Source of the DNA: Limnohabitans sp. Rim28
GTDB lineage: Bacteria > Pseudomonadota > Gammaproteobacteria > Burkholderiales > Burkholderiaceae_C
Length of the DNA stretch: 64,000 nucleotides
Direction of reading: 5' to 3'
Assembly (NCBI RefSeq): GCF_000293865.2
Contig: NZ_ALKN02000003.1
Span: 62,001 to 126,000, forward strand
Positions within the stretch are counted from its first letter, which is position 1. Every line of letters starts with the position of its first letter. A program made the position numbers and the translations under genes. Below the pieces are notes generated by a model that ran no database searches, had not been told where the DNA came from, and worked only from the letters and a program-made list of their open reading frames with translations. Shown piece after piece: positions 1 through 64,000 of the stretch.

Positions 1-68
1 AGCACGCGGCCTACATGACAGGCCAAAACGTGTTGGCCGATGGTGGGGCTTACGCCGGGACGTATTGA
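1..68 (+). CDS. 3' end of an SDR-family oxidoreductase (partial)
   Basis: Only the last 21 codons are present, read from base 3 to the TGA at 66-68. The peptide contains TGQNVLADGGA followed by YAGTY. This is the usual C-terminal signature of classical short-chain dehydrogenases, where TGQ..VDGG closes the Rossmann fold beside the substrate pocket. The start, cofactor motif and catalytic Tyr-Lys lie left of the window, so the substrate cannot be guessed. The gene converges on the class II aldolase-like gene on the other strand. Confidence 0.6.
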   Translation, partial: HAAYMTGQNVLADGGAYAGTY

Positions 69-138
69 AGACACGCACTGGTTTTTAGCGGCGCATCCAC
101 TGGCGATGGTTCGCCGCGCATGTTGATGCTCTCGCCCC

Positions 139-990
139 TCACTCCAGCAAGTCTGCTTCGGTACGCACCAGATCGTTCCAAATGGTCTGGAAGTGCAGCC
201 AGCCGATGTATTCGCTGCCGACGTGTTCGCGGCTGTAGCGGGCGCGGTCTGGGGGCACCAGGCGTGGGGTTTGGCCTGTGGCCATCACGGCCAGTTGTTG
301 CTTGCAGCAGCGCTCCAGCGCGATGAACCAAAAGGCTGCGGCCTCGATGCTGTGTCGGCTGGCGGTGAACAGGCCATGGTTTTGGTGGATGGCGGCTTTG
401 ACGCCCTTGAACCAATCGGCCACCTTCAGGCCGGCCTTGACCTCGACCGCCACTTGACCGGCTTCGTCGCCAATGACCACATGGTCTTCAAAGAAAGCCG
501 CCGCGTCTTGCGAGATGGGCAGCAGCGGCTGGCCGAGCGAGGCGAAGGCCGTGCCGTACACCGTGTGCGCATGGCACATGGCCAGGATGTCGGGGTGCGC
601 CTCGTGCACGGCGGCGTGCAGCACAAACCCGGCGCGGTTGACCGCATAGTCGCCCTCGATCACTTGACCCTGGTGGTCCACCAAGATCAGGTTGGACACC
701 TTGACCTGCGCAAAGTGCACCGCCATGGGGTTGGTCCAGTACAGGTGCGGGCGCTCAGGGTCGCGGATGGTCAGGTGCCCGGCAAAGCCGTAGTCCAACC
801 CGGCGCGGGCAAAGGCCCGGCAAGCCCCGGCCAGGCGCTCTTTGAGGTACTGGCGGTGCTGGGCATGGTTGTCAAAACTGGGGATGCCCGGGAACAGCAA
901 ACCGGCTTGATCGGGTTGGTAAATCGACACCTTGGGCTCGGTCAAGGGGTCAAAGCGGTGCTCTGAGGGCAAAAAATGGTGGGTGCTCAC
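139..990 (-). CDS. class II aldolase/adducin family protein
   Basis: A 283-residue protein of the FucA/AraD/adducin fold. Two of the usual zinc ligands are visible as HAH at residues 140-142 and the third as H205 in QNHG. By eye, the position of the catalytic glutamate of true aldolases falls in NRAGFVLH and is not Glu, so carbon-carbon lyase activity is not assured; a decarboxylase, dehydratase or epimerase-like role is possible. The start is GTG at 990, with AGGA seven bases upstream; no ATG competes. It is divergent from a LysR regulator, which may control it. Known of the family: cytoplasmic, usually tetrameric, acting on small sugar or hydroxy acids. Confidence 0.8.
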   Translation of the reverse strand: MSTHHFLPSEHRFDPLTEPKVSIYQPDQAGLLFPGIPSFDNHAQHRQYLKERLAGACRAFARAGLDYGFAGHLTIRDPERPHLYWTNPMAVHFAQVKVSNLILVDHQGQVIEGDYAVNRAGFVLHAAVHEAHPDILAMCHAHTVYGTAFASLGQPLLPISQDAAAFFEDHVVIGDEAGQVAVEVKAGLKVADWFKGVKAAIHQNHGLFTASRHSIEAAAFWFIALERCCKQQLAVMATGQTPRLVPPDRARYSREHVGSEYIGWLHFQTIWNDLVRTEADLLE

Positions 991-1064
991 GGGTGGTCCT
1001 GAAAAACGAAAGGGCTTGAAACCCGATATTCGCCCGATTGGTGTGCCTTGACAAACGGTGAATG

Positions 1065-1080
1065 CTCATGGAAACATGAG
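1065..1080. promoter_or_regulatory. small inverted repeat in the LysR/aldolase divergent region
   Basis: CTCATG, GAAA, CATGAG forms a perfect 6-bp inverted repeat between the divergent class II aldolase-like gene and the LysR gene. A TTGACA hexamer lies just upstream at 1048-1053. A role as operator for the regulator or as leader hairpin is inference only. Confidence 0.25.
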
Positions 1081-1105
1081 ATCAATTCATCTGAAAACCA
1101 TTCGC

Positions 1106-2008
1106 ATGAGAAATCTTCCACCTTTAGCCCGCTTGCGCACCTTCGAAGCGGCTGCGCGCCTGCAGAGTTTTGCTTTGGCCGCGCAAGAGCTGCACCTGAC
1201 GCCTTCGGCCATCAGCCACCAGATCCGCGATTTGGAAAAGTACTTTGGGCGGGCGCTCTTCGAGCGCCATCACCGCCAAGTGCAGACCACGCGGGAGGGG
1301 CAGCGTCTGTTTGAGAGCCTGGACCGTTTGTTTGGCGCCCTCGAAGCCAGTTGCGCCGAGGTGCAGTTGCCCACGCAGGACCAGGTGCTGGCGGTGCACT
1401 GCGCGCCCAGTCTGGCGCTCAAGTGGCTGGGCCCGCGCTTACCCAGTTTCATGGCCTTGAACCCCACGGTCAACATCCGGCTGACCACGGGGGCCGAGCC
1501 GCTGGATTTGGGGGCGCAGCGCGAGATCGATGTCACCATCTCCTATGGCCCGCCACGCCACAGCGCCGGGCTCGATGTTTGCGCCTTGGGTGATGAGCAC
1601 ATCGCACCTCTGGTGGCCCCGCTCCTGCTGCAGCGCGACGAGTCGCCCGAGCAGTTGCTGGCCCGTTGGCCTTTGATCGATTCGCAGCTCAGCCCCGTGG
1701 GCTGGCCGCAGTGGTTTGCCTTCCACGACCTGTTGATGCCGGTACGTCCAAGACCGTCTTTTGACCGTGCGGCCATGGCGATTGCAGCGGCGGTCGACGG
1801 CATGGGGGTGGCGCTGGAGAGTACGCGACTGGCCGCGCGCGAGATCGAGCGTGGCGAGTTGGTGGTGTTGGGCGCAGACGGCTGGCCCGCCTTGGTGCGC
1901 CCGGTGCATTTCATGAGCGTGCGCCAAACCGACCGCGCACGCGGTGCCACATTGGCCTTTGTGCAGTGGATGCAAGCGCAAGCGGGGTTGGGCGATTCAG
2001 CGCCTTGA
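1106..2008 (+). CDS. LysR-family transcriptional regulator, GcvA-like
   Basis: A DNA-binding transcription factor with an N-terminal winged helix-turn-helix (about residues 5-65, core FALAAQELHLTPSAISHQI) and a C-terminal periplasmic-binding-like effector domain (about 90-290). The opening MRNLPPLARLRTFEAAARL matches the GcvA-like subgroup, so I place the start at the ATG at 1106 (300 residues) rather than the in-frame GTG at 1058 or ATG at 1076. It is divergent from the class II aldolase-like gene and overlaps the 3' end of the exporter gene by 12 bases tail-to-tail. The effector is unknown. Confidence 0.85.
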   Translation: MRNLPPLARLRTFEAAARLQSFALAAQELHLTPSAISHQIRDLEKYFGRALFERHHRQVQTTREGQRLFESLDRLFGALEASCAEVQLPTQDQVLAVHCAPSLALKWLGPRLPSFMALNPTVNIRLTTGAEPLDLGAQREIDVTISYGPPRHSAGLDVCALGDEHIAPLVAPLLLQRDESPEQLLARWPLIDSQLSPVGWPQWFAFHDLLMPVRPRPSFDRAAMAIAAAVDGMGVALESTRLAAREIERGELVVLGADGWPALVRPVHFMSVRQTDRARGATLAFVQWMQAQAGLGDSAP

Positions 2009-2896
2009 GGACACCCAGATCCCACCAATGATCAACGCAAAGGCCAGCGCGTGAAACAGTTGTGGCAACTCGCCCAAAAAGGCGGCTGAGAAGATGGCCG
2101 CAAAGAGCGGGGTGAGGTTGGCAAAAAAGCCGGCCACCGCCGGGCCTGCCTGCTGGACGCCCAGCCCCCAACAGCGGTAGGCCAGCACGGCCGGACCCAC
2201 GGCCACAAAAGCCAACGCGGCGATCAGTGGCCAGCCCCAGGTGATCTGCGCATCGGTCAGGCCCCATTCCATGCCCGCGAACAGGCCGGACCATGCCAAG
2301 CCAAAGACCACTTGCGCCAGCAAAAACGCTGCCCAGTCTTTGCGAATGGCCTCGGGCTCGTCACGGCGGGTGAGCATCCAGCTGTACCAAGACCAGCAGG
2401 CCGTGGCCAGCAAGATGAACAGATCACCCACCACCAAACGCACGGCCATGAGCTGTGTCCAGTCGCCCCGCGAGAGCACCACCAACACGCCCACAATCGA
2501 CAACACCGCCCCATAGACTTGGGCCCGCCGCACCGGCGCCTGAAAAAACAGGGCGCCAATGCCCAGCATCCACACCGGACCACTGGCGGCCACCAGGGTC
2601 ACGTTCAGCGGCGTGGAGGTTTGCAGGGCCAGGTATTGCAGCGCGTTGTAGCAGCCCACGCCCAACAAACTGAGCAAGGCAAAACGCCGCCAGTGGGCCC
2701 ACAGGCCGCTGCTGCGCCGCAGCACCCAAGCCGCCAAGGGCAGCAAGATCACGAAGGCCACGGCCCAGCGCAAAAAGTTGAGGGTGATCGGGGGCACCAA
2801 GTCGGTGACCAAGCGGCCGACCACGGCATTGCCCGCCCAGAGCAATGGGGGCACCGTCAGGAGCAAAGCGGTGACGGGAGAAAGTTTTTGAGACAT
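1997..2896 (-). CDS. EamA/DMT-family membrane transporter
   Basis: A 299-residue inner-membrane protein of the drug/metabolite transporter superfamily. It shows about ten hydrophobic segments arranged as two EamA repeats: roughly residues 10-140, with PPLLWAGNAVVGRLV near the start, and 150-290. Such proteins export amino acids or other small metabolites; the substrate cannot be told from sequence. ATG at 2896 opens a typical first membrane helix (MSQKLSPVTALLLTV). It is divergent from the quinone oxidoreductase gene, and its 3' end overlaps the LysR gene. Confidence 0.85.
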   Translation of the reverse strand: MSQKLSPVTALLLTVPPLLWAGNAVVGRLVTDLVPPITLNFLRWAVAFVILLPLAAWVLRRSSGLWAHWRRFALLSLLGVGCYNALQYLALQTSTPLNVTLVAASGPVWMLGIGALFFQAPVRRAQVYGAVLSIVGVLVVLSRGDWTQLMAVRLVVGDLFILLATACWSWYSWMLTRRDEPEAIRKDWAAFLLAQVVFGLAWSGLFAGMEWGLTDAQITWGWPLIAALAFVAVGPAVLAYRCWGLGVQQAGPAVAGFFANLTPLFAAIFSAAFLGELPQLFHALAFALIIGGIWVSSRR

Positions 2897-3019
2897 GCGG
2901 CACTTTAGCGATGTTCGGGTTTTCCCGCTGTCGCCCAGCTGTCCCCACCCCGGACTCCGGCATGAGATTCGTGGCAAAGTCACGCACAGTTTGTAATCAA
3001 CCCTACAGGAGAATTTCCC

Positions 3020-4003
3020 ATGAGCCTTGCAGTCCAGATCGACCAAAACGGCGGTCCCGAAGTCATGAAGTTGGTCGACGTCACGGTCGGTGAACCCGGC
3101 CCCGGCGAGATCCGCATCCGCCACAAGGCCATTGGCCTGAACTTCATTGACGTCTACCAGCGCGGTGGTTTGTACCCACTGCCCATGCCCCTCAAATTAG
3201 GCATGGAAGGGTCGGGCGTGGTCGAAGCTGTGGGCGAGGGCGTGACGCACCTGAAAGTGGGCGATCGCGCAGCGTATGCCAGCCAGCCACCCGGCAGCTA
3301 CTGTGAAGTGCGCGTGATGCCCGCCAAGTGCGTGTGCAAGTTGCCCGATGCGATTTCCTTCGAAACCGGCGCGGCCATGATGCTCAAGGGCCTGACCGCG
3401 CAATACCTGCTCAAGCGCACGCTGCCCCAAGGCGGCCTCAAAGCCGGTGACTTTGTGTTGTTCCATGCTGCTGCGGGTGGCGTGGGCCTGATCGCTTGCC
3501 AGTGGGCCAAGGCCCTGGGCCTGCGCTTGATTGGCACTGCCGGCAGCGATACCAAATGCGCTTTGGCTTTGGCCAATGGTGCCGAGTTTTGCATCAACTA
3601 TGCCACCGAAGATTTCCAGGCCAAGGTCAAAGAGATCACCGGTGGCAAAGGCGTCAAAGTGGTTTACGACTCGGTGGGCAAAGACACTTGGGACAAATCA
3701 CTGGATTGCTTGGCCCCCTTTGGTTTGATGGCCAGTTTTGGCAATGCCTCAGGCCCTGTGGCCCCGTTTGCGCCGGGCATCCTCGGACCCAAGGGTTCGA
3801 TCTATGTGACGCGCCAAACCCTGTTCAGCCACATCACCACCCGCGAGAACACGCAGGCCATGGCCGATGATTTGTTCGAAGCCGTGACCAGTGGCAAGGT
3901 CAAGATCCACATCGAGCAGACCTTTCCCTTGGCAAAAATTCAGGACGCACACATCGCTCTGGAAGCCCGCAAAACCACGGGTTGCACCATCATCACTTTG
4001 TGA
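3020..4003 (+). CDS. qorA: NADPH:quinone oxidoreductase, zinc-less MDR family
   Basis: A 327-residue cytoplasmic medium-chain reductase. The N-terminal GroES-like domain (about 1-120) carries GMEGSGVVEAVG. The Rossmann domain has AAAGGVG near residues 150-156. Zinc-ligand cysteines are absent, as in QorA/zeta-crystallin, which reduce quinones or enones with NADPH. AGGAG stands eight bases before the ATG. The gene is single, with its own upstream region and a strong terminator at 4048-4087, so it is probably monocistronic. The exact substrate is uncertain. Confidence 0.88.
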   Translation: MSLAVQIDQNGGPEVMKLVDVTVGEPGPGEIRIRHKAIGLNFIDVYQRGGLYPLPMPLKLGMEGSGVVEAVGEGVTHLKVGDRAAYASQPPGSYCEVRVMPAKCVCKLPDAISFETGAAMMLKGLTAQYLLKRTLPQGGLKAGDFVLFHAAAGGVGLIACQWAKALGLRLIGTAGSDTKCALALANGAEFCINYATEDFQAKVKEITGGKGVKVVYDSVGKDTWDKSLDCLAPFGLMASFGNASGPVAPFAPGILGPKGSIYVTRQTLFSHITTRENTQAMADDLFEAVTSGKVKIHIEQTFPLAKIQDAHIALEARKTTGCTIITL

Positions 4004-4047
4004 TGTGCGGTATCGGTGCTCTGGTACCGATCGCTTGGGCTGGCCCA

Positions 4048-4087
4048 TAAAAAAACCGCTGACTTGTAAGAGTCAGCGGTTTTTTTT
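4048..4087. terminator. bidirectional intrinsic terminator
   Basis: A perfect 9-bp stem CCGCTGACT / AGTCAGCGG (4056-4064 and 4071-4079) with a six-base loop is flanked by an A-run on the left and a T-run on the right. It can end transcription of the quinone oxidoreductase on the plus strand and of the aminotransferase on the minus strand. Confidence 0.9.
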
Positions 4088-4102
4088 GGTTCAAACGCAG
4101 GA

Positions 4103-5251
4103 TCAAGCGGCCAGCTTGGCCTTGGGCGCAATCGTTTCGAGCGCGCCGCGCAACAGCTGCAAGGTGCGCGGCACATCGTGCCATTTGTCCAAACCAAACA
4201 AGCCCATGCGGAAGGTGCGGAAGTCGGCCGGTTCATCGCACTGCAGCGGCACACCTGCAGCGGTTTGCAGGCCCAACGCCAGGAACTTCTTGCTGCTCTG
4301 GATGTCCGGGTCGGTGGTGTAGCTCACCACCACGCCTGGGGCTTCAAAGCCGGGCGCTGCCACACTGGGGAAACCGTGCTCCAAGAGCAATGAGCGCACT
4401 TGGCGGCCCAAGGCCATCTGCTCGTCACGCACTTTGGCAAAGCCATAGGCTTCGGTTTCCAACATGGTTTCTTGCAAGCGCTGAAGCGCGTCCGTGGGCA
4501 AAGTGGTGTGGTACATGTGGGCCCCACTTTCGTAGGTTTCCATCACTTGCAGCCACTTTTTGAGATCCATCGCAAAGGTGGTGCTGGTGGTGGCATCAAT
4601 GGCTTGGCGGGCGCGTTCGCTCAACATGACCATGGCGCAGCAAGGCGAGCTGCTCCAGCCTTTTTGCGGTGCGCTGATCAACACGTCTACGCCGGTGGCC
4701 TTCATGTCCACCCACATGGCGCCCGAGGCGATGCAGTCCAGCACAAACAAACCACCCACCGCGTGCACCGCATCGGCCACAGCTTTCAGGTAGTCGTCGG
4801 GCAGGATCATGCCGGCCGAAGTTTCCACATGCGGGGCAAACACCAAAGCAGGTTTTTCTGCGGCGATGGCGGCGGTCACTTCTGCGATCGGGGCCGGGAC
4901 CCAAGCGGATTGGGCGTGGTCCGTGACGCGGCGGGCCTTGAGCACGCTGTGGCTTTTGGGAATGCGGCCCATGTCAAAAATTTGCGTCCAGCGAAAGCTG
5001 AACCAGCCATTGCGGATCACCATGACATGCTGGTCGGTGGCAAATTGTCGGGCGACAGACTCCATGCCAAAGGTGCCGCTGCCAGGAACCAAAGCGACCG
5101 AATGGGCACCGTAGACGGTTTTCAGCATGCGCGAGATGTCGGTCATCACGCCGCCAAAGCGCTTGGACATGTGGTTCAGGGCGCGGTCGGTGTAGACCAC
5201 CGAAAACTCAAGCAGACCATCGGGGTCAATGTGGGGCAACAATCCGGGCAT
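4103..5251 (-). CDS. class V aminotransferase, alanine/serine--glyoxylate type
   Basis: A 382-residue PLP enzyme of fold type I. The Schiff-base lysine is K197 in SAPQKGWSS. VPGSGTFGMESVARQF is the phosphate-binding/glycine-rich region and FVLDCIASGAMWVDM holds the PLP aspartate. The family includes serine-glyoxylate and alanine-glyoxylate aminotransferases and purine-catabolism relatives; the donor is not resolved. The start is ATG at 5251 (MPGLLPHIDPDG), with GGAG seven bases upstream; a TTG seven codons earlier is in frame but lies before the ribosome site. It is a single gene ended by the 4048-4087 terminator. Confidence 0.85.
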   Translation of the reverse strand: MPGLLPHIDPDGLLEFSVVYTDRALNHMSKRFGGVMTDISRMLKTVYGAHSVALVPGSGTFGMESVARQFATDQHVMVIRNGWFSFRWTQIFDMGRIPKSHSVLKARRVTDHAQSAWVPAPIAEVTAAIAAEKPALVFAPHVETSAGMILPDDYLKAVADAVHAVGGLFVLDCIASGAMWVDMKATGVDVLISAPQKGWSSSPCCAMVMLSERARQAIDATTSTTFAMDLKKWLQVMETYESGAHMYHTTLPTDALQRLQETMLETEAYGFAKVRDEQMALGRQVRSLLLEHGFPSVAAPGFEAPGVVVSYTTDPDIQSSKKFLALGLQTAAGVPLQCDEPADFRTFRMGLFGLDKWHDVPRTLQLLRGALETIAPKAKLAA

Positions 5252-5337
5252 GGGGATCTCCGTGTTTTTCAATCAGGGGGGATGAGCTTACCTGAGTTCG
5301 CCCCGTTGGGTTGTGATGAGCCTTTGGCGGGTGTGTC

Positions 5338-5853
5338 TCAGCGACCGCGCCGCACGCGCAGGATTTCATCCAGGATCAGCAGGGCTGCGCCCACGCTGAT
5401 GCCGGCATCGGCCACGTTGAAGGCCGGGAAGTGCCAAGCACCCCAGTAAAAGTCCAGAAAGTCGACCACATAGCCGTGCAGCAGGCGGTCCACCACATTG
5501 CCAATCGCCCCGCCCAAAATGAGCGAGATGGCCAAGCTGAAGAGTTTTTGGCCGGGATGCGACCAGAGCATCCAGACCATGAAGATGGCCGCTGCCACGC
5601 CAATGCCGGTGAAAAACCAGCGCTGCCAGCCGCCTGCACCCGCCAAGAACGAGAATGCCGCACCGTGGTTGTGCACCCGCACCAAGTTGAAAAACGAGGT
5701 GATCGGGGTGCTGTCGCCCAGCTGGAAAGCGCCCAGTACCAGCACCTTGGTGAATTGGTCGAGCACCAGCACCAACAGGGCCATGCCCAGCCAGAGCACC
5801 ATGCCCTGGCTTTTGCTGGCGTGGCTTTTGCCAATTTTTTTGCTGCTGGCCAT
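5338..5853 (-). CDS. lspA: lipoprotein signal peptidase (SPase II)
   Basis: A 171-residue inner-membrane aspartyl protease that cleaves the signal peptide of prolipoproteins after lipid is added to the lipobox cysteine. Four hydrophobic helices are visible. The two catalytic aspartates are D122 in [10 protein letters not shown] and D149 in [11 protein letters not shown]. It starts 31 bases after the end of ileS on the same strand, the usual ileS-lspA pair, so the two are probably co-transcribed. The lysine-rich N-terminus is slightly longer than in E. coli. Likely clients in this window are LolB, the ice-binding lipoprotein and the island lipoprotein. Confidence 0.96.
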
Positions 5854-5884
5854 GGGTTTGCCTTGTCTGGGTTGTGCGTGAATG

Positions 5885-8740
5885 TCAGGCCACGCTGCGT
5901 GTTTCGCCAGTGCCGTGCAAGTTGCTCACGCAGCGCCCGCAAATCGTGGGGTGTGCGGCATCAAGGCCCACGTCGTCGGCGTAATGCCAGCAGCGCTCGC
6001 ATTTGGTGGCTTGGCTGGCCACCACTTGCACGGCCAGTGGGTCTCCTGCCTGCAACGTCACTTTGGAGGTGATGAACACGAACTTGATGTCTGCACCCAA
6101 GCTGGCCAGCAGGGCGTGGTCAGCGGCGGGTGCGGTCAGTGTGATCTCCGCTTGCAAGGAAGCACCCACTTGACCTGCGGTGCGCAGGTTTTCAATGTCC
6201 TTGTTCACCAGGTCGCGGATCTCGCGGATGCGGCCCCATTTGCCAAGCAGCGTGGCATCGGCCGCGCCGAAGTCGGTGAAGGTTTCCAAGAAGATGGATT
6301 CGGACTTGCCAAATGTTGTCCAAGCTTCTTCGGCTGTGAAGGACAAGAACGGCGCCATCCAGCGCAGCATGCCGTGGGTGATGCGGTACAGCGCCGTTTG
6401 GGCACTGCGGCGGGCCAGGCTCTTGGGTGCGGTGGTGTACAGGCGGTCCTTGAGCACGTCCAGATAAAACGCGCCCAGGTCTTCCGAGCAATAAATCTGC
6501 AGCTTGGACACCACGGGGTGAAACTCGTAAGCGTCAAAGTGGGCGCGGATGTCGGCTTGCAGTTGCGCGGCACGCGCCAGCGCAAAGCGGTCGATCTCCA
6601 GCAGCTGGTCGTCGGGCACGGTGTCTGTGGCCGGGTCAAAGTCGCTCACGTTGGCCAGCAAAAAGCGCAGCGTGTTGCGGATGCGGCGGTACGAGTCCAC
6701 CACGCGAGCCAGGATTTTGTCGTCGATGTTCAGATCGCCCGAGTAGTCGGTGCTGGCCACCCACAAGCGCACGATTTCCGCGCCCATCTTGGAGGTGATG
6801 GTTTGTGGCTCGACGGTGTTGCCCAGCGACTTGCTCATCTTGCGGCCCTGGCCGTCGGTGGCAAAGCCGTGGGTCAGAAGACCCCGGTAAGGGGCACGGT
6901 CGTAAAGGGCACAACCCAGCAGCAGCGAGCTGTGGAACCAGCCGCGGTGCTGGTCGTGGCCTTCCAGGTACAGGTCGGCTTCAGGGCCTTGGGCATGGAA
7001 AGGCGCCACGCCGTAGGCGTCTTTGTGGCTGGTGCGCAGCACATGCTGGAAGGTGGAGCCAGAGTCGAACCAGACCTCCAGGATGTCGGTGCTCTTGGTG
7101 TAGTGCGGGGCGTCGGCTGCGCCCAAAATCTCTTCCACCGTCACGCGGCTCCAGGCTTCGATGCCGCCTTTTTCCACGATGTCAGCGGCCTGGTCCAGGA
7201 TGGCCATGGTGTTGGGGTGCAGTTCACCCGAGTCCTTGTGCAGGAAGAAGGGCACCGGGACGCCCCAGCTGCGCTGACGCGAGATGCACCAGTCGGGACG
7301 GTTGGCGATCATGTCGCGCAAACGGGATTGGCCATTTTCGGGGTAGAACTGGGTTTGTTCGATCGCGTCGAGTGCCAGCTGGCGCAGGGTCTTGGGCGCT
7401 TTGTCTTGGGTGAACACGCCTTCGCCCTCGTCCATGCGCACAAACCATTGGGCAGCGGCGCGGTAAATCACGGGGGTTTTGTGGCGCCAGCAATGTGGGT
7501 AGCTGTGGGTGATGGTCACAGTGGACAGCAAGCGACCCGCATGGCGCAGCGCGTCCAGCACCACGGGAATGGCTTTCCAGATGTGCAGCCCGCCAAACAG
7601 CGGGAAGTCTTCGGCATAGGTGCCGTTGCCTTGCACCGGGTTCAGGATGTCGTCGTATTTCAGGCCATTGGCAATGCAGGAGTTGAAGTCGTCCACGCCG
7701 TAAGCGGGCGACGAGTGCACCAGGCCCGTGCCGTCGCTGTCGCTGACGTATTCGGCCAAGTAAACGGGTGACAGGCGCTTGTAGCCTGCATCCACGTCAT
7801 GGAGCGGGTGGCGGAAATTCAGGCCGCCCAGCGCCGTACCTTTGGCCGTGGCCAGCACGGTGCCGCCTTGCAGGCCAAAGCGCTCCAGGCATTTGTCGAC
7901 CAGCGACTCGGCCAGCACCAGGCAACCTTTGTCGGTTTGCACCAGCGCATAGGTCAGCTCGGGGTGGGCGTTCAGGGCTTGGTTGGCAGGGATGGTCCAG
8001 GCGGTGGTGGTCCAGATCACGGCAAAGCCGCTTTGCCCAGCGGGAAGTGCATGGAGGCCAAAGGCCGCAGCCAATTTGGCCGCGTCGTCGGTTTCAAAGG
8101 CCACGTCCAGCGTGTCGCTTTGTTTGTCCTGGTATTCGATCTCGAATTCGGCGAGCGACGATCCGCAGTCAAAGCACCAGTAAACAGGCTTGAGGCCACG
8201 GTACACAAAGCCGCGCTCGATCACGCGTTTGAAGGCGCGGATTTCACCGGCCTCGTTGGCCGGGTCCATGGTCCGGTAAGGGCGTTCCCAGTCGCCGAGT
8301 ACCCCGAGGCGTTTGAAGTCTTCGCGCTGTTGGCCAATTTGCTCTGTGGCAAAGGCGCGGCTTTTGGCCTGCATGTCGTCTCTGGAGAGCTTGCGGCCGT
8401 GCAGTTTTTCGATGGCGTTTTCGATCGGCAAGCCATGGCAATCCCAACCGGGGATGTATTGCGCATCAAAGCCCGCCAATTGCTTGGACTTGACGATCAT
8501 GTCCTTGAGCACTTTGTTGAGCGCGTGGCCGATGTGCAGCTTGCCGTTGGCGTAGGGCGGCCCGTCGTGCAGCACAAACAGCGGTGCGCCTTGGCGGGCA
8601 GCACGCAGTTTTTTGTACAAACCACCGTCGTTCCACGCGCTCACCCAGCCCGGCTCGCGCTTGGGCAGGTCGCCGCGCATCGGGAAAGGGGTGTCCATCA
8701 TGTTGATGCGGGTGTCGGGGTTCTGGCTTTTGTCGGTCAT
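5885..8740 (-). CDS. ileS: isoleucyl-tRNA synthetase
   Basis: A 951-residue class I aminoacyl-tRNA synthetase that charges tRNA-Ile and edits misactivated valine. The HIGH signature is in [19 protein letters not shown] near residues 58-76. The KMSKS loop is [10 protein letters not shown] near residue 630. The C-terminal zinc site has two cysteine pairs, CERC and CGRC, shortly before the end. Length is normal for the bacterial type. ATG at 8740 is preceded by a repeat-bearing gap behind ribF, giving the order ribF-ileS-lspA on the minus strand, as in many proteobacteria. Confidence 0.97.
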
Positions 8741-8749
8741 GGTGCGTCA

Positions 8750-8860
8750 AGTCGAGAGGGCTTCGACAAGCTCAGCCCGAGCGGCGGGCCGTTCGGAGAG
8801 TAAAGGGACAGGGGTGGGCCGTTTTTTCGTTCGCCCTGAGCCTGTCGAGGGCGGCAAACG
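8750..8860. repeat. REP-like imperfect palindrome between ribF and ileS
   Basis: CTTCGACAAGCTCAGCCCGA (from 8761) and the opposing segment TTCGCCCTGAGCCTGTCGAG (from about 8830) are imperfect inverted copies, matching at roughly 16 of 21 positions. They could fold into a long hairpin in the ribF-ileS message. The motif TTCGACA-GCTCAG is one I recognise as widely dispersed in betaproteobacterial genomes. Whether it was moved by a REP-associated transposase cannot be seen here. Confidence 0.7.
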
Positions 8861-8872
8861 AGGGCCAGAGCG

Positions 8873-9910
8873 TCAAATTCGGTCGCGGGTGGTTTGGCGG
8901 CTGGTTTCACCGTGGCGCGAGGCAAACCACGCTTGCGCGTCGTCGCAGTCTTTGGCGATGCCCTTTGTCAAGGCGTCCAGACCGTCGTATTTGAGTTCGT
9001 TGTGTAATTTATGCAGCAAGTCCACCCGAATGATTTTACCGTAGCCCCCCTCGGGCCCGAGCTGGGCGGGCCAGTCGAAGGCATGGGTTTCCAGAAGCAC
9101 GCGGCCGCCGTTGACATCGTTCGGGTCGAGTGAAGGGCGGATGCCCAAATTGGCCACGCCCTTCAAGGGCTGATCGGCCAAGCCATGCACCTCAACCACA
9201 AAGATGCCGCTGGCCGCGGGCTTCCAGTGCGAAAAGCGCAAATTCAGGGTGCGAAAGCCGTCGCCTGCGCCCTGCGTTGTGGCGGCCAACTCGCGACCCA
9301 GTTTGCGCCCGTGCACCACATGGCCGCTGATGCTGTAGGGCCGTCCCAGCAGGGCCTGCACAGCGGCCATGTCACCCCGGTTCAGCGCTTCGCGCACGGC
9401 CGAGCTGGACACGCGCAGGCCACGCACCTCGTAGCTGTTCATGCGCGCCACGTCAAAGCCCAGGTTTTGCCCGGCAGCATCGAGCATGGCGTAGTCGCCC
9501 GCGCGCTGGGTGCCAAAACGGAAATCATCGCCCACCAGCACATAGCGCACGCCCAGGCCGCGCACCAGCACCTGCTGAATGAAGTCTTGGGGTGACTGGC
9601 TGGCCAGTCGTGCGTCAAAGGGCAGGACCACCACTTGGTCCACGCCGCAGCGCTCAAGCTCTTGCAATTTGTCGCGCAGCGTGGCGATGCGCGCTGGGGC
9701 CAAATCGGGCTGACTCAGTGCTTTGGCAAAGTAGTCGCGTGGGTGCGGCTCGAAGGTCATGACGCAGCTGGGCACGCCCCGGTGAGCGGCTTCGCTGCGC
9801 AACAGCGCCAGCATGGCTTGGTGGCCCCGGTGCACGCCGTCGAAATTGCCGATGGTCAACGCGCAGGCGGGTGCCCGATCGGGGTGATGGAAGCCGCGAA
9901 AAACCTTCAT
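8873..9910 (-). CDS. ribF: bifunctional riboflavin kinase / FAD synthetase
   Basis: A 345-residue enzyme that phosphorylates riboflavin to FMN and adenylylates FMN to FAD. The N-terminal nucleotidyltransferase domain has GNFDGVHRGH at residues 21-30. The C-terminal flavokinase domain includes RPYSISGHVVHGRKLGR and later the FVVEVHGL and LLETHAFDW strands. ATG at 9910 gives the usual MKVFRGFHHPD start; a longer upstream reading would add an unconserved 31 residues. It is followed by ileS and lspA on the same strand and is divergent from the HNH gene. Confidence 0.95.
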   Translation of the reverse strand: MKVFRGFHHPDRAPACALTIGNFDGVHRGHQAMLALLRSEAAHRGVPSCVMTFEPHPRDYFAKALSQPDLAPARIATLRDKLQELERCGVDQVVVLPFDARLASQSPQDFIQQVLVRGLGVRYVLVGDDFRFGTQRAGDYAMLDAAGQNLGFDVARMNSYEVRGLRVSSSAVREALNRGDMAAVQALLGRPYSISGHVVHGRKLGRELAATTQGAGDGFRTLNLRFSHWKPAASGIFVVEVHGLADQPLKGVANLGIRPSLDPNDVNGGRVLLETHAFDWPAQLGPEGGYGKIIRVDLLHKLHNELKYDGLDALTKGIAKDCDDAQAWFASRHGETSRQTTRDRI

Positions 9911-10089
9911 GTTGCTTGTGGAGTCCCACCGCCCATCTGGCCACTCGCCAGCATTCACGGTTTTGTCAATGTAAGAGGGTATATTGTGACTGAGCCCGAT
10001 CACCGCAGTCTGTCACCTCAGGCATGTGGACCGATCGAGACGGAACTTTTCGTGTCAGTGGTTTTTTAAACTGTTGGATGGAGGCGTCT

Positions 10090-10647
10090 GTGAAGGTTTT
10101 GAAACTCTCGGCCCAAGGCTTGCCGCAATCATGGATCACCCTGGAGCAAGCGGTCACCCATTACGCCGCCGACGAGGTGCGCTGGGAAGCAGGCCAGCAA
10201 GTGGCCGTGTTCCACGGGGGGCACAACGCGCTCACCGGCCAGCAATCTGTCATCACCGTGAACAGCATCATCGGCACCCAAGGCGTGCCCCGCATCAACC
10301 CGTTTGACATGCGCTCGGGTTTGACCAACCCCAAGTTGTTCGTGCGCGATCGGAATGTCTGCGCTTACTGCGGCGGGCATTTCCACGAATCGGTGCTGAC
10401 CCGTGAGCACATCGTTCCCGTCAGTCAAAAAGGCCCAGACCACTGGATGAATGTGGTCACCGCTTGCCGTTCTTGCAACCACCGCAAAAGCAGCCGCACC
10501 CCCGAGCAGGCCAAGATGCCCCTGCTGTACGCCCCCTATGTGCCCAGCCTGTGGGAAGACTTCATCCTGCGCAACCGCCGCATTTTGAGTGACCAGATGG
10601 AGTTTTTGATGGCGCATGTGCCCAAAACATCTCGAATGTTGGCGTGA
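10090..10647 (+). CDS. HNH endonuclease family protein
   Basis: A 185-residue protein with a C-terminal HNH domain. CAYCGGHF and ACRSCNHRK supply the four structural zinc cysteines. REHIVPVSQKGPDHWMN carries the active histidines and asparagine. I choose GTG at 10090 (reads MKVLKLSAQGLPQSW) because GGAGG stands just before it; ATG at 10078 is four codons earlier and overlaps that site. This is a common single-copy protein of betaproteobacterial chromosomes rather than an intron or phage nuclease. Its biological role is unclear. Confidence 0.82.
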   Translation: MKVLKLSAQGLPQSWITLEQAVTHYAADEVRWEAGQQVAVFHGGHNALTGQQSVITVNSIIGTQGVPRINPFDMRSGLTNPKLFVRDRNVCAYCGGHFHESVLTREHIVPVSQKGPDHWMNVVTACRSCNHRKSSRTPEQAKMPLLYAPYVPSLWEDFILRNRRILSDQMEFLMAHVPKTSRMLA

Positions 10648-10771
10648 TTCAAGGGCCTGACGGCAGACGCTGACCTTCAGGCCTTGCGCGAGCCTGAAAA
10701 TCGCCGCATCATCATTTCCTGAAAACCAAGGGCCTCTTTTGTGGGGCCTGATGCTCACCAGGAGATTCAGC

Positions 10772-11683
10772 ATGTCCCTACGCGCATGGGTCCAATCGTT
10801 CAAGGCTTCGGGGCTGAAGCGGCGCCATGTTTTGGTGGCCTTGGTCACAAGCTCGGGCCTGGTGCGCACCCCATGGGCCCAAGCCCAAGCGACAAGTGCT
10901 GCCGAGTTGCCTGTGATGTCGGTGCAATTGGCCCGCATTTGGCCACCCACGCGCTCACCTCAGGGTTTTGGGGTCAGTGAAAAACTCGATGGGGTCAGAG
11001 CCATGTGGGATGGGCAGGCTTTGCGTTTTCGCAGCGGCCGTCCTATTGCGGCACCGTCTTGGTTTGTTGCAGCTTTGCCTTCACTGGCCTTGGATGGCGA
11101 GTTGTGGATGGCCAGAGGGGCGTTTGACCGTTTGTCGGGTGTGGTGCGTCAATCGGTGCCCAACGATGATGCTTGGCGTGAAGTTCAGTACTGGATTTTC
11201 GACGCGCCCAAGCATCCGGGGACTTTCTCAGAGCGTGTGGGCCTTGTTCAATCGGTGTTGGCCGCAGCCCAAGTGCCGTGGTTAAAACCCGTGGCTCAAC
11301 ATGAGGTGAAAGACGCAGGGGCTTTGCAAACCCTGTTGCAAGAAACGGTGCGTCAAGGCGGAGAGGGCTTGATGTTGCACCGGATCGATGCGCTGTGGCA
11401 GGACGGCCGCACCGATGCACTGTTCAAGTTCAAGCCCGAGTTGGACGAAGAAGGCTTGGTGGTGGGGCACCAAGCGGGCAAAGGACGTTTGAAGGGCCAA
11501 ACCGGGGCTTTGTGGGTGCAAACACCGTCGGGCCAGCGCTTTAGCTTGGGATCGGGCCTGAGCGATGCCTTGCGCCGAGATCCGCCGCCTGTCGGGTCGT
11601 GGGTCACTTATCGGTACCCCGAACGCACGCCTTCAGGTTTACCACGCTTTGCCTCTTTTGTGCGGGTGCGCGAGGCGGAGTGA
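10772..11683 (+). CDS. ATP-dependent DNA ligase, LigE-like, with signal peptide
   Basis: A 303-residue member of the minimal ATP-dependent ligases. The nucleotidyl lysine is K71 in motif I (EKLDGVRAMW). LDGELWMARG is motif III, GGEGLMLHR motif IV, and LFKFKPELDEEGLVVG motif V. An oligonucleotide-binding domain runs to the C-terminus (YRYPERTPSGLPRFASF). The first ~38 residues look like a signal peptide (basic start, hydrophobic stretch, WAQAQA), so the enzyme is probably periplasmic, as proposed for Lig E of competent proteobacteria. GGAG precedes the ATG by seven bases. No competence genes adjoin it. Confidence 0.85.
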   Translation: MSLRAWVQSFKASGLKRRHVLVALVTSSGLVRTPWAQAQATSAAELPVMSVQLARIWPPTRSPQGFGVSEKLDGVRAMWDGQALRFRSGRPIAAPSWFVAALPSLALDGELWMARGAFDRLSGVVRQSVPNDDAWREVQYWIFDAPKHPGTFSERVGLVQSVLAAAQVPWLKPVAQHEVKDAGALQTLLQETVRQGGEGLMLHRIDALWQDGRTDALFKFKPELDEEGLVVGHQAGKGRLKGQTGALWVQTPSGQRFSLGSGLSDALRRDPPPVGSWVTYRYPERTPSGLPRFASFVRVREAE

Positions 11684-11724
11684 GCCGCACCGCCCTCCCG
11701 CCTCGCTCCGGTCTGTTGATCCCT

Positions 11725-12840
11725 TCAGGCAAACACGCCCGCCGTGTCTTGCATGCGCGCCGACACTTCACCCAGCTGATGCAGGGTGTCGCCAAAGCTC
11801 ATATCGAGTTGCGTCAATTTCTTGAAGTAGTGGCTCACGATGTACTCGTCTGTGACGGCAATGCCGCCATGCAGCTGCACAGCCTGCTGGCCAATGAAGC
11901 GCATGGACACGCCCAACTGGTACTTGGCGCGGGCCAAGGCGCCGCGGCGCTCGTCGGCAGGGGCGTGCAGTTTCAGGCTGGCGTAGTAGCTCATCGAGCG
12001 GCCCAACTCCAGCTGCATCTTCATGTCGGCCACGCGGTGACGCAGGGCCTGGAAACTGGCGATGTTCACGCCGAATTGCTTGCGGGTGTTCATGTAGTCC
12101 ACGGTGATCGCCAGGGTCTTGTCCATCACGCCCACGGCTTCGGCGCATGTGCAAGCGATGCCGATGTCAACCGCTTCTTCCAAAGCACTCAGGCCGTTCA
12201 ATGTGATCAGCTGCGCGGGGGCTTTGTTCATCACTACTTCGGCAGCGCGTGAGCCGTCTTGCGTGCCATAGGCTTGGGTGCTCACGCCATTCGCGCTGCG
12301 TTCCACCAAAAACAAAGCGATCTGGCCATTCACGGTGGCGGGCACCACGAAGGCGTCGGCTTGATCGCCAATGGCCACCACACTCTTGGTGCCGCGCACG
12401 GTCCATGCACCGTTTGATTCGCTGGCCTGCGCGGCGCAACGGTTCAGCTGATAGCGGGCACCGCGCTCTTGCTGCGCCAACACCACGATGGCTTCGCCTG
12501 CGGCCATGCGGGGCAGCCATGCGGCTTGCAAAGCAGCAGGGGCGTGGGTTTGCAGCGTGGCGCTGCAGATCAGGGTTTGGGTCAGGGGTTCGAGCACGAT
12601 GCCGCGGCCGAGTTCCTCCATTGTGACCATGGCCTCGGTGGGGCCCATGCCCATGCCGCCGTGGTCTTCGCTCACGTACAGGCCTGTCAGGCCCAGCTCG
12701 GCCATTTCGCCATAAGCGGCGCGGTCAAAGCCGCCGGCTGCGACGATGGCGCGGCGGCGGTCAAAGTCGTAACCCTTGTCCACCCATTTGCGAACTGCGT
12801 CGCGCAGTTGTTCTTGGTCGTCAGAAAAATCGAAATCCAT
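11725..12840 (-). CDS. acyl-CoA dehydrogenase, second gene of pair
   Basis: A 371-residue FAD flavoenzyme of the acyl-CoA dehydrogenase family: an alpha-helical N-domain (MDFDFSDDQEQLRDAVRKWV), a central beta-domain, and a C-terminal helical bundle with YMNTRKQFGVNIASFQALRH. It oxidises an acyl-CoA, passing electrons to electron-transfer flavoprotein. ATG at 12840 has AAGGAG eight bases before it. It begins ten bases after the end of the other acyl-CoA dehydrogenase gene, so the two are one operon and may form a heteromeric enzyme, as in some steroid or branched-acyl pathways. The substrate is unknown. Confidence 0.88.
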   Translation of the reverse strand: MDFDFSDDQEQLRDAVRKWVDKGYDFDRRRAIVAAGGFDRAAYGEMAELGLTGLYVSEDHGGMGMGPTEAMVTMEELGRGIVLEPLTQTLICSATLQTHAPAALQAAWLPRMAAGEAIVVLAQQERGARYQLNRCAAQASESNGAWTVRGTKSVVAIGDQADAFVVPATVNGQIALFLVERSANGVSTQAYGTQDGSRAAEVVMNKAPAQLITLNGLSALEEAVDIGIACTCAEAVGVMDKTLAITVDYMNTRKQFGVNIASFQALRHRVADMKMQLELGRSMSYYASLKLHAPADERRGALARAKYQLGVSMRFIGQQAVQLHGGIAVTDEYIVSHYFKKLTQLDMSFGDTLHQLGEVSARMQDTAGVFA

Positions 12841-12850
12841 GTGTGTCTCC

Positions 12851-14032
12851 TTAACCCAAAACTGTCTGGGCGACGATGTTGCGTTGCACTTCGTTGCTGC
12901 CGCCGTAAATGGTGGTCTTGCGCATGTTGAAGTAATTGGCTGCCAGTGGCGCATTGGCCACCACACCGCCTGGGTAGTTGCCTTGCCAGCCTGCGTCCAT
13001 GGCTTCGAAGATGAAGGGCAGGGCAAAGGGGCCTGCGGCTTGCATCATCAGCTCGGTGTAGCGCTGCTGAATTTCGCTGCCCTTGATCTTGAGCAGGCCC
13101 GCAATGTCGAGTGAGTTCTTGCCCGACTTTTCGGCGGACAGGACACGCAGCACCAGCATTTCCAGGGCCACGATGTCGACTTCGAGCTTGGCGATTTCGT
13201 CACGGAAGCGCATGTCGTCGTACACGCCTTCGGCTTTGGCGATGCGCTTCAAGCGCTCCAACTCGCGTTTGGCGCGGTTCACGTCGGCGATGTTGGTGCG
13301 CTCGTGGGCCAGCAAGTGCTTGGCGTAGTTCCAGCCTTTGTTTTCTTCGCCCACCAGGTTCTCGGCGGGCACTTCGACGTTGTCAAACCAGACTTCGTTG
13401 ACCTCGCACTCGCCGTCCAGCAGCTTGATGGGGCGCACGGTGATGCCGGGCGACTTCATGTCGATCAAGAGGAAGGAGATGCCGGTTTGGGGCTTGCCTT
13501 CGTTGCTGGTGCGCACCAGGCAGAAGATCCACTCACCGTATTGGCCCAAGGTGGTCCAGGTTTTTTGGCCATTGACGATGTATTTGTCGCCCACACGCTC
13601 GGCGCGGGTTTTGAGGGACGCCAAGTCCGAGCCGGAGCCCGGCTCGCTGTAGCCCTGGCTCCACCAGACTTCGCCGCTGGCGATGCCGGGCAAAAAGCGC
13701 TGCTGTTGCTCAGCATTGCCAAAGGTCATGATGACTGGGGCCACCATCACAGGGCCAAAGGGCACAACGCGGGGGGCGCCCGCCAAAGCGCATTCTTCTT
13801 CGAACAAGTGCTTTTGCACAGCGGTCCAGCCTGGGCCGCCAAACTGCGTGGGCCAACCCCAGCCCAGCCAGCCTTTTTTGCCCAAAATTTTGGCCCAGCG
13901 CTGCATGTCTTCACGCGTCAGGCGCATGGCGCTGTGCACTTTTTGTGAAATATCGGCGGGCAAGTTGTCCTTGACCCAGGTGCGGATCTCGTCGCGGAAC
14001 GCGAGTTCGTCGGGGGTGAATGCCAAATCCAT
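12851..14032 (-). CDS. acyl-CoA dehydrogenase, first gene of pair
   Basis: A 393-residue acyl-CoA dehydrogenase with all three family domains. Key stretches are FGNAEQQQRFLPGIASGE, the FAD/substrate loop QGYSEPGSGSDLASL, and the C-terminal YGGSNEVQRNIVAQTVLG. ATG at 14032 gives the typical MDLAFTPDELAFRDEIR start. The pair probably acts in beta-oxidation of an unidentified acyl-CoA. It is divergent from purN; the 118-base gap should hold both promoters. No thioesterase, hydratase or CoA ligase is adjacent. Confidence 0.88.
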   Translation of the reverse strand: MDLAFTPDELAFRDEIRTWVKDNLPADISQKVHSAMRLTREDMQRWAKILGKKGWLGWGWPTQFGGPGWTAVQKHLFEEECALAGAPRVVPFGPVMVAPVIMTFGNAEQQQRFLPGIASGEVWWSQGYSEPGSGSDLASLKTRAERVGDKYIVNGQKTWTTLGQYGEWIFCLVRTSNEGKPQTGISFLLIDMKSPGITVRPIKLLDGECEVNEVWFDNVEVPAENLVGEENKGWNYAKHLLAHERTNIADVNRAKRELERLKRIAKAEGVYDDMRFRDEIAKLEVDIVALEMLVLRVLSAEKSGKNSLDIAGLLKIKGSEIQQRYTELMMQAAGPFALPFIFEAMDAGWQGNYPGGVVANAPLAANYFNMRKTTIYGGSNEVQRNIVAQTVLG

Positions 14033-14150
14033 GGGGTGTTCTCTCAAAATCAAACGGTCGTGCTTTTTATCATGCGCCAGCCGTTTGGGCTTGTCCTTGG
14101 TGCGACAAATGCCGAGATGCACAAGGTCTGCAGGGATAATTCAGCCCTTC

Positions 14151-14753
14151 ATGAGAAACATCGTTATTTTGATTTCTGGCTCAGGTTCGAACATGGCGGC
14201 CATTGTTCGTGCCGCTGAACAGGGCCGCTGGGCCGAGCGCCTGAACGCCCGGGTGGCCGCCGTGCTGAGCAACCGGGCCGATGCCCAGGGCCTGCCCTTG
14301 GCCCAAGAACACGGCTTGGCCACCGCCGTGCTGGACCACAAGGCCTTTGCCAGCCGCGAAGATTTTGATGCCGCCCTGATGGCCGAGATTGACCGGCATG
14401 CCCCTGCTTTGGTGGTCTTGGCGGGCTTCATGCGCATCCTGACGCCAGGTTTTGTGACGCATTACGCCGGGCGATTGCTCAATATCCATCCGTCCTTGTT
14501 GCCCGCTTTTCCGGGGCTTCACACGCACCAGCGGGCCATCGATGCCGGTTGCCGCTTTGCCGGGGCCACGGTGCACCAGGTCACGGCCGACTTGGACCAT
14601 GGCGCCATCTTGGCCCAAGCGGTGGTGCCAGTTCTGGCGGACGATACCGCCGACGTTTTGGCGGCGCGTGTGCTCAGCCAAGAGCACCAGATGTATCCGC
14701 AAGCCGTGGCAGCCTGGTTGGCTCAGTCTCCAATGCGGGTAAAGCGCGGCTGA
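14151..14753 (+). CDS. purN: phosphoribosylglycinamide formyltransferase 1
   Basis: A 200-residue folate-dependent enzyme that formylates GAR in de novo purine synthesis. The start MRNIVILISGSGSNM gives the first strand and phosphate loop. The catalytic triad is visible as N111 and H113 in NIHPSLLPAFPG and D149 in TVHQVTADLDHG. ATG at 14151 is directly supported by this N-terminus. The 3' end overlaps the DUF1653 gene tail-to-tail by 31 bases. Purine genes are not otherwise clustered here. Confidence 0.95.
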   Translation: MRNIVILISGSGSNMAAIVRAAEQGRWAERLNARVAAVLSNRADAQGLPLAQEHGLATAVLDHKAFASREDFDAALMAEIDRHAPALVVLAGFMRILTPGFVTHYAGRLLNIHPSLLPAFPGLHTHQRAIDAGCRFAGATVHQVTADLDHGAILAQAVVPVLADDTADVLAARVLSQEHQMYPQAVAAWLAQSPMRVKRG

Positions 14754-14959
14754 ACTTTCCCGTTGAATTCGGCCACGTCGGCAAACATGGCCGCAGGCCT
14801 CACCCACAAGCCTTGCTCGCCATACAGAGCTTGGTACAGCGTCATGGCTTGCAGATCTTCGCTGTGGCGCACGGTGCCCAGCACGCGGTATTGGCCCCCT
14901 TTGTAATGGCGGTACAGGCCTTTGGGCGTTTCAATCAGAGGTGGTAATTTTTCGGACAT
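14723..14959 (-). CDS. DUF1653 family protein
   Basis: A 78-residue protein with the DUF1653 pattern: GLYRHYKGGQYRVLG, HSEDLQAMTLYQALYG, GLWVRPAAMF and a final RFTRIG. The function of the family is unknown; it is a small soluble beta-rich protein. ATG at 14959 has GAGGA six bases upstream. The gene is divergent from the RsmB-like methyltransferase and converges with an overlap on purN. Confidence 0.85.
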   Translation of the reverse strand: MSEKLPPLIETPKGLYRHYKGGQYRVLGTVRHSEDLQAMTLYQALYGEQGLWVRPAAMFADVAEFNGKVQPRFTRIGD

Positions 14960-15013
14960 GGATTTCCTCATGTGTGTCTGTCTCAAGGGTTGGAGATGGG
15001 ACAATGCACCCCT

Positions 15014-16312
15014 ATGCATCCAAAAGCCCTGTTAGATGCCTGCGCCGATTTGGTCAGGCTGGTCCTCCAATTTGAACATCCTGCCGACGCCGTGGTATCG
15101 CGCTATTTTCGCGAACACCGCTCGCTGGGCCCCCGCGAACGCGCTACCCTGGCCGAAACCGCTTTTGCGGTATTGCGCAAAAAGCTGCTGTTTGAGCAGT
15201 TGGCCCGTTCGGGCTCTGGCCCCAAAGAGCGCAAGCTGGCGATTTTGGGCTTTTTCGGCCCGCGCGATTTTTTAGCTTCAGCGCTCAACGACACCGAAAA
15301 AAAATGGCTGGCCACCTGCGATGCCATTCCAGCCGACGCCTTGATGGCCCCGCACCGCCACAACCTGCCCGAGTGGATGGCGCAGGCCCTGCAAGCCCAA
15401 TTGGGCGAGGATTTCTGGGCTTTGGCCGAACACTTGCAACAGCCCGGCACGCTGGACCTGCGTGTGAACATGCTCCATGCCAAGCGCATCGAGGTTCAAA
15501 AAGAGCTGGCGCAAGCGGGCATCGCCTCAGAGCCCACGCCTTACTCGCCTTGGGGCCTGCGCCTGCAAGGCAAGCCTGCCTTGCAAAAGACCGACGCCTT
15601 CACCCGTGGGGCCATTGAGGTCCAAGACGAAGGCTCGCAGCTGCTGGCCTTGCTGGTCGACGCGCACCGGGGCGAGATGGTGGTGGACTTTTGCGCCGGC
15701 GCAGGCGGTAAAACGCTGGCGCTGGGAGCGTCCATGCGCAGCACGGGTCGTTTGTATGCCTTTGATGTCTCGGGCCACCGCCTGGACGCGCTCAAACCGC
15801 GCATGGCGCGCAGTGGCTTGTCGAACGTGCACCCAGCGGCCATTGCCCACGAGCGCGACGACCGCGTGAAACGCCTGGCCGGCAAGATCGACCGCGTCTT
15901 GGTCGATGCCCCTTGCTCGGGTCTGGGCACCCTGCGCCGTAACCCCGACTTGAAGTGGCGACAAAAACCCCAAGCTGTGCAAGAGTTGACCGAAAAGCAG
16001 CTGGCCATCTTGCAAAGCGCCTCGCGCATGGTCAAGTCGGGCGGACGCTTGGTCTATGCCACCTGCAGCGTCTTGCCCGAAGAAAACGAAAGGATCGCTC
16101 TGGCTTTCAGCGCGGCCAACCCGGACTTTGTGCCACTCAATGTGGCCCAGGAGTTGGAGCGTCTCAAAGTGCCCAATGCCGCTGATCTTTGCACCACCGA
16201 TGTGTCCGGCGAAGCTGAAGTGCAGACCGTGCCTGCCGGGCAGTTTTTGAGGTTGTGGCCCCATCGCCATGCCACGGACGGTTTTTTCGCGGCTTCATGG
16301 GTACGAAAGTAA
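15014..16312 (+). CDS. RsmB/NOP-family RNA m5C methyltransferase
   Basis: A 432-residue SAM-dependent RNA cytosine-5 methyltransferase. An N-terminal RNA-binding region is followed by the methyltransferase domain with VVDFCAGAGGKTLALG (SAM loop), DAPCSGLGTLRRNPD (motif IV, C301) and YATCSVLPEEN (motif VI, C351), the two cysteines of the catalytic cycle. Known relatives modify 16S rRNA C967 (RsmB) or tRNA. It lacks an obvious full NusB-like domain and is probably a paralogue of the fmt-linked RsmB, so the target is uncertain. ATG at 15014 (MHPKALLDACADLV) is chosen. Confidence 0.88.
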   Translation: MHPKALLDACADLVRLVLQFEHPADAVVSRYFREHRSLGPRERATLAETAFAVLRKKLLFEQLARSGSGPKERKLAILGFFGPRDFLASALNDTEKKWLATCDAIPADALMAPHRHNLPEWMAQALQAQLGEDFWALAEHLQQPGTLDLRVNMLHAKRIEVQKELAQAGIASEPTPYSPWGLRLQGKPALQKTDAFTRGAIEVQDEGSQLLALLVDAHRGEMVVDFCAGAGGKTLALGASMRSTGRLYAFDVSGHRLDALKPRMARSGLSNVHPAAIAHERDDRVKRLAGKIDRVLVDAPCSGLGTLRRNPDLKWRQKPQAVQELTEKQLAILQSASRMVKSGGRLVYATCSVLPEENERIALAFSAANPDFVPLNVAQELERLKVPNAADLCTTDVSGEAEVQTVPAGQFLRLWPHRHATDGFFAASWVRK

Positions 16313-16425
16313 CCTCTTTGGTCGTTCTGAGGCCTTTGACCGTTTGAAAGTGCTGTCTTTTTTCCTCTGAAAAACATAAAATCGTTGGATTGCCCTGAAA
16401 AGGGCGTGATTAGAAAGACAAACTC

Positions 16426-17637
16426 ATGTTGTTGCCTGACTGGGCTTTATTGGATGCAGTGATTCATTGGATGGGCCACGGCTTGTTCGATCTGGCTTGG
16501 TGGCAAATGGTGTTGATCACCTTGGCTTTGACCCACATCACCATCGCCAGTGTCACGATTTACTTGCACCGTCACCAAGCCCACCGTGCCTTGGACTTGA
16601 ACGCCATTCCTGCGCATTTTTTCCGGTTTTGGCTGTGGTTGACCACGGGTCAGGTGACCAAAGAGTGGGCTGCCATTCACCGCAAGCACCACGCCAAGTG
16701 CGAGCAAGCCGAAGACCCGCACAGCCCCCATGTGCACGGCATCAAAACCGTGCTCTTCACGGGCGCTGAGTTGTACCGCAAAGAATCCAAAAACCTCGAC
16801 ACCATCAAGCGTTTTGGACACGGCACGCCAGACGACTGGATTGAGCGCAACTTGTACACCCGCTTTTCTTGGCAAGGTGTGGCGCTGATGCTGATCATCA
16901 ACGTCAGTTTGTTTGGCTTCATCGGTTTGACGGTCTGGGCGGTGCAAATGGCCTGGATTCCGATCACAGCCGCCGGCATCATCAATGGTGCAGCGCACTA
17001 CTGGGGTTATCGCAACTTTGAGGCGCACGACGCCAGCACCAATATCTCGCCTTGGGGCATCCTGATTGGTGGCGAAGAGTTGCACAACAACCACCACACT
17101 TACCCCACCTCGGCTAAGCTGTCGGTCAAGCCCTATGAGTTCGACATTGGTTGGTTGTACATCCGCACCCTTGAAACCTTGGGTCTGGCCACGGTCAAAA
17201 AGACACCGCCACGTTTGGCTTATGGCGACATTCGCCCTGTGGCCGACGAGAAAACTCTTGAAGCCTTGATCGCCAACCGCTACGAAGTCATGGCCGGTTA
17301 CGCACGCAATGTTCGCGCTGTGATGCAAGAAGAGGCCAGCAAGCTCAAGCTTGACGCCGATGCGCTGCAAACGGCCAAGCGCTGGTTGCACCGCGACGCT
17401 GCCAAAGTCCCCGCCTCTGCCCAGGCACAACTCCAACTGGCCCGTGCGGCCAGCCCCGTGCTCGACAAGATGGTCCAGATGCGTGAAGAGCTCAGCCAGA
17501 TCTGGCTCAACACCTCGCATTCGCGCGAGCAATTGGCGGCTGACCTGCAAGCTTGGTGCCGCAGTGCCGAGGAAAGCGGTATCGCTGCTTTGCGTGATTT
17601 CTCAGTCAAGCTGCGTGCGGTGCGCCAGACGGCCTGA
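16426..17637 (+). CDS. membrane fatty acid (acyl-lipid/acyl-CoA) desaturase
   Basis: A 403-residue di-iron membrane desaturase of the delta-9 type. The three histidine boxes are HRHQAH (48-53), HRKHH (85-89) and HNNHH (220-224). Hydrophobic spans are at about 25-45, 60-75, 152-172 and 175-190. The last ~150 residues form a soluble extension of uncertain role. The enzyme introduces a cis double bond into acyl chains and so controls membrane fluidity, relevant to cold life. It is monocistronic, with a GGGGCC-TTCG-GGCCCC terminator after it. Confidence 0.9.
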   Translation: MLLPDWALLDAVIHWMGHGLFDLAWWQMVLITLALTHITIASVTIYLHRHQAHRALDLNAIPAHFFRFWLWLTTGQVTKEWAAIHRKHHAKCEQAEDPHSPHVHGIKTVLFTGAELYRKESKNLDTIKRFGHGTPDDWIERNLYTRFSWQGVALMLIINVSLFGFIGLTVWAVQMAWIPITAAGIINGAAHYWGYRNFEAHDASTNISPWGILIGGEELHNNHHTYPTSAKLSVKPYEFDIGWLYIRTLETLGLATVKKTPPRLAYGDIRPVADEKTLEALIANRYEVMAGYARNVRAVMQEEASKLKLDADALQTAKRWLHRDAAKVPASAQAQLQLARAASPVLDKMVQMREELSQIWLNTSHSREQLAADLQAWCRSAEESGIAALRDFSVKLRAVRQTA

Positions 17638-17660
17638 GCCATCTCGCCATGCCAAACCAA

Positions 17661-17682
17661 GGGGCCTTCGGGCCCCTTTTTT
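17661..17682 (+). terminator. intrinsic terminator after desaturase
   Basis: A GGGGCC / GGCCCC stem with a stable TTCG tetraloop is followed by six T. It lies 23 bases after the desaturase stop codon. Confidence 0.9.
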
Positions 17683-17752
17683 CATGGACTCTCCATACCC
17701 GCTGACCTCGAGCATGGGGGCTAAACGGTCGTTGAAGGTGACAACAGGCCAC

Positions 17753-17780
17753 AAAAAAACCCGCCAGAGGCGGGTTTTTT
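17753..17780. terminator. terminator after rpmG, bidirectional in form
   Basis: CCCGCC / GGCGGG (17760-17765 and 17769-17774) has seven A to the left and six T to the right. On the minus strand it ends the rpmB-rpmG transcript; on the plus strand it backs up the desaturase terminator. Confidence 0.85.
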
Positions 17781-17801
17781 GAAGAGGTTCAGGTTGAAGG
17801 C

Positions 17802-17972
17802 TTACTTCAGCTTGATTTCTTTGTACTCAACGTGCTTGCGAGCTTTGGGGTCGAACTTCATGATCGACATCTTCTCGGGCATTGTTTTCTTGTTCTTGCT
17901 GGTCGTGTAGAAGTGACCAGTACCAGCTGTGGATTCCAGCTTGATTTTTTCGCGTCCGCCTTTGCTTGCCAT
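17802..17972 (-). CDS. rpmG: 50S ribosomal protein L33
   Basis: A 56-residue basic protein of the large ribosomal subunit, beginning [15 protein letters not shown] and ending [23 protein letters not shown] is the family signature. It lacks the zinc cysteines, so it is the C-minus type. It follows rpmB by 26 bases on the same strand, the standard rpmB-rpmG operon, and is ended by the hairpin at 17753-17780. Confidence 0.96.
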
Positions 17973-17998
17973 GGTGTATGACTCCTAATGTTCTGGGT

Positions 17999-18232
17999 TT
18001 AGGCTTGACCGCGTGCGCGCAGATCTGCGAGCACGGCATCGATGCCGTTTTTGTCGATCAGGCGCAGAGCGGCGCTGGAAACGCGCAGACGCACCCAACG
18101 GTTTTCTGTTTCAACCCAGAAACGACGGTATTGCAGGTTCGGCAGGAACCGGCGCTTGGTTTTGTTGTTGGCGTGGGAAACGTTGTTTCCCGTCATTGGG
18201 CCTTTGCCCGTTACGTCGCAAACGCGTGCCAT
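17999..18232 (-). CDS. rpmB: 50S ribosomal protein L28
   Basis: A 77-residue ribosomal protein starting [20 protein letters not shown], with the conserved [11 protein letters not shown] and the [15 protein letters not shown] region. The length equals the proteobacterial family. It leads the rpmB-rpmG operon. The ~180 bases between it and trxB hold the operon promoter and a CATGCA-GATT-TGCATG hairpin around 18279-18294 of unknown meaning. Confidence 0.96.
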
Positions 18233-18412
18233 GTGGACACTCCGATACTTTTAAAACAGCCGGTGCCGATGGGCCTCATGCAGATTTGCATGGGGCTTGG
18301 CGCTCCAGCCTCACCTCGCCAAGATGGGTGGCGGTATCCCAGATCGCTGAGCCTGTGATCTCCAACCCCAGGGCAGAGCAGATGCAGCAAAGCCTTGGAT
18401 TATAACCAGAAA

Positions 18413-19411
<999 letters not shown>

Positions 19412-19534
19412 CTACAGACTATTGCTGCACCTTGGATTGTAAGAAACCACCAAAGTCAGGTGGGTCTGGGGGCTTACAGCTCAGACCAGTCAGGCGAAAT
19501 CCAGGCCTGATCGGGTAAGCTTGGCGGCTAATTT

Positions 19535-21934
19535 ATGACCTATTCACTCCACACCCTGATCAACCCGACGGCCCGAAGCCGAGAGCCCGACGCGCCTGCG
19601 TCGTTCTGGTCGCGGTTTGCGCAAGAAATTGGCTTGTTGCTGGGTGGTGTGTTGCTTGTTTTGGCCCTGCTGTCGTTGTTGACGTATCACCCGGGCGACG
19701 CCGCTTGGTCCACATCGGGCCATGGTGAGGGTCTGCGCAATTGGGTGGGGCGTGCGGGCGCTTGGGTGTCTGACCTGGCGTTTTTTGGCCTCGGGTTTTC
19801 GGCTTGGTGGTGCCTGATGGTTGGCGCACAGGTCTGGCTTTCCGGTTTTGCCCGCTGGATGCGCGGTCCGGCTCAGGACGAATCCCCCCATTTGCCTTCA
19901 GCTTGGCGGCAAAGCCGCTGGACGTTTTGGGCCGGGCTGCTGGTGTTGCTGGCCGCCAGCGCCAGCTTGGAATGGGCACGTTTGTACCGTCTTGAGCCCT
20001 TGCTGCCGGGCCACAGCGGTGGTGTGTTGGGCTATTGGATGGGATCGATCAGCGAGCAATGGTTGGGGTTCACAGGCGCTGCCGTTTTGAGTCTCTCCTT
20101 GGTGGTTTTGGGTGTGTCTTGGGTTTTTCGTTTCTCTTGGGGCGAGCTGGCCGAAGCTCTGGGCGCCCGGATCGATGGCTTGATCCAATCCAGACACGTC
20201 AAGCGCGAAATACAGGAAGACTTGGCTTTGGGGCAGCGGGCTTTGCGCGAGCGCGAAAAATCGCTCTCAGTGCAGGCGGTGGAGCCTCGGTGGGACTTGG
20301 ACCCGGTCATCGCCCCCGAAGGACAGTTGGATCTGGAGCCCGTCCCTTTGATGGCGCAGTCCCCAGCCCCCATGGTCATTGAGCCCGGTGTCATCGAAGT
20401 GCCGCGCAGCGAACGCGTGGTCAAAGAGCGTCAAAAACCACTTTTCAACGAATTGCCGGACAGCAAGTTGCCCCAAGTGGATTTGCTCGACAGCTTGTCC
20501 ATCCGCCAAGAGACGGTGTCACCCGAAACGCTGGAAATGACCAGCCGCCTGATCGAGAAAAAACTCAAGGATTTTGGTGTTGAGGTGCGCGTGGTGGCTG
20601 CTGCACCAGGCCCTGTGATCACGCGTTACGAAATCGAACCCGCCACGGGCGTCAAAGGCGCGCAGGTGGTGAACCTTGCCAGAGACCTGGCGCGTTCGCT
20701 CAGCTTGGTCTCGATCCGGGTGATCGAGACCATTCCGGGCAAGAACTACATGGCGCTGGAGTTGCCCAACGCCAAGCGCCAATCCATCAAGCTGAGCGAA
20801 ATTTTGGGCTCTCAGGTGTACAACGAGGCCAAGTCGATGTTGACCATGGGCTTGGGCAAAGACATCATCGGCAACCCGGTGGTGGCCGATCTGGCCAAGA
20901 TGCCGCACGTCTTGGTGGCTGGTACCACCGGCTCGGGCAAGTCGGTGGGCATCAACGCCATGATTTTGTCGCTGCTTTACAAAGCCGAAGCGCGTGATGT
21001 GCGCCTCTTGATGATCGACCCCAAGATGCTGGAGATGTCGGTCTATGAAGGCATTCCGCACCTGCTGGCTCCGGTGGTGACCGACATGCGCCAAGCCGCG
21101 CACGGCCTGAACTGGTGCGTGGCCGAGATGGAAAAGCGCTACAAGCTGATGAGCAAGATGGGCGTGCGCAATCTGGCCGGTTACAACCAGAAAATCGACG
21201 AGGCCACGGCCCGCGAAGAGTTCATCTACAACCCCTTCAGCTTGACGCCTGATGATCCCGAGCCACTCAAGCGCTTGCCCCACATCGTGGTGGTGATCGA
21301 TGAGCTGGCCGACCTGATGATGGTGGTGGGCAAGAAAATCGAAGAGCTGATTGCGCGTCTGGCCCAAAAGGCCCGCGCAGCGGGTATTCACTTGATACTG
21401 GCCACCCAGCGCCCCAGCGTGGACGTGATCACAGGTTTGATCAAAGCCAATATTCCGACGCGCATTGCGTTTCAGGTGTCGAGCAAGATCGACAGCCGCA
21501 CCATCTTGGACCAGATGGGCGCCGAAGCCCTGTTGGGCATGGGTGACATGCTTTACATGCCTTCAGGCACGGGCTTTCCGATTCGCGTTCATGGCGCTTT
21601 TGTCAGTGACGAAGAAGTTCACCGCGTGGTCAGCTACCTGAAAAGCCAGGGTGAGCCCGACTACATCGAAGGCGTGCTTGAAGGCGGCACCACAGACGAC
21701 GACGGCGGCATTCTGGGCGAGGGTGACAACAGTGAAAAAGACCCGATGTACGACCAGGCGGTTGAGGTGGTTTTGAAAAACCGCAAGGCCAGCATCTCGC
21801 TGGTGCAACGCCACCTCAAGATCGGTTACAACCGCGCTGCCCGTTTGGTCGAAGACATGGAAAAAGCGGGCCTGGTCAGCAGCATGAGCGGTAGCGGCCA
21901 GCGTGAAATTTTGGTGCCCGCCCGGGCTGAATGA
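19535..21934 (+). CDS. ftsK: DNA translocase FtsK/SpoIIIE family
   Basis: A 799-residue septal DNA pump. Four N-terminal membrane helices lie within about residues 25-190, followed by a short linker. The motor has Walker A GTTGSGKS near residue 466 and Walker [16 protein letters not shown]-terminal winged-helix gamma domain ([32 protein letters not shown]) reads KOPS sequences and activates XerCD at dif. The linker is short compared with E. coli, as in many betaproteobacteria. The stop overlaps the lolA start (ATGA), so lolA and probably rarA are co-transcribed. Confidence 0.95.
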
Positions 21935-22626
21935 TTCGCATGAAAAGTCAATCGATGACGCGCCGCAGCGCTTGGGTTTTGGGTCTCCAGAGTTGGATGG
22001 CGTGGGGGGTTTTGTCTTTGGCATTGCCCGTCTACGCCGATGGCGTTGACTTGTTGGCGCAGTTCGTCAAACAAACCCGCAGTGGCCGTGCAGATTTCAC
22101 CCAGGTGGTCACTTCGCCAAGCCGCGCAGGCCAAGCGCCGCGCAGCAAAACATCCAGCGGCAGTTTTGAGTTTCAACGGCCCGGTAAATTCCGGTTCGAT
22201 TACCGCAAGCCCTTTTTGCAAACCTTGTTGGCGGATGGTCAAACCTTGTGGCTGCACGATGTGGACTTGAACCAAGTCACGGCGCGCAAGCAGCAGCAGG
22301 TTTTGGGCGCCACGCCGGTGGCCTTGTTGACTTCCGCTGCTGATTTGCAATCCCTCAAAACGGACTTTCAGTTCAGCCCAGAGCCTGCCCGTGATGGTTT
22401 GGAGTGGGTGCGTGCCACGCCTGTGGCGCAGGACGGCCAAATCCGCGCGGTCATGGTGGGTTTGCGTGCCACGCCCACGGGCGCAGAGTTGGCCGTGCTC
22501 GATGTGCAAGACAGCTTGGGCCAGCGCTCGGTGCTGACCTTTGCGGGTTTTCAGCTCAACCCGGCTTTGCCCGCCAGCCAATTTGTGTTCAAAGCCCCAG
22601 CGGGCGTCGACATCATTCGCCCTTGA
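21931..22626 (+). CDS. lolA: outer-membrane lipoprotein carrier protein LolA
   Basis: A 231-residue periplasmic chaperone that ferries lipoproteins from LolCDE to LolB. The signal peptide ends near residue 36 ([11 protein letters not shown]). The mature part shows the LolA pattern: [35 protein letters not shown] and a closing [15 protein letters not shown] at 21931 overlaps the ftsK stop codon; a second ATG lies three codons on. LolB occurs elsewhere in this window (48,829). Confidence 0.93.
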
Positions 22627-22642
22627 TGCCGTCCAGGTGTCC

Positions 22643-23941
22643 ATGAAAGCCGCCCCCATTCCGCCACATGCCCCCTTGGCCGAGCGTCTGCGCCCGCGCC
22701 ACTTGGGTGAGGTGATCGGGCAGCAACACCTGCTCGGCGATGGCATGGCCTTGCGCCTGGCATTCGAGTCGGGTCAGCCGCACAGTTGCATTTTGTGGGG
22801 GCCGCCTGGTGTGGGCAAAACCACCATCGCGCGTTTGATGGCCGATGCTTTTGATGCACAGTTTTTGAGCATCAGCGCGGTGTTGGGGGGCATCAAGGAC
22901 ATTCGAGAAGCGGTTGAGAAAGCCGAAGCCGCCCGCACCGGCTTGCACCCCCAGCGCACCATCATGTTTGTGGACGAGGTGCACCGCTTCAACAAAAGCC
23001 AGCAGGACGCGTTTTTGCCGCATGTGGAAAGCGGCCTGTTCACCTTCATCGGCGCGACCACCGAAAACCCGTCCTTCGAGGTGAACTCGGCCTTGCTGTC
23101 ACGGGCTGCGGTTTATGTCTTGCAGCCCTTGGCTGAAGACGACTTGGGCCACATCGTGGTGCGGGCGCAAGCCATCCAGGCGATTCCCGCCATCGAGCCC
23201 GAAGCGCTGACCCGCTTGTTGGCCTACGCCGATGGCGATGCCCGGCGCTTGCTCAACACGCTGGAGACCTTGGCCATGGCCGCCAAGCAAGAGGCCATCG
23301 ATCCGGTCACAGACACTTGGTTGATGCGGGTGTTGGGTGAGCGCATGCGGCGCTACGACAAAGGCGGTGAGCAGTTTTACGACACCATCAGCGCCTTGCA
23401 CAAATCGGTGCGCGGCTCCGACCCCGATGCCGCCTTGTATTGGTTTGTGCGCATGCTGGATGGCGGTGCAGACCCGCGCTACATGGCCCGTCGCCTGATC
23501 CGCATGGCCAGCGAAGACATCGGTCTGGCCGACCCGCGTGCACTGCGCATGGCGCTGGATGCGGCCGATGTCTATGAACGATTGGGCAGCCCAGAAGGTG
23601 AGCTGACGCTGGCGCAGTGCGTGATTTACCTGGCCATGGCGCCCAAGTCCAATGCGGCCTACAAAGCATTCAAAGAGGCCAAGGCGTGGGTGAAAAAAGA
23701 TGGCACCCGCCCAGTGCCCATGCACCTGCGCAATGCGCCGACCCAGCTCATGAAGCAGCTGGACTACGGCAAAGGTTACCGTTATGCCCATGACGAGGAC
23801 GATGGCTTTGCGGCGGGCGAGCGTTATTTGCCCGATGGCATGCCTGAGCCTGGCTTTTACAGACCCGTTCGGCGGGGCCTAGAGATCAAAATTGCGGACA
23901 AACTGGAAGAACTGCGAAAGAAAAATTCAGCCACAGGGTAA
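22643..23941 (+). CDS. rarA: replication-associated recombination protein A (MgsA/RarA)
   Basis: A 432-residue AAA+ ATPase of the RarA/MgsA/WRNIP1 clamp-loader-like family, acting at stalled replication forks. The Walker A motif is GPPGVGKTT, the Walker B segment is MFVDEVHRFNKSQQD, sensor 1 is GATTENPSFEV, and the C-terminal tetramerisation domain carries KSVRGSDPDAALYW. ATG at 22643 gives MKAAPIPPHAPLAERLRP. It follows lolA by 16 bases, completing an ftsK-lolA-rarA transcription unit common in proteobacteria. Confidence 0.95.
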   Translation: MKAAPIPPHAPLAERLRPRHLGEVIGQQHLLGDGMALRLAFESGQPHSCILWGPPGVGKTTIARLMADAFDAQFLSISAVLGGIKDIREAVEKAEAARTGLHPQRTIMFVDEVHRFNKSQQDAFLPHVESGLFTFIGATTENPSFEVNSALLSRAAVYVLQPLAEDDLGHIVVRAQAIQAIPAIEPEALTRLLAYADGDARRLLNTLETLAMAAKQEAIDPVTDTWLMRVLGERMRRYDKGGEQFYDTISALHKSVRGSDPDAALYWFVRMLDGGADPRYMARRLIRMASEDIGLADPRALRMALDAADVYERLGSPEGELTLAQCVIYLAMAPKSNAAYKAFKEAKAWVKKDGTRPVPMHLRNAPTQLMKQLDYGKGYRYAHDEDDGFAAGERYLPDGMPEPGFYRPVRRGLEIKIADKLEELRKKNSATG

Positions 23942-23988
23942 GTCCTGACCGGATTGAATTCGGAAGGACTCATTTCTTTCACTACAAT

Positions 23989-24031
23989 CCCGCCACCCCG
24001 CCCGGTGCATCACAGATCTGGCGGGTTTTTT
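23989..24031 (+). terminator. terminator-like hairpin between rarA and livH
   Basis: CCCGCCA (23989-23995) pairs with TGGCGGG (24019-24025), followed by six T. The loop of 23 bases is long. It most simply ends the ftsK-lolA-rarA transcript. A TACAAT hexamer immediately upstream makes an attenuator conceivable, but I see no -35 at proper spacing. Confidence 0.6.
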
Positions 24032-24128
24032 GCTAGTGCTCAGGGCTCACCCAAAAGGCGAGGTCTGATCAAAAAAAACAACCGACGCAGTGGGCTGCTA
24101 AGCGCAGCGCAACACACGGAGAGATTCA

Positions 24129-25058
24129 ATGGACGTCTTTTTGCAGCAGGTCATCAATGGCCTGGTCATGGGCAGCATGTACGCCTTGGTGGCTTTGGGT
24201 TACACCATGGTGTACGGCATCATCAACCTGATCAACTTTGCGCACGGCGAAGTGCTGATGGTGGGCGCTCTGACCAGCTGGTCTGCCATCGGCATGATGC
24301 AAGACGCCATGCCCGGCTCGCCGGGTTGGGTCATTTTGATTTTGGCCACCTTGATTGCCTGTGTCGTGGCTGCGGTGCTCAACTTCACCATTGAAAAAGT
24401 CGCTTACCGGCCCCTGCGCAACAGCCCCAAGTTGGCGCCCCTGATCACGGCCATTGGCATGAGCATTTTGTTGCAAACACTGGCCATGATCATCTGGAAG
24501 CCCAACTACAAGGCTTACCCCACGCTGCTGTCCAGCACGCCCATCAACATGGGTGGCGTGGTGATCACGCCCACCCAAATCATGATTTTGGGCGTCACGG
24601 CTGTGTCGCTGGCCATCTTGATGTGGCTGGTCAACTACACCCGTTTGGGCCGGGCCATGCGGGCCACATCTGAAAACCCGCGCGTGGCCGCCTTGATGGG
24701 CGTCAAGCCCGACATGGTGATCTCGGCCACCTTTGTGATTGGGGCGGTTTTGGCGGCCATTGCGGGTGTGATGTACGCCTCCAACTACGGCACGGCGCAG
24801 CATGCCATGGGCTTCTTGCCGGGCCTCAAAGCCTTCACCGCAGCGGTGTTTGGCGGCATTGGCAACCTGGCAGGCGCCGTCATTGGCGGTATCTTGCTGG
24901 GCCTGATCGAAGCCATCGGATCGGGCTACATCGGCTACCTGACAGGTGGCGTTTTGGGCAGCCACTACACCGATATTTTTGCGTTCATCGTGCTCATCAT
25001 CGTGCTGACTCTGCGCCCTTCGGGGCTGATGGGTGAGCGTGTGGCCGATCGCGCTTGA
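24129..25058 (+). CDS. livH: branched-chain amino acid ABC transporter permease LivH
   Basis: A 309-residue inner-membrane permease of the LivH family with about eight hydrophobic segments. It begins MDVFLQQVINGLVMGSMYAL; conserved stretches are GYTMVYGIINLINFAHGE and the cytoplasmic coupling loop GRAMRATSENPRVAALMGV. GGAGAG precedes the ATG. It is the first gene of livHMGF, in which each gene abuts or overlaps the next. The transported substrate could be a branched-chain amino acid or another amide or amino acid. Confidence 0.93.
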   Translation: MDVFLQQVINGLVMGSMYALVALGYTMVYGIINLINFAHGEVLMVGALTSWSAIGMMQDAMPGSPGWVILILATLIACVVAAVLNFTIEKVAYRPLRNSPKLAPLITAIGMSILLQTLAMIIWKPNYKAYPTLLSSTPINMGGVVITPTQIMILGVTAVSLAILMWLVNYTRLGRAMRATSENPRVAALMGVKPDMVISATFVIGAVLAAIAGVMYASNYGTAQHAMGFLPGLKAFTAAVFGGIGNLAGAVIGGILLGLIEAIGSGYIGYLTGGVLGSHYTDIFAFIVLIIVLTLRPSGLMGERVADRA

Positions 25059-26158
25059 TGGAGATGAACATGAACATGAACTTGAACCTCCACAAAACCG
25101 TTCAATACATCCTGATCGGCGTGGGCTTGCTGGTCTTGCCGCTCATTCTTCAAAGTTTTGGCAACGCCTGGGTGCGCATTGCCGACATGGCACTGCTCTA
25201 CATCTTGTTGGCGATTGGTCTGAACATCGTGGTGGGCTACGCCGGTTTGCTTGACTTGGGCTATGTGGCCTTTTTTGCGGTGGGCGCTTACATGTACGGC
25301 TTGCTGTCTTCGCCGCACCTGATCAACACGTTCACCACCATGGCCAGCACGTTTCCCGGTGGCTTGCACATGTCCATCTGGCTGATCTTGCCTTTGGCTG
25401 CCGCTTTGGCGGGTTTGTTCGGCATGTTGCTCGGGGCGCCCACGCTCAAGTTGCGGGGCGACTATCTGGCCATCGTGACTTTGGGCTTTGGTGAAATCAT
25501 CCGTGTGTTCCTCAACAACTTGGACCACCCCGTCAACATCACCAACGGCCCCAAGGGGCTGGACCAGATCGACCCCATCTCTATTTTTGGTGTCAATTTG
25601 GGCAAAAAACTGATGGTGGGCGATTTTGAAATCGCCTCTGTCACGTTGTACTACTACCTGTTTCTGAGTTTGGTGCTGGTGACGATTTTGATCTCTCACA
25701 GGTTGGAAGTGTCGCGCATTGGCCGGGCTTGGATGGCGATTCGTGAAGATGAAATCGCCGCCAAAGCCATGGGCCTGAACACCCGCAACCTCAAGCTCTT
25801 GGCCTTTGGCATGGGCGCTACTTTCGGTGGCGTGTCGGGTGCGATGTTCGCTGGTTTCCAGGGCTTCATCTCGCCCGAGTCCTTCAGTTTGATGGAGTCG
25901 GTGATGATCGTCGCCATGGTGGTGTTGGGCGGCTTGGGTTATTTGCCCGGCGTCATTTTGGGCGCCATTTTGCTGTCGGCTTTGCCCGAAGTTTTGCGTT
26001 ACGTGGCCGGCCCCTTGCAAGAGATGACGGGTGGTCGTTTGGATGCTTCCATCCTGCGCCAATTGCTCGTGGCACTGGCCATGATCGTGATCATGTTGAT
26101 GCGGCCTCGTGGGCTGTGGCCTTCGCCTGAGCATGGCAAATCGCTCCAGACGAAATGA
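25058..26158 (+). CDS. livM: branched-chain amino acid ABC transporter permease LivM
   Basis: A membrane permease of about 366 residues pairing with LivH. Signatures are IGLNIVVGYAGLLDLGYVAFFAVGAY and GRAWMAIREDEIAAKAMGLN. The start codon is uncertain: ATG at 25058 overlaps the livH stop (TGATG), while a later ATG at 25070 has GGAG six bases before it. Overlap with livH and with livG indicates translational coupling. Confidence 0.93.
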   Translation: MEMNMNMNLNLHKTVQYILIGVGLLVLPLILQSFGNAWVRIADMALLYILLAIGLNIVVGYAGLLDLGYVAFFAVGAYMYGLLSSPHLINTFTTMASTFPGGLHMSIWLILPLAAALAGLFGMLLGAPTLKLRGDYLAIVTLGFGEIIRVFLNNLDHPVNITNGPKGLDQIDPISIFGVNLGKKLMVGDFEIASVTLYYYLFLSLVLVTILISHRLEVSRIGRAWMAIREDEIAAKAMGLNTRNLKLLAFGMGATFGGVSGAMFAGFQGFISPESFSLMESVMIVAMVVLGGLGYLPGVILGAILLSALPEVLRYVAGPLQEMTGGRLDASILRQLLVALAMIVIMLMRPRGLWPSPEHGKSLQTK

Positions 26159-26955
26159 CGGAGCCGACCATGAGCCAAACTGTCCACCAAGACACCGTCC
26201 TCCATGTCACTGGTATTTCAAAGCGCTTTGGCGGTTTGCAGGCCCTGTCTGACGTGGGCATCACCATCCAGCGCGGTCAGGTCTATGGCCTGATCGGCCC
26301 CAACGGTGCAGGCAAAACCACCTTCTTCAATGTGATCACGGGCCTTTACACCCCCGACAGCGGCAACTTTGAGCTGGCGGGCAAACCCTACCAGCCCACT
26401 GCGGTGCACGAAGTGGCCAAGGCGGGCATTGCCCGCACCTTCCAAAACATCCGTTTGTTCGCCGAAATGACGGCGCTTGAAAACGTGATGGTGGGTCGCC
26501 ATGTGCGCACCCATTCGGGCTTGCTGGGGGCGATTTTCCGCACAACCAGCTTCAAAGCCGAGGAAGCGGCCATTGCTCAGAGGGCACAAGAACTGCTCGA
26601 CTATGTGGGCATTGGCAAATACGCCGACTACAAGGCCCGCACGCTTTCTTATGGGGACCAACGCCGCTTGGAGATTGCCCGCGCTTTGGCCACCGACCCG
26701 CAATTGATCGCGCTGGACGAGCCTGCAGCCGGCATGAACGCGACCGAGAAGGTGCAGTTGCGCGAGTTGATCGATCAGATCCGCAAAGACAACCGCACCA
26801 TCTTGCTCATCGAGCACGATGTGAAGTTGGTCATGGGCTTGTGTGACCGCGTCACAGTGCTCGACTATGGCAAGCAAATAGCCGAAGGCACGCCTGCCGA
26901 AGTGCAGAAAAACGAAAAAGTGATTGAAGCCTATCTGGGCACGGGAGGGCACTGA
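26155..26955 (+). CDS. livG: branched-chain amino acid ABC transporter ATPase LivG
   Basis: A 266-residue ATP-binding subunit: Walker A GPNGAGKTT, the LivG-type ARTFQNIRLFAEMTALENV segment after the Q-loop, signature LSYGDQRRLEIARAL, Walker B LIALDEPAAGMN. It has the extra C-terminal piece AEGTPAEVQKNEKVIEAYLG typical of LivG. The first ATG at 26155 overlaps the livM stop; ATG at 26170 has GGAG before it and may be the true start. Confidence 0.94.
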   Translation: MTEPTMSQTVHQDTVLHVTGISKRFGGLQALSDVGITIQRGQVYGLIGPNGAGKTTFFNVITGLYTPDSGNFELAGKPYQPTAVHEVAKAGIARTFQNIRLFAEMTALENVMVGRHVRTHSGLLGAIFRTTSFKAEEAAIAQRAQELLDYVGIGKYADYKARTLSYGDQRRLEIARALATDPQLIALDEPAAGMNATEKVQLRELIDQIRKDNRTILLIEHDVKLVMGLCDRVTVLDYGKQIAEGTPAEVQKNEKVIEAYLGTGGH

Positions 26956-26956
26956 G

Positions 26957-27673
26957 ATGGCCAAAGTACTTTTGAAAGTCAAAGACCTGCAGGTGGGCTA
27001 CGGCGGCATCCAGGCGGTCAAGGGCGTGAGCCTGGACGTGCACGAAGGCGAACTGGTGTCCCTGATCGGCTCCAACGGTGCTGGCAAAACCACCACCATG
27101 AAAGCCATCACCGGCACTTTGCCCCTGCAAGCGGGCGACATTGAATACTTGGGCAAAAGCATCCAGGGCCAAGGCCCCTGGGACTTGGTCAGGCAAGGCT
27201 TGGCGATGGTGCCTGAAGGCCGTGGTGTTTTTACCCGCATGACCATCACCGAAAACCTGCAAATGGGCGCTTACATCCGCTCAGACACCAAAGGCATTGC
27301 GGACGACATCGAGAAGATGTTCACCATCTTCCCGCGCCTGCGTGAGCGCAAGGACCAGCTGGCGGGCACCATGTCGGGTGGCGAGCAGCAAATGCTGGCC
27401 ATGGGCCGCGCGCTCATGAGCCGTCCCAAAGTCTTGCTGCTCGACGAGCCCTCCATGGGCTTGTCGCCCATCATGGTGGACAAGATTTTCGAGGTGGTGC
27501 GCGATGTCTACGCCCAAGGCGTCACGGTGTTGCTGGTGGAGCAAAACGCCAGCCGCGCGCTGGCCATTGCCGATCGCGGTTACGTGATGGACTCGGGTCT
27601 GATCACCATGACCGGCGTGGGCAAGGACATGCTGGAAGACCCCAAGGTGCGGGCAGCCTATTTGGGCGAATGA
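26957..27673 (+). CDS. livF: branched-chain amino acid ABC transporter ATPase LivF
   Basis: A 238-residue second ATPase of the transporter: Walker A GSNGAGKTT, signature MSGGEQQMLAMGRALMSRP, Walker B VLLLDEPSMGLSP. ATG at 26957 lies one base beyond the livG stop. No livK-like periplasmic binding protein gene is in the operon or nearby, so the specificity component must be encoded elsewhere. A strong terminator follows. Confidence 0.94.
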   Translation: MAKVLLKVKDLQVGYGGIQAVKGVSLDVHEGELVSLIGSNGAGKTTTMKAITGTLPLQAGDIEYLGKSIQGQGPWDLVRQGLAMVPEGRGVFTRMTITENLQMGAYIRSDTKGIADDIEKMFTIFPRLRERKDQLAGTMSGGEQQMLAMGRALMSRPKVLLLDEPSMGLSPIMVDKIFEVVRDVYAQGVTVLLVEQNASRALAIADRGYVMDSGLITMTGVGKDMLEDPKVRAAYLGE

Positions 27674-27691
27674 GTCACCACCATCCGCCCA

Positions 27692-27721
27692 GCAAAAAGC
27701 CCGGCAAGCCGGGCTTTTTGC
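27692..27721. terminator. bidirectional terminator between livF and the Bug gene
   Basis: GCAAAAAGCCCGGC, AA, GCCGGGCTTTTTGC is a perfect 14-bp inverted repeat. T-runs lie on both strands, so it can end livHMGF on plus and the Bug-protein gene on minus. Confidence 0.93.
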
Positions 27722-27740
27722 ATCCAGGATCAGATCAAGC

Positions 27741-28706
27741 TCAATCCACCCGTGCCCCACTGGCTTTGACCACGCTCTCGTAGCGTGTCAGTTCTTTCTT
27801 CATGAACGCCCCAAATTGCTCAGGCGTGTTGCCCACCGGTTCGGCCATCAATTGGGCAAAGCGTGTTTTGGTCTCGGGGGCTTGCAGCGCGGTCACAAAA
27901 GCCTTGTTCAGGCGATCCACCACATCTCGGGGCGTGGCCGCAGGGGCCACCAGCCCCCACCAGGTGTCGATTTCAAAATCTTTCAGTGTTTCGCTCATGC
28001 TCGGGATATCGGGCAGGGCGCTGCTGCGTTGGGCGGTGGTCACGGCCAATGCTTTCAGGCGGCCAGCCTTGATGTTGGCGGCAGCCGTGGCCAGGTTGTC
28101 GAAGTTGAAGTCGACCTGCCCCGACAGCAAGGCCAGTTGAGCCGGGTTGCCGCCGTTGTAAGGAATGTGCACCGCAAAAATGCCTGCTGCGCGTTTGAAC
28201 ATCTCGCCAGCCAAGTGACCTGCACTGCCATTGCCGCCGGAGCCAAAGTTGAGCTTGGCGGGGTTGACTTTGGCATACGCCACCAAATCGGCCAGGGTGT
28301 TGATCTTCAGGCGCTGCGCGGTCTCAGCGTTCATCACCAGCACATTGGGCACGCGCAGCATTTGCGTGATGGGCGCGAAGTCGCGGCTGGCGTCGTAAGG
28401 CATCTTGGCAAACAGCCAGGGGTTGATGGCGTGCGTGGCCGTGGCCGCAATGCCAATGGTCAGGCCATCGGGTGCGGCTTTGGCCACCAAGTCGGCGCCC
28501 AGATTGCCACCGGCACCAGGTCGATTTTCAATGATCACTGTGCCCAAGCTGTCTCTCACCCGTTCGGCCAAAGCCCGGGCCGTGACATCGATGGGTCCGC
28601 CGGCGGCATAGGGGACGATGATGCGGATCGTTTTGCCTTGAGCCCATGCAGGGACCGAAAGGGCGAGTGAGGCGGCAGTGAATTGGCGGCGATTGATCAA
28701 CGGCAT
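27741..28706 (-). CDS. Bug-family tripartite tricarboxylate transporter binding protein
   Basis: A 321-residue periplasmic solute-binding protein of the Bug/TctC family. The signal peptide has a twin-arginine-like start, INRRQFTAASLALSVPAWA. Mature signatures are IIVPYAAGGPIDVTARALAE, VIIENRPGAGGNLGADLVAK and FGSGGNGSAGHLAGEMFK. Such proteins bind carboxylates and are greatly expanded in Burkholderiales. No tctA/tctB membrane genes are near, which is usual for orphan Bug proteins. It lies 22 bases downstream of the reductase gene on the same strand and may be co-transcribed with it. Confidence 0.9.
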   Translation of the reverse strand: MPLINRRQFTAASLALSVPAWAQGKTIRIIVPYAAGGPIDVTARALAERVRDSLGTVIIENRPGAGGNLGADLVAKAAPDGLTIGIAATATHAINPWLFAKMPYDASRDFAPITQMLRVPNVLVMNAETAQRLKINTLADLVAYAKVNPAKLNFGSGGNGSAGHLAGEMFKRAAGIFAVHIPYNGGNPAQLALLSGQVDFNFDNLATAAANIKAGRLKALAVTTAQRSSALPDIPSMSETLKDFEIDTWWGLVAPAATPRDVVDRLNKAFVTALQAPETKTRFAQLMAEPVGNTPEQFGAFMKKELTRYESVVKASGARVD

Positions 28707-28728
28707 GAGGGATTCCAGAAAAAGGGAA

Positions 28729-29769
28729 TTAGGCCTGGGCTTTGTCAGCCTCTGAGGTGAAGGCGTCTGCATAGAACTCTTCCTCAGGCAAACCGCCTTG
28801 CGCCACATAGTCGCGCTTGGCCGAGTCCACCACGATGGGTGCGCCGCAGGCATAGACCTGGTAAGCCGACAGGTCTGGGAAGTCCTGCAACACCGCCTGG
28901 TGCACAAAGCCGGTGCGGCCTGTCCACTGGTCATCGGCTTCGGCGTTCGAGATCACGGGCACATAGCGCAGGTTGGGCATCTCGGCCAAGCGGGCTTCGA
29001 TCCAGTCGGCCATGTACAAATCGGCTGGGCGGCGGCCGCCCCAGTACAGCGTGGCGGGGCGGGTGATGCCGCGGTGCTGCATGTGCTCGATCAGTGCCTT
29101 GATGGGCGCAAAGCCTGTTCCTGAGGCCAGCAGCACCATGGGCTTGTTGCTGTCTTCACGCAGGTAAAAGCTGCCGTAGGGGCCTTCGGCGCGCAGGATG
29201 TCTTTTTCTTTCATGGTGCTGAACACCGGGTCGGTGAACTTGCCACCGGGCATGTGGCGAATGTGCAGTTCCACGGTGGGCGGAGCCACCTCCAGGGTAT
29301 GCGGTGCATTGGCCATGCTGTAACTGCGGCGCGAGCCGTCGCGCAACAAAAACTCGATGTACTGGCCAGCGTGGAACTTCATCACGTCGTTGGCAGGCAG
29401 TTGCAGTTTCAGCACGATCACATCGTGTGATTTTTTGTCCAGGCTGACCACGCGCACCGGCATTTTCTTGACGGGCAGGCCGCCTTCGGCGGTCACTTGT
29501 TTGGATTCGAGCACCACATCGCTTTGCGCAGTGGCGCAGCAGGTCAAAACCAAGCCTTGCGCTTCTTCCTCGTCGCTCAGGGCTTTGGCCTGATGGGGGC
29601 CATGCACCACGATGCCCGAGATTTTTTTACATTTGCAAGAACCGCAAGCGCCGTCCTTGCAACCATAGGGCAGGCCAATGCCCTGGCGAATGCCAGCGGC
29701 CAGCAGGGTTTCGGTGCCATCGGCCGTGAAGCTGCGGCCGCTGGGCTGCACAGAAATTTGAAAGCTCAT
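28729..29769 (-). CDS. ferredoxin-NAD(P)H reductase, CDP-6-deoxyglucoseen reductase-like
   Basis: A 346-residue fusion. An N-terminal plant-type 2Fe-2S ferredoxin has C37, C42, C45 and C77 (GCKDGACGSCKCKK). It is followed by an FAD-binding domain (GQYIEFLLRDGSRRSYSMAN) and an NAD-binding domain (VLLASGTGFAPIKALIEHM, then YACGAP). It is usually annotated as CDP-6-deoxy-delta-3,4-glucoseen reductase. No deoxysugar genes adjoin it, so a general electron-transfer role to an oxygenase or other partner is more likely. Confidence 0.85.
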   Translation of the reverse strand: MSFQISVQPSGRSFTADGTETLLAAGIRQGIGLPYGCKDGACGSCKCKKISGIVVHGPHQAKALSDEEEAQGLVLTCCATAQSDVVLESKQVTAEGGLPVKKMPVRVVSLDKKSHDVIVLKLQLPANDVMKFHAGQYIEFLLRDGSRRSYSMANAPHTLEVAPPTVELHIRHMPGGKFTDPVFSTMKEKDILRAEGPYGSFYLREDSNKPMVLLASGTGFAPIKALIEHMQHRGITRPATLYWGGRRPADLYMADWIEARLAEMPNLRYVPVISNAEADDQWTGRTGFVHQAVLQDFPDLSAYQVYACGAPIVVDSAKRDYVAQGGLPEEEFYADAFTSEADKAQA

Positions 29770-29816
29770 CTTTTGGGTATCCTAGAGGGCGTGAATGTGA
29801 CCCGGAAACCCTGATT

Positions 29817-30779
29817 TTGCCTTCAAACCAAACCCCCTTGGGCGCACTGCCTGCCCGTTTTCGCCGCCAGCGTGTCTTGATTGTGGGCTGTGGCGACGTG
29901 GGCTTGCGCACCGCAGGGCAGTTGGGAGCGCCAAAAAGCCAAGGCATGCGTCTCATGGCGCTGACTTCTTCGCCCGAGCGCGTGCGGCTGCTGCGGGCCT
30001 GTGGCATCACCCCTTTGCAAGGCAATTTGGACGATGCAGCCAGTTTGAAACGCTTGGGTGGCATCGCGCACCGGGTCATCCATCTGGCACCGCCCCCCAC
30101 CGATCGCCAACGCGCATCCGATCGCGACCCGCGCAGCTTGGCTTTGGTGCGTGCTTTGCGTTTGCGCACGGCCCCACAAGCCTTGGTCTATGGCTCGACC
30201 ACCGGGGTTTATGGGGACTGCGGAGGCCAACGTGTGGACGAAACGCGACCCGTGAACCCGCACACCCCTCGAGCCCAGCGCCGTGTCGATGCCGAGAACC
30301 TGATGCGCTTTTTGGGGCGCAGCGGCGTGCGCGTGAGCATTTTGCGCATCCCTGGCATTTATGCCCCCGACCGCGAAGGGGGCACCCCGCGTGAACGCTT
30401 GCTTCGCGGCACGCCGGTTTTGGTGGCCAAAGAAGATGTGTACACCAACCACATCCATGCCAACGACCTGGCCCGAGCCTGCGCCGCCGCACTGTGGCGG
30501 GGCAAGCCCCAGCGCGTGGTCAACGTCACCGACGACACCGATTTGAAAATGGGCGACTACTTCGATCTGGCCGCCAGCCTGTTTGGCTTGCCCAAGCCCC
30601 CCCGAATTTCACGCCATGACGCCAACACCGCACTGCCCTTGATGCTGCTGAGCTTCATGAGCGAATCGCGGCGCATCGACAACACCCGCATGAAACGGGA
30701 ACTGAACATGCAGTTGCATTACCCGCATGTGCGCGATGGCCTGAGTCCACAAAGCGCCTTGTTTGCGGAGGCCAGATGA
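29817..30779 (+). CDS. NAD(P)-dependent epimerase/dehydratase family (YeeZ-like)
   Basis: A 320-residue extended SDR-like protein. The nucleotide loop reads VLIVGCGDVGLRTAGQL and a YGSTTGVYGDCGG segment contains the serine and tyrosine region. The protein resembles E. coli YeeZ. The start is probably TTG at 29817, since no ATG or GTG lies in frame before the first conserved strand. It is divergent from the reductase gene, and its stop codon overlaps the next start (ATGA), so it is translationally coupled to the Hsp15-like gene. The substrate is unknown. Confidence 0.75.
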   Translation: MPSNQTPLGALPARFRRQRVLIVGCGDVGLRTAGQLGAPKSQGMRLMALTSSPERVRLLRACGITPLQGNLDDAASLKRLGGIAHRVIHLAPPPTDRQRASDRDPRSLALVRALRLRTAPQALVYGSTTGVYGDCGGQRVDETRPVNPHTPRAQRRVDAENLMRFLGRSGVRVSILRIPGIYAPDREGGTPRERLLRGTPVLVAKEDVYTNHIHANDLARACAAALWRGKPQRVVNVTDDTDLKMGDYFDLAASLFGLPKPPRISRHDANTALPLMLLSFMSESRRIDNTRMKRELNMQLHYPHVRDGLSPQSALFAEAR

Positions 30780-31177
30780 ACGCATTGCGCATCGACAAAT
30801 GGCTGTGGGCCGCCCGGTTTTATAAAACGCGCAGCTTGGCCAGTGAAGAGATTGGCAAAAATCGCGTGCAGGTCAATGGGCAAGACGCTAAACCCAGCAA
30901 AGAGGTCAAAGTTGGCGATACCGTATGCCTGCGTCAGGGCACAGTCCAGCGAACCGTATTGGTGCAGGGCCTGAGTGGCGTGCGCGGCCCGGCCCCGGTG
31001 GCGCAGTTGCTGTACTCAGAAACGCCAGAGAGCATAGAAGCCCGACAAAAAGCCGCCGAGCAAAACCGCCTGGCCCGTGAGCCTGCGCTCAGCATCGAGC
31101 AAGGCCGTCCCACCAAACGTGACCGGCGGCAGATTGAAAAAACCTGGGACAACCGCTGGAGCGCGGGGATCGACTGA
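30776..31177 (+). CDS. hslR: S4-domain RNA-binding heat-shock protein Hsp15
   Basis: A 133-residue protein with an S4 domain at the N-terminus: LRIDKWLWAARFYKTRSLA, then EIGKNRVQVNGQDAKPSKEVKVGD. A basic C-terminal tail follows (GRPTKRDRRQIEKTWDNRW). Hsp15 binds stalled 50S subunits that carry peptidyl-tRNA and helps recycle them. The start overlaps the stop codon of the SDR-like gene. Confidence 0.88.
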   Translation: MNALRIDKWLWAARFYKTRSLASEEIGKNRVQVNGQDAKPSKEVKVGDTVCLRQGTVQRTVLVQGLSGVRGPAPVAQLLYSETPESIEARQKAAEQNRLAREPALSIEQGRPTKRDRRQIEKTWDNRWSAGID

Positions 31178-31249
31178 AACCCATGCTGGCGTCAGCACAC
31201 CCAACGCGTTCTGCGCAGCCACCCACCCGATTGAATCTGGAGGTACACC

Positions 31250-31969
31250 TTGCAAGCCAACGAAACTTTTGAAGACCTTTTGCCACTGCGCACAGATCTG
31301 GCGCTGGCCTTGCGTGCGGCCGCCCATCAGGGCCTGAGCGAGGGCGTGTGCAACCACTTCAGCGTGGCGGTGCCTGGCCGTGACGACTGGTTTTTGCTCA
31401 ACCCGCGTGGCCTGCATTGGAGCGAGGTGCAAGCGGCCGACATCGTGATGTGCAACGCGGCTGGCGAGCAGCTGGCAGGCCGTCACCCCGTAGAGCCCAC
31501 CGCCATGTTCATTCATGCGGCGGTGCATCGCATTGCACGCAAGTCTGTCGTGCTGCACACCCACATGCCGCATGCCATGGCGCTGACCTTGACCGCGGCG
31601 CGTGCATTGGACACCACGCTGTCGCAGACCGCCATGCGCTTTCATGGCCGCTTGGCGGTGGACGCGCATTACAACGGTCTGGCTCTGGACATGACCGAGG
31701 GTGAGCGCATCGCCCATGCCATGCAAGGCGCGGATGTGGTGTTTTTGGGCAACCACGGTGTCATCGTCTGCGGTGAACGGGTGGACTACGCTTACGACGA
31801 CTTGTACTACCTGGAGCGTGCCTGCCAAGCGCAGGTGCTGGCGGCTTCGACCGGTGTGCCGTTGACGCCCGTGAACACGGCGCTGGCAGCGCGGGTTGCG
31901 GAACAGATCAATGGTGAGCGGCTTCAGTCCGAGCTCTTTTTTGAGAGCTTGCGAAGGATGATGGGTTGA
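31250..31969 (+). CDS. class II aldolase/adducin family protein
   Basis: A 239-residue relative of FucA/AraD. Zinc ligands are the HTH pair in VLHTHMPHAMAL and the histidine in FLGNHGVIV. As in the other copy (139-990), the catalytic glutamate of true aldolases does not appear at the expected place (VEPTAMFIH). The start is TTG at 31250 with GGAGG six bases upstream; no ATG competes. The gene is preceded by 72 non-coding bases after hslR and may be a separate unit. The substrate is unknown. Confidence 0.82.
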   Translation: MQANETFEDLLPLRTDLALALRAAAHQGLSEGVCNHFSVAVPGRDDWFLLNPRGLHWSEVQAADIVMCNAAGEQLAGRHPVEPTAMFIHAAVHRIARKSVVLHTHMPHAMALTLTAARALDTTLSQTAMRFHGRLAVDAHYNGLALDMTEGERIAHAMQGADVVFLGNHGVIVCGERVDYAYDDLYYLERACQAQVLAASTGVPLTPVNTALAARVAEQINGERLQSELFFESLRRMMG

Positions 31970-31981
31970 TCTAAAGCCAAG

Positions 31982-32011
31982 AAAAAAGGCCAACCCGTGA
32001 AGGTTGGCCTT
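31982..32011 (-). terminator. terminator of tRNA-Leu (minus strand)
   Basis: AAGGCCAACC / GGTTGGCCTT is a perfect 10-bp stem with a six-base loop. The A-run on the plus strand gives a T-run on the minus strand, about 40 bases past the tRNA 3' end. Confidence 0.85.
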
Positions 32012-32051
32012 GATTCGCTTGGAACCCGCATGGATGCTGGGTTTCCGGAGA

Positions 32052-32136
32052 TGGTGCCCGGGGCCGGACTCGAACCGGCACGCCTTGCGGCGGGGGATTT
32101 TGAGTCCCCTGAGTCTACCAATTTCACCACCCGGGC
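32052..32136 (-). tRNA. tRNA-Leu (anticodon CAA)
   Basis: On the minus strand a complete 85-base cloverleaf is seen. The acceptor GCCCGGG pairs with CCCGGGC. The anticodon loop CTCAAAA gives CAA. There is a long variable arm as expected for leucine, the T-loop GTTCGAGTC is intact, and the 3' CCA is encoded. It reads UUG codons. Confidence 0.95.
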
Positions 32137-32172
32137 GGTATTTGTGAAGAGCTGGATTATGACATATTTTTT

Positions 32173-32835
32173 TCAAGGCCCCACAGACCGGTACACCAAA
32201 CCCAAGGTGTAGAGGTCTACATCGCCGTGGCTGCCGACCGCATCGTTCACGCGGTAGCGTTCGGCCTCTAGCCGTATGCTCAGGGCGGGGGTGAAAGCGT
32301 ATTGCGTGCCAAAGCCAAATTTGTAGTTGATTTCTCGCCGGCTGGGCGAGGGGTCGGTCACCAGCACGGCGCCCGTACCGCTGAAATGATCTTGGGTTTG
32401 CGCATAGGCTGCACCCACACGACCCATCACTGACCAGCGATCAGTGACGGGTAAGGTGCCGACCAGGTCCAGGTTCAAGCCTCGGATGCGGGCTGAGCCC
32501 GTCTGGCTGCCCAGAGGCGTGGTATCGGCACTGAAGCCAAAACGCCCCAAGTCAAAGTAGCCGGTTTCCACGGCCCAGTTGGGGTGGATGGGAAAACCCA
32601 AATAAACTTTGTAGCCGATGTCGTCCTTGTCTTCGGTCAGGCCGTTGGTGCTCAGGCCTTCATTGCGTAAGCCATTTTGAATGCGGCCGCCGTCGATGCG
32701 GGCTTTGGAATCGCCCGTGCCCAGACCCATGTACATGCTTGTGTTGGGGGTGAGGCCTTGCGCGGAAAGTTCTGAGCTGGCCAACAAGGCCAGTGCCCAA
32801 AACAAGGTTGTGGGGAGGCGGGCGTAGGGGTTCAT
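32173..32835 (-). CDS. outer-membrane beta-barrel protein (OmpW/OmpA-like)
   Basis: A 220-residue protein with a signal peptide ending near ALLASSELSAQG. A series of alternating amphipathic strands typical of an eight-stranded barrel follows: YMGLGTGDSKARIDGG, YKVYLGFPIHPNWAVETGYFD, GRVGAAYAQTQDHF, NYKFGFGTQYAF and a last LYTLGLVYRSVGP. GGAG precedes the ATG by six bases. It lies 45 bases downstream of the ice-binding lipoprotein gene on the same strand, so the two likely form one operon and may meet at the cell surface. A role in anchoring is conjecture. Confidence 0.75.
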   Translation of the reverse strand: MNPYARLPTTLFWALALLASSELSAQGLTPNTSMYMGLGTGDSKARIDGGRIQNGLRNEGLSTNGLTEDKDDIGYKVYLGFPIHPNWAVETGYFDLGRFGFSADTTPLGSQTGSARIRGLNLDLVGTLPVTDRWSVMGRVGAAYAQTQDHFSGTGAVLVTDPSPSRREINYKFGFGTQYAFTPALSIRLEAERYRVNDAVGSHGDVDLYTLGLVYRSVGP

Positions 32836-32880
32836 TTTTTCTCCAATTGGGCGTGGTGCAGGGGTTGAAGATCAGGTGGC

Positions 32881-34701
32881 TCAAGGGCTGGGGACGGTGA
32901 TCGTGCAGGCATCGCAGGTGATGGCCGCTGCGGCTGCACCTTGGTTGAGGGCGCGGCCTTCCAGTTGCGCGCCGGTTTGCAGCGTGATGGCTGTGCTGGC
33001 GAGCAAAGAGCCTTTCATGACCGAGTTGGCGCCCAAGGTGATGGCGCTGCCGGCCGACCAAAAGACGTTGTGGGCTTTGGCCCCACCGCTGAGCACCACT
33101 TGGCTGGTCGACAGGGCATTGATGGTTGTGGCGCTGCGGATCACAAACACGGCGTTGGGGTCACCTTGAGCGTCCAATGTCAGGACGCCGCCGACCGACA
33201 GATCAATGCTGGTCAGCGATTCGTACAGACCGGGATAAAAGGTGAGGCCTTCCAAGTTGGTGCTGATGGGGGTTGGCGTGCCGCGTGCTGCCCCTGTGGC
33301 GTTGACAAATGCTGCCAAGGCATCGGTTTTGGCATTGCTCAGCAACACGGCATCTACCAGCGCACAGGCGGAGCCTGAGCTGTCGACCGCATACAAGCGG
33401 CCCACCACTTCAGGGCAAGTCAGAGGCGCGCTGAAACCGGTGATGTTGGCCCCTGTGTCGGGTGTCAGGCCCACATCGCCGGTGATGCTTGAGGTGGGAA
33501 TGTTGGTGATGGCCGCAGACGCCAAGATGGCGAAATTGGATGCCGAACCCAAAGCCACAGGGCTTTGGCATTCACCCACGCCCGTCGTAAAGCGCCACAC
33601 CTTGTCGGCCTGCAGGGCATTGCCCGCCAGGTCTTTGGCGCCTTGGGTGCCGCTCAAGACCGTGGCGGTATACGCCGTGGAGGCGGTCAGGTTGGTGCTG
33701 GGCTTGATCGATGCAATGCGGGTCAGTGCATCGTAGGTGACCACTGCGGTGACAGGTGACCCCAAGGTGCTGGATGGCGCCAAAGTCAAGGTGCTGGTGG
33801 TCAAGCTCAAGGGCGCCATGGATTCGCTGAAGGTGACGTTCACAGTTTTGTTGGTGCAAATGGCCAAACTGTCTTCAGCCGGATTGACCAGCGTGACCGT
33901 GGGGACGGTGGTGTCGAGTGCCTCAGCGGTGCTGAAGGTCCAGACAGTGGGTGCAACCAAGGGGTTGCCTGCCAAGTCGGTTGCCGCGCTGCTGATGGTG
34001 GCGGTGAAAGCGGTGTTGTTGGCCAAGAGGTTGGTGGGTGTGAAGGTGGCTGTGCGTGCGCCCACGGCATAGCTCAAAGTGCCTGGTACGGGTGTGTTGT
34101 CAGCGCTGCTTTTGAGCGCGAAGCTGTTGGCGTTCAGGCTGGATGGGGTCATTTCTTCGCTGAAAGTCACGCTCACCTGTGTGTTAGAGGCTGCCACGGC
34201 GCCTTGGGCGGGCACTTGCTGCGTCACGGTGGGTGGCGTGATGTCACTGTTGGCGCCGGTGTCAAAGGTCCAAGTGAAGTTGGCGGGCAGGGCCACGCCG
34301 TTGGTGTCTTGTGCACCGGTGGTCACGGTGGCGGTACAGCGGGTGCCGGTTGGCAAGATGGTGGATGGGGTCAAGGTGGCGACGCGGCTGGCGGTGTCGT
34401 AACCCACGCTGCCGCTCGTGGCCGTGCCTGCTGGACATTGCAGAGTGAACGTGTCGGTGTTCAGGCTGCCGGGGTTCATGGGTTTGTTGAAGGTGACTGT
34501 GACGAGCGTGTTGGTGGCCACGCCTGTGACCGCCGGATTGCTCGCCAAAGGCGCTGTGGCCGATACGCTCGGGGGCTGCGATGTGATGGGACTCAAGCCC
34601 AAAATGGGGTCTTTGCTGCCGCCGCATGCGGCCATGAGAAGACTGAACGTCAGGGCCAGCCACCAAGGGATGGTGCGGGAGCAAAGTGTGAAAGTGCGCA
34701 T
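32881..34701 (-). CDS. lipoprotein with three Ig-like domains and an ice-binding (DUF3494) domain
   Basis: A 606-residue exported lipoprotein. The lipobox LMAAC puts the lipidated cysteine at C26. Three tandem bacterial Ig-like (Big_5 type) domains lie near residues 45-148, 155-258 and 265-374. They repeat the pattern VTFNKPMNPGSL / VTFSEEMTPSSL / VTFSESMAPLSL. The last ~220 residues match the ice-binding, DUF3494 family: LGSASNFAILASAAIT, SSITGDVGLTPDTG, and later the solenoid strands VFVIRSATTINA and NVFWSAGSAITLGANS. Known members bind ice planes or act as surface adhesins. AGGAG precedes ATG 34701. It is paired with a beta-barrel gene. Confidence 0.88.
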   Translation of the reverse strand: MRTFTLCSRTIPWWLALTFSLLMAACGGSKDPILGLSPITSQPPSVSATAPLASNPAVTGVATNTLVTVTFNKPMNPGSLNTDTFTLQCPAGTATSGSVGYDTASRVATLTPSTILPTGTRCTATVTTGAQDTNGVALPANFTWTFDTGANSDITPPTVTQQVPAQGAVAASNTQVSVTFSEEMTPSSLNANSFALKSSADNTPVPGTLSYAVGARTATFTPTNLLANNTAFTATISSAATDLAGNPLVAPTVWTFSTAEALDTTVPTVTLVNPAEDSLAICTNKTVNVTFSESMAPLSLTTSTLTLAPSSTLGSPVTAVVTYDALTRIASIKPSTNLTASTAYTATVLSGTQGAKDLAGNALQADKVWRFTTGVGECQSPVALGSASNFAILASAAITNIPTSSITGDVGLTPDTGANITGFSAPLTCPEVVGRLYAVDSSGSACALVDAVLLSNAKTDALAAFVNATGAARGTPTPISTNLEGLTFYPGLYESLTSIDLSVGGVLTLDAQGDPNAVFVIRSATTINALSTSQVVLSGGAKAHNVFWSAGSAITLGANSVMKGSLLASTAITLQTGAQLEGRALNQGAAAAAITCDACTITVPSP

Positions 34702-34974
34702 GGGTGGCTCCTGTCTCAATGCTCTGCAAAGTCAGAGGTGGTTGGTCGGTTCGGTCCCTGCTTCAAGCTGCCCCCCGCCTTGGCGCAGCAGCTCGGCTGG
34801 TTGCCGTCGGATCGACTGTTCAGTCTGTGTGAAGGCCGCAATGGCTTCAGTGTGTTGAGGCACAGTGGGCGGGCCTTGTGATTTGCCGTCGGGGTATCAG
34901 GCGTCGGGTTTCTACGGTCGTTTCAGACGGGCTCACTGCCATCAGGGGCGTTCAACTTATGGCAAAGTACGGCC

Positions 34975-35877
34975 ATGATTTATCCAACCATTGAAGATGC
35001 GATCGGCAAAACCCCCTTGGTGGCTTTGCAGCGTTTGGGGGCCGCAGACTGCGCTGCGCGTTCTAATGTGATTTTGGGCAAGCTGGAGGGCAACAACCCG
35101 GCTGGTTCCGTGAAGGACAGGCCCGCTTTGTCGATGATTCGTCGGGCCGAAGAGCGTGGCGAGATCAAGCCGGGTGACACCTTGATTGAGGCCACATCGG
35201 GCAACACTGGCATTGCGCTGGCCATGGCTGCGGCCATCAAGGGTTACCGCATGATTTTGATCATGCCCGAGGATTTGTCGATTGAACGCGCTCAGACCAT
35301 GAAGGCGTTTGGTGCGGAGCTGATCTTGACGCCCAAGAGCGGTGGTATGGAATATGCCCGCGATTTGGCCGATAACATGGCCGCGCAAGGCAAGGGGCGC
35401 ATCCTTGACCAATTTGCCAATGCCGATAACCCGCGCATCCATTACGAAACCACTGGGCCCGAGATCTGGGCGCAAACCGGCGGCAAAGTCACCCACTTTG
35501 TCAGCGCCATGGGCACGACCGGAACCATCACAGGTGTGTCGCGGTTTTTGAAAGAAAAGAACCCAGCGATTCGCATCATCGGTGCCCAGCCCAGTGAAGG
35601 ATCGCGTATTCCGGGTATCCGCAAGTGGCCGCAGGAATACCTGCCCAAAATCTACGACCCGAGCCATGTGGACGAGCTGATGTATGTCAGTCAAAGCGAT
35701 GCCGAGGAAACTTGCCGTCAGATGGCGCGGACCGAGGGTATTTTTGCGGGCATTTCAGCTGCAGGGGCGTGCTGGGTGGCCCAGCAAGTGGCCAAGACGG
35801 CGCAAAACGCCACCATCGTTTTCATTGTGTGCGATCGCGGCGACCGTTATTTGTCGACGGGCGTCTTTCCCGCTTGA
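34975..35877 (+). CDS. cysM: cysteine synthase B (O-acetylserine sulfhydrylase)
   Basis: A 300-residue fold-type II PLP enzyme making cysteine from O-acetylserine (or sulfocysteine with thiosulfate). The PLP lysine is K47 in NPAGSVKDRPA; the substrate loop is ATSGNTGIALAMAAA; the phosphate cup is MGTTGTITGVSRFL. The shorter length and EGSRIPGIRKWPQEY agree with CysM rather than CysK. A Nudix enzyme and a TusA-like protein follow on the same strand. Confidence 0.93.
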   Translation: MIYPTIEDAIGKTPLVALQRLGAADCAARSNVILGKLEGNNPAGSVKDRPALSMIRRAEERGEIKPGDTLIEATSGNTGIALAMAAAIKGYRMILIMPEDLSIERAQTMKAFGAELILTPKSGGMEYARDLADNMAAQGKGRILDQFANADNPRIHYETTGPEIWAQTGGKVTHFVSAMGTTGTITGVSRFLKEKNPAIRIIGAQPSEGSRIPGIRKWPQEYLPKIYDPSHVDELMYVSQSDAEETCRQMARTEGIFAGISAAGACWVAQQVAKTAQNATIVFIVCDRGDRYLSTGVFPA

Positions 35878-35907
35878 CCGGTTCTTTTGTATTGAAGGCT
35901 TGATTTC

Positions 35908-36465
35908 ATGGCTGAATACCGTTTTTGTCCGATGTGTGCCAGTCCTTTGGCCTGGCTCTCGCAGATGGAGGACAGTGGCGAGACCATGCGCCTGCGTTGC
36001 ACCGCTTGTGACTTCACCCACTGGAACAATCCGACGCCTGTGTTGGCGGGCATCGTGCAAGTGGGTGACCAAATTTTGTTGGCCCGCAATGCCGCTTGGC
36101 CAGGTCGGCGCTTTGCATTGATCACGGGCTTCATGGAGGCCGGCGAGACCCCTGAGGACGGCATCCAGCGAGAAATTGCCGAAGAAACCAATCTCAAGGT
36201 GTCTGCCCTGAAGCTGATCGGCGTGTACGACTTCCAGCGCATGAACCAAGTGATCATTGCCTACCATGCGGTGGCCGAAGGCGAGGTGCGTTTGTCGCCC
36301 GAATTGGCCGAGTACAAGATGTTCGATTTTCAGGATTTGATTTGCTGGCCTGCAGGCACTGGCTACGCCTTGGGCGACTGGTTGCGCACCATCGGCATCG
36401 AGCCCAAGTTCATGACATGGGAAGAGCGAGCCGCGCAGAGCCAGGAAGCGAATCAGGACACATGA
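35908..36465 (+). CDS. Nudix hydrolase with N-terminal zinc ribbon
   Basis: A 185-residue hydrolase. The zinc ribbon uses C7, C10, C31 and C34. The Nudix box runs from about residue 74, GFMEAGETPEDGIQREIAEE, with the expected glycine, glutamate and REIAEE residues. The zinc ribbon plus Nudix layout resembles NudC, which removes NAD caps and NADH, but the N-terminal NudC domain is missing, so this is a shorter NADH pyrophosphatase-like enzyme. The stop overlaps the next start (ATGA). Confidence 0.88.
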   Translation: MAEYRFCPMCASPLAWLSQMEDSGETMRLRCTACDFTHWNNPTPVLAGIVQVGDQILLARNAAWPGRRFALITGFMEAGETPEDGIQREIAEETNLKVSALKLIGVYDFQRMNQVIIAYHAVAEGEVRLSPELAEYKMFDFQDLICWPAGTGYALGDWLRTIGIEPKFMTWEERAAQSQEANQDT

Positions 36466-36692
36466 TGCACATCGACAAAGAAATTGATACCAGTGGCCTG
36501 AACTGCCCCTTGCCCATTTTGAAAGCCAAGAAGGCCTTGAACGAGATGAGCAGCGGTCAGGTGCTCAAAGTGACGGCGACCGACCCTGGAGCCTGGCGAG
36601 ATTTCGAGGCGTTTGCGCGGCAAACCGGCAATGATTTGCTGCTGCAGGAAAAGACCGACACGGCGTTTGTGTTTGCCCTCAAACGCCGATGA
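36462..36692 (+). CDS. TusA-family sulfurtransferase
   Basis: A 76-residue SirA/TusA-fold protein. The persulfide-carrying cysteine is C15 in GLNCPLPILKAKKAL, and ATDPGAWRDFEAF is the second family motif. Such proteins pass sulfur for tRNA thiolation or other thiocarrier paths. Two adjacent ATGs (36462, 36465) are possible; the first overlaps the Nudix stop codon. Its place behind cysM suggests a link with cysteine-derived sulfur, which is inference. Confidence 0.88.
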   Translation: MMHIDKEIDTSGLNCPLPILKAKKALNEMSSGQVLKVTATDPGAWRDFEAFARQTGNDLLLQEKTDTAFVFALKRR

Positions 36693-36710
36693 CAAAACTG
36701 CGCTGCGCTG

Positions 36711-37589
36711 TTACAGACTCAGGCCCTTGAGGTATTCGCGGAACGACGCCCCCACTTGCGGGTGCTGCAAAGCCAGCTCCACTGTGGCTTCCAGAAAACC
36801 TTCCTTGCTGCCGCAGTCGTAGCGCTTACCTTGGTACTGAAAGGCGTAAACCGCCTCACGTTGCAACAGGCGGGCAATCGCATCTGTCAATTGGATCTCG
36901 CCCCCCACGCCGGTGGGCTGGTTGCGGATCTCGTCAAAAATGCCTGGCGTCAAAATGTAGCGGCCGGCCACACCCATGCGTGAGGGCGCTTTGTCGGGGC
37001 TGGGTTTTTCCACAATTTGCTCAACACGGATGAGCTGTTTGTCTGCCGATTCGCCAGCGACGATGCCGTAACGCTTGACCTGGTCGAGAGGCACTTCTTG
37101 CACCGCCAACACAGAACGGCCTTGCTTGGTATAGGCGTCAACCATTTGGGACAAGATGGATGGCCCCTGGTTGACCATGAGGTCATCGGCCAACAGCACG
37201 GCAAAAGGCTCATTGCCGACCAGCGGCTCGGCGCACAGCACCGCGTGGCCCAGCCCCAGCATGCGGTTTTGGCGCACATAGGCGCAGACCATGTCATCGG
37301 GCTGCACAGATCGAACCAAGGCCAACAACTCGTCTTTGTGCGCGGCTTCGAGTTCGTTTTCGAGTTCGTAGGCGGTGTCAAAGTGGTCTTCGATGGCACG
37401 CTTGCTGCGGCCCGTGACAAAGATCATGTGGCGCACACCGGCCGCATAGGCTTCTTCCACCGCATATTGAATCAGCGGTTTGTCCACCACCGGCAGCATC
37501 TCTTTGGGCGCGGCTTTGGTGGCAGGCAAAAAGCGGGTGCCCAGGCCCGCGACGGGGAACACGGCTTTGCGGATGACGTTGTGGCTCAT
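36711..37589 (-). CDS. galU: UTP--glucose-1-phosphate uridylyltransferase
   Basis: A 292-residue nucleotidyltransferase making UDP-glucose for polysaccharides. The signature is [20 protein letters not shown] followed by [12 protein letters not shown]. Catalytic residues are in [11 protein letters not shown], and [12 protein letters not shown] is present. ATG at 37589 has AAGGAA upstream. It begins 26 bases after the end of valS, so the two are probably one transcript. A longer in-frame upstream reading is only the other frame of valS. Confidence 0.95.
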
Positions 37590-37615
37590 GGTCGATTCCT
37601 TGTTCACCCAGGGCT

Positions 37616-40600
37616 TCAGCCCAGACGTTGCAGTTGCTGGCGGATTTTGTCGAGCGTGGCACCGAAGTCGGCCACGCGCTTTCTGGTTTCGTCGAGCACC
37701 GCTGGCGGTGCTTTGGCCACAAAGGCCTCGTTGCCGAGCTTGGCGTTCGCCTTGGTGATTTCGCCTTCCAAGCGAGCGGCTTCTTTGGTCAGGCGAATTT
37801 TTTCTGCGGCTGCATCCACTTCGATGAACAGGCAAAGGCGAGCCTCGCCTACCACGGCCACAGGCGCGGCTTGTGCGGCAGCGATCCATTCGGCTTCGGC
37901 CTCAAAGACCTTGACTTCGCTGAGCTTGGCCAGCGACTGCAGCACAGGCGCCACGCTCTGCATGAAGGCGGTGTCGCCCAGCACATACAGGGGCATGCGG
38001 GTGGCGGGTGAGACGTTCATTTCGCCGCGCAGGTTGCGGCAGGCGTCCACCAAGGTTTTGAGCTTGGCCACATGGGCTTCAGCGGCTGCGTCGATGCGTT
38101 CGGGCTGGCTCACGGGGTAGGCCGCGATGCTGACCGATTCGCCCGCACGGCCCGCGACCACCGACACTTTTTGCCAGAGTTCTTCGGTGATGAACGGGAT
38201 GATGGGGTGCGCCAAGCGCATGATGGTCTCTAAGGTGCGGATCAGGGTGCGGCGGGTGGCGCGTTGTTGGGCATCGTTGCCGGTGTTGATCTGCACCTTG
38301 GCGATTTCGAGGTACCAGTCGCAGAACTCGTTCCACACAAAGTCATAAATCGTGTTGGCCACGTTGTCCAGGCGGTATTCGGCAAAGCCTTTGGCCACGT
38401 CGGCTTCGACCCGCTGCAGTTGTGAGCTGATCCAGCGGTCGGCCTGGCTGAACGCCAAGTAGCCATGCGCCGGACCGCCCACTTCGCATTCGGCTTTGGT
38501 GTGTTCTTTCAGGCCGCAGTCTTGGCCCTCGCAGTTCATCAGCACAAAGCGGGTGGCGTTCCACAGCTTGTTGCAAAAGTTGCGGTAACCCTCGCAGCGC
38601 TTGCTGTCAAAGTTGATGCTGCGGCCCAGGCTGGCGAGTGCTGCAAAGGTGAAGCGCAGCGCGTCCGCGCCATAGGCCGGAATGCCTTCGGGGAATTCTT
38701 TTTCGGTTTGCTTGCGAACCTTGGGGGCCGTCTCGGGTTTGCGCAAACCTTGGGTCCGCTTGTCGAGCAGAGGCTCCAAAGTGATGCCGTCGATGAGGTC
38801 CACCGGGTCGAGCACGTTGCCTTCGGACTTGCTCATCTTCTTGCCTTGGGCGTCGAGCACCAGGCCGTGGATGTAGACGTGTTTGAAGGGGACTTTGCCG
38901 GTGAAGTGTGTGGTCATCATGATCATCCGGGCGACCCAGAAGAAGATGATGTCGTAGCCTGTGACCAGCACGCTGCTGGGGAGGTAGAGGTCGTAATCGC
39001 TTTGGCTGTTGTTGTCGTTGGTTCCGCTGGCGAGCGTGCCGGAACCGGTCTTGCTCCTACTCGCTTCGCTCGCCATGTCGCTGCGTCCGGTCCCGGCACG
39101 CTCGCCTGCTGCGTCGCTGTTCCAACCCATGGTGCTGAACGGCACCAATGCTGAGGAGTACCAGGTATCGAGCACGTCTTCATCGCGCTTGAGCGTTTTG
39201 CCGGGCGATAACTTGTCAGCTTGGGCTTGCGCCTCGGCTTCGTTGCGGGCCACATAGACCTTGCCGTCTTCGTCGTACCAAGCGGGAATCTGATGGCCCC
39301 ACCACAGTTGGCGTGAGATGCACCAGTCCTGAATGTTGTTCATCCACTGGTTGTAGGTGTTGACCCAGTTTTCGGGCACAAACTTGACTTCGCCGGATTG
39401 AACGGCGTCAATGGCCTTTTGCGCAATGCTTTTGCCGGTGGCATCGCCTTGACCCACTTGGTTCATGGCGACAAACCATTGGTCGGTCAGCATGGGCTCA
39501 ATCACTTGGCCCGTGCGGGCGCAGCGCGGCACCATGAGTTTGTGCTTCTTCACTTCGACCAAAGCGCCTGCCGCTTCGAGGTCTGCCACCACGGCTTTGC
39601 GGGCCACGAAGCGGTCGAGGCCTTGGTATTTCTCGGGGGCGTTGGTGTTGATCGTGGCGTCCAAGTTCAGCACGCAGATCATCTCCAGCTTGTGTCGCTG
39701 GCCGACTTGGTAGTCGTTGGTGTCGTGCGCGGGTGTGACCTTGACCACGCCTGTGCCGAAGTCTTTGTCCACGTAGTCGTCGGCGATCACGGGGATCGTG
39801 CGGTTGCACAAGGGCAAGTTGACCTGTTGGCCAATCAGGTGTTGGTAGCGCTCGTCTTCAGGGTGCACCATCACGGCCACGTCGCCCAGCAGGGTCTCAG
39901 GGCGGGTGGTGGCCACGGTCAACGAACCACTGCCATCGGCCAAGTCATAGCGGATGTGCCACATCGAGCCTTCTTCTTCGGCGCTTTCAACTTCCAAATC
40001 GGACACCGCGCTCATGAGCACCGGGTCCCAGTTGACCAGGCGTTTGCCACGGTAGATCAGGCCTTGTTGGTAGAGCTGCACAAAAGTTTCGGTCACGGTT
40101 TGGGACAACTTGGGGTCCATCGTGAAGTATTCGCGGCTCCAGTCCACGCTGTCGCCCATGCGGCGCATTTGGCGGGTGATGGTGCTGCCGGACTCTTCTT
40201 TCCACGCCCAAACCTTGCTCACAAAGTTCTTGCGGGCTTCGGCTGGTGTCGGACCCATGTCGTGGCGGCTGATGCCTTGGGCCTGAAGCTGGCGCTCCAC
40301 CACGATTTGCGTGGCAATGCCCGCATGGTCTGTGCCCGGTATCCAAGCCGTGTTGTGCCCCAACATGCGGTGGTAACGGGTCAACGAGTCCATGATGGTC
40401 TGGTTGAAGGCGTGGCCCATGTGCAAAGTACCCGTCACGTTCGGCGGTGGCAGTTGGATGGCAAATGCCGGGGCGCCTTCCTTTGGCGCTTGCGTCCCCC
40501 GGAAACCGGCCACACCGTAGCCGCGCTTTTCCCATTCGGGGCCCCAATGGGCTTCGAGTGTGGCGGGTTCAAACGATTTGGACAGGCTCTCAAGGCCGGG

Positions 40601-40633
40601 CTGGTGGACCGGACTGGCGGGGGCGTTGCTCAT
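37616..40633 (-). CDS. valS: valyl-tRNA synthetase with an in-frame palindromic-repeat insert
   Basis: A 1005-residue class I synthetase charging tRNA-Val. The HIGH region is [15 protein letters not shown] near residue 60. The KMSKS loop is [10 protein letters not shown] near 595-604. The editing domain lies between them, and a C-terminal coiled coil runs to the end ([25 protein letters not shown]). Between FSTMGW (W504) and [13 protein letters not shown] there are 49 residues instead of about 13 in E. coli. The extra segment, rich in Gly/Ser/Arg/Thr, is encoded by an inverted repeat (39,029-39,106). The frame is kept and both flanks are intact, so the enzyme should work, with a new surface loop in the catalytic core. 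Confidence 0.95.
39029..39106. repeat. palindromic repeat inserted within valS coding sequence
   Basis: The arms GGCGAGCGTGCCGGAACC (39029-39046) and GGTCCCGGCACGCTCGCC (39089-39106) are inverted copies matching at 17 of 18 bases, separated by 42 bases. The whole insert as judged from the protein is about 108 nt, a multiple of three. In the valS frame the arms read AGERAGTG and TGSGTLAS. Confidence 0.85.
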
Positions 40634-40902
40634 GGCGGGGGTCTTCTTAAAAATGAAAGCAGCAACTCAGCAGGTGCTGAAGGGGACAGGGTGCGTCCGA
40701 CCTGTCGATTTTAACGAGCCGTCCCGGGTGGGGGCATTCAGGGCCTCGGCGATGGTGCTGCGTTGTCAGCACAGGTTAATAGCCTGGATCAATCAATTGA
40801 ATTAAATCAATTTATTGGTCGCTTCAGAGGTTTGAAGCTAATCTTCCGGTTCTCTGGCGATCCTGCCAGGGCAATCCACTCAAAATCCACAAGGAGATAT
40901 CC

Positions 40903-41325
40903 ATGGCAGCACTCAAAGGCTCGCGCACGGAACAATGCCTGAAAGACGCCTTCGCAGGCGAATCACAGGCCAACCGTCGTTATTTGTATTTCGCGAACAA
41001 AGCTGACGTTGAAGGTCAGAACGACGTGGCAGCCCTGTTCCGTTCCACCGCCGAAGGTGAAACCGGTCACGCCCACGGTCACCTGGAGTTTCTGGAGCAA
41101 TCCGGCGACCCAGCAACAGGCATGCCCATTGGCTCGACACGCGAGAACCTGGCATCTGCTGTGGCTGGCGAAACCCACGAGTACACCGACATGTACCCTG
41201 GCATGGCCAAGACCGCTCGCGAAGAAGGTTTCGACGAAGTCGCTGACTGGTTCGAGACCCTGGCCAAGGCTGAGCGTTCACACGCCAACCGTTACCAGAA
41301 AGCTTTGAACGAACTGGTGGATTGA
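40903..41325 (+). CDS. rubrerythrin family di-iron protein
   Basis: A 140-residue ferritin-like four-helix protein with the rubrerythrin pattern: [57 protein letters not shown] and [17 protein letters not shown]. These supply the glutamates and histidines of the di-iron site. It lacks the C-terminal rubredoxin domain, so it needs a separate electron donor. The family reduces peroxide. AAGGAGATAT gives a strong ribosome site. It leads the Fe-S oxidoreductase and DUF3501 genes but has its own terminator. Confidence 0.92.
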
Positions 41326-41344
41326 TTCCCCCCTGTTTCGTCAG

Positions 41345-41375
41345 CCCGCTGTGCTGAAAAGTGCAGCGGGTTTTT
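41345..41375 (+). terminator. terminator after rubrerythrin gene
   Basis: CCCGCTG / CAGCGGG (7 bp) with a 12-base loop and five T. It lies between the rubrerythrin gene and the Fe-S oxidoreductase and may reduce, rather than abolish, read-through. Confidence 0.8.
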
Positions 41376-41437
41376 CTCAGGGTTCTGGCTGCAGAGTCTT
41401 CAGAAAAACCTCATAAAGAATTCCGAAGGAGCACAAC

Positions 41438-42787
41438 ATGGCCAAAGAAGGCAACCTCGAAGCCCCCACCCGTCACGCGCTGGCTTGGGAAACCCCTGAC
41501 TTCTACAACGAAGAAAAGTGCTTTGACGAGTTGGAGCGCATTTTTGACATCTGCCATGGCTGCAGACGCTGCGTGAGCTTGTGTGGCTCTTTTCCCACCT
41601 TGTTTGACCTGGTGGACGAGAGCAGCACCATGGAAGTCGATGGCGTGGACAAGAAGGATTACTGGAAAGTGGTGGACCAGTGCTTCATGTGCGACCTGTG
41701 CTACATGACCAAGTGCCCCTACACACCACCTCACGAGTGGAACCTGGACTTTCCGCACACCATGCTGCGGGCCAAGGCCATCAAGTTCAAAAAAGGCGAA
41801 GTGGGCGCGGCTGAAAAGTTTTTGGCTTCCACCGACACCCACGGTTCTTTCGCGGGCATCCCCATCGTGGTGCAGGCGGTCAATGCCATCAACAAGACCG
41901 AAGCGGCACGCAGCATCATGGAGAGCGTGGTGGGCGTGGACAAAAACGCTTGGTTGCCTTCCTTGGCGACGAAAAAATTCCGCTCCAGCGCCCCGGATGC
42001 CCAGTCGGTGAAAGTGGTGGACGGAGAGAAGACCCCTGGCAAAGTGGCGATCTACTCGACTTGCTACATCAACTACAACGAACCCGGTATTGGCCACGAC
42101 CTGCTGAAGATCCTTGACCACAACGCCATTCCTTATGTGCTGGTCGAGAAAGAACAGTGCTGCGGCATGCCCAAGCTGGAGCTGGGCGATTTGGACTCGG
42201 TCAAGGACGCCAAGGAAGCCAACATCCCGGTGCTGGCCAAGTACGCCAAAGACGGCTACGCCATCATGGCGGCGGTGCCCAGTTGCGCGCTCATGTTCAA
42301 GCAAGAGATTCCGCTGATGTTCCCCGATTGCGCCGACACCCAGTTGGTCAAAGACGCCATGTGGGATCCGTTTGAGTACTTCATGGCCCGCAAGCGCGAT
42401 GGCTTGCTCAAGACCGAGTTCCCGCAAAAGCTGGGCAATGTGAGTTACCAGATTCCTTGCCATGGCCGGGTGCAAAACATCGGCAAGAAGACCGAAGAAA
42501 TGCTCAAGATGATCCCGGACACCGAGATCAACACCATCGAGCGTTGCTCGGGCCACGCCGGTACCTACGGCGTCAAAAAAGGCTCACACGAGGTGGCGAT
42601 GAAGATTGGCAAACCTGTGTTCAAAGCCATGGCCACCATGAAGGATGGCTCCAAGCCTGACTACATTAGTTCGGACTGCCCGCTGGGTGGCCACCACATT
42701 GCCCAGGGCTTTGAGGTCAACGGTCTGGGCGCTCCAGAATTGAACCACCCTCTGACCCTGGTGCGCAAAGCCTACGGTCTCAAATAA
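41438..42787 (+). CDS. heterodisulfide reductase/GlpC-like Fe-S oxidoreductase
   Basis: A 449-residue protein with two 4Fe-4S ferredoxin motifs, CHGCRRCVSLC and CFMCDLCYMTKCP, near residues 40-90. Two cysteine-rich CCG domains follow: TCYINYNEPG with QCCGMPK, and PCHGR with RCSGHAG. It is an electron-transfer subunit of the GlpC/HdrD class, without membrane helices. GAAGGAG precedes the ATG. The conserved grouping with rubrerythrin and DUF3501 suggests it passes electrons to the rubrerythrin; that step is inferred. Confidence 0.88.
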   Translation: MAKEGNLEAPTRHALAWETPDFYNEEKCFDELERIFDICHGCRRCVSLCGSFPTLFDLVDESSTMEVDGVDKKDYWKVVDQCFMCDLCYMTKCPYTPPHEWNLDFPHTMLRAKAIKFKKGEVGAAEKFLASTDTHGSFAGIPIVVQAVNAINKTEAARSIMESVVGVDKNAWLPSLATKKFRSSAPDAQSVKVVDGEKTPGKVAIYSTCYINYNEPGIGHDLLKILDHNAIPYVLVEKEQCCGMPKLELGDLDSVKDAKEANIPVLAKYAKDGYAIMAAVPSCALMFKQEIPLMFPDCADTQLVKDAMWDPFEYFMARKRDGLLKTEFPQKLGNVSYQIPCHGRVQNIGKKTEEMLKMIPDTEINTIERCSGHAGTYGVKKGSHEVAMKIGKPVFKAMATMKDGSKPDYISSDCPLGGHHIAQGFEVNGLGAPELNHPLTLVRKAYGLK

Positions 42788-42798
42788 GGAACACTGCC

Positions 42799-43389
42799 AT
42801 GCAACTGACTGGAAAAATCACGCCCGAGACCCTGATGTCTTTGGAGGCCTACACCAAGTGGCGCAAGGTCCATAAGCCCGAGGTGATCGCTCACCGCAAG
42901 CTGCGCAGCGTGCAGCTGGGCGAACACATCAACATGCAGTTTGAGAGCGAAACCACGATCCGCTATCAAATTCAGGAGATGCTGCGCATTGAAAAGGTCT
43001 TCGAAGAAGAAGGCATCCTGCAAGAGATCGAGGCCTACGCCCCATTGGTGCCGGACGGCAGCAACTGGAAAGCCACCATGATGATCGAATACACCGACAT
43101 CAACGAACGCAAGCGCGAGCTGGCCAAGCTGATTGGTGTGGAAGACCGCATGTTTGTCGAGGTAGAAGGCCATGCCCGCGTCTACGCGATTGCCGACGAA
43201 GACCTGGACCGCGAGACCGAAGAGAAAACCTCGGCGGTGCATTTCGTGCGTTTCGAGCTCAAGCCCGCCATGTGTGCGGCTGTGAAGGCTGGCGCTGGCG
43301 TCAAGATGGGTTGTGACCACACCCATTACCCCTCTCACATCGACATGTCTCCAGACACCTTGGCCAGCTTGGCAGGGGATTTGAAGTAA
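42799..43389 (+). CDS. DUF3501 family protein
   Basis: A 196-residue protein matching DUF3501: SLEAYTKWRKVHKPEVIAHRK, QLGEHINMQFESETTIRYQIQ and a final MGCDHTHYPSHIDM. Its function is not established. It starts 11 bases after the Fe-S oxidoreductase, and the trio with rubrerythrin is a known conserved neighbourhood. Histidines and acidic residues near the C-terminus could bind metal, which is conjecture. Confidence 0.87.
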   Translation: MQLTGKITPETLMSLEAYTKWRKVHKPEVIAHRKLRSVQLGEHINMQFESETTIRYQIQEMLRIEKVFEEEGILQEIEAYAPLVPDGSNWKATMMIEYTDINERKRELAKLIGVEDRMFVEVEGHARVYAIADEDLDRETEEKTSAVHFVRFELKPAMCAAVKAGAGVKMGCDHTHYPSHIDMSPDTLASLAGDLK

Positions 43390-43400
43390 GGCCTTGGGCT

Positions 43401-44024
43401 TTAGAGGCCCAGCAGCGCCGGGTCGCCACGACCACGGCGCAGCACTTCGGGCTCGCTGCCACTCATGTCGATCACGGTGGTGGGCTCGAGTGAGCATGCA
43501 CCCGCATCGATGACCGCGCCCACCTGGTGCTCCAGCCGCTCGCGAATGTCTTCGGGGTCATTCAGCGGCGTGTCCTCCCCGGGCAAGATCAAGGTGGTGG
43601 CCAGCATAGGTGCGCCGTGCAAGCTCAGCAACTCTTGCAGCACTTTGTGTTCAGGCACGCGCAGGCCAATGGTTTTTCGCTGAGGGTGACTCAGGCGACG
43701 CGGCACTTCCTTGGTGGCTTCCAAAATGAAGGTGAAGGGCCCGGGTGTGGCCTGCTTGATGGCACGAAACTGCTGGTTGTCCACCCGCGCGTAGTTGGCC
43801 AGCTCACTCAGGTCGCGGCACAGCAGTGTCAAGTGGTGTTTGTCGTCGATGGCCCGAATGCGGCGCAGTTGGTCTGCTGCACTTTTGTCGTCCAGGTGGC
43901 ACACCAGCGCATAACTGGAATCGGTAGGCACCGCCAATACCCGGCCCTGCTGGAGCAACTGCACCGCCTGCTTGAGCAGCCGGGTTTGCGGATTGTCCGG
44001 ATGAACTGAGAAAAATTGGGCCAT
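43401..44024 (-). CDS. YciO/YrdC/Sua5-family protein
   Basis: A 207-residue protein of the Sua5/YciO/YrdC fold: VLAVPTDSSYALVCHLDD, then KHHLTLLCRDLSELANYA, PGPFTFILEATKEVP and KTIGLRVPEH. True YrdC/Sua5 make threonylcarbamoyl-AMP for the t6A base of tRNA. Sequence features such as PTDSSYAL and KHHLTLLC place this closer to the YciO branch, whose cellular role is less clear. It converges on the DUF3501 gene with a 12-base gap. The PHP phosphatase gene lies upstream on the same strand. Confidence 0.85.
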   Translation of the reverse strand: MAQFFSVHPDNPQTRLLKQAVQLLQQGRVLAVPTDSSYALVCHLDDKSAADQLRRIRAIDDKHHLTLLCRDLSELANYARVDNQQFRAIKQATPGPFTFILEATKEVPRRLSHPQRKTIGLRVPEHKVLQELLSLHGAPMLATTLILPGEDTPLNDPEDIRERLEHQVGAVIDAGACSLEPTTVIDMSGSEPEVLRRGRGDPALLGL

Positions 44025-44079
44025 GGCTTGCTGAACTCAGATCATTGCACGCTGGGGCTCAAGCCTGTGAGCTGGAGTC

Positions 44080-44934
44080 TCACTGAATTCGGTCGGTGAG
44101 CAATTCCCAAACAGGGGTCAATTGGCCTGGCAAATAGGGCAGGGTGCCCAAGTCGATCCGGCTTTCGTCGGGGCTGTGAAAGTCGCTGCCGCGTGAGGCG
44201 GCCAACTCGAACTCCAGAGCGGTCTCGGCATAGCGCACCGCCTCTGGCGAGGAGTGGCTGCCAGTGATGACCTCCACACCACGCCCGCCGTGGGCTTTGA
44301 ATTCACTGAACAAAGCGTATTCTTCATTGGGGGTGAAGCCGTAGCGGGCGGGATGGGCAATGACCGCAACACCACCGGCGTCACTGATCCACTGCACGGC
44401 TTCTTGCAAGCGTGCCCAGCGGTGCGGCACGTAACCGGGTTTGCCTTCGGTGAGGAATTTGCGAAACACCTCTGAGGTGTCGCTGCACACCCCGGTCTCT
44501 ACCAAGTGCCGAGCAAAGTGCGTGCGAGAAATCAGCTCAGGGTTGCCCACATATTGCAAGGCGCCCTCGTAGGCGTTCAGGATGCCAACTTTGGCCAAGC
44601 CATCTGACATTTCCTGGGCCCGTTCACTGCGTCCACCCCGCGTGCGACGCAAGCCAGCCACCAAGGCGCTGTTGTGGGCGTCAAACCCCAAGCCCACAAT
44701 GTGCACCGTTTGGTGGGCGAAGGTGACCGAGATCTCGGTGCCCGTCAGGTAAGGCAAGCCCAGAGCTTTGGCTGCGGCCATGGCCCGTTCTTGACCGGCG
44801 ACTTCGTCGTGGTCGGTCAGAGCCCAGAGTTCGACGCCGTTGGCTTTGGCACGTTCGGCCAAGGCCTCGGGTGTGAGGGTGCCGTCGGACATGACGGAAT
44901 GGCAGTGCAGGTCGGCGTTGATCATGGGGCTCAT
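44080..44934 (-). CDS. PHP-domain phosphoesterase (3',5'-nucleoside bisphosphate phosphatase type)
   Basis: A 284-residue metal-dependent phosphoesterase. PHP motifs are DLHCHSVMSDG at the N-terminus, LTDHDE, VIAHPARYG and GSDFHSP near the C-terminus. Relatives (TrpH/YciV/RNase AM) dephosphorylate 3',5'-bisphosphonucleotides or trim RNA 5' ends. The start is taken at ATG 44934 (MSPMINADLHCHS); ATG at 44925 is equally good, while a TTG further upstream would add a proline-rich tail. It lies 55 bases upstream of the YciO-like gene; the same pairing occurs in many proteobacteria. Confidence 0.88.
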   Translation of the reverse strand: MSPMINADLHCHSVMSDGTLTPEALAERAKANGVELWALTDHDEVAGQERAMAAAKALGLPYLTGTEISVTFAHQTVHIVGLGFDAHNSALVAGLRRTRGGRSERAQEMSDGLAKVGILNAYEGALQYVGNPELISRTHFARHLVETGVCSDTSEVFRKFLTEGKPGYVPHRWARLQEAVQWISDAGGVAVIAHPARYGFTPNEEYALFSEFKAHGGRGVEVITGSHSSPEAVRYAETALEFELAASRGSDFHSPDESRIDLGTLPYLPGQLTPVWELLTDRIQ

Positions 44935-45040
44935 TTTAGGCGCAGGCGCTGGTTCAGGAGCGGGTTGTGGGGTCTTGTGATCCCCTGACAGGGTGGCCAA
45001 CAGCCCTGCAATTGCTCAGGCTGAAGCCTGTGGCCGATAA

Positions 45041-45331
<291 letters not shown>

Positions 45332-45341
45332 GGCGCCAGGC

Positions 45342-45986
45342 TCAGCCCTGAGCGTCGGGTTCGCTCGTGGGGCTCGGCGCCGCTTTGGGGGGCTTGGGCG
45401 GTTTGGGCCTAGGGGGTTTGCTGGTGTGGATTTTGACCATGGCTTTTTCCATGTCGCCCGCCAAGAGCAAAGGCAAAGCGGTCAATGCCCGGAAAATGCT
45501 GTCGTCGATAGCTTTGCGGTGTTCCAGCATGGGCTTCTTCAGCACCCAGCTGACGACCTCGGCTTTGTCGCCGGGATGGCCTACGCCAATGCGCAGTCGC
45601 CAATAGTCGGCCGTTCCCAGTTGGGCATGGATGTCGCGCAGGCCGTTGTGCCCAGCATGGCTGCCGCCGAGTTTGAGCTTGGCCTCGCCGGGCACGATGT
45701 CGAGCTCATCGTGCGCCACCAAAATCTCTTGGGGCTGAATTTTGAAGAACCGGGCCAGTGCGCTGACCGACTTGCCCGACAGGTTCATATAGGTCTGGGG
45801 TTCCAGCAGCCACAAATTTTGGCCGTTCACGGTGGTGCGAGCCACCAGGCCGTGGTAGCTGCGCTCGGGCACCAGAGACACTTTGAGCTCTCGGGCCACC
45901 GCGTCTATCCACCAAAAACCGGCATTGTGGCGGGTGTCTTCGTATTCGTTGCCCGGGTTGCCCAGGCCGACTAGCAGTTTGATCAT
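45342..45986 (-). CDS. pth: peptidyl-tRNA hydrolase
   Basis: A 214-residue enzyme that frees tRNA from dropped-off peptidyl-tRNA. Family motifs are [20 protein letters not shown] with the catalytic histidine at 20, [20 protein letters not shown] and [14 protein letters not shown] proline/lysine-rich tail ([15 protein letters not shown]) extends past the core. It follows rplY on the minus strand in the prs-rplY-pth order. Confidence 0.96.
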
Positions 45987-46041
45987 GGGGCTTGATTATC
46001 CGTGGTGCTGACTGAGCCCTTGCGCAGCATGGGCACCATGC

Positions 46042-46065
46042 AAAAGGCCCGCTTGCGCGGGCCTT
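46042..46065 (-). terminator. weak terminator between rplY and pth
   Basis: AAGGCCCGC / GCGGGCCTT with loop TTGC, followed on the minus strand by only a short T-run. It may attenuate the rplY transcript ahead of pth. Confidence 0.5.
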
Positions 46066-46100
46066 GGAAGCGCAGGGCCTGAAGGCCCCCAGCGAGAAGA

Positions 46101-46727
46101 TTACTTCTTGCCTTTGCCCTTGCCTTTGGCGTCCACAGGGGCTGCCACAGGGGCTGCGACCACTTCTTCGACAGGCGCCACCACGGACACGAGGACCGGG
46201 TTCTTCTTGCCGTGCGTGATGGCTTTGCAGCCAGCAGGCAAAGTGATGTCGTTCAGGTGCAGGGATTTGCCCAGAGTCAAGCCTTTCAAATCCACCGCGA
46301 TGAATTCGGGCAGGTTGGCGGGCAGGCAAGCGACTTCGATTTCAGTGGCCACGTGGGTGATCGTGCACTTGTCGGTCTTGACGGCTTCGGACTCGTCTTG
46401 GCCACTGTAGTGCAATGGCACTTTCATGTGCAAAGTGGTGTTGGCATCGACACGCTGGAAGTCGATGTGTTGCACCAACTGCTTGTAGGGGTGCATTTGG
46501 TAGTCACGCAGCAAGACTTTGCTGGACTGACCATTCAATTCCATGTCCAGGATCGAAGCGTGAAAGGTTTCCTTTTTCAGGGCATGCCACAAAGCGTTGT
46601 GGTCCAGCTCGATCAGTTGGGGGGCCGAAGTGGAACCGTAAACGATGCCAGGTGTGCGACCAGAATTGCGGAGACGGCGGCTCGCACCCGTACCCTGCTT
46701 AGCGCGCTCAAAAGCGACAAATTTCAT
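46101..46727 (-). CDS. rplY: 50S ribosomal protein L25 / general stress protein Ctc
   Basis: A 208-residue long form of L25, which binds 5S rRNA. The N-terminal L25 domain starts MKFVAFERAKQGTGASRRLR and includes GRTPGIVYG. The C-terminal TL5/CTC beta domain follows (VPLHYSGQDESEAVK, VACLPANLPEFIAVDL). An Ala/Val-rich, lysine-ending tail closes the protein. AAGGAG precedes the ATG. It lies downstream of prs, a standard order in betaproteobacteria. Confidence 0.95.
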   Translation of the reverse strand: MKFVAFERAKQGTGASRRLRNSGRTPGIVYGSTSAPQLIELDHNALWHALKKETFHASILDMELNGQSSKVLLRDYQMHPYKQLVQHIDFQRVDANTTLHMKVPLHYSGQDESEAVKTDKCTITHVATEIEVACLPANLPEFIAVDLKGLTLGKSLHLNDITLPAGCKAITHGKKNPVLVSVVAPVEEVVAAPVAAPVDAKGKGKGKK

Positions 46728-46773
46728 ACATTTCTCCTTCTAGGGTCCACCGCGACCAGTGCGACCCTGACTC

Positions 46774-46806
46774 AAAAAAGCCAGCCAGTCCTCAAGGACG
46801 GCTGGC
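46774..46806 (-). terminator. terminator after prs (minus strand)
   Basis: GCCAGCC / GGCTGGC encloses a second stem GTCC-TCAA-GGAC. The A-run at 46774-46779 is a T-run on the minus strand. It lies between prs and rplY. Confidence 0.8.
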
Positions 46807-46826
46807 GGCTATTGGCCTCTTCCCGA

Positions 46827-47804
46827 TCAGGTTTGATCGGAGAACAGGCTCATCACCGACTCACCGTGCGCAATCCGATGGATCGTTTCTGCGATCAGCG
46901 GAGCCACAGAGAGTTGGCGAATCTTGGAACACGCTGCGGCTTCGGCCGTCAGCGGGATGGTGTTGGTGACCACGACTTCATCGAGGGCCTCGCCCTTGGC
47001 GATGCGGTCGATGGCTGGCCCCGAAAAAATCGGGTGTGTGCAATAGGCGTAAACTTTTTTGGCGCCGCGCTCTTTGAGCACTTCGGCGGCCTTGACCAGT
47101 GTGCCAGCGGTGTCGATCATGTCGTCCATGATCACGCAGTTGCGCCCATCGATCTCGCCAATGACGTGCATAACTTCAGACACGTTGGCTTTGGGGCGGC
47201 GTTTGTCGATGATGGCCAGGTCGCAGCCGAGCTGTTTGGCCAGGGCACGGGCACGCACCACACCACCCACATCGGGCGACACAACGATCAAGTCGTCGTA
47301 GTTTTGCTGGCGCAGGTCACCCAACAAAACGGGCGACGCGTAAATGTTGTCAACCGGAATGTCGAAGAAACCCTGAATTTGGTCTGCGTGCAAGTCCATG
47401 GTCAGCACGCGATCCACACCCACAGCCTGCAGCATGTTGGCCACGACTTTGGCCGAAATGGGCACGCGGGTTGAACGGGGACGGCGGTCCTGCCGGGCGT
47501 AACCAAAATAGGGGATGACGGCGCTGATGCGGCCAGCCGAGGCGCGTTTGAGCGCATCGACCATGATCAGCAGTTCCATCAGATTTTCGTTGGTCGGGGC
47601 GCAAGTGGACTGCACCACAAACACTTCACGGGCACGGACGTTTTGCTTGAGTTCGACGGTGACTTCACCGTCAGAGAAACGGCCCACATCGACCGCGCCG
47701 AGCTGCGTGCCCAGATGCTTGGCGATTTCGGCGGCCAAAACCGGGTTGGCATTGCCGGTGAACAGCATGAATTCGGGGGGGAGTGAAGCAGGCTGCATGT
47801 GCAT
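46827..47804 (-). CDS. prs: ribose-phosphate pyrophosphokinase
   Basis: A 325-residue enzyme making PRPP for purines, pyrimidines, histidine, tryptophan and NAD. Motifs: [38 protein letters not shown], the metal site [18 protein letters not shown], the catalytic loop [19 protein letters not shown] and the PRPP site [19 protein letters not shown] at 47804 is chosen; a second ATG is two codons later. tRNA-Gln ends 41 bases upstream and ispE lies before that, the classic ispE-tRNA-prs arrangement. Confidence 0.96.
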
Positions 47805-47845
47805 TCCAGCGATCAGATAAAAGGGCCTGTACGTTTGAACGTATT

Positions 47846-47922
47846 TGGCAGGGGAAGAAGGACTCGAACCTTCGAATGCCGGAATCAAAATCCGGTGCCT
47901 TAACCAACTTGGCGACTCCCCT
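47846..47922 (-). tRNA. tRNA-Gln (anticodon TTG)
   Basis: A 77-base cloverleaf on the minus strand. The acceptor AGGGGAG pairs with TTCCCCT. The anticodon loop TTTTGAT gives TTG. The T-loop GTTCGAGTC is intact and CCA is encoded. It lies between ispE and prs, its usual location in betaproteobacteria. Confidence 0.95.
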
Positions 47923-47954
47923 ACACGGGTTGACTGCCAAAGGCAGCCGACCGA

Positions 47955-48800
47955 TCAACTTTCGCTGGATGCCCACCCCAATAAAGGGTGAGACTCCATA
48001 TTGCTGCAGTAGCGTGCCAGAAATCCATCGGGTACCGATATTTCGAGGGTGTTTGCGACACAAGGCGCAAACACAGCACTGCCAGAGCCCGTCATTCTAG
48101 CGTTCAAACCAGCGGTATGGAGCACTTGGAGTGCCTGTGTAACGCCTGTGCAAAGAGCCTGAGCAACAGGCTGCAAATCATTTTGACCAAAGTCATATGG
48201 GTTTGCAGCAAAGACCGAAATTGTAGCAGCGTTTGTGTCGCGTTTCAGGCCAGGATGCGCAAAAATTTCAGCGGTATTGATGCCTTCGGGCGGTTTGATG
48301 ACCCAAAAATCAGCGGGTGGGAGGTCAATGGGGGTGATTTTTTCACCCACACCCTCGACCCAAGCATTGCGTCCACGCAGGAAAAAAGGCACATCGGCAC
48401 CCAGCTCCAGGCCCAATTTCTCTAAAGTTGCCAGGTTCAAATTCAGATTCCAGAGGCGATTGAGTGCCAACAAGCAGCTTGCTGCGTCGGACGAGCCGCC
48501 GCCCATGCCTGCTTGGGCTGGAATTTGTTTGTCGACGGCGATGTGCACGCCATCGGCGCAGCCGGTGCGTTGCTGCAACAAGCTGGCTGCTCGGGTGATC
48601 AGGTCTTGCGCAGGCAAAGCCACGGTGAGGTCTTCTCGGCTGATGGTGCCACCTGCACGCTTTTCGAAATGCAGCGTGTCGCACCAGTCGATGAGCATGA
48701 AAACAGACTGGAGAAGGTGGTAGCCATCGGGTCTGCGCCCGGTGATGTGCAAAAACAAATTCAGTTTGGCCGGGGCCGGCACATCGTGCAGCGTTTTCAT
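47955..48800 (-). CDS. ispE: 4-diphosphocytidyl-2-C-methyl-D-erythritol kinase
   Basis: A 281-residue GHMP kinase of the non-mevalonate isoprenoid pathway. The start MKTLHDVPAPAKLNLFLHI is family-typical. The ATP loop is PAQAGMGGGSSDAA and the C-terminal GHMP motif is ARMTGSGSAVFAP. ATG at 48800 gives normal length; the long open upstream reading overlaps lolB in another frame and is not coding. It is downstream of lolB, with a 28-base gap. Confidence 0.95.
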   Translation of the reverse strand: MKTLHDVPAPAKLNLFLHITGRRPDGYHLLQSVFMLIDWCDTLHFEKRAGGTISREDLTVALPAQDLITRAASLLQQRTGCADGVHIAVDKQIPAQAGMGGGSSDAASCLLALNRLWNLNLNLATLEKLGLELGADVPFFLRGRNAWVEGVGEKITPIDLPPADFWVIKPPEGINTAEIFAHPGLKRDTNAATISVFAANPYDFGQNDLQPVAQALCTGVTQALQVLHTAGLNARMTGSGSAVFAPCVANTLEISVPDGFLARYCSNMESHPLLGWASSES

Positions 48801-48828
48801 AGAACGGGTGATCTCTGTTTTGAACCGA

Positions 48829-49317
48829 TCAGCGGTCCAATGCAATGCGCAAAACCGTGGCTGGCGCGGGCAAACGCCGCTCTGCGGTGATGCGGCCTTG
48901 GGCGTGCTGCGACAGGTCAACTTGCCAACCGACCGCATCGGCGGGTCGGCCTGCCATCCATTCAAACATGGCTGTGATGGGCAGTTCTGTGCCAGTGAGC
49001 CCTTTGGCCAGGTGTTGCAGGCTGGTGCTGTCGATCTGCTGCCCGCCTTGTTCAAGGCGGGCAAACTCGGGCCTCCATTGAAGGCGAGCCAAGGTCGTGC
49101 CAATCGGGCTGAGCAAAACCATCTGCCCCGATTGGGCCGAGCCCTGCAGCTCAAAGCCGGCACTCAAGGATTCAGGTGGCTCTTTGAGCACTTGAATGGC
49201 CAAGCGACCAGACCAATCAGCGCCAGGCGTTGAAACTTGGGGTTGTGGGGTGGCACAGGCCGTCAAAAGCACAAGCCATGCGCAAAGGCTCCAACGGCGT
49301 AAAACCTGTAAGGTCAT
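48829..49317 (-). CDS. lolB: outer-membrane lipoprotein LolB
   Basis: A 162-residue lipoprotein that receives lipoproteins from LolA and inserts them into the outer membrane. The signal ends with the lipobox LLTAC (cysteine 21 from ATG 49317). The mature part has GRLAIQVLKEPPESLSAGFELQG and GQMVLLSPIGTTLARLQW. A GTG four codons upstream (49329) is also possible; neither start has a clear ribosome site. It is between the TPR gene and ispE on the same strand. Confidence 0.88.
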   Translation of the reverse strand: MTLQVLRRWSLCAWLVLLTACATPQPQVSTPGADWSGRLAIQVLKEPPESLSAGFELQGSAQSGQMVLLSPIGTTLARLQWRPEFARLEQGGQQIDSTSLQHLAKGLTGTELPITAMFEWMAGRPADAVGWQVDLSQHAQGRITAERRLPAPATVLRIALDR

Positions 49318-49357
49318 GCGGCGGGCCACTCAAAAGCCGTGTGGGTCATCAAGTCAC

Positions 49358-51091
49358 TCATGGTTTGAACTGGAAGCGCTTGAGCGTTTCGTTCAAGGTG
49401 TCGTTGTCGGATTTGAGCAGCAAACCTTCGCGCCAAATGACCGCCGCCGCATCGCGTTGGCCCATGACCCACAGCACCTCACCCAAATGGGCGGCTATTT
49501 CTGCGTCGGGCTTGGCTTTGTAGGCCATCTGAAGCAGTTGCAGGGCTTCCGCCAGCTGGCCTTGCCGGAACGCCACCCAGCCCAAACTGTCCTGAATGTA
49601 GGCATCGTTGGGCGCCAGTTGGAGCGCTTGCGTGATCAGCAAGCGGGCTTCGGGCAGGCGAATGTTTCGATCAGCGAGTGAATAACCCAAGGCGTTGAAG
49701 GCATGTGGATCATCGGGTTTTCGCTTCATGATGTCGCGCAGCAAACTTTCCATCTCGTCATAGCGTTTGAGCTTTTCACAGACCATGGCCAACTCGGACA
49801 TCAATTCTGTGTTTTGAGGGTGTTGGGCTAAGGTTTGCTTGACCAAGGTGTATGCGTTGGCGGCTTGATTGTTCTCGCGCAGCCATTGCGATTGCACCAA
49901 GGCTTTTTTGATGGCCAGCTCTGGGGTGTTGGCTCTGATCCGCTCCAAAGTCAGGCGGGCTTCGTCCAGTCGGCCCTGTTTTGACAGCAAATCTGCTTGT
50001 CGGCTGGCCAGTTTGATGGGGTCGGCATCGGCAGGCACTTGCGCCAACCATTGTTGGGCCTGTGTCCATTGACCTTTGCGTTGGGCAATTTGAGCCAATC
50101 CCATCAAAGACTCGGTGAGTCCTGCAGTGGCTGATTTGTCGGGAGCAACAGAGGCCAGCGCCACATGTTGCGTCAGTTTTTGCTCGGCCAATGCCCATTG
50201 TCCTGTTTCAAGCAAAAGCAGGCCGTGTACCCACCACGCATCGGCAAATTCAGGCTGCTCGGTGTTGATTTTTTGAAGCTGCTCCAACGCCTGGGTGTAT
50301 GAGAGTTGGCCAATGAGCAGGCGGGCAAACCCAAGGCGAAGCTCGGGTGGCACCGGGCCTTGCATGGCGCGGGTGATCAAGGGGGTCAATTCAGTCGGTG
50401 CGGCGCCAACCAAACTCAGGGCCAAGATCAAGGGGCCGGAGGCCGTGGCATCGGCCAGCAAGGCTTGGCGGGTGGCTTCAACGGCCAGAGCCAATTGGCC
50501 GGCCTCGCGCCTCATCCTGCCCACCGTGGTCCATGCCGAGGCCGCTGTGGGGGCTTGTTTCAAGGCGGTTTGGAGGGCTTTTTCGACCGCATCAGCGGCC
50601 AGTTTTTTGTCTTGAACGCGTGAGAAAACCCTCGGAATCGACGCGATGGCTGTATTTCTCTCATCGGCAGGCAACTCACGTATCGATACGGTCAAAGCTT
50701 GTCCGGCTTCATCCAAGCGGTTCAAAGCCAACAATATTTGCAACAGGTAACGGTTGGCTTCCGAAGACTCGGGGAGAGCGCTTTTCCAAGCTTGTGCGGC
50801 TTGAAGCGCAGCATCGCCCGAGCGCGACTGAAGAGCAACATCCACGGCCCGTTGGAACACCAAAGGGTCTCGGGTTTTGCGTGCGGCGTCCAAAATGATG
50901 GAGAAGCCACTGCCGGGAGCGCCCCCTCTGACGTTCATTTCGCCCAACAAGAGTTGGTAAAAAAGCATGGCATCCAGCCCGGATTTTTGAGCCGCAGGCC
51001 GGTCTTGGGGGGCAGCAGATGGCGTGACGGCTTGAGCCCATGCGCTTTGCACGCAAAGAACCATCAACGCAAGTCGGAACCAAGATTTCAT
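49358..51091 (-). CDS. tetratricopeptide-repeat protein, exported
   Basis: A 577-residue protein with a signal peptide (MKSWFRLALMVLCVQSAWAQA) and many TPR helices across the whole length. The clearest are ANRYLLQILLALNRLDEAG, FADAWWVHGLLLLETGQWAL and HAFNALGYSLADRNIRLPEA. Such proteins are scaffolds. Its position before lolB-ispE is conserved in betaproteobacteria, so it may serve envelope assembly, but no function is proven. The start is ATG at 51091; the upstream open frame is antisense to mutM. Confidence 0.85.
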   Translation of the reverse strand: MKSWFRLALMVLCVQSAWAQAVTPSAAPQDRPAAQKSGLDAMLFYQLLLGEMNVRGGAPGSGFSIILDAARKTRDPLVFQRAVDVALQSRSGDAALQAAQAWKSALPESSEANRYLLQILLALNRLDEAGQALTVSIRELPADERNTAIASIPRVFSRVQDKKLAADAVEKALQTALKQAPTAASAWTTVGRMRREAGQLALAVEATRQALLADATASGPLILALSLVGAAPTELTPLITRAMQGPVPPELRLGFARLLIGQLSYTQALEQLQKINTEQPEFADAWWVHGLLLLETGQWALAEQKLTQHVALASVAPDKSATAGLTESLMGLAQIAQRKGQWTQAQQWLAQVPADADPIKLASRQADLLSKQGRLDEARLTLERIRANTPELAIKKALVQSQWLRENNQAANAYTLVKQTLAQHPQNTELMSELAMVCEKLKRYDEMESLLRDIMKRKPDDPHAFNALGYSLADRNIRLPEARLLITQALQLAPNDAYIQDSLGWVAFRQGQLAEALQLLQMAYKAKPDAEIAAHLGEVLWVMGQRDAAAVIWREGLLLKSDNDTLNETLKRFQFKP

Positions 51092-51161
51092 GCCTTCATC
51101 ATAATCCACGCATCTGCCGCCAAAAGCTGCGCGGCCCTTGTCCCTTTTTGCACCAGAGCCC

Positions 51162-51977
51162 ATGCCTGAACTCCCCGAAGTTGAAGTCACCCGCCGCAGT
51201 TTTGCAGACCGCATCGCATCGGCCCATATCTTGGCGCTCCAGATGGGCAAGCCCCTGCGCTGGCCCTTGGGTGTGGCCGCTGCCAGCTTGGTGGGGCAGC
51301 AAATTTGGGGTGTTCGGCGGCGCGGCAAATACCTGCTGCTGGACCTGGAGCAAGGCCTGCTCTTGGTGCATTTGGGCATGTCGGGCAGTTTGAACTTTGC
51401 CCCTACCCAGCCTGAAGCCGGGCCGCACGACCACATGGACCTGGTGACCGATCGGGGCGTGTTGCGATTGCACGACCCGCGACGATTTGGCGCCGTGGTC
51501 TGGGCACCAAGTGAAGACGCTCCCCAAGCGCAAAAGTTGTTGGGCCGTTTGGGGGTGGAGCCCTTGAGCGCTCAGTTCGATGTGGGCACCTTTGCCGTGG
51601 CCCTTAAAAAACGCCAGTCGGCCATCAAGCAGGTTTTGCTGGCGGGCAACGAGGTGGTGGGTGTGGGCAATATTTACGCGTCAGAAGCCTTGTTCATGGC
51701 GGGCATACGCCCCACGACCAAAGCGTCGCGTTTGTCCAAGCCCCGGGTGGCCAGGCTGCATGCGGCCATCGTTCAGGTGTTGACCCGTGCTGTCGAACAG
51801 GGCGGCAGTTCGCTGAAAGATTTTGTGAACGCCGAAGGGCGCACCGGCTACTTTCAGCTTGAGGCAGCGGTTTACGGACGTGCGGGCCAGCCCTGCCGCG
51901 TATGCGCTAACCCCATCCAGTCCATGCTGCAAGGCCAGCGCACCACCTTTTACTGCTCTTCATGCCAGAAACCGTGA
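51162..51977 (+). CDS. mutM: formamidopyrimidine-DNA glycosylase
   Basis: A 271-residue bifunctional glycosylase/AP lyase removing 8-oxoguanine. The mature N-terminus PELPEVE carries the catalytic proline and glutamate. [11 protein letters not shown] has the conserved lysine. [13 protein letters not shown] is the helix-two-turn-helix. The C-terminal zinc finger uses CRVC and CSSC. ATG at 51162 is fixed by the catalytic proline. It overlaps or touches mutY, giving a GO-repair pair. Confidence 0.97.
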
Positions 51978-53002
51978 TGACTTTGCCCGAAGGTTTTGCC
52001 CGCCGCATGGTGGCGTGGCAGCGCTTGCACGGCCGCCAAAGCCTGCCTTGGCAAAACACCCAGGACCCTTACCGCGTCTGGTTGTCCGAGATCATGCTGC
52101 AGCAAACGCAGGTGAGCACCGTGCTGGACTACTTTCCTCGGTTTTTGGGGCGCTTTCCTGATGTGGCTGCTCTGGCGGCCGCGCCGCAAGACGATGTGCT
52201 GGCCCTGTGGAGCGGCCTGGGCTATTACAGCCGTGCCCGCAACCTGCACAAGTGCGCTCAAGAGGTGATGGGGCGTTTTGGCGGAGCCTTTCCGCGCCGT
52301 GCCGAAGAATTGCAAACCCTGCCGGGCATTGGCCGGTCCACCGCCGCCGCTGTTGCAGCCTTTTGCTTTGGCGAGCGTTCTGCAATTCTGGACGGGAATG
52401 TCAAGCGTGTGTTGACCCGTGTGCTGGGCTATGGCGCGGATCTGGCGGTTTCTAAAAACGAAAAAGCCCTTTGGGCGCTGGCCGAAGACCTGTTGCCCGC
52501 GCAAGCGGCCGACATGCCGCGCTACACCCAGGCCTTGATGGACTTGGGGGCCACCGTGTGTTTGCCGCGCAAAGCGCAGTGCGAGGCTTGTCCGGTCATT
52601 ACTGTGTGTCAGGCGCAGGCTCAGGGCGAGCCGCTGGCCTATCCCGTCAAAACCCGCAAACTCAAACGCAGCAGCGCCACGCTGTGGCTGCTGTGGGCAG
52701 TCAACGCACAGGGCCAAGTGTGGCTGCAAAAAAGGCCAGAATCAGGCATTTGGGCTGGCTTGTTCAGCTTGCCGGTGTTTGAGTCTGAGTTGGAGGTGCT
52801 GGCCGCTTGGCCGCAAGGCACAGCGCCGCAATACATCACGCCCTGGAAGCATGTGCTGACGCACCGCGATTTGCATTTGCACCCGGTGAGGTTGCACGGC
52901 TGCGCTCAGTCAGCCCCCGCTTGCGAGGGGCAGTGGGTCGATGCAGACGCTTGGCCTGCGATGGGCTTGCCAGCGCCTGTCCGGACCTTGTTGATGTCTT
53001 GA
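51962..53002 (+). CDS. mutY: A/G-specific adenine glycosylase
   Basis: A 346-residue glycosylase removing adenine opposite 8-oxoguanine. [13 protein letters not shown] has the catalytic glutamate. [18 protein letters not shown] is the HhH motif, followed by [12 protein letters not shown]. The 4Fe-4S ligands follow CX6CX2CX5C in [18 protein letters not shown] Nudix-like domain recognising 8-oxoG closes the protein. Two starts are possible: ATG 51962, overlapping mutM by 16 bases, or ATG 51977, which shares a base with the mutM stop. Either way it is translationally coupled to mutM. Confidence 0.96.
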
Positions 53003-53026
53003 TCCAGGCCCAACAAGCGAGTTGCG

Positions 53027-53884
53027 TCAGAGCGCGTCCAGTTCCCGGTGTCGCTTGAGTGTGAGCCAGCGTGCGCCAAAGCTTTGTGCCAGTTGTTCCA
53101 CCATGAACACCGAGCGGTGTTGGCCACCTGTGCAGCCAATGGCCACTGTGACGTAGCTGCGGTGGTCGCGCTCGATGGCGGGAATCCACTGCTTCAAAAA
53201 CCCTTCGATCTGCTGCTGCATCTGCACGAATTCTTCGGACTGGCGCAGGTAGGCTTGCACCGGTTCGTCACGCCCAGTCAGGGGTTTCAAAGCGCTTTCG
53301 TAGTGCGGGTTGGGCAGCATGCGCACGTCAAACACATAGTCGGCATCGGTGGGGATGCCGCGCTTGAAACCAAAAGACTCGAACACCAAGGTCAGTTGAG
53401 CCTGGGGCGCGCTGACCAAGGTCTTGATGTAGGTTTGCAGTTGGGCCGAGCGCAGCAAACTGGTGTCGATGACGTGGGCGCGGTCTCTCAGATCGGCGAG
53501 CAAGGCGCGCTCGAATTGAATGGTCTCAACAAGCGCTTTATCGCTTTGCGGCTTGTCACCCCCTGACAAAGGGTGTTTGCGCCTTGATTCTGAATAGCGG
53601 CGCTGCAGTGTGTCCGAGTTGGCATCCAGAAAAACCGATTTCACCGTCATGCCCATGTCGCGCAGCAAGGCCATTTGCTCGGGCATCAAGTGCAGCGAGT
53701 TGGCGCTGCGCACATCGATCGCAATCGCCAAGCGTTTTTCTTTTTGCTGTTCTTCGAGTTTGACGAAGGGGATCAGCAACTCGGGGGGAAGGTTGTCGAC
53801 GCAGTAATAGCCCGCGTCTTCAAGGGCGTGCAGTGCCACCGATTTACCAGAGCCTGACATGCCAGTGATGAGGATGATGTCCAT
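53027..53884 (-). CDS. rapZ: RNase adapter / nucleotide-binding protein RapZ
   Basis: A 285-residue protein with Walker A GMSGSGKS at residues 8-15, a second NTP-site region, and the conserved C-terminal sensory domain ([21 protein letters not shown]). In enterobacteria RapZ binds glucosamine-6-phosphate and guides small-RNA decay; here the partner RNAs are unknown. It begins two bases after recN ends, in an operon nadK-recN-rapZ on the minus strand. Confidence 0.94.
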
Positions 53885-53886
53885 GC

Positions 53887-55578
53887 TCAGCTTTGTGCGG
53901 CTTTGCGGCCAGAAACGTGTGTCGGGGCGCCCAGCATTTCGCGGGCGTGGGCCAAGGTGGTGGCAGACAACTTTTCGCCGCCCAGCATGCGCGCGATCTC
54001 GCTCACACGCTCTTCGCCGTTGACGCCGCGCACTTGGCTGCTGACTTGGCCCTTGTCCGCTGCTTTGCTCACCAGCAAGTGGTGATCAGCGCAGGCCGCC
54101 ACTTGGGGCAGGTGGGTGACCGCCAACACTTGGCGGTGTTGGCCCAGTTGTTTCATGAGGCGGCCCACGGTCTCGGCCACGGCGCCGCCAACGCCCGAGT
54201 CCACCTCGTCAAAAATCAAGGTGCCGGCTTCGCCCAGCTCGCTGGTGGTCACCGCGATGGCCAGTGCGATGCGCGAGAGTTCGCCACCCGAGGCCACTTT
54301 GCCCACGGGCCGGGGCGTGCTGCCTTCGTGTCCCGCGACCAGAAAGCTCACTTCTTCCAGGCCGTGTTGCGCGGGCGTATCCAAGGTTTGAAGCTGCACT
54401 TCAAAGCGGCCGCCTTGCATGCCCAGTTGCTGCATGGCGCTGCTGACGGCTTGGGCCAAGGGCTTGGCAGCCTTTTGGCGTTGGCGTGAAACCGCTTTGG
54501 CGGCTTGTGTGCAAGCCGTTTGCGCAGCTTCTGCGGCTTTTTGCAAAGCGGCCAAATCCGCTGCAGCGTCAAGCTGGACCAGGTCTTTGCGCCAGGCCTG
54601 CAAGGCTTGCGGTAATTCGTCAGGGCTCTTTTTGTAGCGGCGGGCCAGTGACAACCACAGGCCCATGCGCTCGTCCAGTTGCGTCAATTGGGCCGGATCC
54701 AAGTCGGTTTTGCGTAAATACGCGTGCAGGCTGTGGGCCACGTCTTCGGCTTGGGCTTGTGCAGAAACCAAAACTTCGGCCAGTGCATTGAATTCTGGTT
54801 CAAATTGAGCAAGTGACTGCAGGGTCTGGATGGTGCGGGACAGCTGGCGCGAAGCGCCGGTTTCGCTGTCGTTGTCGCCGCCTTCGAGCAGCAGCGTGCT
54901 TTGGGTGGCTCCGTCAATCAGGGCTTGTGCATTGGCCAGGCGGCTGTGCTGGGTGCTCAGCTCTTGCCATTCGTCCATTTGAGGGTTGAGCTTGTCCAGC
55001 TCGCTGATTTGCCACGCCAGCCGTTCGCGTTCGTTAGCCAGTGTGCTTTGCGCTTGCGCTGCGTCAGCCAAGGCTTGCTGCGCTTGTCGCCAGGTTTGCC
55101 AAGATGCTTTGAGGGGGCGGGTGTCGATGCTGGCGTAGGCGTCCAACAGGCCGCGCACAGCTTCGGGCCGTGTCAGGCTTTGCCAGGCGTGTTGGCCGTG
55201 GATGTCCAAAAGCTGCTCGCCCAGCTCACGCAGTTGCGTGGCAGTGGCCGGGCTGCCGTTGATCCAAGCGCGGCTTTTACCAGCCATGTCCACGGTACGG
55301 CGCAGCAGCAAAGATGCGTTGACCTCAAAGCCTGCCTCTTCAAGCCAAGTTTGAATGGCGGGGGTTGCGTCAAACTCGGCACAAACTTCACAGCGGCTGG
55401 CGCCTTCTCGCACCACACTCGACTCGGCTCGGGCGCCCAAAGCCAGTTGCAGCGCATCAATCAAGATGGATTTTCCGGCGCCCGTTTCACCCGTCAAGAC
55501 GCTGAATCCTTGCGCCAAGTCAAGCTCTAAAGTTTGCACGATCACAAAGTCGCGCAAGGTGATGTGCGTCAGTGCCAC
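53887..55578 (-). CDS. recN: DNA repair protein RecN
   Basis: A 563-residue SMC-like ATPase for double-strand break repair. Walker A is [20 protein letters not shown], a long helical middle forms the coiled coil, and the C-terminal signature [16 protein letters not shown] is followed by Walker [13 protein letters not shown]. The start is GTG at 55578 ([14 protein letters not shown]), close behind the nadK stop. Co-transcription with nadK is common in proteobacteria. Confidence 0.95.
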
Positions 55579-55581
55579 GGC

Positions 55582-56475
55582 TTAAGCGCCCTCATTCCAG
55601 TGCATTTTTTTGCGCAGGGTGTCAAAGTAGTTCCAACCCGCTGGGTGCAAAAAACGCACCGTGTGTTCGGACCGTTTGACCACAATCCGATCCCCCAAAA
55701 TCAAGTCAGCCAGAGATTGCATGTCGAAGTTGGCGCTGACATAGCGCCCCGCCACGATTTCGATGCTGATCTCAGACGACTCGGGCAACACAATGGGCCG
55801 GTTAGACAGCGTGTGCGGCGCAATCGGGGCCATGACCCAGCCACCAATCGCGGGGTGCATCAAAGGGCCACCCACTGACAACGAATACGCGGTGGAGCCT
55901 GTGGGGGTGGCGATGATCAGACCATCGGCGCGTTGGTTGGACACAAAACGGCCATCGACCTCTACCCGAAGCTCCACCATCCCTGAAGTACCGCCCCGGT
56001 TGACCACCACGTCGTTCATGGCCAAAGCATTGAAAACGCTGCGCTGATCGCGCATGACATGGGCTTGGAGCAGGCTGCGGTCTTCGGTCTGGTAATGGCC
56101 CTGCAGCATGGGCAGCAACACATCTTGGTAACTCTGAAGGGGAATGTCGGTGATGAAACCCAGTCGTCCTTGGTTGATGCCCATCAGGGGCAAATTGAAT
56201 CGCGCCATCTGGCGGCCAATCCCCAGCATGGTGCCATCGCCCCCAATGACCAAACCCAGATCGCACTGCTTGCCAATCTCGGGCATCTCCAGAACCGGGT
56301 ATTGGTTCAGGCCCGTGTGCGATGCCGTTTCCTTGTCCAGCACCACCTCGCAGCCTTGTCGCGTCAAAAACTGGGCCACGTCGTCTAAGGCGCGGCGCGA
56401 ACTCTCCAGCGCCCCACCGTGGGCCGTGGTGTGGTATTTGCCAAAAAGTGCAACGTGACGGAACTTAGATCTCAT
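55582..56475 (-). CDS. nadK: NAD kinase
   Basis: A 297-residue enzyme making NADP from NAD. The ATP/NAD motif is [23 protein letters not shown] and the [16 protein letters not shown] segment are the other two family blocks. The start is ATG at 56475 ([14 protein letters not shown]); a TTG two codons upstream is ignored. It is divergent from hrcA across a 28-base AT-rich gap that must contain parts of both promoters. Confidence 0.95.
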
Positions 56476-56503
56476 TCGCAAATTACATCATTAAAATGAC
56501 CGC

Positions 56504-57508
56504 ATGCTAGATGATCGTGCCAAGTTATTGCTCAAAGCCCTGGTAGAACGCTATATCGCGGATGGCCAGCCTGTGGGCTCTCGCACGCTCTCTAAGGCCT
56601 CGGGCCTTGACTTGTCCCCCGCGACCATCCGCAATGTCATGTCTGACCTGGAAGAGCTGGGCCTGATCGCCAGCCCCCACACCTCAGCGGGCCGCATTCC
56701 CACCAGCCGGGGCTACCGTTTGTTTGTGGACACCATGTTGACCGTGCAGCGGGATGGCCTCGAAACCCCGGCCCTGATTCCCGATCAGCCGCAAAAAGTG
56801 ATCGCCAGCGCGGCCAACCTGCTGTCCAGCCTGTCGCATTTTGTGGGCGTGGTCATGACCCCACGCCGGCCCTCGGTATTTCGCCACATCGAATTCTTGC
56901 GCTTGTCTGAGCGGCGCTTGCTGGTCATCATCGTCTCGCCCGAAGGCGATGTGCAAAACCGCATCTTGTTCACCGAGACCGATTACTCGCAAAGCCAGCT
57001 GATCGAAACCTCCAACTTTTTGAACAGCCATTACGCGGGGATGGCCATCGAGCAGGTACGCAGCCGGGTGCAGCAAGAGTTGGTCAGCCTGCAAAGCGAA
57101 ATCGCCACCCTCATGCAAGCGGCCGTTCAGGTCAGCACAGAAGCCTTGGCTGAAGACCAAAATGAAGTGGTCATTGCCGGCGAGCGCAACCTTTTGTCGG
57201 TGAGTGACTTTTCCAGTGACATGGGCCATTTGCGCCGGGCGTTTGACCTGTTTGAGCAGAAAACCCAGCTCATGCGCTTGCTGGACGTGTCCAGCCAGGC
57301 CGAAGGCGTGCGCATCTACATTGGCGGAGAAAGCCAGATTGTGCCCATGCAAGAGTTGTCTGTGGTCAGCTCGCCTTATGAGGTGGACGGCCAGATTGTC
57401 GGCACCTTGGGCGTGATCGGGCCTACTCGCATGCCCTATGACCGCATGATCCAGATCGTCAACATCACCTCGCGCCTGGTAAGCAACGCGCTCAGCCAGT
57501 CGAAATAA
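56504..57508 (+). CDS. hrcA: heat-inducible transcription repressor HrcA
   Basis: A 334-residue repressor of groE/dnaK-type heat-shock genes, binding CIRCE elements. The N-terminal winged helix is seen in [20 protein letters not shown] and [18 protein letters not shown], with [20 protein letters not shown] following. The dimerisation and GAF-like middle runs to [17 protein letters not shown] at 56504 is family-typical. I see no CIRCE palindrome in the short upstream gap. A tRNA follows 34 bases downstream. Confidence 0.95.
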
Positions 57509-57542
57509 GCGGTTGAGGCCCACTACAATCAACGCTTCGGTT

Positions 57543-57619
57543 GGGGCGTTAGCTCAGTTGGTTAGAGCAGAGGACTCATAATCCTTTGGTCGACAGTTCA
57601 AGTCTGTCACGCCCTACCA
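57543..57619 (+). tRNA. tRNA with CAT anticodon (Ile2 or elongator Met)
   Basis: A 77-base cloverleaf: acceptor GGGGCGT, D-arm GCTCAGTTGGTTAGAGC, anticodon loop CTCATAA, T-arm with GTTCAAGTC, and encoded CCA. The acceptor pairs with ACGCCCT, leaving G1 opposite T72, a wobble pair. TTGGTCG and GTTCAAGTC resemble E. coli tRNA-Ile2 (lysidine-modified), but elongator methionine cannot be excluded by eye; the initiator is excluded by the anticodon stem. It is the likely insertion site of the island to the right. Confidence 0.9.
57594..57619 (+). other. putative left attachment site (tRNA 3' end)
   Basis: The T-arm and acceptor end of the CAT tRNA lie 114 bases before a tyrosine integrase gene and at the point where base composition changes. 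That is the usual attachment arrangement of integrative elements. No second copy of this segment is visible to the right within the window, so the core sequence is undefined. Confidence 0.45.
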
Positions 57620-57631
57620 TTTCAATCCTTC

Positions 57632-57668
57632 AAGTCACTTTGTACGGCGCTGCAAAGTGACTTTTTTG
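57632..57668 (+). terminator. terminator after the CAT tRNA
   Basis: AAGTCACTTTG / CAAAGTGACTT is a perfect 11-bp stem with a ten-base loop followed by six T. It ends the tRNA transcript before the integrase gene. Confidence 0.88.
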
Positions 57669-57732
57669 TTGGGCTGTTTCAAGTTGGCACACGCTGCCAG
57701 CCCAGTAGTTCCACGCTGGGGGGCTGTGCGCT

Positions 57733-59001
57733 ATGACTCTACGCCACGCTGACACACCGCTGGCGGCAGTAGCAGCCACCGTCAAAACCAGCAAGCAACG
57801 CACCATTGACGCACTGATAGCAGCGTCGCCCAGCGTCTTGTTATTGCGAGACGGTGAATTGGTCTTGTATCGCCGCACACGCAGTCTGCTTTACCAGTGC
57901 CGCTTCAAGTTGGCAGATGGTAAGTGGCACAGATTCTCAACACGCCGAGCCAGTTTAGAAAACGCCATTGCCGCTGCCTGCGATATGTATGACGAAGCCA
58001 GATACCGTCAGCGGCTGGGCTTAGCACACAGAACACACACTTTTGCACAGATAGCCGCCATCACGCTGGCAGAAATGCGTCAGCAAATTGACTTGAGCAC
58101 TGGCAAAACTGCGGTTCATTCCTACGCCACCTGTATTGAAAAATACTTCTTGCCCTACTTTGGTGAGAAGGTGCTGGAGGAAATCTCGCACACAGATGTG
58201 CGTGAGTTTGAACTGTGGCGGGACAGGCAGATGACTCGCAAACCCAAAACATCAACACTGAACAATTTCACAACGGCTTGGAACCGTGTGATTGCCACTG
58301 CTGTGGAGCGAGGCTTTATCAGCGAGCGTGTGCCCGTGCCCAAACTCACAGCAAAGGGCGTGAAGGGCAAGGCACGACCTGGCTTCAGTGAAGACGAAAT
58401 CAAGCACCTGATGGCATTTATGGAGACTTGGCAGCACGAGGGCGTTAAGTCAGTTGAACGTGAAATGCGTCCCCTGCTACGTGACTATGTGGAAATGTTG
58501 CTGCTCACAGGTATGCGGCACGGCACAGAAGCAATGGGCATTTGCTGGCGACACTTGGAATGGCACACGGACAAAGGCGTTCGCTACCTGCGTATTTGGG
58601 TTGATGGCAAGACTGGCGGCAGGTGGCTCATTGCCAAGCACAGGGCAGTTGAAGTGTTGAAACGCTTACACGCACGGCAACGAGACATCTGTGACTTGTC
58701 GTTTGAAACGACATTCGCAGAGCGTGTGCCCCAAAAGTTGTTCAGGTTCAGCGACGGCTACCAACCGCCAAGCCTCAACGGCACATTCAGGCGGCTTATG
58801 CGTGACACGGGCTTGCTGAAGAACGAGGATGGGCAGAACAGAACGCTGTATAGCCTGCGGCACACCTATGCCACCTTTGAATTGTTGCGTGGGGGCACGG
58901 ACATACACACGCTCAGCAAGCAGATGGGCAACTCAGCGGCAATGATTGAGCGGCACTACAGCAAACTCACAGCAACGATGGCGGCGGATAGGCTTGCTTG
59001 A
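57733..59001 (+). CDS. tyrosine-family site-specific integrase of the island
   Basis: A 422-residue recombinase. The N-terminal arm-binding region is followed by a SAM-like core-binding domain (about 100-190, FAQIAAITLAEMRQQI onward) and the catalytic domain. Catalytic residues are R262 in LLTGMRHGTE, R376 in YSLRHTYAT just before H377, and nucleophile Y409 in ERHYSK. The usual His/Trp before the tyrosine is N400 in MGNSAAM, a known but less common variant. It starts 114 bases after the tRNA and reads away from it. Base composition is lower in GC than the core. It likely integrates and excises the element at the tRNA. Confidence 0.92.
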   Translation: MTLRHADTPLAAVAATVKTSKQRTIDALIAASPSVLLLRDGELVLYRRTRSLLYQCRFKLADGKWHRFSTRRASLENAIAAACDMYDEARYRQRLGLAHRTHTFAQIAAITLAEMRQQIDLSTGKTAVHSYATCIEKYFLPYFGEKVLEEISHTDVREFELWRDRQMTRKPKTSTLNNFTTAWNRVIATAVERGFISERVPVPKLTAKGVKGKARPGFSEDEIKHLMAFMETWQHEGVKSVEREMRPLLRDYVEMLLLTGMRHGTEAMGICWRHLEWHTDKGVRYLRIWVDGKTGGRWLIAKHRAVEVLKRLHARQRDICDLSFETTFAERVPQKLFRFSDGYQPPSLNGTFRRLMRDTGLLKNEDGQNRTLYSLRHTYATFELLRGGTDIHTLSKQMGNSAAMIERHYSKLTATMAADRLA

Positions 59002-59067
59002 AGAGGGGCTTGTTTATTGAATTGAGATATGTATGATTGCGAACAAAATGAAATATAGGAATCCTAA

Positions 59068-59571
59068 ATGGCATTAGTGAAGTGTGAGGAGTGCGGAAAG
59101 CAAATTAGCGATGAAGCAGAAAGTTGCCCTTCGTGTGGAGCAAAGCCAGAAAAGATGGGATTTTTTAGAAAGTTATTTATTGGATTATTCGTTCTTTTTG
59201 TAATAGGTTCTGTGATGGATGGATTTAATTCTCCATCAACAAAACCAGTGGATTCATCATCTTCAGTTGAAACACAAGAAGAAAAGAAAAAACGAGAAGA
59301 AGAATATGCAAAAAATGTACTAATAGTTTTGCGTATATCAGCGTTAAGAGAAGATATGAAGAATCCACAAAGTTTTGATTTGGTTGAGGCTATAAATCTA
59401 AAAAACGGAATTCTTTGTACAACTTACAGGGCGACAAATGCGTTTGGAGCCATCGTGACAGAAAGCAAAGCAATAACTAAAGACGGAAAAATAGTTGATT
59501 ACGCAAAGAATTGCAATGAAAAATTTGGTGATGATGTCACTCATTTGAAAAAGTTTTTGAAAAAAATATGA
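59068..59571 (+). CDS. zinc-ribbon membrane protein, function unknown
   Basis: A 167-residue protein. The N-terminal zinc ribbon has CEEC and CPSC (residues 6-9 and 20-23). One membrane helix follows (about 32-52, LFIGLFVLFVIGSV), then a low-complexity serine/glutamate/lysine stretch, then a folded C-terminal domain of about 90 residues with two more cysteines. Topology suggests a cytoplasmic zinc ribbon and an exported C-domain. I do not recognise the family beyond the ribbon. AGGA precedes the ATG. It is AT-rich and the first cargo gene after the integrase. Confidence 0.75.
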   Translation: MALVKCEECGKQISDEAESCPSCGAKPEKMGFFRKLFIGLFVLFVIGSVMDGFNSPSTKPVDSSSSVETQEEKKKREEEYAKNVLIVLRISALREDMKNPQSFDLVEAINLKNGILCTTYRATNAFGAIVTESKAITKDGKIVDYAKNCNEKFGDDVTHLKKFLKKI

Positions 59572-59606
59572 TTTGAACAACGCATTTATTAAAAGGAGCA
59601 ACTGAA

Positions 59607-59882
59607 ATGAGTACACCGCAACAACGACTTGAAGAAATTGCAAAACAAGAACAAGCACTTGCTGCTGAAAAAGCCAAGTTGCTTGAAGCCAGCAAAGATG
59701 CTGACTTGGAAACTGTGAAGAAGTTGTGCAAGCAGCATGGATTTACAGCAACACAACTACGTGGATGCTTGGCAACAAAGGGCAAGCGAAAGCCAGCAGC
59801 AGCGGCTATTGAAAAGAAGCCAGCTGCTAAGAAGCCAGCTGCTAAGAAGACAGCTGCAAAGAAAACAACCAAAGCCAAGTAA
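59607..59882 (+). CDS. small coiled-coil protein with histone-like Lys/Ala tail
   Basis: A 91-residue very basic protein. Residues 1-30 (STPQQRLEEIAKQEQALAAE) are a predicted coiled coil. Residues 34-55 (LETVKKLCKQHGFTATQLRG) resemble the linker region of betaproteobacterial H-NS-family proteins. The tail is AAKK/PAAKK repeats like histone H1-like proteins. The H-NS DNA-binding core (a GRG-type loop) is not present, so I call it only a candidate nucleoid protein. The tail is encoded by a 15-bp tandem repeat. A GGAG-type site precedes the ATG. Confidence 0.7.
   Translation: MSTPQQRLEEIAKQEQALAAEKAKLLEASKDADLETVKKLCKQHGFTATQLRGCLATKGKRKPAAAAIEKKPAAKKPAAKKTAAKKTTKAK
59817..59861 (+). repeat. 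15-bp tandem repeat encoding the Lys/Ala tail
   Basis: Two perfect copies of AAGCCAGCTGCTAAG (59817-59831, 59832-59846) are followed by one diverged copy, AAGACAGCTGCAAAG. They encode KPAAK KPAAK KTAAK. The copy number may vary by slippage. Confidence 0.9.
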
Positions 59883-59905
59883 TTCTAACTAGATGTAGAA
59901 CAAAA

Positions 59906-59934
59906 AGTGTGGGCTAACAACTCACGCTTTTTTT
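59906..59934 (+). promoter_or_regulatory. terminator-like hairpin abutting the first membrane-protein gene
   Basis: AGTGTGGG pairs with CTCACGCT (two G-U pairs) across loop CTAACAA, followed by seven T and then directly ATGGAGAAGAAGATGGG. It could end the upstream transcript or act as an attenuator for the gene that follows. The same element recurs at 60372-60400. Confidence 0.75.
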
Positions 59935-59946
59935 ATGGAGAAGAAG

Positions 59947-60309
59947 ATGGGACGAGGGTTGATAAGGTTGTATGTAGCGTTATGGGCAATATGGGTTTGT
60001 TATGGTGTTTTAGCTAATTATCGAGAACTTGCAACATATCTTGGGTCTGATGAATGGACGTTTGAAAAAGCAGCAGAAAAAGAAACGGTAAGATGGAATA
60101 AGGAATGTAAGGGAAAGCCATTGAGTGCCAATTGCCCGCCAGAAGATTGGGTTCCATTAAAAGATGTTGTTAGTGAAGATCAAGTAAAGAACGCTATAAA
60201 TGGTTTCGGGACGGTTATGTTTGTAGCACCGTTTTTTTTCTTGCTTCTTTTGGTAATTTTTTATTGGTTGGTAAAGTGGGTGATTGCTGGTTTTCGAAGA
60301 AAGAAATAG
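59947..60309 (+). CDS. two-helix membrane protein, paralogue 1
   Basis: A 120-residue protein that I cannot assign. Membrane helix 1 (LIRLYVALWAIWVCYGVLAN) is followed by a ~65-residue loop containing two cysteines, then helix 2 (VMFVAPFFFLLLLVIFYWLV) and a basic end, AGFRRKK. The ATG at 59947 is preferred because GGAG lies just before it; the ATG at 59935 sits directly on the T-run of a hairpin and has no ribosome site. A tandem paralogue follows. Confidence 0.7.
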   Translation: MGRGLIRLYVALWAIWVCYGVLANYRELATYLGSDEWTFEKAAEKETVRWNKECKGKPLSANCPPEDWVPLKDVVSEDQVKNAINGFGTVMFVAPFFFLLLLVIFYWLVKWVIAGFRRKK

Positions 60310-60371
60310 ATGCAGGAATTTTACGCAACGCACATTGCTGAGAGCTTAACAAAACGGATTTAGCAACTTGA

Positions 60372-60400
60372 AGCGTGAGCTAACAACTCACGCTTTTTTT
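60372..60400 (+). promoter_or_regulatory. terminator-like hairpin abutting the second membrane-protein gene
   Basis: AGCGTGAG / CTCACGCT is a perfect 8-bp stem with loop CTAACAA, then seven T, then ATGGAGAAGAAGATGGG. From the loop through ATGGG, 38 bases are identical to the copy at 59914-59951, so it was duplicated with the gene. Confidence 0.8.
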
Positions 60401-60412
60401 ATGGAGAAGAAG

Positions 60413-60766
60413 ATGGGTAGAGGATTATTTAGGTTGTATCTTGCTTTGTGGTTGTTGTGGTTTTCCTACGGTGTAGCAGATAACTATAAAGAACTCGCAA
60501 CTTACATCGGATACGACTATTGGACGGTAGAGAGGGCTAATGAAAGAAATAAAATACTATGTAGTTTAAAACCTGATGAGTGTTTACCTGAATGGCTTGA
60601 TTCGGCGGACACTGTATCAGAGGATAGTGTGAATGTTGTAGTGTGGATGTTCACGATGGCGATGATAAATGCACCATTCTATTTTCTTGTATTTTTGATT
60701 ACTATGTATTGGTTAGTGAAATGGGCAGTTGCTGGCTTTCGAAGGAAGAAAAATGCCAAAACTTGA
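60413..60766 (+). CDS. two-helix membrane protein, paralogue 2
   Basis: A 117-residue paralogue of the preceding protein. Both share GRGL-RLY-ALW--W--YGV--NY-ELATY-G and end in YWLVKW--AGFRRKK, while the loop between the helices has diverged in sequence and length. The start is the ATG at 60413 behind GGAG. Its 3' end overlaps the next gene by 14 bases, which suggests coupling. The function is unknown; a small integral membrane partner of the following coiled-coil protein is one possibility. Confidence 0.7.
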   Translation: MGRGLFRLYLALWLLWFSYGVADNYKELATYIGYDYWTVERANERNKILCSLKPDECLPEWLDSADTVSEDSVNVVVWMFTMAMINAPFYFLVFLITMYWLVKWAVAGFRRKKNAKT

Positions 60767-61370
60767 CGGAACGCATTTGCCTGAAAGACTTGGACAACGA
60801 CTTGCTGACTTGAAGGCAGGAAAAGAAGTTGCGATACGAGATGTCAAGGCATTGTTGAGTGACGAGCAGATTGCAGCAATGGATGCGGCGTGGGCAGAAC
60901 AGCAAGCACTGCGAAAAAACAAGCGAGCACGAACGAAAGAAGAAGAGCAAGCGTTTGGCTGGAAGACCAAGCGAGAAATTTACATAGAGGCATACGAGCG
61001 TGCACTGAATGAAGCCAACGACTTGCTACTGGAAGCATATCAAGAGAGACTAGATAAAGCTGAATTACGTGCCGCTAAGATTTATCTTGATGCGTACTTT
61101 TCAGAAAAGGATGAAGGCAAGGAAGCATATCAGGCTGACTTGGCTGCAAAGAATGAACTGAAAAGAGCGCATCTTGAAAAGGTTGATGCGGCACGGATGA
61201 ATGCTCGCGATAAAGAGGTGTGGGCAATGGAGGATGCAATACGTGCAGAGATACGCAAAAACATGACACCTGATGAACTTGAGCAACTTGAGTTGGCCGA
61301 AGAGCACGAAAGAGCATTAGCCAGTAGCAAGGTTAAGACAAGGGCAAAGACTGGAAAGGCTTATAAATAG
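60753..61370 (+). CDS. charged helical cytoplasmic protein, function unknown
   Basis: A 205-residue protein almost wholly predicted as charged alpha helix: ERLGQRLADLKAGKEVAIRD, then EIYIEAYERALNEANDLLLE and DAIRAEIRKNMTPDELEQLE. It has no signal peptide, membrane helix, nucleotide motif or cysteine pattern. ATG at 60753 is chosen because AAGGAAG stands just before it. It overlaps paralogue 2 by 14 bases, so it is translated in the same operon. I do not recognise it. Confidence 0.7.
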   Translation: MPKLDGTHLPERLGQRLADLKAGKEVAIRDVKALLSDEQIAAMDAAWAEQQALRKNKRARTKEEEQAFGWKTKREIYIEAYERALNEANDLLLEAYQERLDKAELRAAKIYLDAYFSEKDEGKEAYQADLAAKNELKRAHLEKVDAARMNARDKEVWAMEDAIRAEIRKNMTPDELEQLELAEEHERALASSKVKTRAKTGKAYK

Positions 61371-61384
61371 GGACTTGGCGTGGT

Positions 61385-61408
61385 TTGGTCGACTTGGTCT
61401 TATTGGTC
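61385..61408. repeat. three TTGGTC repeats at 9-bp spacing
   Basis: TTGGTC occurs at 61385, 61394 and 61403, exactly nine bases apart, in the gap between two cargo genes. The regular phasing could mark a protein-binding array, though three short copies may be chance. Confidence 0.55.
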
Positions 61409-61435
61409 TTAAGCTCATTTAGGATATGGTTTATT

Positions 61436-61500
61436 AAAAAGCACGATTTTTGCCAAAACAGTTTGGTTGTGTGAAAAACCATGCTTTTTGCTAAACCAGT
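61436..61500. promoter_or_regulatory. pair of 27-bp imperfect direct repeats upstream of a cargo gene
   Basis: 61436-61462 and 61474-61500 share 22 of 27 bases: AAAAA-CA-G-TTTTTGC-AAA-CAGT. Each copy has an A-run and a T-run able to pair. They end 24 bases before the ATG at 61525, a place suited to an operator or transcript leader. The function is inferred. Confidence 0.5.
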
Positions 61501-61524
61501 ATTGCTTTTCAGATAGGAAAAACG

Positions 61525-62193
61525 ATGGCGAAAACTTCGCGTATGACAAAGCAACTTATCACAACCTATAAATCATTGCTCAATGCAGACATCGCAACCA
61601 AGCAGAAATTGGATGCATTGCTTGAGACCAATGCGTTGTACAAGCTGTTCGAGCATGACTCCAGTCATCTATATTTTTCTATAGCAGATATTGCTAAAAA
61701 TAACGTGATCAGGTTCAAGGAAGTCTTTGCTGGTGTTCGCGACTGGTCGAGCGAAAATGACACTATTGCTTTTGAGTTGGACAAGATAAAAGCAAGGCAG
61801 ATCGTGAACGGTGAAGAAGTTGATGATGCTGTAGATCAGTTGCGGATGATTGCACCAACAACGATGAGCGAAACACAGGTTGCAGATGAGCTGTACAACC
61901 TGGTGTCATCTTCTTTTTACTTGTGGGCACAAGCAAGCGAGAAGGATATCAAGGTTAGGTTGGTAGACACGTACGGAAAAAAGATTTACACACGGCACAG
62001 AGAAAGTCCGACAGTGACTATTTTTAAAGAGTGTCGAACTGCTAAAAATGATACCAAAAAACTAATAAAAGAATTGATGCTATTGGGAAATGGTGTCAGT
62101 ACTATTCGAGCGGAATTAGAAAAGAAAAAACTTGCTGTAAATGCCAGCATGAAAAGCAACTTTGTGTTACTTGATCAACTATTGAAAATTTAA
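61525..62193 (+). CDS. hypothetical cytoplasmic protein
   Basis: A 222-residue protein without signal peptide or membrane helices. The N-terminal third is helical (TKQLITTYKSLLNADIATKQ). The middle contains FELDKIKARQIVNGEEVDDA, and a basic helical C-terminus ends FVLLDQLLKI. I cannot assign a family. AGGA is about eight bases before the ATG. Separated from the preceding genes by 154 bases with repeats, it probably has its own promoter. Confidence 0.7.
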   Translation: MAKTSRMTKQLITTYKSLLNADIATKQKLDALLETNALYKLFEHDSSHLYFSIADIAKNNVIRFKEVFAGVRDWSSENDTIAFELDKIKARQIVNGEEVDDAVDQLRMIAPTTMSETQVADELYNLVSSSFYLWAQASEKDIKVRLVDTYGKKIYTRHRESPTVTIFKECRTAKNDTKKLIKELMLLGNGVSTIRAELEKKKLAVNASMKSNFVLLDQLLKI

Positions 62194-62212
62194 TTTTAAA
62201 TAAGGATTGCTA

Positions 62213-62545
62213 ATGTTTTCGAAAAATATAATTGTTTTTTTGCTTTCTATCGTCCTAGTTGGTTGCACAGAAAGAGAGGGTACAGTTAAATACTCGGACT
62301 GTCGTGAGGTAGTTGAGGTAAAAGAAAGTGATCCAGACATGATGTTTAAAAGATTTACATGTCGTTATGATAAAACCGAAAAAGGTACGATCATGAGTGG
62401 AATATGTGTGAGTATTGATTATGATACTAATGGTACCTGTAAGGTTGCTTACCGATATTTTAAGAAGCAAGCAAATGTATGTAGTGTTGAATTTCCAATT
62501 TTGCGTTATGACGATAGATGTGTAAAAAATAATTTATTAAACTAA
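62213..62545 (+). CDS. small lipoprotein, function unknown
   Basis: A 110-residue lipoprotein. The signal is MFSKNIIVFLLSIVLVGC with lipobox LVGC. The mature part is cysteine-rich (six further cysteines), suggesting disulphides in the periplasm. ATG at 62213 has AAGGA seven bases upstream; a TTG two codons earlier is ignored. The 3' end overlaps the convergent recombinase gene by nine bases. No family is recognised. Confidence 0.7.
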   Translation: MFSKNIIVFLLSIVLVGCTEREGTVKYSDCREVVEVKESDPDMMFKRFTCRYDKTEKGTIMSGICVSIDYDTNGTCKVAYRYFKKQANVCSVEFPILRYDDRCVKNNLLN

Positions 62546-63109
62546 CTCAACAGCACGGCGCTTTACATCGTCGTTTACTGTCACATACCGTTGTGTAGTA
62601 GAAATTGATTTGTGTCCCGCCAAACTTGCAAGAACGAAAACTGATACGCCTTGACTGGCGAGCGAAGTGAGAAATGTCTTTCGACCTGAGTGGCTACTGG
62701 CATTGCTAACGCCAGCCTTGCGATACAACCAGTAAAAGTGTTGTGCAAGTGTGTTGGGTGAAAACGAGCGGCGTGGACCACGATGTGTTGGGAACAAAGG
62801 CAACGCTGGATCTTTGTTAGTGCGTGTGCCAATGTAGTCTGACAATTCTTGCTGCAAGCGGCTGTTGATGAAGATGGTGCGAGCGTGTTGATGCTTTACA
62901 CGATGAGCAGCAAGAAAAACCTCACTGCGCACAGCACCCTTGCTGTCCAAAACATCACCCAGTGTCAGTCCAGCCACTTCAGATACACGCAAGCCTGCAG
63001 CAACTGTCATCATCAGCATTGCCCTGTTGCGTTGTGCGTAGGGTTGCGTTGCTGTGTAAGTGAGAACTGTTTGCAGTTCTGCTGGTGTGAGTGATTTTGC
63101 TGCTGCCAT
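62537..63109 (-). CDS. short XerC/D-like tyrosine recombinase
   Basis: A 190-residue protein that is essentially only the catalytic domain of a tyrosine recombinase. All residues are present: R41 (AAGLRVSEVAGL), H140 and R143 (HSGRKTFLT), H166 (LAGHKSIS) and nucleophile Y175 (TTQRYVTV). The N-terminal core-binding domain of XerC/D is missing. ATG at 63109 has GGAG six bases upstream. It converges on the cargo genes. It may be a second recombinase of the element, the integrase of a nested element, or an inversion switch. Confidence 0.85.
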   Translation of the reverse strand: MAAAKSLTPAELQTVLTYTATQPYAQRNRAMLMMTVAAGLRVSEVAGLTLGDVLDSKGAVRSEVFLAAHRVKHQHARTIFINSRLQQELSDYIGTRTNKDPALPLFPTHRGPRRSFSPNTLAQHFYWLYRKAGVSNASSHSGRKTFLTSLASQGVSVFVLASLAGHKSISTTQRYVTVNDDVKRRAVELV

Positions 63110-64000
63110 GTAGTGCTCCAAATAATGTTGTGTTGTAAGTATGTTTTCTTTGCTAGTGAATGAGCAAGTGAGACCCGATACGTTGGCGGGTTAATAGTGA
63201 TCTGTTTAAAAACAACAGGTTGCGTTGCCTTCAACACTGTTTGTGTATTCTGTTTGGTCTCTTGTATTTAACTCATGCGTGGCAAATGAGCAACGAAATG
63301 TCGTGAACGCACAAAATGCCCTATAAGCTGCGATCTTCTCGACCGCTACCGCTACGATCAATGCGAGCTAATCGACAGCTTAAAACGGCGTTTTTGTGCG
63401 TTGCTGTGCATTGATTCATGAAATGGCATTTGTACGTACAGATTTTTACGCTGCAGTTTTTGCGTGATGCAGAAAATATCTCAGCTGGTGATTTTGTAGA
63501 ACCAGTAATAAACGTTTAAGAGCGTACTGCGTACGCTTGTGCTGTCACAAAACATCTTCGCTCTCGCTCTGCGTTTTGTTCAGCACATATTTAAGTAAGT
63601 TGATGATTGAAGTTCGATGATTGCTTGGAGCATGCGACGGCTATGCGACTTGGAAAAGTCACATTAAACCGTCGCATAGTGATTGAAGGATTGCCCATCG
63701 CACACGACTATGGATAAGTTTTATGAGAGACGATCGTAGTAAAACTCTCAACACATTTCAGCATTGACTTGCTTGGTGTGAAACTTTGCGGCATTCACTT
63801 TTACGTCTCACAGCTCCATAGTGCAGTGCGACAAGTCCAGTCTCATTAGCCGTCATATTACAAACTGGGTTTTTACACTTTGGTGAAGCAGTTGTTTATC
63901 TGCTGTGGTTGCCTAAGTTGATTAGATGTTGGTTGCCGTAATGATTGTTTTGTTTAGTTTTCGGTGTTGTTTAAAGAGTTTGCGATTGATGCGTGTGTTG
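63110..64000. other. non-coding AT-rich tail with inverted repeats
   Basis: I see no credible gene here. There are several hairpins. AACGCACAAAA (63306-63316) is inverted at 63392-63402, and AGCGTAC-TGC-GTACGCT lies at 63521-63537. ACAAAAC (63547-63553) pairs with GTTTTGT (63573-63579) inside GCTG/CAGC. ATGCGACGG (63632-63640) pairs with CCGTCGCAT (63669-63677) and encloses GACTT/AAGTC. The segment lies upstream of the short recombinase and runs to the window edge. It could hold recombination sites, a replication or transfer origin, or a structured RNA. Confidence 0.5.

Follow-up and report, generated by a model that had tools for sequence, protein, structure and literature searches.

The window, that is, the whole stretch of 64,000 nucleotides from Limnohabitans sp. 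Rim28 that was analysed, carries on its reverse strand the gene for valyl-tRNA synthetase (ValRS), and a palindrome lies inside the reading frame of this gene (Table 1). The original prediction had placed a palindrome here with 18-nt arms 42 nt apart. The palindrome is present in the valS frame and the repeat is somewhat longer than described, with 23-nt arms that are 91% complementary and separated by 38 nt. Folding of the valS-sense strand of the 88-nt element gave -32.3 kcal/mol as single-stranded DNA (z -6.84) and -56.4 kcal/mol as RNA (z -8.42), and in neither case was any of 200 shuffled sequences equal or better. Across the window, the covariance model R1 has a sole other match up to E 10, which scores E 3.8.

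Table 1. Features of valS and of the hairpin element inside it (window coordinates)
Feature	Position	Strand	Basis
valS (valyl-tRNA synthetase, 1005 aa), which holds the element	37616..40633	-	ORF; Pfam tRNA-synt_1, Anticodon_1, Val_tRNA-synt_C; 1gax match E 1.2e-199
Variable loop with the element, 41 residues, N505-S545	38999..39121	-	ValRS comparison with congeners
88-nt hairpin element, sense to valS	39024..39111	-	Covariance model R1, 78.4 bits, E 5.4e-17 (this copy belongs to the R1 training set, so the score is not independent)
Outer stem, 5' arm (valS sense)	39087..39109	-	Inverted-repeat search; pairing in DNA and RNA folds
Outer stem, 3' arm (valS sense)	39026..39048	-	Inverted-repeat search; pairing in DNA and RNA folds
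Conserved tip, reading GACATGGCGAGCGAAGCGAGTAGGA in this copy	39055..39079	-	Loop columns 33-57 of the 88-column alignment A1
Core GCGAGC-GAA-GCGAGT, possible mini-hairpin (tandem G.A pairs, GNA triloop)	39059..39073	-	Exact in host genome also at ends of contigs C9 and C17

The segment from DTWYSS to TGYDI is 74 aa long in the host ValRS and 38 aa in six congeners (G083, G025, G004, G078, G071 and G082), so that 36 residues (108 nt) are extra, in agreement with the size first proposed. The six short alleles have 5 residues, mostly PEKTP, in place of the 41-residue loop of the host, and relatives without the insert at this exact point, as had been anticipated, therefore exist. One of these empty sites is in G083, whose ValRS is 96% identical. 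In the alignment to Thermus ValRS (1gax), two residues separate the aligned block ending at 472 from the one starting at 475, and from this alignment it is plausible that the element sits in a surface loop of the enzyme. An AlphaFold model of ValRS, with a mean pLDDT of 44, was discarded as evidence for exposure of the loop.

The element consists of a 23-bp outer stem, a bulged A, a 6-bp stem and a conserved tip of about 25 nt (GATTTGGCGAGCGAAGCGAGTATGA). Copies from congeners follow the rough layout CGCAGC-[arm]-CGGA-stem-GATTTGGCGAGCGAAGCGAGTATGA-stem-CCG-[arm']-GC; most Limnohabitans matches are 88-89 nt long, and the sequence before the stem is not constant (by eye, GCAG, GTAG, CAAG, ATAG and others). 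The alignment A1 contains 57 of the 72 extracted copies in 88 gap-free columns, the 15 excluded copies being near-duplicates from valS and a few poorly paired ones. Among these 57 mixed copies, two-sided changes occur in 28 of 29 pairs, and 85.5% of cells are paired versus 53.0% in shuffles. The covariation score is 0.745 versus 0.10-0.20 when the partner is slid by 1-3 columns; the structure was derived from the same sequences, so the slide control favours it, and the size of the gap is not due to that alone. The valS copies taken alone (n = 57) have two-sided changes in 24 of 29 pairs versus 11-18 in slid controls, with a score of 0.443 versus 0.03-0.08. Most valS copies do not keep the inner 6-bp stem intact: three of its pairs fail in 38, 38 and 47 of the 57. 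The tip itself could form a mini-hairpin, GCGAGC-GNA-GCGAGT, with tandem G.A pairs and a GNA triloop, in 117 of 121 well-paired copies, a set from which 69 of 190 copies had been dropped for having fewer than 17 outer pairs, partly through a register shift caused by a tip one base longer. GNA triloops in DNA are very stable. Energy-model folds of the window copy's tip, as DNA or RNA, do not contain the mini-hairpin.

Unlike the tip, the arms are specific to each locus. In nine genomes with 3-8 fetched copies each, the arms of different copies within one genome look unrelated (medians of 8-11 matches out of 23), and among the copies compared near-identical arms were found only in tandem duplicates. 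The original prediction had taken an arm unique in the genome as the sign of an old protein insertion rather than a mobile palindrome, and the 116-nt region containing the arms indeed has a single strong match in the host genome, namely valS. However, the repeated part is the tip and the arms are locus-specific, so the uniqueness of the arm does not end the idea of a dispersed repeat. The tip recurs at other loci with different arms, which bears out the proposal that the lineage has a dispersed family of palindromes. In the host genome there are five matches to R1 at E<=0.01. The copy on contig C5 lies between an ABC-transporter-ATPase-like and a dihydroorotase-like ORF (names by eye), the copy on C6 is flanked by two ORFs on one strand, and the core of the window copy, GCGAGCGAAGCGAGT, is found again where contigs C9 and C17 end. 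Both of these contigs (C9, L093:1-73; C17, start of L094) end about 20 nt from the element core, and the palindrome may be what interrupted the assembly there.

Within Limnohabitans, the tip pattern with up to 3 mismatches was found in 35 of 60 genomes and the reversed-pattern control in none of the 60; the initial tip-pattern list of 76 rows includes at least two poor elements (L078 at 762 and L084 at 1672). R1 at E<=0.01 matched 45 of the 60 genomes with 0-23 matches per genome, a lower bound because strict R1 filters lose weak matches. Three genomes of 100% completeness (G001, G006 and G031) are free of the element. In the family of the host, R1 at E<=1e-5 matched 32 of 250 genomes and 23 of 141 genera, Limnohabitans included, and in its order R1 at E<=0.001 matched five of 300 genomes, two of them Limnohabitans. 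The order-survey match in G172 falls within a frame resembling a penicillin-binding protein and appears to be a chance hit. The exact 26-nt tip pattern occurs in 96 stretches among 84,980 species genomes. The 80 that were listed belong to Limnohabitans, Rhodoferax, Hydrogenophaga, Polaromonas, Hylemonella and Comamonas or have titles of wider groups (Comamonadaceae, Burkholderiaceae, Burkholderiales, Beta- or Gammaproteobacteria, Pseudomonadota, 'bacterium'). Exact matching of the degenerate tip pattern to the virus collection gave no stretch. Copies other than those in valS are apparently mostly intergenic.

The loop of valS is occupied repeatedly: 30 of the 80 listed exact-tip stretches lie in valS, each with a sense copy (orientation by eye). 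On the ValRS tree, 29 of 52 Limnohabitans rows carry the element in the loop and 23 do not, the six congeners with the 38-aa segment being among these 23, and 15 of the 26 loci newly fetched in the family survey are the same loop, from 13 other genera, some with decayed copies. With so many relatives occupied, the notion of a recent entry private to this strain has to be given up. All 57 distinct valS sense copies share one frame (the sense strand was searched), and this speaks for few insertions into valS. On the ValRS tree, rows with and without the element are interleaved, with 10 changes, eight of them forced by starred branches; two of the ten are supplied by the decayed copies of G468 and G487, which are labelled absent. 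Two arm types are also interleaved on this tree (by eye). The interleaving of presence and absence is read as exchange of loop alleles plus losses, and the alleles were probably exchanged between species by homologous recombination. Local identities around the loop, confounded by upstream indels, did not confirm recombination tracts. In L282 and L340, the sense copy is accompanied by an exact antisense copy upstream. A divergent hairpin pair is seen in valS of L155, L159/L245, L282 and L340, and the loops of L155 and L159 have about 90 residues.

Unrelated genes also contain in-frame copies, in both orientations. The YgiQ copy (L170, PF08497) lies in a loop of varying length among relatives, the DUF3025 copies (L169 and L322) lie ahead of the PF11227 domain, and the copy in an MmeI-type methylase (L172) is in a gene whose family match is 27.7 bits versus a cut-off of 27. 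The homologous DUF3025 ORF of the host genome (L235:3162-4007) is without the stretch, by eye. Two in-frame copies are present in one MmeI-type methylase gene of L242 (1166-1247 and 2505-2590). Long ORFs over other copies (e.g. L029, L077 and L060) were judged spurious by eye.

Between coaBC and pyrG, which were matched in 57 of 60 genomes, the 30 fetched loci comprise nine with the hairpin, 14 compact ones, among them that of the host genome, with 3-4 nt between two flanking words, and seven with other sequence, one of which (G068) was not delimited. Relative to its sister G011, G063 lacks 102 nt, which comprise almost all of the hairpin plus some 20 nt preceding it. By eye, comparison of empty and filled sites at valS and coaBC-pyrG reveals no clear target-site duplication, and the flanks vary. 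Between murB and argG (names by eye), hairpins in (-,+) order may flank small genes; in L104, L241, L243 and L244, different small genes stand between two hairpins at the same place in different species. By eye, we take these to be a thioesterase-like gene, two short DUF4160/DUF2442-like ORFs and a lipoprotein-like gene. The ORFs between murB-argG hairpins spaced by about 1 kb look like ordinary small genes, with no transposase recognised by eye, and were set aside. Among neighbouring copies, 33 pairs lie within 400 nt of each other, 26 of them in (-,+), three in (-,-), two in (+,+) and two in (+,-) order; these include orthologous pairs and are not independent, and single copies are common. 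Orientation is mostly kept: among 153 distinct copies, two orthologous pairings are flipped versus 79 in the same orientation. At one orthologous locus the tip is inverted between unchanged flanks (L346 versus L046 and L078).

What is conserved in valS seems, from codon comparisons, to be the nucleic acid rather than the peptide. In all 29 Limnohabitans carriers the third bases of GCG-AGC-GNA-GCG-AGT are invariant while the flanking codons change amino acid, whereas downstream (28 rows) a single third base is retained at only 6 of the 38 degenerate sites whose residue is invariant. The carriers were called from the peptide, since choosing them by the nucleotide core would be circular, and being related they do not amount to 29 independent trials. 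A tip frozen at third codon positions points to constraint on the nucleic acid rather than on the peptide. This makes it very improbable that the insert is an old protein insertion kept for a peptide core, with the palindrome incidental. A strict core, D-[LMIF]-A-S-x-A-S, is found by eye in the ValRS loops of nine of 14 genera and is degraded elsewhere, and such a core together with the single frame of the valS sense copies would suit a peptide insertion; yet the same nucleotides recur beyond valS, apparently in intergenic DNA, and the 23 Limnohabitans ValRS rows without the segment also speak against it.

The conserved tip and covarying stems also fit a selected structure. An mRNA or DNA structure serving as the binding site of a host protein or as an RNase substrate, selected site by site and in valS tuning translation or mRNA turnover, would explain the near-constant length together with the conserved tip and two-sided stem changes, the usual mark of selected structure, and the position of the murB-argG hairpins after gene ends (gene names by eye). 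We regard this as unlikely given the patchy presence of the element, with close relatives that are without it at valS and coaBC-pyrG, its occurrence in unrelated genes in both orientations, and the element-free genomes of full completeness. A search of Rfam with the element gave nothing at gathering score, the weaker matches being to miRNA-precursor models and, once, to isrG. Mutation bias alone is hardly credible as the whole explanation. Template switching in palindromes could renew arms that are unrelated between loci and yet nearly perfect, and it could account for the one natural tip inversion; with neither mobility nor function, and the tip spread by homologous exchange alone, it leaves the constancy of tip sequence and of length at unrelated loci unexplained.

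We consider it likely that the insert represents a REP/RPE-like palindromic element of Comamonadaceae, dispersed and non-autonomous, which is old in valS and tolerated in a permissive loop, and whose arms are kept paired by hairpin-templated correction, by selection or by both. In the mechanism proposed, the tip of a folded single strand, more probably of DNA than of RNA, would be recognised by a putative recombinase or transposase acting in trans, as TnpA-REP does on REP hairpins, and the arms would need pairing only and no fixed sequence. Correction templated by the hairpin or by a cruciform would keep the arms complementary and could flip the tip as well, with selection possibly contributing. 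The valS copy would be an old one, in a permissive loop and a stop-free frame, sometimes lost by deletion. Presence and absence vary among close relatives at both valS and coaBC-pyrG. No recent transposition was caught, as no two non-tandem copies of a genome among those compared have common arms; many copies are orthologous (the 79 same-orientation pairings), which counts against recent movement. The unrelated arms within a genome mean either that movement is old or that arms change quickly. The search for a mobilising gene found none. PF01797 transposases are present in 58 of 60 congeners, including the three complete element-free genomes, and no hairpin match at E<=5 was obtained in eight fetched PF01797 loci. 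Since PF01797 is present regardless of the element and the eight loci gave no hairpin, a RAYT partner is not supported; a resident PF01797 gene may act in trans.

More tentatively, the family could represent a class of structure-recognised mobile palindromes, a possible though doubtful generalisation. Sequence would be specified in the tip only and the arms would serve as a ruler of about 23 bp that corrects itself and is free in sequence; tip, bulge and stem length would be read by a single-strand recombinase, hairpin-templated correction would rewrite the arms at each locus, and the ValRS loop would be a long-lived safe harbour across a bacterial family.

In-frame palindromes are best known from Rickettsia. 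RPEs are described in PMC10969869 as palindromic repeats of about 150 bp; nearly half of them lie in ORFs, fused in frame, and each has a conserved peptide. The present element resembles them in its in-frame insertion into unrelated genes (valS, YgiQ, DUF3025, MmeI-type methylase) and in a conserved peptide of coding copies, seen in the valS loops of nine of 14 genera, although here the constraint seems to lie at the nucleotide level. By comparison with RPE descriptions it differs in its unrelated host clade, its fixed tip with arms unrelated between copies, and its occupation of one loop of one synthetase gene across genera. REPs, according to PMC8266576 and PMC3116915, are 20-50 nt long, mostly preceded by GTAG and present in hundreds to thousands of copies; they are small palindromes that often form inverted doublets with a linker, compensatory hairpin changes are seen in REPINs, and in E. 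coli REP hairpins a bulge is required for TnpA-REP activity. REPs have also been reported inside ORFs (PMC3733652). The inverted doublets of REPINs have a counterpart here in the prevailing (-,+) order of neighbouring pairs. In contrast to REPs, the element is 88 nt long with no fixed GTAG (or CGTC) before the stem, its arms are variable and its tip conserved, its copy number is low (at most 23 R1 matches per genome, a lower bound), and no RAYT association was found. In integrons, attC sites are folded single strands recognised by structure with little sequence conservation, and they keep their ends and vary in the middle. Recognition of a folded single strand by its structure is what is proposed for the Limnohabitans element, which, judged by description, is set apart from attC by keeping its middle and varying its arms. 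Long inverted repeats in protein-coding genes of Nematomorpha mitochondria keep both pairing and protein, as described in PMC6649704; there both arms encode conserved protein regions, whereas the Limnohabitans element is an extra, dispersed insertion.

In the open-licence PMC literature, whose limited coverage makes this weak evidence of absence, no paper among those listed appeared to cover this hairpin family, and a valyl-tRNA synthetase insertion in Comamonadaceae gave no paper at all; the core strings turned up in two papers, whose titles concern Torque teno virus PCR and rpoB of Photorhabdus. Here in-frame palindromes are found in bacteria of fresh water, within a synthetase essential to the cell and at one loop in many genera. 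The anatomy of free arms and a fixed tip opens two questions to direct test: self-correction of the arms by DNA hairpins in vivo, and the means by which cells put up with so stable a hairpin in an essential enzyme's mRNA.

Two further observations concern single loci. In valS of L209 (G026), an apparent second extra segment lies near residues 332-344, where the tblastn pieces overlap in the query and extra DNA stands between them. In YgiQ of G007 (L403:2173-2197), a different in-frame insert, GSPRRFAPRDDGSVVIASEARQS, is built on another palindrome, TCATTGCGAGCGAAGCGCGGCAATC, which has a GCGAGCGAAGCG core in common with the element and of which three similar copies are present in L292.
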